Positions 1 to 20,916 of a DNA stretch of 20,916 nt are shown in pieces. Origin of the DNA: a virus. Positions within the stretch are counted from its first letter, which is position 1; each line of letters starts with the position of its first letter. A model generated the notes under the pieces. That model had not been told where the DNA came from, ran no database searches, and saw nothing but the letters and a program-made list of their open reading frames with translations. The stretch is taken from the IMG/VR virus record IMGVR_UViG_3300021091_000496, positions 1 through 20,916 of that record. One strand, given 5' to 3'. Both the position numbers and the translations under genes were made by a program.

Positions 1-99
1 ACAAAACCATGGTTTGGTAGTATAATGCATGCCCGTTATGGAGATAGGAAGGTTTGGGATAGAGGGTTTGGCCCGTCAGAGGATTACGACGCCATCTAA
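1..99 (+). CDS. C-terminal fragment of an unidentified protein
   Basis: The first reading frame is open from the window edge to a TAA at 97-99 and gives 32 residues ending SEDYDAI. The composition (several Trp, Gly, Arg and Asp, few low-complexity residues) looks like real protein, and the DNA is clearly more GC-rich than most of the window. The start lies outside the window, so family and length cannot be judged. It is followed by about 280 bases without a convincing gene, which fits the end of a transcription unit. The call rests only on the open frame and composition. Confidence 0.4.
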   Translation, partial: TKPWFGSIMHARYGDRKVWDRGFGPSEDYDAI

Positions 100-195
100 A
101 AAATCGCCCAATCACCCATTACTCTCCACTTTCCTCCACTCTTACCCACTCATAAAAATATCAGTAAGATTTATTTTTGTCTATGACAACTTCTA

Positions 196-242
196 GAGGG
201 TATCAAATCAGCCTTCTAAGCCTATTTTGCGAGGGTATCAAA
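196..242. repeat. Spaced direct repeat GAGGGTATCAAA
   Basis: The 12-mer GAGGGTATCAAA occurs at 196-207 and again at 231-242, exactly 35 bases apart. Identity is perfect. It lies in non-coding DNA, so it could be a pair of protein-binding sites. Nothing in the sequence names the binding protein. Confidence 0.6.
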
Positions 243-261
243 CCATCGTCCTGGATCCATA

Positions 262-316
262 TTGCCAAACCAGGATATCTTAATATCTGGATATCTGGCA
301 TATCTGGCATATGAGG
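262..316. repeat. Tandem ATATCTGG(C) repeats joined to an imperfect inverted repeat
   Basis: Four units run head to tail: ATATCTGG at 283-290, ATATCTGGC at 291-299 and 300-308, and a degenerate ATATGAGG at 309-316. TGCCA at 263-267 can pair with TGGCA at 296-300, and CCAGGATAT just inside it can nearly pair with ATATCTGG at 283-290, which would form an interrupted hairpin. This may be a binding array or a slippage product. Confidence 0.55.
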
Positions 317-348
317 TTTGTTATTGTACTAGGGGGATTACGACATTC

Positions 349-377
349 TTTACATTCCCGCCGATTTATGGGATAAT
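349..377 (+). promoter_or_regulatory. Promoter TTTACA-17-GATAAT for a leaderless gene
   Basis: TTTACA at 349-354 and GATAAT at 372-377 are separated by 17 bases. The ATG of the next gene begins 6 bases after the -10 box, where transcription would be expected to start, and there is no ribosome binding site. The same -35 hexamer and spacing occur at 3903-3931. Confidence 0.65.
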
Positions 378-383
378 GGTTTA

Positions 384-566
384 ATGGTAGATCTTAGAGG
401 AATTCCAACTCCTGTGTGTCCTTGCTGTGGGTCAAGCCTGATCAGATTAACAGTGCAATTTGATCCAGCAACCTATGAAATGGGAATGTATTTTTTAGAT
501 AATGCAGAGTGTGTAGAGTGCGGATGTTTACTTACGGCTCCTACGCCTTTGGATGTTGCGCTTTAA
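384..566 (+). CDS. Small zinc-ribbon protein
   Basis: This 60-residue protein has two cysteine knuckles, C12-P-C14-C15 and C43-x2-C46-x-C48, separated by a predicted beta-rich stretch. That is a zinc ribbon of about 40 residues. It resembles small actinophage proteins that begin with a Met-x-Asp-Leu-Arg-Gly-type segment; their function is not known, and a nucleic-acid or protein-binding role is only a guess. The ATG at 384 is chosen because it sits 6 bases after a -10 box with a matching -35 box, as at other starts in this window. The frame stays open upstream to a stop at 330, but that part contains no ATG. Its 3' end overlaps the convergent gene at 541-696 by 26 bases. Confidence 0.7.
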   Translation: MVDLRGIPTPVCPCCGSSLIRLTVQFDPATYEMGMYFLDNAECVECGCLLTAPTPLDVAL

Positions 567-696
567 TGTAAACCCTGCGTACTTCATTTTCTAACTTCAA
601 TATACGTTTCTTAAGAGGTTTGAGCATATGCAATACTAAGACAAAATCTAAGGCCAAGCCCACAATCAGTCCAACAAAAAACCAAAGTACTTCCAT
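541..696 (-). CDS. Small membrane protein with a basic tail
   Basis: This 51-residue protein has one hydrophobic segment (about residues 4-24, rich in Val, Leu, Phe and Gly), then a basic amphipathic tail with the pattern KPLKKRILKLENEVRR. A single-pass inner-membrane protein with a cytoplasmic tail is the simplest reading. The ATG at 694-696 is preceded by a good ribbon-free binding site, AGGGGTGG, 3 bases upstream, and a TATAAT box lies at 723-728. The final 26 bases overlap the convergent zinc-ribbon gene, so the two messages would be antisense at their 3' ends. No family was recognised; many phages encode such peptides with unknown roles. Confidence 0.65.
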   Translation of the reverse strand: MEVLWFFVGLIVGLALDFVLVLHMLKPLKKRILKLENEVRRVYIKAQHPKA

Positions 697-722
697 ATCC
701 ACCCCTAAATCTATGTTAATTC

Positions 723-728
723 ATTATA
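723..728 (-). promoter_or_regulatory. -10 box TATAAT upstream of the small membrane protein
   Basis: A perfect TATAAT on the minus strand lies 26 bases before the ATG at 696. This leaves room for a leader of about 20 bases containing the AGGGGTGG ribosome binding site. No good -35 hexamer is visible at a 16-18 base distance. Confidence 0.45.
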
Positions 729-755
729 CCGCATAGACAGGATACTAACCGCTAT

Positions 756-770
756 TGCCCATCTTGGGCA
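756..770. other. Perfect GC-rich hairpin without T-tract
   Basis: TGCCCA at 756-761 pairs perfectly with TGGGCA at 765-770 across a 3-base loop. It lies about 50 bases beyond the stop of the minus-strand gene 819-995. Neither side carries the T-run of an intrinsic terminator, so it may be an mRNA 3' end structure or a binding site. Confidence 0.5.
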
Positions 771-818
771 GGGGAAGGTTTGTTATTCTATTTTGCGCCG
801 AACCCTGTCGCCAAATTT

Positions 819-995
819 TTAATTTCTAATATCATTAATTCCACAAGACAGAGATTGAACAATCAACGAACCTTTTATTTCAATTGGAGGCTTAACAACG
901 CTGCCCCCCTCACTTTCCCATTCAAATTCTTGATTGTCCTCTAATTTAGGTTCTTGATCTAAATAGTCTTGTCCAACGCTAGTCATCTCAGTCAT
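819..995 (-). CDS. Acidic hypothetical protein
   Basis: This 58-residue protein has a strongly acidic N-terminal half (segment DYLDQEPKLEDNQEFEWESE) and a more hydrophobic C-terminal half with IEIKGSLIVQSLSCGI. No family was recognised. The ATG at 993-995 comes one base after the stop of the upstream gene 997-1125, so the two are probably co-transcribed and translationally coupled. There is no strong ribosome binding site. The codons and composition look real, but the evidence is otherwise only position and the uninterrupted frame. Confidence 0.5.
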   Translation of the reverse strand: MTEMTSVGQDYLDQEPKLEDNQEFEWESEGGSVVKPPIEIKGSLIVQSLSCGINDIRN

Positions 996-996
996 A

Positions 997-1125
997 TTAT
1001 CTCATCAACTTGTATAATATTATTATTTGCAACGTAAGAACCAAGACAGGTACAATAGTTCTTATAAGTTCCATAGTATGATTATACTCGTCTAATTTGC
1101 GCTCAAACCTATTTCTTTCACCCAT
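997..1125 (-). CDS. C-terminally anchored small membrane protein
   Basis: This 42-residue protein has a charged N-terminus (MGERNRFERKLDEYN) followed by a hydrophobic segment (about residues 20-39) with TIVPVLVLTLQIIILY. It is probably a tail-anchored inner-membrane peptide. The frame is open further upstream to a GTG at 1188, but the ATG at 1123-1125 is preferred because a consensus promoter (TTGACA-17-TAACAT) ends 7 bases before it, matching the leaderless pattern elsewhere. The longer form would also overlap the end of the Fe-S carrier gene. Function is unknown. Confidence 0.55.
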   Translation of the reverse strand: MGERNRFERKLDEYNHTMELIRTIVPVLVLTLQIIILYKLMR

Positions 1126-1132
1126 TCTATCT

Positions 1133-1161
1133 ATGTTACAGGACAACCTAAAATTTGTCAA
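1133..1161 (-). promoter_or_regulatory. Promoter TTGACA-17-TAACAT
   Basis: On the minus strand a perfect -35 box TTGACA (1156-1161) is followed after 17 bases by TAACAT (1133-1138). The ATG at 1125 begins 7 bases later without a ribosome binding site. The promoter sits just beyond the stop of the Fe-S carrier gene. Confidence 0.6.
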
Positions 1162-1162
1162 G

Positions 1163-1492
1163 TTAGTGAAAACTATCACCACAGGCACAGGAGCCTTGAG
1201 CCATGGGGTTGTCTATTGTAAAACCTTGTTTTTGAATAGTATTTTCAAAATCCATTGTGGAGCCTTGTAGGTAAGGCCATGACATTTTGTCTATATGTAG
1301 GTTAAAGGATTGATATGGGATTATTTGATCCCCGTCTTTTTGCTCATAGTCAAAGTAGGTTTGGTATCTCAAACCAGAACAACCTCCAGGCTGAACCGCC
1401 ACTCTTAAAAATAATTTATGATCTGGCATGGCTATTTGACTGTCTTTGATAAGTTCTGTTACCTTGTCTTTTGCCTGATCTGTTAATTGCAT
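1163..1492 (-). CDS. A-type iron-sulfur cluster carrier (IscA/HesB family)
   Basis: This 109-residue protein has the usual length of the family. It keeps the three cluster-binding cysteines: C38 in PGGCSG, and C102 and C104 in the C-terminal GSCACGDSF. Family members hold and hand over [2Fe-2S] or [4Fe-4S] clusters to apo-proteins in the cytoplasm. HesB-like genes are known in cyanophages and some actinophages. In this phage an obvious candidate client is the WhiB-type regulator encoded at 13292-13573, which needs a [4Fe-4S] cluster; that link is inference. The ATG at 1490-1492 lies 6 bases after a TATAAT box with no ribosome binding site, so its message is probably leaderless. The next promoter lies 1 base beyond its stop. 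Confidence 0.9.
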   Translation of the reverse strand: MQLTDQAKDKVTELIKDSQIAMPDHKLFLRVAVQPGGCSGLRYQTYFDYEQKDGDQIIPYQSFNLHIDKMSWPYLQGSTMDFENTIQKQGFTIDNPMAQGSCACGDSFH

Positions 1493-1498
1493 ATTTTT

Positions 1499-1504
1499 AT
1501 TATA
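1499..1504 (-). promoter_or_regulatory. Leaderless -10 box TATAAT for the Fe-S carrier gene
   Basis: A perfect TATAAT ends exactly 6 bases before the ATG at 1492, and there is no ribosome binding site. A -35 box is not evident. It faces the plus-strand promoter at 1511-1539, forming a compact divergent control region of about 50 bases. Confidence 0.6.
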
Positions 1505-1510
1505 TCATTC

Positions 1511-1539
1511 TTGCAATATGGGTTAAAACTTGATATGAT
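1511..1539 (+). promoter_or_regulatory. Promoter TTGCAA-17-TATGAT
   Basis: TTGCAA (1511-1516) and TATGAT (1534-1539) are 17 bases apart. The ATG at 1546 begins 6 bases after the -10 box, the spacing seen repeatedly in this window for leaderless starts. Confidence 0.65.
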
Positions 1540-1545
1540 TAAGTA

Positions 1546-1704
1546 ATGATAACTGATAACCTTACTTGGGCAGAGGAAGAAAATAACCTTTGGAAGGGCT
1601 GGACCTATAGCCTTAAAAAAAATCGCTATTATTTTAATGATGTGGGTAATGAGTCTCTTGCGGTATTCTGGGCAGATGAGTTTTTGAATCAGGCTTATGA
1701 ATAA
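1546..1704 (+). CDS. Small hypothetical protein with aromatic-rich middle
   Basis: This 52-residue acidic protein contains NLWKGWTYSLKKNRYYFND followed by an acidic tail with FWADEFLNQAYE. No family was recognised, although Trp/Tyr-rich short proteins of this kind are common in actinophages. The start is set by a well-formed promoter whose -10 box ends 6 bases before the ATG; no ribosome binding site is present, so translation is probably leaderless. A longer minus-strand frame crosses this region but is very hydrophobic, low in complexity and lacks start signals, so the plus-strand reading is preferred. Confidence 0.6.
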   Translation: MITDNLTWAEEENNLWKGWTYSLKKNRYYFNDVGNESLAVFWADEFLNQAYE

Positions 1705-1729
1705 AAATTTGATATACCTTGCGATTTCA

Positions 1730-1834
1730 ATGACAGAAATGGACACAGGTATTGAGTTATCTTCCGAAGAGCGTAAAGATATGTTTAATAGAATATTGGC
1801 AAGAATAAAAGATCTTGATCAACAAGACAACTAA
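1730..1834 (+). CDS. Very small acidic protein
   Basis: This 34-residue frame reads MTEMDTGIELSSEERKDMFN and then a short amphipathic helix (RILARIKDLDQQ). An in-frame ATG at 1697 would add 11 residues and overlap the previous stop as ATGAATAA, a junction form used elsewhere in the window, so the longer form is also possible. The shorter form is listed because a promoter-like AAAATTTGATATAC lies just upstream (1705-1718) and resembles that at 3604-3617. Function is unknown. Confidence 0.45.
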   Translation: MTEMDTGIELSSEERKDMFNRILARIKDLDQQDN

Positions 1835-1847
1835 TTTTATTTAATGA

Positions 1848-1853
1848 TAAACT
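1848..1853 (+). promoter_or_regulatory. Leaderless -10 box TAAACT
   Basis: TAAACT ends exactly 6 bases before the ATG at 1860, and there is no ribosome binding site. A weak -35-like AAGACA lies 18 bases upstream. The call leans on the repeated spacing in this window. Confidence 0.45.
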
Positions 1854-1859
1854 TATAGC

Positions 1860-2036
1860 ATGGAATATGGCAATTTAGACAAAATGCGGGAAGCCTTTAA
1901 AAACCGCCAAGATCCAGATACCTGCGAACACGACTGGGACTATATGGTTCAGGGTATGACCAAAGGCAATATTTTTATTGAACTGTGCCGAAATTGTTTT
2001 GATACTAAAGGCACAATAGAAAGATTTACTAATTAA
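1860..2036 (+). CDS. Small zinc-binding protein
   Basis: This 58-residue protein has a probable metal site made of C23-x-H25 and C48-x2-C51, separated by a beta-like stretch (TCEHDWDYM, then ELCRNC). It fits a short zinc-ribbon fold seen in many actinophage micro-proteins with no assigned role. The start follows a TAAACT box by 6 bases, which suggests a leaderless message. It is the third gene of a short plus-strand series and is followed by an independent promoter for the next two genes. Confidence 0.6.
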   Translation: MEYGNLDKMREAFKNRQDPDTCEHDWDYMVQGMTKGNIFIELCRNCFDTKGTIERFTN

Positions 2037-2050
2037 ATATTTTTTAATAT

Positions 2051-2079
2051 TTGACTAAAAATTTTTATTAGTGTATACT
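2051..2079 (+). promoter_or_regulatory. Strong promoter TTGACT-17-TATACT with leader
   Basis: TTGACT (2051-2056) and TATACT (2074-2079) are 17 bases apart. Transcription should start near 2086, leaving a leader of about 25 bases with a GGGGG ribosome binding site at 2101-2105. The same two hexamers and the same spacing recur on the minus strand at 19184-19212 and 20665-20693. Confidence 0.8.
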
Positions 2080-2110
2080 TAATACAACAACTATTCCAAA
2101 GGGGGATAAA

Positions 2111-2302
2111 ATGCCAGACAGTAATGAAAAAACAAATTGCTATACATATAAAGTAGAAATGATTGTTCAGGTTTTAGGAAAAGATCAACCTACAGCACTA
2201 AGAAAGTTAGACACAGAAGGTGGATACTTAACTAGCCGAAAAGTTACTTTGCAAAAAACAGTCCCTCTTTTTTATGAAGAAAATAAACAAAATACTGTTT
2301 AA
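2111..2302 (+). CDS. Small hypothetical protein
   Basis: This 63-residue protein has a central YTYKVEMIVQVLGKDQPTAL segment followed by a Lys/Thr-rich beta stretch. The pattern of a beta strand and then a helix resembles small actinophage proteins of unknown role. The start is well supported: it has a consensus promoter, a leader and a GGGGG binding site 5 bases before the ATG. It is followed 5 bases later by the DUF6065-like gene, so the two are probably co-transcribed. Confidence 0.7.
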   Translation: MPDSNEKTNCYTYKVEMIVQVLGKDQPTALRKLDTEGGYLTSRKVTLQKTVPLFYEENKQNTV

Positions 2303-2307
2303 ATTTT

Positions 2308-3003
2308 ATGAGCAAAGTTATAAATTTTATAGCACAAGATGACTATGTTTGGAATGTTATGCCAAAGCCATTTCCTGCAGTAAAAGGACTCCCAGACTGG
2401 TGGAAAGAAATGCCAATATACAGTTTTGGCGAGTTTGACATATCACCATACTCTACCGTAACTGTAAAAAGATGTGTTCCTACAATGGACATGTTTAGTG
2501 CTGGTTATTATGTTCCGTTATGGGCAGATCTTTTTATAAAACAAGAAAATCAAAATCCTGTTATTAAATTTATAACAAATAGAAATGTTTTAGAAGTTTG
2601 GGATTTTGAACAAATATCAACTTTTAAAATACCAGACGGATTCAATAAAATTATTTTTAAAAACATGCATGGCTGGACAATTAAAACTCCGCCTGGTTGG
2701 TCTTGTCTTTTTATACATCCTCAAGCATATTTAGATACCCCATTTTATACAATATCTGGAATTGTAGATACAGATGTTTATGATGGAGAAATAAATGTTC
2801 CATTTGTAATTAAAGATGGATTTGAGGGCACCATAAAAAAAAATACACCAATGTTTCAAGTTATTCCATTTAAAAGAGAGCGTTGGAATTCAAGTTTTGA
2901 TGTAAAAAAACCTAATGAACACTTTTTTTATAATCAAAAACTTTATTCTAATATACATCGGGCTTATTATTCTTTAATAAAAGATAAAAAAATATATAAA
3001 TAA
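2308..3003 (+). CDS. DUF6065-like protein (first copy)
   Basis: This 231-residue protein has no signal peptide or membrane segment. Near residues 128-190 it carries PPGWSCLFIHP, then GIVDTDVYDGEINVPFVIK, then NTPMFQVIPFKRERW. The order PPG, G-(I/V)-(V/I)-(D/E)-(T/S)-D, N-P-F-like strand, then T-P-x-x-x-x-I-P, is shared with the second copy at 19209-19997. I recognise this as a DUF6065-like phage and bacterial family; its biochemical role is not known. The protein is likely all-beta in its second half. It has no clear ribosome binding site and lies 5 bases behind the preceding gene, which suggests coupling. The coding DNA is markedly AT-rich. Confidence 0.6.
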   Translation: MSKVINFIAQDDYVWNVMPKPFPAVKGLPDWWKEMPIYSFGEFDISPYSTVTVKRCVPTMDMFSAGYYVPLWADLFIKQENQNPVIKFITNRNVLEVWDFEQISTFKIPDGFNKIIFKNMHGWTIKTPPGWSCLFIHPQAYLDTPFYTISGIVDTDVYDGEINVPFVIKDGFEGTIKKNTPMFQVIPFKRERWNSSFDVKKPNEHFFYNQKLYSNIHRAYYSLIKDKKIYK

Positions 3004-3020
3004 TATAGACATTGGTTTAA

Positions 3021-3053
3021 TATAAAATTAAAATTTTATTAATTAATTTTATA
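3021..3053. terminator. AT-only hairpin between convergent genes
   Basis: TATAAAATTA (3021-3030) pairs perfectly with TAATTTTATA (3044-3053) across a 13-base loop. It sits where plus-strand and minus-strand genes converge, and its right arm overlaps the end of the zinc-ribbon gene. A bidirectional terminator is possible, but the stem has no GC pairs and would be weak. Confidence 0.3.
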
Positions 3054-3236
3054 ATTTAATTTAATGTTAAAAGACTCTTTGCATTTTTTACAGTATGAGG
3101 ATGGATCGTTTTTTGTATGATAGGTTGTGGATATCAAAAATACCAAACCTTGTTTATGCATATCAACATACTTTGGATCCGAATAGCCATAAAGTATAGG
3201 GATTAGCGGATAATTACAATGTGGACACATACTCAT
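3039..3236 (-). CDS. Zinc-ribbon protein
   Basis: This protein of up to 65 residues has knuckles C4-x2-C7 near the start (MCPHC) and C49-x2-C52 near the end (YCKKC), joined by PILYGYSDPKYVDMHKQG and a DPSSYC segment. The order CPxC, P-x-x-YG, DP, CxxC resembles a small bacterial zinc-ribbon family of unknown function in which the end of the protein recruits metal. Two in-frame ATGs, at 3236 and 3230, lie 3 and 9 bases after a TATAAT box (3240-3245), so the second may be the true leaderless start (63 residues). It follows the GIY-YIG-like gene by 9 bases on the same strand. Confidence 0.6.
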   Translation of the reverse strand: MSMCPHCNYPLIPILYGYSDPKYVDMHKQGLVFLISTTYHTKNDPSSYCKKCKESFNIKLNYKIN

Positions 3237-3245
3237 TCTATTATA

Positions 3246-3575
3246 TCATTGAGTACTGTAATTCTTTATTTCTTTATTAATTAAAGCCATTACCTTTTTA
3301 GATGATATAACTTTGGTGCTAAAGGCTTCTGTATATCCGTGCTGAGGCATATCTTTTTTGTTTAAATGTACCGCTGGAAATTTATTACGAAGAGTCTTTA
3401 AAACTCCAGATTCAACTTGTTTGGCCACATTTCTGTCTTTAAAATACCAATATTTAACTATTGTCCAGCCTTTTACCCTATGCTGAGAATATCTACGGTT
3501 AGACAAATTAGATATGCCAATTTTAAATGCTCTAAGGGCAGGAGAATAAATTAAATATAGTATGGCTCTTTCCAT
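3246..3575 (-). CDS. GIY-YIG-like nuclease (T5orf172/MUG113 type)
   Basis: This 109-residue protein opens with LYLIYSPALRAFKIGIS (residues 6-23). That matches the Y-I-Y...K-I-G core of the GIY-YIG superfamily, in the variant found in T5orf172/MUG113 proteins. R27/R28, H32 and E55 fit the conserved Arg, His and Glu of the fold. Such stand-alone domains act as DNA endonucleases or homing-like enzymes; the target here is unknown. The frame extends to an ATG at 3596, but the ATG at 3573-3575 is preferred because a TATAAT box (3582-3587) ends 6 bases before it. The longer start would place that promoter inside the coding region. Confidence 0.75.
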   Translation of the reverse strand: MERAILYLIYSPALRAFKIGISNLSNRRYSQHRVKGWTIVKYWYFKDRNVAKQVESGVLKTLRNKFPAVHLNKKDMPQHGYTEAFSTKVISSKKVMALINKEIKNYSTQ

Positions 3576-3581
3576 AAATAT

Positions 3582-3587
3582 ATTATA
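3582..3587 (-). promoter_or_regulatory. Leaderless -10 box TATAAT for the GIY-YIG-like gene
   Basis: TATAAT ends 6 bases before the ATG at 3575; no ribosome binding site or clear -35 box is seen. It abuts the -35 box of the divergent plus-strand promoter at 3590, so the two polymerase sites overlap and may exclude each other. Confidence 0.55.
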
Positions 3588-3589
3588 TC

Positions 3590-3618
3590 TTGACATACCG
3601 CCTAAAATTTGATATACT
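3590..3618 (+). promoter_or_regulatory. Consensus promoter TTGACA-17-TATACT
   Basis: A perfect -35 box (3590-3595), a 17-base spacer and TATACT (3613-3618) are followed after 8 bases by the ATG at 3627. There is no ribosome binding site. It is one of the closest matches to consensus in the window and drives the micro-protein pair 3627-3901. Confidence 0.75.
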
Positions 3619-3626
3619 GATTTTAT

Positions 3627-3734
3627 ATGTCAGCCAACAGAATTGTTATTTGCGAGGTATGCAAAGAAGAAATTCAAGTAAGATCAGCAATGGCATACCA
3701 AACAATATATAATCATATAAGAAAACATAAATGA
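3627..3734 (+). CDS. C2H2-like zinc-finger micro-protein
   Basis: This 35-residue protein is essentially one finger: C9-x2-C12 (ICEVC), a linker of 17 residues, then H30-x3-H34 (NHIRKH). It resembles a C2H2-type zinc finger, a common DNA-binding unit, with a basic C-terminus. Phage proteins of this size are often uncharacterised. The start lies 8 bases after a consensus promoter. The stop overlaps the next start as ATGA, so both proteins should be made together. Confidence 0.7.
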   Translation: MSANRIVICEVCKEEIQVRSAMAYQTIYNHIRKHK

Positions 3735-3901
3735 GAACTTCAAAAGAATTTAAAGAACTCACTGATTCAGTAGATCTTATTGTTCATACAAAATCTCCTG
3801 AAAAATGGATGTTATTAGATAGGGAAACTGGAGAAATCTATCAGGGTAATATTGATGGATATTGGGACAGGCTTGATCCAGTAATTAAAAATAAAGAGTA
3901 A
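3731..3901 (+). CDS. Small hypothetical protein (WDRLDP motif)
   Basis: This 56-residue protein has a pattern seen in several small actinophage proteins: KSPEKWMLLDRETGEIYQG and then GYWDRLDPV. The conserved Trp, the Asp-x-x-Thr-Gly and the Trp-Asp-Arg suggest a compact beta hairpin fold. No function is known to me. It overlaps the zinc-finger gene by 4 bases (ATGA) and shares its promoter. Confidence 0.7.
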   Translation: MRTSKEFKELTDSVDLIVHTKSPEKWMLLDRETGEIYQGNIDGYWDRLDPVIKNKE

Positions 3902-3902
3902 C

Positions 3903-3931
3903 TTTACAAAACAAATCAGATGCGATATACT
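3903..3931 (+). promoter_or_regulatory. Promoter TTTACA-17-TATACT
   Basis: TTTACA (3903-3908) begins 2 bases after the preceding stop; TATACT (3926-3931) follows after 17 bases. The ATG at 3938 starts 6 bases later, with no ribosome binding site. Confidence 0.75.
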
Positions 3932-3937
3932 TATAAT

Positions 3938-4333
3938 ATGAAAAAAATAATAATAAGTACGTTAATAATTCTTGCGCTTCCTATTAGTTCTGTTCAGGCA
4001 GCAACAAAATCTTTAAATACAAAGGCTAATAAGTTTGCCTGTAAAAACATTAAAGCAAGTTATGAATCAGAAGTAATGTTTGAATGGTCTAATGGCTTGG
4101 CTAGTGATAATGATATTTTAGAAGAAATTCAATCTAATATTAATATGATATCTAAAAAACAAAAAAATACAACTGGAAAAATTAAATCAATTACTTCTTC
4201 TTGGATTAATATAGAAAAAAATACAAAAATTGCATTAACTGATAAAAATATTGAGGCACTTACTAATGCAATGACATTAAAAATTAATGCTATTAAACAA
4301 TTTGATAATGTTTGTAAATCTATAGAAAAATAA
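3938..4333 (+). CDS. Secreted protein with signal peptide
   Basis: This 131-residue protein starts with a classical signal peptide: MKK, a hydrophobic core (IIISTLIILALPISS), then VQA-A as a likely cleavage site near residue 22. The mature part is helical, rich in Lys, Asn and Ser, and has two cysteines (in FACKNIK and NVCKSIEK) near its two ends, which could form a disulfide outside the membrane. The ATG at 3938 is favoured over one 18 bases upstream because it sits 6 bases after the -10 box. No family was recognised. A secreted phage product could act on the host envelope, for example in superinfection exclusion, but nothing in the sequence proves that. Confidence 0.65.
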   Translation: MKKIIISTLIILALPISSVQAATKSLNTKANKFACKNIKASYESEVMFEWSNGLASDNDILEEIQSNINMISKKQKNTTGKIKSITSSWINIEKNTKIALTDKNIEALTNAMTLKINAIKQFDNVCKSIEK

Positions 4334-4334
4334 C

Positions 4335-4460
4335 ATGGACGAAAAACAATTACGTGAAAAAATAGCCCAAGAAATTGAGGCTATTGATATTGAAGCCAGT
4401 AAAACAAATGGAGTTGGAATGCAAATTCTTGCTGCAAAAATTGCTAGGAATCAAAAATAA
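4335..4460 (+). CDS. Helical micro-protein sharing a motif with 5243-5464
   Basis: This 41-residue, almost wholly helical protein reads as two conserved blocks: QLREKIAQEIEAI and ILAAKIARNQK. The same blocks, in the same order and separated by a longer insert, occur in the 73-residue protein at 5243-5464. It begins 1 base after the stop of the secreted-protein gene and probably shares its message. Function is unknown; this may be a small phage-specific family. Confidence 0.6.
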   Translation: MDEKQLREKIAQEIEAIDIEASKTNGVGMQILAAKIARNQK

Positions 4461-4471
4461 AGTAAATCTGG

Positions 4472-4477
4472 TATCAT
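4472..4477 (+). promoter_or_regulatory. Leaderless -10 box TATCAT
   Basis: TATCAT ends 6 bases before the ATG at 4484, and there is no ribosome binding site or convincing -35 box. If real, it is the head promoter of the glycosylation operon. Confidence 0.45.
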
Positions 4478-4483
4478 AGAACT

Positions 4484-4585
4484 ATGTTCTGTGACTATTG
4501 TGGTGGTAAATTGGTCAATGGAGATTGTGCCAATTGTTATAAAAGTTCTAATGCCTTGAGAGAATTTGAGGAAGAAAATGAATAA
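4484..4585 (+). CDS. Zinc-ribbon micro-protein
   Basis: This 33-residue protein is a minimal zinc ribbon, C3-x2-C6 (FCDYCGGKL) and C15-x2-C18 (GDCANC), with an acidic tail. It is preceded by a -10 box at the leaderless distance. Its final codons overlap the start of the first glycosyltransferase gene as ATGAATAA, so the two are probably coupled. Its role is unknown. Confidence 0.6.
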   Translation: MFCDYCGGKLVNGDCANCYKSSNALREFEEENE

Positions 4586-5243
4586 AATATATACAGATTA
4601 TGTTTTTTGTATTCCAGGAAAAACCTTTTCTGCAAAATTTTTAATTTCTTGGTCAAATAGTTTATTATATTTAGAAAAAGAATCTATAGATTTTATATAT
4701 ACTAATTTATATAGTTTTTCAGCAGCAATGACAAGAAATGATATGATTAGAAATTTTCCTGGAGAAAAAAATAGCAAAAATATTTTACCTTTTAATAATA
4801 AATTAGAACCTAAAAAAGTAATATTTATTGATGATGATATAACTTGGAGTATTGAAGATTTAAAAAAAATATTATATTCAGATAAAGATATAATTTGTGG
4901 ATTTTATAAAATGGAATCAACAAATTTATATGGTGAAAACAATTTGGCTGCTTTTAAAAACAATAAAAATATTTTAGAATATGAAATTGAAAATGAAACA
5001 AATTTAATAGAATTAGACTCTTGTGGTTTTGGTTTTATAGCAATAAATTTTAAAGTTTTTAAAAATATGACGTTTCCCTGGTTTGAAACTTTTGATTTAG
5101 TAGATCCAAAAAATAATGAAGTTATAAATATAAGTGAGGATGTAGATTTTTGTAGAAAAGCCACAAATTTAGGATATAAAATATATGGTGATCCTACAAT
5201 AAAATTAGGTCATCAAAAACTAAAAACATTGGATTTTAAATAA
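4578..5243 (+). CDS. GT-A type glycosyltransferase
   Basis: This 221-residue protein has a typical GT-A layout. VIFIDDDITW (residues 81-90) carries the DxD-type metal and nucleotide-sugar site. GFGFIAINFKVF (150-161) is an acceptor-side strand, and SEDVDFCRKATNLGYKIYGD (186-205) with H212 resembles the C-terminal ED...GH region of related phage enzymes. It should transfer a sugar to a phage or host target; donor and acceptor are unknown. The ATG at 4578 has a GAGGAAG binding site. The gene is more AT-rich (many Lys, Asn and Ile codons) than the downstream glycosylation genes, which could mean a separate origin. Confidence 0.75.
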   Translation: MNKIYTDYVFCIPGKTFSAKFLISWSNSLLYLEKESIDFIYTNLYSFSAAMTRNDMIRNFPGEKNSKNILPFNNKLEPKKVIFIDDDITWSIEDLKKILYSDKDIICGFYKMESTNLYGENNLAAFKNNKNILEYEIENETNLIELDSCGFGFIAINFKVFKNMTFPWFETFDLVDPKNNEVINISEDVDFCRKATNLGYKIYGDPTIKLGHQKLKTLDFK

Positions 5244-5464
5244 TGAATAATTGGACAAATGAACTTAATGATAAACAAAAAGAAGATGTTTGGAATTTTA
5301 TTGTTTTTACTGTTAAAGAAATACGAGAGCAGATAGCCAAAGATATTGAGGCCACTATTCCACTTTGGAAAGAAAAAGGAATGCTTAAATCTCGTAGAAC
5401 ACAAAAGGCTTTTGAGGCTTCTGCTGCAATTGCTAGAGGGCAGAACGAGCAAATTAATGGCTAA
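5243..5464 (+). CDS. Helical hypothetical protein
   Basis: This 73-residue, highly helical protein contains EIREQIAKDIEATI and FEASAAIARGQNEQ, two blocks also present in the 41-residue protein at 4335-4460. No catalytic motif is seen. It overlaps the upstream stop by one base (TAATG) and the next start by 8 bases (ATGGCTAA), so it is embedded in the glycosylation operon and would be made with it. Confidence 0.6.
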   Translation: MNNWTNELNDKQKEDVWNFIVFTVKEIREQIAKDIEATIPLWKEKGMLKSRRTQKAFEASAAIARGQNEQING

Positions 5465-6416
5465 TATAGTTTTTCTTGGTAACTTTGAAGTACCTTATAG
5501 TAGTGAGAATCATCATGCTAAGTCTTTGGAGTCTCTTGGCCATACCGTGCAAAAACTGCAGGAGAAAAAAGCGGGAAGCACAGAAATATTAAATGCAGCA
5601 TTAAAGTCTAATTTATTCATATGGGTACACACACATAGATGGCAAACTCCAGGATCTAGGTCTATGACTGATGTGCTAAAAGAATTAAAGGCTGCTGGCG
5701 TACCAACTATGACCTATCATTTAGATTTATGGTTTGGCATTGAGCGTGAAAAAGATTTAAAAGGTGATGATTTTTATAAAAGCATAGGTCATTTCTTTGC
5801 TACAGATAAATTAATGTGTGATTGGTTTAATGAAAATACAAGTGTTAAAGGACACTTCTTGCCTGCTGGAGTTTATGATAAAGAGTGTTATATACATTCT
5901 GATTACAATATAAATAACTTTGAGCATGACATAATCTTTGTTGGTAGCAGGGGATATCATCCAGAGCATAAATACCGTCCACAATTAATAGACTTTTTAC
6001 GAAAGACATACGGTAAAAAGTTTTTGCATGTTGGTGGCGATGGAGATACTGGCACTGTTCGTGGTGATGCACTTAATCGTATTTATGCAAAAAGCAAAGT
6101 AGCCATAGGAGATAGTCTTAATATAAACTTTAACTATCCATACTATACAAGTGATAGGTTGTTTGAAAGCACTGGTCGTGGTGGATTTACTATCTACCCT
6201 CGCATAAAAGGACTTGATAAGTATTTTGAAGACGGTAAAGAAATTGTATTTTATGAGCACGGCAACCTTGAAGACCTTAAAGAAAAAATAGATTACTATT
6301 TACTAGATGGAATAACAAGAGAAAAAATAAGAGTTGCTGGTCATGAAAGAATTAAAAAAGAACACACATATGTTCATAGGTGGGCAGTCATATTAGAAAC
6401 TTTAAATATAAAATGA
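5457..6416 (+). CDS. CgeB-like GT-B glycosyltransferase
   Basis: This 319-residue protein begins MANIVFLGNFEVPYSSENHHA, a Rossmann-type first strand, and has YHLDLWFG near residue 92. Its C-terminal third contains the nucleotide-sugar region RLFESTGRGGFTIYPRIKG and EIVFYEH, then a long helix. That tail matches the CgeB/Glyco_trans_1_2 class of GT-B enzymes. It probably transfers a sugar from a nucleotide donor in the cytoplasm. The start is chosen at the ATG (5457) that overlaps the previous stop by 8 bases; the frame is open further upstream only inside another gene. It overlaps the epimerase gene by 4 bases. Confidence 0.8.
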   Translation: MANIVFLGNFEVPYSSENHHAKSLESLGHTVQKLQEKKAGSTEILNAALKSNLFIWVHTHRWQTPGSRSMTDVLKELKAAGVPTMTYHLDLWFGIEREKDLKGDDFYKSIGHFFATDKLMCDWFNENTSVKGHFLPAGVYDKECYIHSDYNINNFEHDIIFVGSRGYHPEHKYRPQLIDFLRKTYGKKFLHVGGDGDTGTVRGDALNRIYAKSKVAIGDSLNINFNYPYYTSDRLFESTGRGGFTIYPRIKGLDKYFEDGKEIVFYEHGNLEDLKEKIDYYLLDGITREKIRVAGHERIKKEHTYVHRWAVILETLNIK

Positions 6417-7297
6417 AATATTTAGTTACTGGTGGCGCTGGATTTATTGGATCAAACCTTGTTGATAAATTAATTAGTCTTGGTCACGATGTTGTTTGTA
6501 TTGATGATGAGTCTGCTGAATGTCATGAGCAATTCTACTGGAATGATAAAGCACAAAACTATAAATATGATATCTGTGATTACGACTTGATTGCACCACT
6601 TTTTAGTGGCGTTGACTGTGTATTTCATGTAGCATCTGATGCAAGAATACAGCCAGCAATATTAAATCCTAAAAAATCTATTCAGTCAAATGCAGTAGGA
6701 ACAGCCAATGTTCTTGAACTTTGTAGGGTAAATAAAGTAGATAGATTAATTTATTCAAGCACATCCTCTGCTTATGGTAAAAAAGCCTTGCTACCAAACC
6801 AAGAAATACAACCATCTGATCCATTAACTCCATACTCTACTGCCAAAGTTTTTGGTGAAAACCTTGCAAGAGTTTACTTTAATCTTTATGGATTAAAAAC
6901 AATTTCACTTAGATACTTTAATGTTTACGGAGATAGACAACCATTAAAAGGTCAATACGCCCCAGTAATTGGACTATTCTTAAAACAAAAAAGTGAAGAA
7001 AGACCATTAACAATAGTTGGAGATGGTTCTCAACGCAGAGATTTTACACATATATCAGACGTAGTACATGCAAACATTCTTGCATCTGAGGTTTACAATG
7101 GCTTTGGAGAAGTATATAACATTGGCTATGGAAGTAATTATTCTATACTTGAGATTGCTAATATGATATCAAATGATATTAAATTTATACCGCCAAGAAT
7201 TGGGGAAGTAAAAGAAACTCTTGCATCTAATTTAAAGTTTAAAAAATTAACCAATTGGACTCCACAGACATCATTAGTTAGTTGGTTAAGATCATGA
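6413..7297 (+). CDS. NAD-dependent sugar epimerase/dehydratase
   Basis: This 294-residue protein belongs to the extended short-chain dehydrogenase family. The NAD site GGAGFIG is at residues 7-13, an acidic residue pair (D31/D32) follows strand two, and the catalytic elements are the Ser-Thr cluster near 115-119 and Y141-x3-K145 (PYSTAK). R-Y-F-N-V-Y-G is the substrate loop. It most resembles UDP-glucose/UDP-GlcNAc 4-epimerases and would supply a modified nucleotide sugar to the neighbouring transferases. It ends somewhat short, at ...TNWTPQTSLVSWLRS, without the long C-terminal helix of typical members. It is joined on both sides by ATGA overlaps. Confidence 0.88.
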   Translation: MKYLVTGGAGFIGSNLVDKLISLGHDVVCIDDESAECHEQFYWNDKAQNYKYDICDYDLIAPLFSGVDCVFHVASDARIQPAILNPKKSIQSNAVGTANVLELCRVNKVDRLIYSSTSSAYGKKALLPNQEIQPSDPLTPYSTAKVFGENLARVYFNLYGLKTISLRYFNVYGDRQPLKGQYAPVIGLFLKQKSEERPLTIVGDGSQRRDFTHISDVVHANILASEVYNGFGEVYNIGYGSNYSILEIANMISNDIKFIPPRIGEVKETLASNLKFKKLTNWTPQTSLVSWLRS

Positions 7298-8007
7298 CAG
7301 AAATGATTAAAGCAACTATTAATGGAGAGTTTGAAATAATTTTACCTAAACATCGTGCTCATAGGCCAGAATGGTATACAGAAAAAGGTTGGGAAAAAAA
7401 TAGATTAAGTTCAATGCATAAAAATCTTGGAACAAAAGATGTGGTTTATTATGTTGGTGGCGAAGAGGGAGAAATGGTTGCTCTTTGTCAAATGTGGGGT
7501 GCAAAAGTAGTAGTGTTTGAACCAAATCCAAAAGTTTGGTCACATTACCCATTGATATGGGAAAACAACAATCTTAACAAACCATTAGCCTGTATTCCTG
7601 GATTTGCATCTGATAATATAAACAATCTTGTAAGAATTTATCATAATGAGTGGCCACCAGAAGTAAATAATGAAATTGAGGCAGCACATGGCTTTAAAGA
7701 ATTATATTTAGAAGGTAATAATTATGGTCAAATAACAATAGATTCTTGTGTTTATGATCATAATATTGTTCCGCCTACCGCAATTTCTTTGGATGTAGAA
7801 GGTAGCGAAGGTCGTGTTTTAAAGGGCGCAGAAGCCGTTTTAAGGCAGTTTAAACCAAAGATATGGCTATCTGGTCACCCAGAGTTTATGATGCAACAAT
7901 GGAATGAATACTTATACGATTTAAGATTTTGGTTATGGGAATTAGGATATAAAGAAACATTGCTTGACTATCAGCATGAAGTACACTTGTATTATGAATC
8001 AATATGA
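7294..8007 (+). CDS. FkbM-like SAM-dependent methyltransferase
   Basis: This 237-residue protein shows a Rossmann methyltransferase pattern. VGGEEGEMVALC (54-65) stands in for the SAM-binding motif I, VVVFEPNP (72-79) for motif II, and SLDVEGSEGRVLKGAEAVL (165-183) for the hallmark FkbM 'D-(V/I)-E-G' block, followed by KPKIWLSGHPE. FkbM-type enzymes methylate sugar hydroxyls. In this operon it may cap a transferred sugar. Motif I is atypical (GGEEGE rather than the usual D-x-G-x-N-x-G), so activity should be treated as probable rather than certain. It overlaps neighbours by 4 bases upstream and 14 bases downstream. Confidence 0.78.
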   Translation: MTEMIKATINGEFEIILPKHRAHRPEWYTEKGWEKNRLSSMHKNLGTKDVVYYVGGEEGEMVALCQMWGAKVVVFEPNPKVWSHYPLIWENNNLNKPLACIPGFASDNINNLVRIYHNEWPPEVNNEIEAAHGFKELYLEGNNYGQITIDSCVYDHNIVPPTAISLDVEGSEGRVLKGAEAVLRQFKPKIWLSGHPEFMMQQWNEYLYDLRFWLWELGYKETLLDYQHEVHLYYESI

Positions 8008-8848
8008 AGCATATCTTTATTCAGTTAAAGAAGAGGATTGTGCTGCTGATAAATGGGATTACGGTTTATTAAAAGAATTTTTTACTAAAAATAAAATAAA
8101 ACCAGTTAAAGTAACCTCATTATCTAACGCAGATAGGGCTTTTGTAGTTATTCCTGGACCACAAAATATAGATTTTGAAGATCAAATATCTGAAGAGTTA
8201 AACAAAATAAGCAGGGTAGTTTTATTTATTACTGGAGATGAAAGTGCTACATTTAAAGTTGATAGGATAAAACATGACAATATTGAGATTTGGATTCAAT
8301 ACCCTCACAGAAAACATTCACAATATAATAAATTGGCGCTAGGTGTTCCACAACATTTGTCAAAAAATTTACCAGAATATCAAAATAAAATCTATGATGT
8401 GTTTTTTTCAGGACAGATAACACATCAAAGAAGACAAGAACTTGCAATTGCTATGCCCAACATACCAAACTCTTTTTATAACCCAACAACTGGGTTTGCA
8501 GAAGGCTTAAGACCAAAACCATATTACGATAAAATGTTTTTGTCAAAGATTGTTCCCTGTCCTAGTGGAGCAATGGTTGTTGATTCATTTAGATTTTATG
8601 AGGCAATTGAAATGCTTTGTTTGCCAATAGGAGATAGGCTAGATTCAAAAATGCAAAATACAGATTTTTTTAATTTTTTATTTGAAGGAAATCATTCAAT
8701 AAAGACTGTTGAAAATTGGCAGCAAATGCCTGATCTGTTGCCTGAGTTATTAAATAATTATGTATCTGAAATACATCAAATAGTCTGTTGGTGGATTAAA
8801 TACAAAAGAGATTTGTTTATTGAATTAATGAGGCAAGTAAATGCATAA
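7994..8848 (+). CDS. Exostosin-like glycosyltransferase
   Basis: This 284-residue protein has a C-terminal half with the exostosin (GT47-like) order. VFFSGQITHQRRQEL (136-150) comes first, then GFAEGLRPKPYYDKMFLSK (167-185), then PCPSGAMVVDSFRFYEAIEMLCLPI (188-212). The 'P-x-G ... D-S-x-R-x-x-E-A ... P-I' run is the nucleotide-sugar half of the family. No membrane segment is visible, so it should be cytoplasmic. The chosen ATG at 7994 overlaps the methyltransferase gene by 14 bases; nearby alternatives are out of frame. Sugar specificity is unknown. Confidence 0.72.
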   Translation: MNQYEAYLYSVKEEDCAADKWDYGLLKEFFTKNKIKPVKVTSLSNADRAFVVIPGPQNIDFEDQISEELNKISRVVLFITGDESATFKVDRIKHDNIEIWIQYPHRKHSQYNKLALGVPQHLSKNLPEYQNKIYDVFFSGQITHQRRQELAIAMPNIPNSFYNPTTGFAEGLRPKPYYDKMFLSKIVPCPSGAMVVDSFRFYEAIEMLCLPIGDRLDSKMQNTDFFNFLFEGNHSIKTVENWQQMPDLLPELLNNYVSEIHQIVCWWIKYKRDLFIELMRQVNA

Positions 8849-9602
8849 AAGAGATATAACAATTGTTATGGCTACATCTGTAATTCCAGATCACCCAAGT
8901 ACAACAATGATAGAACAAACTATTAGTGATGTTCGTGTTCATTTTCCAGACAACGAAATTATTATGCAAATAGATGGTCTTAGGGAAGAACAAAAAAATC
9001 GTAAAAAAGATTACGATGAGTATAAAAGTCGCGTTTTATGGAAATGTTTGCACGGAGATAAAAACATTTTGCCTTTTGTGTTTAAAGAGCATAGTCATCA
9101 AACTAACATGATGCGTCAGACTATTGGTGAAATTAAAACACCCCTTCTTCTTTATGTTGAGGGCGATGCTCCACTAACTCCAGACATGCCAATAGATTGG
9201 GACAAATGTTTGGATATGTTTGAATACAATAAGGCTAATACTATTCGTTTTCACTATGAAGCAAAAATACCAAAAGATCATGAAGATCTTATGTTTGGTT
9301 TAGAAGATGGTTTTATGAAAACTATGCAATGGAGTCAGCGACCACATTTAAGTAGAAAAAAATACTACAAAGATATTGTGCTTCCAAGATGTAAAGATAA
9401 ATTTTTTATAGAAGATACTTTTCATGGAGCAATTCAAGATGATATATATCCATATAGTAAATTTAGTCAAGAAGGTTGGGATATGCACAAACTTTGGATA
9501 TATCATCCTGAAGACAATATCAAAAGGTCTTATCATTTAGATGGTCGTCAGGGTACCCGCAAATTTACAGTAGACGATGAAACTTGGGGGTATAAAGAAT
9601 GA
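8841..9602 (+). CDS. GT-A like glycosyltransferase
   Basis: This 253-residue protein starts with DITIVMATSVIPDHPSTTM, a GT-A first strand, and has DNEIIMQIDG. LLLYVEGDAPLTPD (102-115) supplies a D-x-P variant of the DxD metal site. The C-terminal half has a conserved-looking MQWSQRPHLSRKKYYKD, IEDTFHG and RSYHLDGR. I recognise the overall pattern from glycosyltransferase-like proteins of phages and glycan clusters, but the exact family is uncertain. It overlaps its upstream neighbour by 8 bases (ATGCATAA) and the next gene by 4 bases. Confidence 0.65.
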   Translation: MHKRDITIVMATSVIPDHPSTTMIEQTISDVRVHFPDNEIIMQIDGLREEQKNRKKDYDEYKSRVLWKCLHGDKNILPFVFKEHSHQTNMMRQTIGEIKTPLLLYVEGDAPLTPDMPIDWDKCLDMFEYNKANTIRFHYEAKIPKDHEDLMFGLEDGFMKTMQWSQRPHLSRKKYYKDIVLPRCKDKFFIEDTFHGAIQDDIYPYSKFSQEGWDMHKLWIYHPEDNIKRSYHLDGRQGTRKFTVDDETWGYKE

Positions 9603-10636
9603 GACTAGGAATTATAGCAAGATCAGACAACACTGGCTTAGGTAATCAAACCAGGGAATTAGTTGATATGCTTAGTCCCGATAAGATTCTTTTAATTGAT
9701 TCTACTCCATTTAATAATAACAAGCAGCACCCAGAGTGGTATAGCAAGTACAGTTGTATTAAAACACATGGATTTCCATCTGTTCAACAGGTAAAAATGT
9801 TTTTAGGAGATGTAGATGTTGTTTTAAGTTGTGAAACTTTTTATGATCAAAACTTTATAAGGTTTGCAAATAAACGTGGGGTAAAAACTATTTTGCAGTA
9901 CAATTATGAGTTGTTTGGTCATTTAACAAACCCAGAATTACCACTACCAACCATATTGCTATCACCTAGTTTGTGGCAAATTGAAACAATTCAAAGTATG
10001 TTCGGAGATAGAACAAAGGTAATTCACCTTCCACCTCCAACTAATCCTGAATTGTTTGCAAATGTAAAAAATAATAACATGTCTAAATCACATAATAGGT
10101 TATTGCACATTGCTGGGAAAAAAGCAGCCAAAGATAGAAACGGCACTGAAACCGTAATCAATATGTTAAAACATTCTAAAGAAGATTATGAGTTAATTAT
10201 TAGAAGTCAAAGTGAAATAATAACACATGTAACAGATTCAAGATTAAAAATTGAAGTTGGCAACCCAGAAAACAGAGAAGACTTATATAATGGCTTTGAC
10301 GCTATGATATTGCCAAGACGATATGCGGGGTTGTGTTTGCCAATGAATGAGGCTTTGCTTTCTGGTCTACCCGTTTTTATGACAAATGTTTCACCTAACA
10401 ATCAAATCTTGCCACAAGATTGGTTAATTGAATCAGATCCGATAGGAACAATTAGAACAAAGGTCAGAATTAATTTGTTTGAAGCAAACAATGTTTTGTT
10501 AGCGCAAACAATTGATAGTTATATGTCTGTAAATGATAAAACTAGTTATAAAGAACAGGCTTATAATCTAGGATTGAATAACTTTGCACCAACAATACTT
10601 AAGAGTAAATACTTAGAACTCATTTCTCAAATTTAG
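9599..10636 (+). CDS. GT4-type (GT-B) glycosyltransferase
   Basis: This 345-residue protein has a GT-B pattern. The N-terminal glycine-rich loop is RSDNTGLGNQTRELVD (8-23), a linker segment is HLPPPTNPELF, and the C-terminal domain starts at LLHIAGKKAAKDRNGTE. The donor site is the GT4 'E' block, DLYNGFDAMILPRRYAG then LCLPMNEALLSGLPVFMT, near 228-262. It should transfer a sugar from a nucleotide donor with retention of configuration, as GT4 enzymes do. It is the last gene of the plus-strand operon. Its 3' end overlaps the convergent Stealth-like gene by 17 bases. Confidence 0.8.
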   Translation: MRLGIIARSDNTGLGNQTRELVDMLSPDKILLIDSTPFNNNKQHPEWYSKYSCIKTHGFPSVQQVKMFLGDVDVVLSCETFYDQNFIRFANKRGVKTILQYNYELFGHLTNPELPLPTILLSPSLWQIETIQSMFGDRTKVIHLPPPTNPELFANVKNNNMSKSHNRLLHIAGKKAAKDRNGTETVINMLKHSKEDYELIIRSQSEIITHVTDSRLKIEVGNPENREDLYNGFDAMILPRRYAGLCLPMNEALLSGLPVFMTNVSPNNQILPQDWLIESDPIGTIRTKVRINLFEANNVLLAQTIDSYMSVNDKTSYKEQAYNLGLNNFAPTILKSKYLELISQI

Positions 10637-11312
10637 TTTTTTTATTAAATTTGTCTTTAAGAATTTTATTAAATATATTATTAAAAGAACTGTCTGCGCT
10701 GGATAAATAGGTGTGACTATCTATGTTTAAATTATAAGACTTAAGGACCAAAGGTCCGCTAGTATAAACCTTTACATCCTGCATCTCTGTACCGCCAACC
10801 TCAAACTTATTTCCGTATATAGATCTCCACAAAAATTGATCAATAAGTTCTAAAACTGTTTTTAACTTTTCTTTTTCCATGATCATAGGAACATGGAGTT
10901 CATAGTCTAGTGGATTTTCAAAACCTAACGCTTTAAGTTTTTTATATGTGCCTGAAAGTTTTCTGGTGTATTGAGAGTTGCCATTTAGTTTTTGATATAG
11001 GTTTATTTTATTTAATAGGTAACCGCCATGAAAGTTTTCTATTTTGTCTATTTTTTTAATAATATAAAAGTCATCATTCATTAAAACAAATGATTCTGAT
11101 ATCTGATCTGAGTTAGAAATTGTTTTTAGATTTTCTACAGCATTTTTATATTTTGATTCTTTTTGTTCTACATTTATATAATTGCCTGCATACCAGTCAG
11201 GTTTGCCACCAACCACCCATATGTTTGAATCTGGAAAACTTTCAACAACAGATCTAATAGAATACTTTAACTCTTCGTTAACGCCTTCTTTACATATATA
11301 TACAAAATCCAT
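10620..11312 (-). CDS. Stealth-like sugar-phosphate transferase / phage glycosyltransferase
   Basis: This 230-residue protein opens with MDFVYICKEGVNEELKYSIRS, then IWVVGGKPDW (31-40), FVLMNDDFYII (75-85) and NPLDYELHVPM (133-143), and later FEVGGTEMQDVKVY. These blocks match the central region of Stealth-type hexose-1-phosphate transferases and related mycobacteriophage proteins; the DD pair at 80-81 is the likely metal site. It faces the glycosylation operon and probably belongs to the same module, although on its own promoter. A TATAAT box at 11322-11327 lies 9 bases before the ATG, and GGGAG lies in between, so both leadered and near-leaderless translation are possible. Confidence 0.75.
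   Translation of the reverse strand: MDFVYICKEGVNEELKYSIRSVVESFPDSNIWVVGGKPDWYAGNYINVEQKESKYKNAVENLKTISNSDQISESFVLMNDDFYIIKKIDKIENFHGGYLLNKINLYQKLNGNSQYTRKLSGTYKKLKALGFENPLDYELHVPMIMEKEKLKTVLELIDQFLWRSIYGNKFEVGGTEMQDVKVYTSGPLVLKSYNLNIDSHTYLSSADSSFNNIFNKILKDKFNKKTKFEK
10628..10653. terminator. Possible bidirectional terminator hairpin
   Basis: CAAATTTA (10628-10635) pairs perfectly with TAAATTTG (10646-10653) around a T-rich 10-base loop. It straddles the convergent end of two genes. The stem is AT-rich and the T-run is in the loop instead of after the stem, so strength is doubtful. Confidence 0.3.
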
Positions 11313-11319
11313 GATTCTC

Positions 11320-11362
11320 CCATTATAAAAAATAAAGAGGGCAAGTTTTTAAGTTTGCCCTC
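11320..11362 (-). terminator. Intrinsic terminator of the minus-strand block
   Basis: On the minus strand a perfect 8-base-pair stem, GAGGGCAA (11337-11344) with TTGCCCTC (11355-11362) around a 10-base loop, is followed by a T-rich tract (11320-11336). It begins 15 bases beyond the stop of the holin-like gene. The tract also contains the TATAAT box of the following gene, so one unit ends where the next begins. Confidence 0.75.
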
Positions 11363-11377
11363 CTTATCAAAAACAAA

Positions 11378-11647
11378 CTACTTTTTCTTAGCAGCCTTCT
11401 TTTTTGGTGCACTTTTAACAGGCACAATCTTGCCAAGAGCATCTGAAATAACACCAGTATCTGGTAATACGCCAAACGCTTTGTCATTAGGATTGAGCGC
11501 TCTCAATGCAACGGGCGCTAAAGCAGCAACTAATGCCGTCCATAGATCCTTTGGATCTGTTACGCCAGCCATGTAAAGTGCAATTGCTGAACCAAGAACG
11601 GAGCGTCCGTATGATGCCAGCATTGCTTTTGTCTTATCATTAATCAT
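11378..11647 (-). CDS. Holin-like small membrane protein
   Basis: This 89-residue protein has two weakly hydrophobic helices, about residues 15-28 (RSVLGSAIALYMAG) and 35-53 (LWTALVAALAPVALRAL). These are followed by NPNDKAFG and a strongly basic tail ending in AKKK repeats. The order of two membrane helices, an N-P-N-D turn and a Lys-rich C-terminus recalls actinophage holin-like proteins, but it might also be another membrane or DNA-associated basic protein. The ATG at 11647 has the best ribosome binding site in the window, AGGAGG 4 bases upstream, which suggests high expression. The 83-base gap on its 5' side may hold its promoter, which I could not identify. An intrinsic terminator follows. 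Confidence 0.5.
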   Translation of the reverse strand: MINDKTKAMLASYGRSVLGSAIALYMAGVTDPKDLWTALVAALAPVALRALNPNDKAFGVLPDTGVISDALGKIVPVKSAPKKKAAKKK

Positions 11648-11730
11648 TTTTCCTCCTAGGATATGATTCATTGTTTGTTAATTTGAAAGCAGCAAACAAA
11701 ATACTGCATTCAAAACCTATATATTTCATA

Positions 11731-12090
11731 TTATTTTTCTTTCTTAATTTCTGGTAATAGTGCTAAAAGTTTTTCAGAGTAGTTTGCCAAACCTTTATTT
11801 TTTAATTCATCTGAAACTTCTCTAATTGTTTTTTGTGACTGCTCAATATACTCAAAAGCCCAGTCTCTTGAATCAGAAAGGAATTTAATAAAGTTTTCTT
11901 TATGAACAGCATCGTCAGATATACCTATACTATCTTTTACTTGAAAACTTAATTCTTGAAGGGCCTTGTTTTTAATAAAAAGATCATTCAATAACAAGTT
12001 AGATTCTTTTAATTGTTGGAAGGTCGCCCAATATGCTATTGCAAATGAAAATGACAGAGTACTTAAAAATATTATAAACAACATCTCCAT
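11731..12090 (-). CDS. Membrane-anchored coiled-coil protein
   Basis: This 119-residue protein has one N-terminal membrane segment (about 4-22, LFIIFLSTLSFSFAIAYW). A long helical, charged region follows with KENFIKFLSDSRDWAFEYIEQSQKT and more heptad-like stretches. It is likely anchored in the inner membrane with its bulk in the cytoplasm. Similar short proteins occur in actinophages without a known role. The ATG at 12090 lies 7 bases after TACAAT (12098-12103), a leaderless spacing; the second codon pair contains another ATG. It starts 5 bases beyond the upstream repair gene. Confidence 0.6.
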   Translation of the reverse strand: MEMLFIIFLSTLSFSFAIAYWATFQQLKESNLLLNDLFIKNKALQELSFQVKDSIGISDDAVHKENFIKFLSDSRDWAFEYIEQSQKTIREVSDELKNKGLANYSEKLLALLPEIKKEK

Positions 12091-12095
12091 AGTAT

Positions 12096-12584
12096 CTATT
12101 GTACTCTATCTCTAATTACGTGAGTTGCCCAGTAATAAAGACATTTTTCACAGCATGGTTTATTATTTATATTTTTTGTGTCTGTATAAAACATAGAATA
12201 ATATATAGGATCTTTACGATAAAGGTTGGCTCTATGGGTAATATTGACACGATTTACATGAGATACCGTGCTCCAGAGTGGCTTATCAGTGCCCCACAAA
12301 TGCCCAGAAACGGCCTCCAGAGCATCTAGGTTAGCCTCATTGCCATCTGTCCTAATACCCCTAAGCCTAGCCTCTTTAATCATGGTATTAGTGTATATAC
12401 GCAAAGATCTTTCTGCATTCTTCCACATAAGTACTGCTGGATGATTACGCCAAGCACCAGAAGGTGATTTGCCAGAAAGAATTTTTAGAATTTGATAAGA
12501 CTCCAATATTTGTTTATTTAATCTTTTATTATCTAATATTTCTGCACATTGCTTGTAATCTGTGTAAGGTAAAAAGGTTTGCAT
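12096..12584 (-). CDS. Pyr_excise-family DNA repair protein (MSMEG_6728-like)
   Basis: This 162-residue protein begins MQTFLPYTDYKQCAEILDNKR, the family hallmark (MQTFLPY...LD..RL.KQ..E), followed by WRNHPAVLMWKNAE and a helical IKEARLRGIRTD block. The family includes T4 DenV, a pyrimidine-dimer glycosylase that starts repair of UV damage. Actinobacterial members are usually annotated only as MSMEG_6728-like. Close to the C-terminus it adds CCEKCLYYWATH, a possible zinc knuckle that I do not associate with the basic family. A role in repairing UV-damaged phage DNA would suit a surface-water phage but is inference. It overlaps the upstream stop by one base (TAATG). Confidence 0.78.
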   Translation of the reverse strand: MQTFLPYTDYKQCAEILDNKRLNKQILESYQILKILSGKSPSGAWRNHPAVLMWKNAERSLRIYTNTMIKEARLRGIRTDGNEANLDALEAVSGHLWGTDKPLWSTVSHVNRVNITHRANLYRKDPIYYSMFYTDTKNINNKPCCEKCLYYWATHVIRDRVQ

Positions 12585-12709
12585 TATTCTTTGTCTATAT
12601 CAAAAATATCTAGATCCGACAATTCTTTTAAATTAGATGCTACCCAAAGAGATAAGGCAGTAAGGAAAGATAATATTACTAATATTAGTATTTTTGTCTT
12701 TTTTTTCAT
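12584..12709 (-). CDS. Small membrane protein
   Basis: This 41-residue peptide has a basic start (MKKKTK), a hydrophobic segment (about 7-24, ILILVILSFLTALSLWVA) and an acidic tail with ELSDLDIFDIDKE. It is probably a single-pass membrane peptide. It could also be a lipoprotein-less secretion signal, but there is no clear cleavage site. It overlaps the gene before it by ATGA and the gene after it by TAATG, so it is locked into an operon. Function is unknown. Confidence 0.6.
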   Translation of the reverse strand: MKKKTKILILVILSFLTALSLWVASNLKELSDLDIFDIDKE

Positions 12710-12837
12710 ATTACTATCATTGCTCCACATCTTGTACATGCATTATAGTTTTTTCCAGTAAATGGACATGTTCCAGCGACAACTAAAGTATGATTTTTTA
12801 TTTTACAAATGATAATTTTAAATAATTGTTTAATCAT
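12706..12837 (-). CDS. Small protein with two cysteine pairs
   Basis: This 43-residue basic protein ends with CPFTGKNYNACTRCGAMIVI, containing C24, then C-x2-C (C33 and C36). That could bind zinc with C11 or a nearby histidine. The first half (MIKQLFKIIICKIKNHTL) is basic and hydrophobic. The start overlaps the stop of the upstream gene by 8 bases (ATGATTAA), and its stop overlaps the next start as ATGA. Such tight coupling supports a real gene despite its size. Confidence 0.55.
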   Translation of the reverse strand: MIKQLFKIIICKIKNHTLVVAGTCPFTGKNYNACTRCGAMIVI

Positions 12838-13063
12838 TAAAGTCATCATAAACCAATAGTGATAATTTTCCCATTTTTTTTATTTTTTCTTCTAATTCAT
12901 TTAAATATTTATAAACATTAGTTTTATCTTTTTCATTTAGTTTATTAAGATCTTCCTTACTTATTGCTACTTTACAAAATGCTTTCATATCTTTAATTAT
13001 AATTTTACAATTTTTTGGTTTTTTTGTTTTTGTACTTATTAAAATTATTTCATTGTTTGTCAT
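12830..13063 (-). CDS. Hypothetical protein, possible paralog of its upstream neighbour
   Basis: This 77-residue, Lys-rich protein has a beta segment, then AFCKVAISKEDLNKLNEKDKTN and a long helix (VYKYLNELEEKIKKMG), and ends with a strand SLLVYDDFND. The same order of strand, short helix, long helix and strand can be aligned with the neighbour at 13060-13290. No function is recognised. It overlaps that neighbour by ATGA. Confidence 0.6.
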   Translation of the reverse strand: MTNNEIILISTKTKKPKNCKIIIKDMKAFCKVAISKEDLNKLNEKDKTNVYKYLNELEEKIKKMGKLSLLVYDDFND

Positions 13064-13290
13064 TTAACTGCCTCTCTTGTTACTAAAACAATTGCTCCAC
13101 AATCTTCTAAAGCCTTTTTAATTTTTACAACATATTGCAATGCCGATATTTTTTCATCATGTACCATGTGTAAAAACTTTTTCTCATCTAATTTTATCGT
13201 AAGAAAGTGATCATTGTCAATAATCTGCACCCCAAAACCTTTTGGCGCAGGTATAGAATGAACAGCATGTCTCATTAAATCTGTATACAT
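13060..13290 (-). CDS. Hypothetical alpha/beta protein
   Basis: This 76-residue protein reads FGVQIIDNDHFLTIKLDEKK, a helical FLHMVHDEKISALQYVVKIKKALEDCG, and a final strand AIVLVTREAV. It resembles the downstream protein in length and secondary-structure order. It begins one base after the WhiB-like gene stop, so co-transcription with the regulator is likely. Function is unknown. Confidence 0.6.
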   Translation of the reverse strand: MYTDLMRHAVHSIPAPKGFGVQIIDNDHFLTIKLDEKKFLHMVHDEKISALQYVVKIKKALEDCGAIVLVTREAVK

Positions 13291-13291
13291 T

Positions 13292-13573
13292 TTATTCCAT
13301 AGTTAAAGACTGCCAAGTTTCAGACCAGTCTTTTTTACTTTTATGTTTATTAAATTCTCTTGAAACTTCTCCACTTTCTAGATAAACACCACCCCAAACA
13401 CCCCATTCTTTTCCAGAAACTCCGTTGGCAAAACATATTTTTCTAACTGGGCATTGTTTGCAAAATGCATCAACACTATATCTAGACTCTAAGTGATCTT
13501 CATATTTATCAAAATAAATATTAGTGTCAAGTCCTAAACATGCAGCGTTGTCTTTCCATAAATGCTGCTTCAA
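13292..13573 (-). CDS. whiB: WhiB-family iron-sulfur transcription regulator
   Basis: This 93-residue protein keeps all four cluster ligands: C12 in NAACLG, then C38-x2-C41-x5-C47. It also has the family signature G58-V-W-G-G62, followed by a charged C-terminal arm. WhiB proteins hold a [4Fe-4S] cluster, bind the primary sigma factor and redirect transcription; they are confined to Actinobacteria and their phages. Mycobacteriophage WhiB proteins can repress host whiB genes and superinfection, so a similar role is possible. The start is a TTG at 13571-13573, the only plausible start before the conserved region, with AGGGAT nearby in the end of the previous gene. The IscA-like carrier could help load its cluster. 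Confidence 0.92.
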   Translation of the reverse strand: MKQHLWKDNAACLGLDTNIYFDKYEDHLESRYSVDAFCKQCPVRKICFANGVSGKEWGVWGGVYLESGEVSREFNKHKSKKDWSETWQSLTME

Positions 13574-13575
13574 AA

Positions 13576-13785
13576 TTAATCCCTATATTTATTCGGTATA
13601 TTCCAGCCATTACGATCTGGGCTATAAACTCTATGGATGTACCATTTATTTTTTACTCTAATACCCATTGGAGAAGTTTTAGCAATTTCTGATTCTTTTA
13701 AATCAATGACATCCCACCCACGCCAAAACAAATTTGTGTTTTTATTTACAATTTTTTCCATAGTATTTAAACTTTTAATAATCAT
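13576..13785 (-). CDS. Actinophage hypothetical protein (WRGWDVIDL motif)
   Basis: This 69-residue protein contains LFWRGWDVIDLKESEIAKTS, then GIRVKNKWYIHRVYSPDRNGW and IPNKYR. The high Trp/Arg/Tyr content and the pattern WxGWDVxDL...KxKWYxHRVY are familiar from small actinophage proteins of unknown role. An AGGAGAAG binding site 3 bases before the ATG at 13785 supports the start. It is directly followed, 2 bases later, by the TTG start of the WhiB gene, so it probably controls or accompanies that gene's translation. Confidence 0.7.
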   Translation of the reverse strand: MIIKSLNTMEKIVNKNTNLFWRGWDVIDLKESEIAKTSPMGIRVKNKWYIHRVYSPDRNGWNIPNKYRD

Positions 13786-13793
13786 TTCTTCTC

Positions 13794-14144
13794 CTAATAT
13801 TTAAAAAGACCAACATCAATATTGTTTGCTTCTGCAATTGAAACCAACTTTGACTTTGGATCTTTTGGACGACTTAAAAAAGCAAAATAATTAATTTGAT
13901 TTATATTTTCACTTAACCACGCTGGGGCAGCATTATAAAATCTAATTTTTTTACCCCTAGCCTTCATTCCACGTTCTGATAAATTAGAAAACTCTGAAAC
14001 AAAGTTATTTATTTTTGCTGGACCAGCAGAATAAATGATAAACTCTTTATCTTCATTATTCATACTAGATAAGGCAACGCTCATAGCACGTAAAAATACG
14101 TTATAGTCGTTGAACTCTTTAGTCCCTTGTACCGCCACTATCAT
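13794..14144 (-). CDS. SLOG-like Rossmann-fold protein
   Basis: This 116-residue protein begins MIVAVQGTKEFNDYNVFLRAM, the strand-loop-helix of the SLOG/YspA-type nucleotide-binding fold. It continues with EFIIYSAGPAKINNFVSEFSN and SERGMKARGKKIRFYNAAPAW. A final FLSRPKDPKSKLVSIAE would supply the late conserved loop. SLOG proteins bind nucleotides or nucleotide-derived ligands; here the ligand is unknown. It overlaps the upstream gene by 26 bases, and the AGAATG context at its start shows no strong binding site. Confidence 0.6.
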   Translation of the reverse strand: MIVAVQGTKEFNDYNVFLRAMSVALSSMNNEDKEFIIYSAGPAKINNFVSEFSNLSERGMKARGKKIRFYNAAPAWLSENINQINYFAFLSRPKDPKSKLVSIAEANNIDVGLFKY

Positions 14145-14538
14145 TCTGTGCTGTCCCCTGTTTTAAGTCATCAAGTATTAATAACATTTTGTTTAATTCT
14201 TTTTTTGACATATTTTCAAAGTTTAATATTTTTATTGTTTGTTCATCTACTCTGCCATTAATAGCATTTGCAGTATAAAAAACATTGTTTAATATCCAAT
14301 ATGCCTTGCCTTCAGTTATTACAACCCTTAACATATTTTTTTGAATATGTCTCTGAGATTGAGTAATAGCCTTTGGCCCATCAAACCTTTGTTTTGGAAG
14401 AACATCTTTAATTATTTCACACATATCGCTTTGGCGATATCTAATATTTTTTAAAAATGTTATTCTATTTTTGTTTGATATTTTAATTATAGACCATACG
14501 GTTAAAGATGTCAAGCCTATAATTAATAAATATTCCAT
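14119..14538 (-). CDS. N-terminally membrane-anchored hypothetical protein
   Basis: This 139-residue protein has one membrane segment (about 3-20, YLLIIGLTSLTVWSIIKI), a basic juxtamembrane stretch, a beta-rich middle with RVVITEGKAYWILNNVFY, and a C-terminal helix (KKELNKMLLILDDLK). It is probably an inner-membrane protein facing the cytoplasm. The DNA encoding the membrane segment holds a perfect consensus promoter (14486-14514); if that is used, a shorter product could start at Met39 (14424) without the anchor. It begins 4 bases after the upstream stop. Confidence 0.6.
   Translation of the reverse strand: MEYLLIIGLTSLTVWSIIKISNKNRITFLKNIRYRQSDMCEIIKDVLPKQRFDGPKAITQSQRHIQKNMLRVVITEGKAYWILNNVFYTANAINGRVDEQTIKILNFENMSKKELNKMLLILDDLKQGTAQNDSGGTRD
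14486..14514 (-). promoter_or_regulatory. Perfect consensus promoter TTGACA-17-TATAAT inside a gene
   Basis: On the minus strand TTGACA (14509-14514) and TATAAT (14486-14491) are exactly 17 bases apart, the best match to consensus in the window. It lies in the first 53 bases of the gene 14119-14538. Transcription from it would start near 14479. It may serve the downstream genes, including whiB. Confidence 0.5.
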
Positions 14539-14542
14539 TTTT

Positions 14543-14704
14543 TTATTTTGATTTTTTAGATAGCCCTTGGGCTGATTGCAAAATAATTGAATTAAGTTTA
14601 TTTACCTCAAGTTGTATTTTTAATAATTCTAATTCAGTATCAGATAGTTTTTGTTTATAAAATGCTATTAACTGAATAAGTTCTTGTTTTTCTAAATTCT
14701 CCAT
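14543..14704 (-). CDS. Short coiled-coil protein
   Basis: This 53-residue protein is almost entirely helical, with heptad-like leucine and isoleucine spacing from ENLEKQELIQLIAFYKQKL through LELLKIQLEVNKLNSII, and a basic tail (SKKSK). It probably forms a dimeric coiled coil. An AAGGGGTG binding site 4 bases before the ATG at 14704 supports the start. It follows the phage-type gene 14714-15082 by 9 bases and precedes the membrane-anchored gene by 4. Confidence 0.65.
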   Translation of the reverse strand: MENLEKQELIQLIAFYKQKLSDTELELLKIQLEVNKLNSIILQSAQGLSKKSK

Positions 14705-14713
14705 ATACACCCC

Positions 14714-15082
14714 TTATTTATAAAGACTAAAAGCAGATCCTTGCCAAACCTTTTCTACTTTTTTCTTTTCACGCTCTACTATTGCACGACTCCAAGAAAA
14801 TCCTGCATCTCCACCCCAAGCATCCCACATAATTCTTCCGTTAGATGGAAAATCTGGACCACTAAAAAATCCTTTACCTTTTTTGTCTACCTCATGGCGG
14901 GAAAAAAAGGAATACATTCTTTTAACAGTACTAAGAGACATTACTCTACCAGCAACTATATCTGTTGCTCTACCCCAGCCTACTGGAGTTCCAGCACCTT
15001 TAGCCTTGCCATCTGCTTTCCATTTTAAAGCACGACGAGCAGCAGCCTTCATGCCAGATGTTGGTGTATATGTGTCAGCCAT
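14714..15082 (-). CDS. Conserved phage protein (GGDAG-W motif)
   Basis: This 122-residue basic protein reads TPTSGMKAAARRALKWK, then GWGRATDIVAG, LSTVKRMYSFFSRHEVDK and, near the end, PSNGRIMWDAWGGDAGFSW. I recognise this combination from a domain widespread in phage proteins, sometimes fused to head-maturation or related structural proteins; no biochemical role is established to my knowledge. It lies two genes downstream of the multidomain protein at 15335-16258, with which it may form a functional set. Its ATG overlaps the upstream stop by 8 bases (ATGGCTGA). Confidence 0.7.
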   Translation of the reverse strand: MADTYTPTSGMKAAARRALKWKADGKAKGAGTPVGWGRATDIVAGRVMSLSTVKRMYSFFSRHEVDKKGKGFFSGPDFPSNGRIMWDAWGGDAGFSWSRAIVEREKKKVEKVWQGSAFSLYK

Positions 15083-15185
15083 TCTTTTTATTTTTCTTTT
15101 CTCGTTTTAAAGCACGTTTTTCTTTAAGAGTCATCTTAGGCTCTTTCTTTTTATTAGCATTGCCTTTTTGTTCTTTATTAGCCAT
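15075..15185 (-). CDS. Lysine-rich micro-protein
   Basis: This 36-residue protein is extremely basic (nearly half Lys or Arg), with KKKEPKMTLKEKRALKREKK in the centre. It could bind nucleic acid or act as a small scaffold; no function is known. Its start shares the octamer ATGGCTAA with the upstream stop, and its end shares ATGGCTGA with the next start. Tight coupling on both sides supports a real gene. Confidence 0.6.
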   Translation of the reverse strand: MANKEQKGNANKKKEPKMTLKEKRALKREKKNKKNG

Positions 15186-15342
15186 TTGCTACCACCTTTA
15201 ATTTATCTTTGCCTGGTTTATATGGACCAAGATCTGCTTTTATTCTACCGTCTTTTCTTAAACGAACAATTCTGCCATCTTTAATTTGTAATGGATTAAA
15301 ACCATGATCTTTAAAGTATGATCCTGAAGATCTATTAGCCAT
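15178..15342 (-). CDS. Small basic phage protein
   Basis: This 54-residue protein reads SYFKDHGFNPLQIKDGRIVRL, then KADLGPYKPGKDKLKVV. The L-G-P-Y-x-P-G-K ending is common in small phage proteins found beside structural genes. It begins within the last 8 bases of the multidomain gene (ATGGCTAA) and ends within the first 8 bases of the next gene (ATGGCTAA). Role unknown. Confidence 0.65.
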   Translation of the reverse strand: MANRSSGSYFKDHGFNPLQIKDGRIVRLRKDGRIKADLGPYKPGKDKLKVVANG

Positions 15343-16258
15343 TATTTTTAAACGGAGTTAAATCAAAAATAGATCCGCCCCAACCCTCTGTGTTTTTGTT
15401 TATTGTTTCAGGATCATTGAATAGTTTAACAACCCTTGTTGGTTTTTCTACTTCTGTTGCAAAATCTTCAAACAAATATTTTTTTGTTGATCTTGGGTGT
15501 CCTTTTGGAAATAAGTCTAAATCAAAAGGTTTTCTTGGAAATCTACCACGCAATCCAGCCATAAAAGCATTTACTCTGCCCATAGCCCATTGTTCTGCAC
15601 TAGAAACGCTTCCACGAACTGAAGATGGATTACTTCTATATGCACCAATGCCACGACGATAAACTGCTTGCAATGTTCCTACACTGATTCTTTTGTCGCC
15701 ATCTTTCCCTTTGTTGTATGCCTCAACCAATTCTCTTAATTTTGATTCAGATGCTTTTTCTATAGTTTCATTCATATCATACATTTTTTCATTATCAATC
15801 GGTTCAGAGTTAATTCTTAAAGAACTAACTGGCTTTGCAACACGTCTATCAGTTCGTGTTCTTTTACCTTTTTCATTTGTTGCATAAACTCTAACAACTG
15901 CTACAGGATTATCTGAAGATGCTTCTACAGTTTCATTAGTTCCAGGAAGTTTAACCTTACCAGAACGCTCTATTCTTTCTACAACTCCATGTGCAGATTC
16001 TGTTTTGTCTGGTGGTTTTGGAACTCCAAAAGTAACATGATCTCCAACAGATACACTTTTTGCTTTTTCTACTTCTTCTATTTTTTTAATAGGAACGCAG
16101 TTTGGAACCATGCGTCCACCTTTTGGTTTCATTCCTTGTTGTTCATACCCAACCCAACAGGCTTTAGCCATGTTGTCCCATTTGTCTTCTTCTTCGTTAT
16201 CTGAGTAATAACTCTTGCTTATTGCGTTATGAGTTATCTCTTCTACAATTTTATCCAT
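15335..16258 (-). CDS. Multidomain phage protein with tudor-like (HVA1) domain
   Basis: This 307-residue protein seems to have three parts. Residues about 30-57 carry KACWVGYEQQGMKPKGGRM and VPNCVP, a short phage domain often near head-protein genes. Residues about 70-125 (VSVGDHVTFGVPK, HGVVERIERSGKV, NPVAVVRVYA) look like a hypervirulence-associated tudor-like beta barrel. Residues about 170-260 (LRELVEAYNKGK, LQAVYRRGIGAY, AEQWAMGRVNAFMAGLRG, FDLDLFPKGHP) form a helical domain. I take it to be a virion- or DNA-associated accessory protein; catalysis is not evident. The ATG at 16258 lies 6 bases after TATAAT, so its message may be leaderless, and it heads a four-gene chain of octamer overlaps. 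Confidence 0.65.
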   Translation of the reverse strand: MDKIVEEITHNAISKSYYSDNEEEDKWDNMAKACWVGYEQQGMKPKGGRMVPNCVPIKKIEEVEKAKSVSVGDHVTFGVPKPPDKTESAHGVVERIERSGKVKLPGTNETVEASSDNPVAVVRVYATNEKGKRTRTDRRVAKPVSSLRINSEPIDNEKMYDMNETIEKASESKLRELVEAYNKGKDGDKRISVGTLQAVYRRGIGAYRSNPSSVRGSVSSAEQWAMGRVNAFMAGLRGRFPRKPFDLDLFPKGHPRSTKKYLFEDFATEVEKPTRVVKLFNDPETINKNTEGWGGSIFDLTPFKNNG

Positions 16259-16264
16259 AATAGC

Positions 16265-16270
16265 ATTATA
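16265..16270 (-). promoter_or_regulatory. Leaderless -10 box TATAAT
   Basis: A perfect TATAAT ends exactly 6 bases before the ATG at 16258, in the 19-base gap after the upstream gene. No -35 box and no ribosome binding site are seen. It would start the 16258-14704 gene chain. Confidence 0.6.
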
Positions 16271-16277
16271 GCAGATT

Positions 16278-16619
16278 TTAGGTGTTTGGATGCTTGTCAG
16301 ACAGCCTTTTCAGTTCTTCAATAGACCATTTTTCACGCTTATTTAATTTTAACACTTCTGCATTGTCAAAAGACTTAGGCGCAAGAGTAACTATTGGCTC
16401 TTTTGCTAAAAAATCTATATCTACATACCCTCTTTCCCATAAAGAAAGAATTTCAGCATTTACTAAATTCATATGATCATGATATAACTCTGGCATTAAT
16501 TCTTTAATTTTAGGGGTAAAAGAGTAAAGTAAAGACCCATCTTCAGAATCAACACCAGCAACTTCTAGCCCACCCTCAAGAATAAGTTTTTCAATTATTT
16601 CATTTTCATCTGAAGTCAT
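16278..16619 (-). CDS. Conserved phage hypothetical protein
   Basis: This 113-residue acidic protein begins MTSDENEIIEKLILEGGLEV and has a core with PELYHDHMNLVNAEILSLWE, then RGYVDIDFLAKEPIV. The pattern is familiar from phage genomes without a known function. An in-frame ATG at 16664 would add a basic 15-residue leader but overlap the thioredoxin gene by 29 bases and has no binding site; the ATG at 16619 lies 16 bases after that gene with GGGAAAAAT before it and is preferred. Confidence 0.6.
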   Translation of the reverse strand: MTSDENEIIEKLILEGGLEVAGVDSEDGSLLYSFTPKIKELMPELYHDHMNLVNAEILSLWERGYVDIDFLAKEPIVTLAPKSFDNAEVLKLNKREKWSIEELKRLSDKHPNT

Positions 16620-16635
16620 ATTTTTCCCATCTGGA

Positions 16636-16908
16636 TTAAATATCCTTTTGAACAATTTTTTCATAATTAATAAAGTCCTCTAACTCTCCCCTTGTTTTTG
16701 CCCCAGTTATACGATTTATTTCTTTACCATCTTCTAATAAAATAAATGTAGGAACTGACTTAACTTGAAATTGTTTAACTAAGAGTTGTTCATAGTCAGC
16801 GTCTACTATTTGAAATTCAAAACCTTCTTTTTTCATATCTTCAACAATAGGCTTTACCTTTTTACAAGGTTGACACCAGTCTGTTGTAAAATAAAAAACA
16901 GTTTTCAT
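16636..16908 (-). CDS. Thioredoxin
   Basis: This 90-residue minimal thioredoxin has the active site W11-C12-Q-P-C15 and the cis-proline loop S-V-P53-T-F. The C-x-x-C pair reduces disulfides in cytoplasmic proteins; the Q-P spacing differs from the classical G-P and shifts redox potential in related proteins. It may serve a phage or host ribonucleotide reductase, reduce virion proteins, or act with the Fe-S regulators. It overlaps the nuclease gene by ATGA, so the two are co-expressed. Confidence 0.88.
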   Translation of the reverse strand: MKTVFYFTTDWCQPCKKVKPIVEDMKKEGFEFQIVDADYEQLLVKQFQVKSVPTFILLEDGKEINRITGAKTRGELEDFINYEKIVQKDI

Positions 16909-17312
16909 TTTCCAGACTTTGCTCTAGCCTTTTTTAATACTTCAAAGTCTTTAATTTTTGTTTCGCCAAGGTATCCCCAAGCATAGCCGTCATTAATCAT
17001 TTTATTGTTAACAGATTCTGATTCGCCATTAACATATACCCAGCCAAGAATGCGTCCATATTTTTCGGAAGAATTCATTTTTTCTGTACGAATAACTACA
17101 GACTTTGCATCTTTTAATTGTTTTTTTAAGTATTCTTTAGCCTCAAGACCTAAAACCTTTTCAGCCTTATCAGTTGTACGTGATTCTGGTGTATCAATAC
17201 CAGCCAAACGAACACGAGATGAAAATAAAATATCAAACCCTAAATCAATAATAACGTCAATAGTGTCTCCATCAACGACATTTTTTACTTCTCTTACATA
17301 ATATTCATACAT
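16905..17312 (-). CDS. Thermonuclease-family (SNase) nuclease
   Basis: This 135-residue protein keeps the staphylococcal nuclease core: D14-G-D16-T, R35-L-A-G-I-D40-T-P-E43, and R87 in KYGRILGWV. These are the calcium-binding aspartates and the catalytic Arg, Glu, Arg set, and the latter fall at the same numbers as in mature staphylococcal nuclease. No signal peptide is present, so it is likely cytoplasmic and may degrade host DNA to feed phage synthesis; this role is inferred. It begins at the TAATG junction with the DUF7455-like gene and overlaps the thioredoxin gene by ATGA. Confidence 0.9.
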   Translation of the reverse strand: MYEYYVREVKNVVDGDTIDVIIDLGFDILFSSRVRLAGIDTPESRTTDKAEKVLGLEAKEYLKKQLKDAKSVVIRTEKMNSSEKYGRILGWVYVNGESESVNNKMINDGYAWGYLGETKIKDFEVLKKARAKSGK

Positions 17313-17569
17313 TATATTCCCCCAATTGGTTTATTATTTGTTAATTTTTCACGTTCATCAAGAACTTCTACTAAAAAAGTCATCATTTTATCATGTGACT
17401 CAGGGTTGTTCATTATTTTTTCATAATGATGGTTACAGAAGGTTAATTCACCTGATAAACCTTTTACTTTAACCACAGCCTGTACTTGACATTTGTCACA
17501 ACGATCATTAGCATTTAGTATATATTTTTTTGAAACTACACTTGGATGTTCTTTAACAATGCTTCTCAT
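17312..17569 (-). CDS. DUF7455-like zinc protein
   Basis: This 85-residue protein has C24-x2-C27 (RCDKCQ), a beta hairpin (AVVKVKGLSGELTF), and C45-x-H47-H48 (FCNHH). That is the layout of the small actinobacterial DUF7455 family; the biological role is unknown. The frame opens earlier, at 17584, but the ATG at 17569 is preferred because TATAAT (17576-17581) ends 6 bases before it. The stop overlaps the nuclease start as TAATG. Confidence 0.75.
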   Translation of the reverse strand: MRSIVKEHPSVVSKKYILNANDRCDKCQVQAVVKVKGLSGELTFCNHHYEKIMNNPESHDKMMTFLVEVLDEREKLTNNKPIGGI

Positions 17570-17575
17570 AGTATT

Positions 17576-17581
17576 ATTATA
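17576..17581 (-). promoter_or_regulatory. Leaderless -10 box TATAAT
   Basis: TATAAT ends 6 bases before the ATG at 17569 and lies just beyond the stop of the FmdB-like gene. No ribosome binding site is seen. It would head the DUF7455-nuclease-thioredoxin unit. Confidence 0.55.
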
Positions 17582-17584
17582 CAT

Positions 17585-17758
17585 CTACTTTCTGTTGTCG
17601 GTTGAATAGAAACCTTTACCATTAAAAATTGCAGTAGGAGCAGTCCAAACTTTTTGCATAGATTCGTTACAGCATATTGGATATTTATCATCACCAATTG
17701 ATCTTTCAAACTCAACTTGTGATGAACAAACCAAACATTTAAACTCGTATCTAGGCAT
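17585..17758 (-). CDS. FmdB-like zinc-ribbon protein
   Basis: This 57-residue protein starts MPRYEFKCLVC (C8-x2-C11), then FERSIGDDKYPICC (C29, C30), and ends with IFNGKGFYSTDNRK. It fits the FmdB/Zn_ribbon_8 pattern: an N-terminal Y-E-F-x-C-x-x-C, a central C-C pair, and a G-x-G-F-Y-x-x-D tail. Some members are called regulators, but evidence for that is thin. A strong AGGAGG-type binding site lies just before the ATG at 17758. The stop is followed within 20 bases by the next start. Confidence 0.78.
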   Translation of the reverse strand: MPRYEFKCLVCSSQVEFERSIGDDKYPICCNESMQKVWTAPTAIFNGKGFYSTDNRK

Positions 17759-17824
17759 TATCCTCCTTTTATAATAGGCAGTTTTGTGACATGCCTAGGT
17801 CATATAAGTATACAGGGTTACTGA

Positions 17825-18253
17825 TTATTTAGCAACTTTTACTTTAATTTGTTTTGGTTTTTTATCTTCTGGAACTATACGTTCAATGTTAATATTTAAC
17901 ATACCGCAACAAATTTCTGCTCCAGTTACTTCCATGTATTCGCCTAAAGCAAATGTACGAGTAAATTTACGAGAAGCAATTCCTTTATGAACAACCTCTC
18001 CTTCTTCTGTATCATTAGTTTCGCCTTTAATAATTAATGTTGCATTATCCACAGAAACATTAAGGTTTTCTTCATCAAATCCAGCAACAGCCAAAGATAG
18101 TTTATATGTATCTTCGTCTACCTTAATAATGTCATATGGCGGATACGCCTGACGTGTTGCTAAATTATGTACTGTATTAAAACGCTCCAATTCACGATTG
18201 AAGCCAATAAAAAAAGGATCTTTAAATAGATCCAGCGCAAATGAACTTACCAT
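17825..18253 (-). CDS. hsp20: Small heat-shock protein (Hsp20/IbpA type)
   Basis: This 142-residue protein has an N-terminal arm (LFKDPFFIGFNRELERFN), then an alpha-crystallin domain that starts at YPPYDIIKVDEDTY and ends with the family signature GMLNINIERIVPE. It resembles IbpA-like holdases, ATP-independent chaperones that keep unfolding proteins soluble. Hsp20 genes are common in T4-like cyanophages, so one here fits a large tailed phage. Two starts are possible: ATG at 18280 with GGGGG upstream, and ATG at 18253 with AAGGAG 5 bases upstream; the latter gives the more usual N-terminus. A hairpin in the leader may control the first. Confidence 0.9.
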   Translation of the reverse strand: MVSSFALDLFKDPFFIGFNRELERFNTVHNLATRQAYPPYDIIKVDEDTYKLSLAVAGFDEENLNVSVDNATLIIKGETNDTEEGEVVHKGIASRKFTRTFALGEYMEVTGAEICCGMLNINIERIVPEDKKPKQIKVKVAK

Positions 18254-18284
18254 TTTATTCTCCTTTTCAGCGAGTTTCATTTAT

Positions 18285-18317
18285 GTACCCCCTTTTGGCA
18301 GGTACAAATCTATTATA
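18285..18317 (-). promoter_or_regulatory. hsp20 promoter -10 box and 5' hairpin over a ribosome binding site
   Basis: On the minus strand a TATAAT box (18312-18317) is followed by GTACC (18301-18305), which pairs with GGTAC (18285-18289). Two more C-G pairs surround an AAAA loop, with a bulged G. The 3' arm contains GGGGG (18288-18292), the ribosome binding site of the ATG at 18280. Pairing would hide it at low temperature, as in RNA thermometers. No experimental support exists for this site. Confidence 0.4.
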
Positions 18318-18328
18318 CCAAATGTTAG

Positions 18329-18400
18329 TACCCCCAAGGGGAATTGAACCCCTGTTACCACCGTGAAAGGGTGATGTCATAACCACTAGACCATGAGGGC
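18329..18400 (-). tRNA. tRNA-Glu (anticodon UUC)
   Basis: The 72-base sequence folds as a cloverleaf. The acceptor arm pairs GCCCTCA with TGGGGGT (one G-U), the anticodon stem is TCACC/GGTGG with loop CTTTCAC (anticodon TTC), and the T-arm is AGGGG/CCCCT with loop TTCAATT. It closely resembles actinobacterial tRNA-Glu. The 3' CCA is not encoded, so it must be added. It is separated from the tRNA-Gly by one base, which suggests a common precursor. Confidence 0.93.
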
Positions 18401-18401
18401 G

Positions 18402-18476
18402 TGGAGCGGAAGACGGGATTTGAACCCGCAACATCTACCTTGGCAAGGTAGTATTCTACCGTTGAACTACTTCCGC
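18402..18476 (-). tRNA. tRNA-Gly (anticodon GCC)
   Basis: The acceptor arm pairs GCGGAAG with CTTCCGC, the anticodon stem is CTACC/GGTAG with loop TTGCCAA (anticodon GCC), and the T-arm is GCGGG/CCCGT-like with loop TTCAAAT. Unlike the neighbouring tRNA-Glu, it ends with an encoded CCA. A possible -10 box, TAATAT (18484-18489), lies 7 bases before the 5' end, so transcription may begin close to the mature end. Confidence 0.93.
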
Positions 18477-18486
18477 AACACTTATA

Positions 18487-19143
18487 TTATTTTACCCAAG
18501 ATCCAAGTAAAAAAACTAATGTTTGAATTTTTGATAACAACAAGTTTAAATTATTATTAACAAAAACTTCTTCAATTTCTTGAGTTGTTTTTCTTTCATA
18601 AAAACTTGAAAATTCTGTAATTGTATTAATTAAATTTGTTTCTGTAACCTTTACAATTGTTTCAGAATTATCACTAAATGTTACTGAATTCATTTCAACA
18701 TTTCCATATGATTTTCCAATTGTATCTTCATAAGTAAAAGATCTAGTAGAAACTGGAATAGATACTTCTGAAGTTGTTACTATGTCATTATTATTTTCTG
18801 TAGTATTTTTATTTATAACAGAATTTTCATAAATAGTAAATGTTCCTTCAGAATAAACAACACTCGTATTGTTTTCTGCACTACCTATATAACTTCCTTG
18901 TCCAGTTGTGTCGTGTGTTACAGGATTCGGTGCAACTTGTGGAACAACGGTTTGTCCTGCCCATGTGCCACCACCACAAACTGAGGCTTGGCAAACAATA
19001 ACATTAGTAACTACACCTTGATTATCAAGCATTGCCCATGTTCCACATGGATCTGATGCTGTACAATTTGCATTTGCTTGTGAAACATTAATAACAGAAA
19101 GCGTAGATATTAATATTGCAAAAATTAATAACCTTTTTTTCAT
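18487..19143 (-). CDS. Secreted cysteine-containing protein
   Basis: This 218-residue protein has a signal peptide: MKKRLLIFAILISTLSVINV and a likely cleavage after SQANA (about residue 25). The mature N-terminus holds two similar blocks: C-x5-C-GTWAMLDNQGVVTNVIV, then C-x4-C-GGGTWAGQTVV, with four cysteines that could form disulfides outside the cell. The rest is rich in Ser, Thr, Asn and beta-strand residues. The 'GxVTNVIVC...CGGG' pattern also occurs in other phage or surface proteins I recognise, but function is unknown. It is driven by a strong promoter and an AAGGGG binding site. The tRNA pair follows 10 bases after its stop. Confidence 0.7.
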   Translation of the reverse strand: MKKRLLIFAILISTLSVINVSQANANCTASDPCGTWAMLDNQGVVTNVIVCQASVCGGGTWAGQTVVPQVAPNPVTHDTTGQGSYIGSAENNTSVVYSEGTFTIYENSVINKNTTENNNDIVTTSEVSIPVSTRSFTYEDTIGKSYGNVEMNSVTFSDNSETIVKVTETNLINTITEFSSFYERKTTQEIEEVFVNNNLNLLLSKIQTLVFLLGSWVK

Positions 19144-19183
19144 TTATTTCCCCTTATACGTTTTGTTGTTGTTTAGCATAACA

Positions 19184-19212
19184 AGTATATCGTTTTTTGA
19201 TATAAAAGTCAA
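19184..19212 (-). promoter_or_regulatory. Strong promoter TTGACT-17-TATACT
   Basis: TTGACT (19207-19212) and TATACT (19184-19189) are 17 bases apart on the minus strand; the -35 box overlaps the end of the upstream gene. Transcription should start near 19177, leaving a leader of roughly 33 bases with AAGGGG before the ATG at 19143. Hexamers and spacing are identical to those at 2051-2079 and 20665-20693. Confidence 0.8.
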
Positions 19213-19997
19213 TTTTTATTTTTTTTAGGCAGTTGATGATCTTTAAATTTATTACCACGTACGTCTGTTCCTAAATAATATATTCTATCAGAACCTAAAT
19301 TATTTTTGTTTGAAATACTTCTTTTATCAGCATGTTCTTTTGTAACAATTATTTCTTCTTTTATTATTTCTTCGCTAAAAATATCATAAGCATTTTTTAA
19401 CTCAAAAGAATCACAAAAATATCTTGGTATTGGAATCATACCAACTATTGGCGTATTTGGCTCAATAATAATGTTTGTATCTATTAAATCTATTTTTAAA
19501 TTTAAAGTAAAAGAAAATCTAATGTTATCAGATTCTATAACTCCAGTCATTGGACTAAGTCCAGGTGTAGGAAAATTTGGTGGAGCAATAGTCATTAAAT
19601 TTATACCAGGAGGAGTTTTTAAAGTTAGCGGAAAGTGAATTGTTAGAACTCCATGACCAAACTCCGAAGTTGGATTAATAAAATTATATTTTTCATAAGG
19701 ACTAACATCATCATAATATTTTATAGATAAATCTTTTCTATCATTTCCGCCATTCCATAAAACACTAAACCTATATGGTAAACTAAAAACAAATCCCTGC
19801 ATGTTTCCAATAGAAAGTGGCAAACATTTATAGAAATTTGAAGTAAACCAATCTCTTTTATGATTTTTATTTAAAGGTTTTAAAAATAAATTAATATCCT
19901 TTAAATCAAAAGGTTTAAATCCATCTTCTGGAACTACTGGAAAAAAAACAATAGTTTTTTCTGGAACAACTAACTCTGTATCTTGATTAATTATCAT
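19209..19997 (-). CDS. DUF6065-like protein (second copy)
   Basis: This 262-residue protein shares its central order with the copy at 2308-3003: TPPGINLMTIAPPNFPTPG, then GVIESDNIRFSFTLNLKI, then NTPIVGMIPIPRYF. It differs in a longer N-terminal part (TELVVPEKTIVFFPVVPEDGF) and a Lys-rich C-terminal tail. It has no membrane segment. I recognise the same DUF6065-like family without a known function. It overlaps the upstream peptidase gene by ATGA and so is co-expressed with it, which may hint at a shared process. Confidence 0.65.
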   Translation of the reverse strand: MIINQDTELVVPEKTIVFFPVVPEDGFKPFDLKDINLFLKPLNKNHKRDWFTSNFYKCLPLSIGNMQGFVFSLPYRFSVLWNGGNDRKDLSIKYYDDVSPYEKYNFINPTSEFGHGVLTIHFPLTLKTPPGINLMTIAPPNFPTPGLSPMTGVIESDNIRFSFTLNLKIDLIDTNIIIEPNTPIVGMIPIPRYFCDSFELKNAYDIFSEEIIKEEIIVTKEHADKRSISNKNNLGSDRIYYLGTDVRGNKFKDHQLPKKNKN

Positions 19998-20518
19998 ATA
20001 CTTACTACGTCAATAGGTCCCATACAAGATGGGCTAAATTTAATAGCAGCATTAACTGCTCCAACCACTCTTTTACGAGCATCTTTAGATTTTTCTGTTG
20101 CATTTAAATAACCATAAGCATATTCTGAACCAGACCCCATGGCTAAATAATCTAAATTATATTTAGATAAAGACATATCAACTGCATTATGTTCATATAT
20201 TTGACCTTTAATACAAATAATTAAACCAAGATCAGCCTCTTTGCCAGTATCAACCCACCAGTCACTATAAAAGTTTCTTAGTTGTTTAATAAATTTAGTT
20301 TGCATAAATTTATCTAAATCTTTTATATCTGGCACATATGGATTAAAATTATAACGAATACGTTCTCCATCCAAAGCCCCAGCATATCCAAGCAGGTATG
20401 GACCAAGTTTCCAAACCTTTGGTGCCATTAAAGAAAGTATTGTATTATCGTCAGATGCACCACGATCTCCAGCCATATAGATTTTATTCTCATGGCGAAC
20501 TACGGCAAGGCAAGTCAT
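19994..20518 (-). CDS. Proteasome beta/HslV-like Ntn hydrolase
   Basis: This 174-residue protein starts Met-Thr-Cys. Removal of Met would expose Thr as residue 1, with D17 in AGDRG and K33 in APKVWKL in the positions of the Thr1-Asp17-Lys33 triad of proteasome and HslV subunits, and a Gly-rich loop (LLGYAG) nearby. It has about the length of HslV and no obvious propeptide. It may form a self-compartmentalising peptidase that acts on phage or host proteins; no ATPase partner is visible in the window. A GGGAG site lies before the ATG at 20518. The gene is coupled to the second DUF6065-like gene by ATGA. Confidence 0.82.
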   Translation of the reverse strand: MTCLAVVRHENKIYMAGDRGASDDNTILSLMAPKVWKLGPYLLGYAGALDGERIRYNFNPYVPDIKDLDKFMQTKFIKQLRNFYSDWWVDTGKEADLGLIICIKGQIYEHNAVDMSLSKYNLDYLAMGSGSEYAYGYLNATEKSKDARKRVVGAVNAAIKFSPSCMGPIDVVSI

Positions 20519-20534
20519 GCTACTCCCTATAGAG

Positions 20535-20645
20535 TTAGTTATTTGTTTTAATTATTTTATTTTTTTCGTACTGCCTGCCCCAAAAAAATGATCCGATCAT
20601 CAATAGACCAATTACTAATGAGTGCCAAAAATAAAATGTATTCAT
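20535..20645 (-). CDS. Small membrane protein
   Basis: This 36-residue peptide begins MNTFYFWHSLVIGLLMIGSF and FWGRQYEK, a single hydrophobic segment followed by a basic tail (KNKIIKTNN). It is probably a one-pass inner-membrane peptide. It has an excellent promoter (TTGACT-17-TATACT) and an AAGGGG binding site, so despite its size it is likely real and strongly expressed. It is the first gene of the unit that continues into the HslV-like gene 16 bases later. Confidence 0.68.
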   Translation of the reverse strand: MNTFYFWHSLVIGLLMIGSFFWGRQYEKNKIIKTNN

Positions 20646-20664
20646 AGTTCCCCTTACTATATCT

Positions 20665-20693
20665 AGTATATCAAAACCTTTAGGCTTAGTCAA
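20665..20693 (-). promoter_or_regulatory. Strong promoter TTGACT-17-TATACT
   Basis: TTGACT (20688-20693) and TATACT (20665-20670) are 17 bases apart on the minus strand and lie just beyond the stop of the partial gene. Transcription should start near 20658, with a short leader containing AAGGGG before the ATG at 20645. Confidence 0.8.
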
Positions 20694-20699
20694 ACACCT

Positions 20700-20916
20700 T
20701 TATTTAGTGATTTTATATCCTTTTGAAGTTAAAAGGTCTATAGCAGCCTGTATTTTTGGATCTACCTTGGCAGATTTAGACGCTGATTCGCTAGACGGCT
20801 TTGATGTAGTATTACTAGAATTGCCAAATTTTGGTCTACCAAAGCCTACAATTGAAATCAGTACATTCTTTTTATTTTTCTTATAGGCACGAAGTTTTTT
20901 ACAAACCTCTCCACCA
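20700..20916 (-). CDS. C-terminal part of an unidentified protein
   Basis: The minus-strand frame is open from the window edge to a TAA at 20700-20702 and gives 71 residues. The first part is basic (EVCKKLRAYKKNKKNVLISI), then comes a Ser/Thr/Lys-rich linker, and the end reads PKIQAAIDLLTSKGYKITK, a helix and strand typical of a small C-terminal domain. The start lies outside the window, and no family was recognised. The stop is followed within 10 bases by the strong promoter of the next unit. Confidence 0.6.
   Translation of the reverse strand, partial: GGEVCKKLRAYKKNKKNVLISIVGFGRPKFGNSSNTTSKPSSESASKSAKVDPKIQAAIDLLTSKGYKITK

Follow-up and report, generated by a model that had tools for sequence, protein, structure and literature searches.

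A probable ROSE-type RNA thermometer in the 5′ leader of phage hsp20 genes

The hsp20 locus and its leader

The window, the whole stretch of 20,916 nucleotides analysed here (positions 1 to 20,916 of IMG/VR virus record IMGVR_UViG_3300021091_000496), carries on its minus strand a gene for a small heat-shock protein with an alpha-crystallin domain (hsp20, 17825–18253; Pfam PF00011, 3.6e-17; phrog_432, 1.1e-36). Genes for tRNA-Gly(GCC) and tRNA-Glu(UUC) lie directly 5′ of its leader (18328–18476, minus strand), and the order along this strand is tRNA-Gly, tRNA-Glu, TGG–TATAAT, hairpin 1, a spacer, hairpin 2 and the ATG at 18253. The putative promoter, TGGTATAAT (18312–18320, minus strand), is of the extended −10 type, with TATAAT at 18317–18312 and TGG before it at 18320–18318. 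Given the usual 7-nt spacing, the transcript is predicted to start at about 18305, the first base of hairpin 1. The tRNA-Glu gene ends 7 nt from the extended −10 element; in relatives, the same leader follows other tRNA-like ends or none, as judged by eye.

Hairpin 1 (18284–18306, minus strand) reads UGUACCU-[G]-CC-AAAA-GG-GGGUACA. Its inner part, GUACCU-[G]-CC-AAAA-GG-GGGUAC, spans 18305–18285, and an outer U–A pair extends it to 18306–18284. Hairpin 2 (18260–18274, minus strand; CUC-[G18271]-CU-GAAA-AG-GAG) has five pairs and a GAAA tetraloop. The two hairpins have a core in common, in which a pyrimidine paired with G is followed by a bulged G and then a C–G pair; in hairpin 1 this core is U18300, bulged G18299 and C18298 opposite G-G, and the AAAA tetraloop occupies 18296–18293. 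The 5′ arm of hairpin 2 contains the ROSE motif UCGCU (18273–18269), which pairs with the Shine–Dalgarno sequence AAGGAG (18260–18265, minus strand; conserved in the leader alignment). Six bases separate the end of AAGGAG from the start codon that is conserved in alignments of relatives (18251–18253, minus strand, in the context ATG GTA AGT). As a separate observation, the octamer GGGGGTAC occurs twice on the minus strand, at the 3′ end of tRNA-Glu (18335–18328) and in the 3′ arm of hairpin 1 (18292–18285).

When positions 18307–18240 are folded at 37 °C, the minimum free energy (MFE) is −14.2, compared with −9.5 ± 2.6 for shuffled sequences (z = −1.8), and 8 of 200 shuffles fold as well. Support for hairpin 1 from the single sequence is therefore modest, and the comparative evidence carries the case. 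The hairpin with a bulged G and an AAAA loop that the first-pass annotation had described is present in this fold at 18306–18284 on the minus strand, and its 3′ arm remains paired across the modelled range of 4–50 °C, with mean probabilities of 0.91 to 0.87. Hairpin 2 is present both in the 37 °C fold of 18307–18240 and in the fold of the leader alone. The AAGGAG before the 18253 start, which had been read as unpaired, is thus the 3′ arm of hairpin 2 in both of these MFE structures; it is unpaired in the competing fold considered below.

Which start codon is used decides which hairpin matters. We collected at least 80 IMG/VR loci with hsp20 relatives, 77 of which hold enough of the leader, yielding 57 distinct leaders; L040, L042 and L016, with a missing or cut leader, were left out. 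The extended −10 promoter is present as TGNTATAAT in all 57. The earlier view that a TATAAT box would set the start almost exactly at the hairpin agrees with the +1 predicted here, at about 18305. The same annotation had proposed that hairpin 1 hides a GGGGG ribosome site for an ATG at 18280 and that the phage makes two forms of Hsp20, one from 18280 and one from 18253. The window's reading frame is indeed open from 18280, but the start common to relatives in the leader alignments is the ATG at 18253: an upstream ATG is absent from 35 of the 57 leaders, occurs only out of frame in 19 and is in frame in 3, one of which is trivial because it directly precedes the real ATG. As relatives do not keep an upstream ATG in frame, we take 18253 as the start, and the hairpin relevant to the start of translation is therefore hairpin 2. 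On these counts we reject GGGGG as the ribosome site of an 18280 start, and we consider it extremely improbable that hairpin 1 controls one of two Hsp20 forms. Hairpin 1, which masks no ribosome site in use, is the counterpart of the stable hairpin at the 5′ end of short ROSE elements.

Conservation of the leader among phages

Conservation of pairing in related leaders had been set beforehand as one test that could refute the thermometer idea; the pairing is conserved, and hairpin 1 covaries. Across a MAFFT alignment of 58 leaders from the window's group, 95.2% of cells form the proposed pairs (91.7 ± 0.3 in shuffles) and 32 cells are changed on both sides (6.5 ± 2.0 in shuffles, with none of 500 as high). 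Sliding the structure by +2 columns gives 23 doubly changed cells, but only 58% are paired. Counting pairs with a double change is a weaker measure and gives a less clear result (five, versus 3.1 ± 1.0 when shuffled; 37 of 500 shuffles as high). All of the double changes lie in hairpin 1, and no pair of hairpin 2 is changed on both sides, its changes being one-sided only. A covariance model built on this alignment, R1, was run over 81 sources, of which L040 and L042 lack the full leader and 58 had supplied the sequences for the model itself; all 79 sources that include the leader yield a single element per locus, located at the hsp20 leader. Seven further matches score below 18 bits and lie on the opposite strand.

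The wider comparison used 11 leaders from named phages (a twelfth record, L093, was set aside as a yardstick) and three further viral scans with the proteins of S-SM2, Melnitz-3 and HTVC008M as queries, which gave at least 80, at least 80 and 32 loci. After removal of cut or duplicate leaders and of L093, 204 leaders remained, distinct within, not between, groups. Among these matches listed and named phages, the motif T[TC]GCT occurs 14–36 nt before the start in 200 of the 204 (window's group, 60/60; cyanophage, 62/62; Melnitz, 60/60; HTVC008M, 7/11; named, 11/11), as against 17 of 353 control leaders, namely other leaders with a Shine–Dalgarno sequence from the same loci. A structural test that demands both bulged-G hairpins is passed by 190 of 204 phage leaders (60/60, 62/62, 55/60, 5/11 and 8/11 in the same order of groups) and by none of 348 controls or 3350 shuffles. 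A test for hairpin 2 by itself is passed by 196 of 204 leaders, 5 of 348 controls and 69 of 3350 shuffles. We prefer the structural test because a composite pattern based only on sequence, which passes 180 of the 204 leaders, also passes 9 of 353 controls. A plain-word pattern was discarded as not specific; in 21 phage genomes it occurs at the hsp20 leader in many and elsewhere in several.

The element is thus found in cyanophages, pelagiphages, methylophilales phages, rhizobial phages and the window's own group. The motif is followed by a Shine–Dalgarno sequence in 10 of the 11 named phages; in Vibrio phage PWH3a-P1 the word occurs only at −35, a position that we did not count as convincing, and the element is lacking. 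Five of the 11 leaders in the HTVC008M group are without the motif plus Shine–Dalgarno sequence. Both hairpins are present in 11 of 13 further named phages (P-RSM6, S-SSM7, ACG-2014f, P-SSM4, S-CAM1, S-RIM12, S-RSM4, ACG-2014d, Syn2, S-RIM8 and S-RIM32). Pseudomonas phage 30-3 has hairpin 1 together with a UUGCG variant, and the leader of Salicola phage SCTP-2 has neither hairpin.

Fourteen controls pass the motif plus Shine–Dalgarno pattern, 11 of them owing to a T[TC]GCTA block, promoter-like in appearance, that cyanophages carry after hsp20. This block, TTGAC...T[TC]GCTA..A, is repeated before the open reading frame (ORF) that follows hsp20 at L095, L103–L107, L114, L119, L121, L133 and L137. 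Several cyanophage leaders also contain TATAAATA, which we take to resemble a T4 late promoter. The hsp20 of Synechococcus phage S-CAM7 (L086) is annotated from 509; judged by its ROSE-type leader, it would start at about 422.

Across groups, the Y-[G]-C/GG core of hairpin 1 is constant and the pairs around it covary. Pair counts were made on 61 representative leaders, that is, 67 representatives minus six without both hairpins; a MAFFT alignment of 62 diverse leaders was left out of them because it misregisters hairpin 1 of one group. The outer pairs use every Watson–Crick type, for example at position −3 (GC 19, CG 15, UA 14, AU 12 and UG 1). The parse forces pairing at positions −1 to −3 and leaves −4 and −5 free, and the latter are paired in 100 and 93% of the 61 leaders, compared with 64 and 40% when the arms are permuted. 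In MFE folds computed without the motif, 48 of 67 representatives show a one-base 5′ bulge in the hairpin 1 region (43 G, 4 A and 1 U), versus 285 of 2010 shuffles, of which 29 are G. The other 19 representatives include 15 in which the core letters are present but the inner bases pair differently, and 3 (L230, L233 and L250) that form another hairpin instead. Hairpin 2 shows little variation: position −3 is CG in 54, UA in 6 and UG in 6 of the across-group representatives; position −4 pairs in 64% compared with 40% after permutation, above all 2000 permutations, and positions −5 and −6 show no excess pairing over permuted arms.

Likeness to known ROSE elements

The Rfam family ROSE_3 (RF02523) aligns end to end with the window sequence (position 1 to 69; 15.0 bits, E = 0.32 over 4227 families), with both hairpins aligned as an AUGCC..GGGU-like hairpin 1 and ACUcGCU..aGgAG in hairpin 2; this score does not reach the gathering cut-off of 43. 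Listed ROSE_3 matches include 5 of the 11 leaders from named phages (24.9–34.1 bits) and 3 of 20 further loci (26.5, 34.1 and 37.3 bits), the last of which, L181, is the best among the phages scored. Over 10 whole phage genomes, searched with stricter filters that lost some leaders, the best place for ROSE_3 is the hsp20 leader in three (34.1, 26.8 and 24.9 bits; E = 1.6e-6, 1.3e-4 and 5.0e-4), and two others have 10-bit matches elsewhere only. No scored phage leader reaches 43 bits apart from L093 (69.2 bits). Because none of the tested phage leaders passes the cut-off, an Rfam annotation run would miss those tested. L093 itself is an unverified Pseudomonas phage Y7 record with an ibpA-like gene and a full ROSE_3 match, and is probably host DNA. 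Among other Rfam families, 30_292, preQ1-II and Mu-gpT-DE were rejected, with scores far below their cut-offs.

The structure of ROSE1 has a bulged G. Features given for ROSE elements in the literature are a bulged G in the motif strand, two to four hairpins with the 5′ one or ones stable, and a small heat-shock gene downstream. In the window, G18271 is bulged in both folds, there are two hairpins, the first of which stays paired in the model, and the gene downstream is hsp20 (Pfam HSP20, phrog_432). The closest description, in passages of PMC3669281 on the Pseudomonas ibpA element, is of two hairpins in which U(U/C)GCU faces the Shine–Dalgarno sequence in hairpin II, hairpin II melts and hairpin I does not, and deletion of G39 stabilises hairpin II; the role of the first hairpin in bacterial ROSE elements is there called not fully understood. 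The phage leader shares with that element (PMC3669281, in the same passages) the two-hairpin layout with a stable first hairpin, the U(U/C)GCU:Shine–Dalgarno pairing in the second and the small heat-shock gene. It differs in being viral and known here from sequence alone, in having a sensor of five pairs with a GAAA tetraloop, and in its promoter, an extended −10 box rather than a sigma-32 one. In the E. coli ibpA leader, too, UCGCU faces AGGAG, and a 5′ hairpin has the core of hairpin 1 as C-[G]-CC..GGG; this leader passes the structural test for hairpin 2, but its cores lie 56 nt apart, compared with 28 in the window.

Other relatives of the motif precede other genes. The ROSE-G motif, as outlined in part of PMC12857270, likewise has a bulged G in the anti-Shine–Dalgarno strand, but with a CUGCU motif and an opposing bulged G, 5′ of ABC transporter genes. 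ROSE-like candidates before ABC transporter genes in PMC11342760 share the UUGCU motif and include some in actinomycetes and thus in Gram-positive hosts; they differ in the genes concerned, and that paper contains neither ‘virus’ nor ‘phage’. We found no report of a phage ROSE thermometer in a search of titles and abstract openings (few subscription journals, preprints outside), and the words ‘thermometer’ and ‘untranslated’ are absent from a paper on cyanophage Hsp20 (PMC5028025). The kind of element is already known, and its viral branch, the breadth of that branch and the core shared by both hairpins appear to be new.

WhiB (PF02467), encoded on the window, points to a host that is probably actinobacterial; WhiB has been called a suggested key indicator for actinophages (PMC10202952, in part). 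The window also has a match to DUF7455. Hosts such as Actinobacteria may have hsp20 genes of their own without the ROSE module, as none was found in the genomes sampled. A scan with R1 under stricter filters revealed no element before hsp20 among 394 genomes sampled from the class of a Bifidobacterium record, a sample that may lack the true host order; its one match at E ≤ 0.1 scores 24.2 bits. ROSE_3 over 296 genomes, also with stricter filters, gave two matches at E ≤ 0.01 (27.8 and 27.0 bits), and no hsp20 was seen by eye near these R1 and ROSE_3 matches among ORFs of at least 90 amino acids. The DUF7455 match presumably also fits an actinobacterial host. Bacterial genome contigs contributed 15 hsp20 loci, one of which, L286, has both hairpins; the other 14, mostly from gut metagenome-assembled genomes (MAGs) at 22–33% identity, have neither motif nor hairpins. 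L286 (also L315) is a contig of a Chitinophagaceae MAG whose hsp20 has a window-type leader (R1, 55.4 bits), and is probably a binned phage contig.

Proposed control by temperature and by Hsp20

The leader has the anatomy of two-hairpin ROSE elements, matches them and is conserved among phages, with covariation in hairpin 1, and we consider it probable that the hsp20 5′ leader is a viral ROSE-type RNA thermometer. Transcription would start at hairpin 1, which would stay folded, cap the mRNA, help hairpin 2 to fold and probably protect the 5′ end. At low temperature, UCGCU (18273–18269) would pair with the Shine–Dalgarno sequence (18265–18260) around the bulged G and keep ribosomes off; as the host warms, the weak five-pair hairpin 2 would open and Hsp20 would be made from the ATG at 18253, presumably to the benefit of the phage. 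Hsp20 bound to the leader may add self-repression, as reported for IbpA. The first-pass annotation had already noted a likeness to ROSE-type elements; comparison supports its thermometer well, but not its anatomy, as the sensor would be hairpin 2, over AAGGAG and the 18253 start.

Predicted energies agree with this mechanism only in part. For the leader alone, the cost of opening the Shine–Dalgarno sequence falls on warming, from 5.1 (20 °C) to 3.1 (37 °C) and 2.6 kcal/mol (42 °C), near the 6.2, 4.5 and 4.1 kcal/mol at the same temperatures for the ibpA-type yardstick L093. L093 reaches the phage's 20 °C cost at about 31 °C, a shift that would be in keeping with a host from cold water. With at least 12 coding bases added, the window's spacer can pair with codons 2–6 in the model, the Shine–Dalgarno sequence then lies in a loop and its opening costs 0.1–0.6 kcal/mol at all temperatures; a site closed in the cold and open in the warm, as described for ROSE elements, is thus predicted for the leader alone and not once coding bases are present. 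This possible competing fold (18238–18283, minus strand) pairs the spacer and ROSE motif (18283–18269) with the end of the start codon and codons 2–6 (18251–18238). The energy model is not decisive, because the opening cost fails to separate hsp20 from controls and L093 with 40 coding bases also loses hairpin 1 in its MFE. The Shine–Dalgarno sequences of the 204 leaders open no less readily than those of 262 control genes (p = 0.98 at 20 °C and 0.94 at 30 °C); only for the region to +6 is the opening cost slightly above that of controls (p = 0.03 at 20 °C and 0.004 at 30 °C).

The competing fold invites comparison with the lambda cIII mRNA, a phage thermometer described, in part of PMC4166951, as having two competing folds, which are predicted in the window's leader too; it differs in that the ribosome site partly closes on warming and the gene is another one. 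A bistable hsp20 leader of that kind would, in the cold, pair its spacer with codons 2–6 and free the Shine–Dalgarno sequence, then form hairpin 2 on warming, so that translation falls. The predicted folds lean this way: with 12 coding bases the spacer:codon helix is the MFE up to 25 °C, with the change between 25 and 30 °C, and in a longer piece of the window it remains so up to 45 °C, with hairpin 2 at 50 °C. Moreover, spacer–coding duplexes in the window's clade are stronger with their own partners than with permuted ones (−12.2 versus −11.2 kcal/mol, 5 of 5000 permutations), although these 29 haplotypes are related and not independent and the window's coding slice starts 2 bases early. The excess is absent from other clades (−6.3 versus −6.6 in 9 haplotypes), where most MFEs keep hairpin 2. 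Because the helix covers bases just after the AUG, it would hinder ribosomes too, and may therefore add to repression in the cold or be a second state. To our knowledge, hsp20 thermometers run in the opposite direction, and we regard a leader that closes on warming as very unlikely. A 5′-terminal hairpin that merely protects the mRNA, followed by an ordinary ribosome site, strikes us as similarly improbable. Hairpin 1 does begin at the predicted +1, and the loop it has most often (11 of 61) is the stable UUCG tetraloop, but protection leaves unexplained the conserved U(U/C)GCU opposite the Shine–Dalgarno sequence, the conserved bulged G and the alignment of ROSE_3 over both hairpins.

A further possibility, which we hold to be less probable than direct sensing by the RNA but worth considering, is that the leader is an operator for self-repression: phage Hsp20 would bind both bulged-G hairpins and block translation until client proteins titrate it, with the protein as the main sensor of temperature. 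A Y-[G]-C/GG core in both hairpins, with a variable stem of hairpin 1 and variable loops, is what would be expected of a protein site. According to passages in PMC10474464, IbpA represses itself through its 5′ UTR, R93 is essential for binding this UTR, an aromatic residue at 34 is needed as well and R93K is inactive; R93 is said there not to be conserved in Gram-positive Hsp20. By alignment to E. coli IbpA, the equivalents of R93 and Y34 in the window's Hsp20 are R95 and Y37, counted from the ATG at 18253. At the R93 position, 185 of 194 phage proteins have Arg (56/56, 60/60, 52/59, 10/10 and 7/9 by group; the rest are 8 Lys and 1 Ser), the Y34 position is Tyr or Phe in 194 of 194 and the R97 position is Arg or Lys in 193 of 194. 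Against this, the Arg is a weak test because the surrounding region is cationic in human small heat-shock proteins too (PMC10474464, same passages), eight of the phage proteins have the Lys that is inactive in IbpA, and K98 is not kept. Self-repression would in any case be compatible with the thermometer, and the two are not exclusive.

We tentatively suggest that the two could work together in a phage ROSE module, in which twin bulged-G hairpins and an IbpA-type Hsp20 that binds both cores and represses itself combine thermometer and feedback; hairpin 1 would be the anchor site of the protein, and phages would carry the module into hosts such as Actinobacteria. If the thermometer is real, many aquatic viruses would adjust the output of a chaperone to temperature or protein damage while infecting their hosts, and phages may time chaperone production by temperature. 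The phage hosts concerned cover cyanobacteria, Pelagibacter, Methylophilales, rhizobia and probably Actinobacteria. The roughly 200 natural sequences show which parts of the ROSE element are constant and suggest that hairpin 1 contains a second bulged-G core.

Near hsp20, a second proteostasis gene (19994–20518, minus strand) matches a phage HslV-family peptidase (phrog_1040, 5e-19), and its protein has a Pfam Proteasome match at the cut-off. The window also holds two genes of phrog_7084, a family of unknown function (2308–3003, plus strand, and 19209–19997, minus strand), and encodes an iron–sulphur cluster assembly protein (PF01521; 1163–1492, minus strand) on this phage contig.
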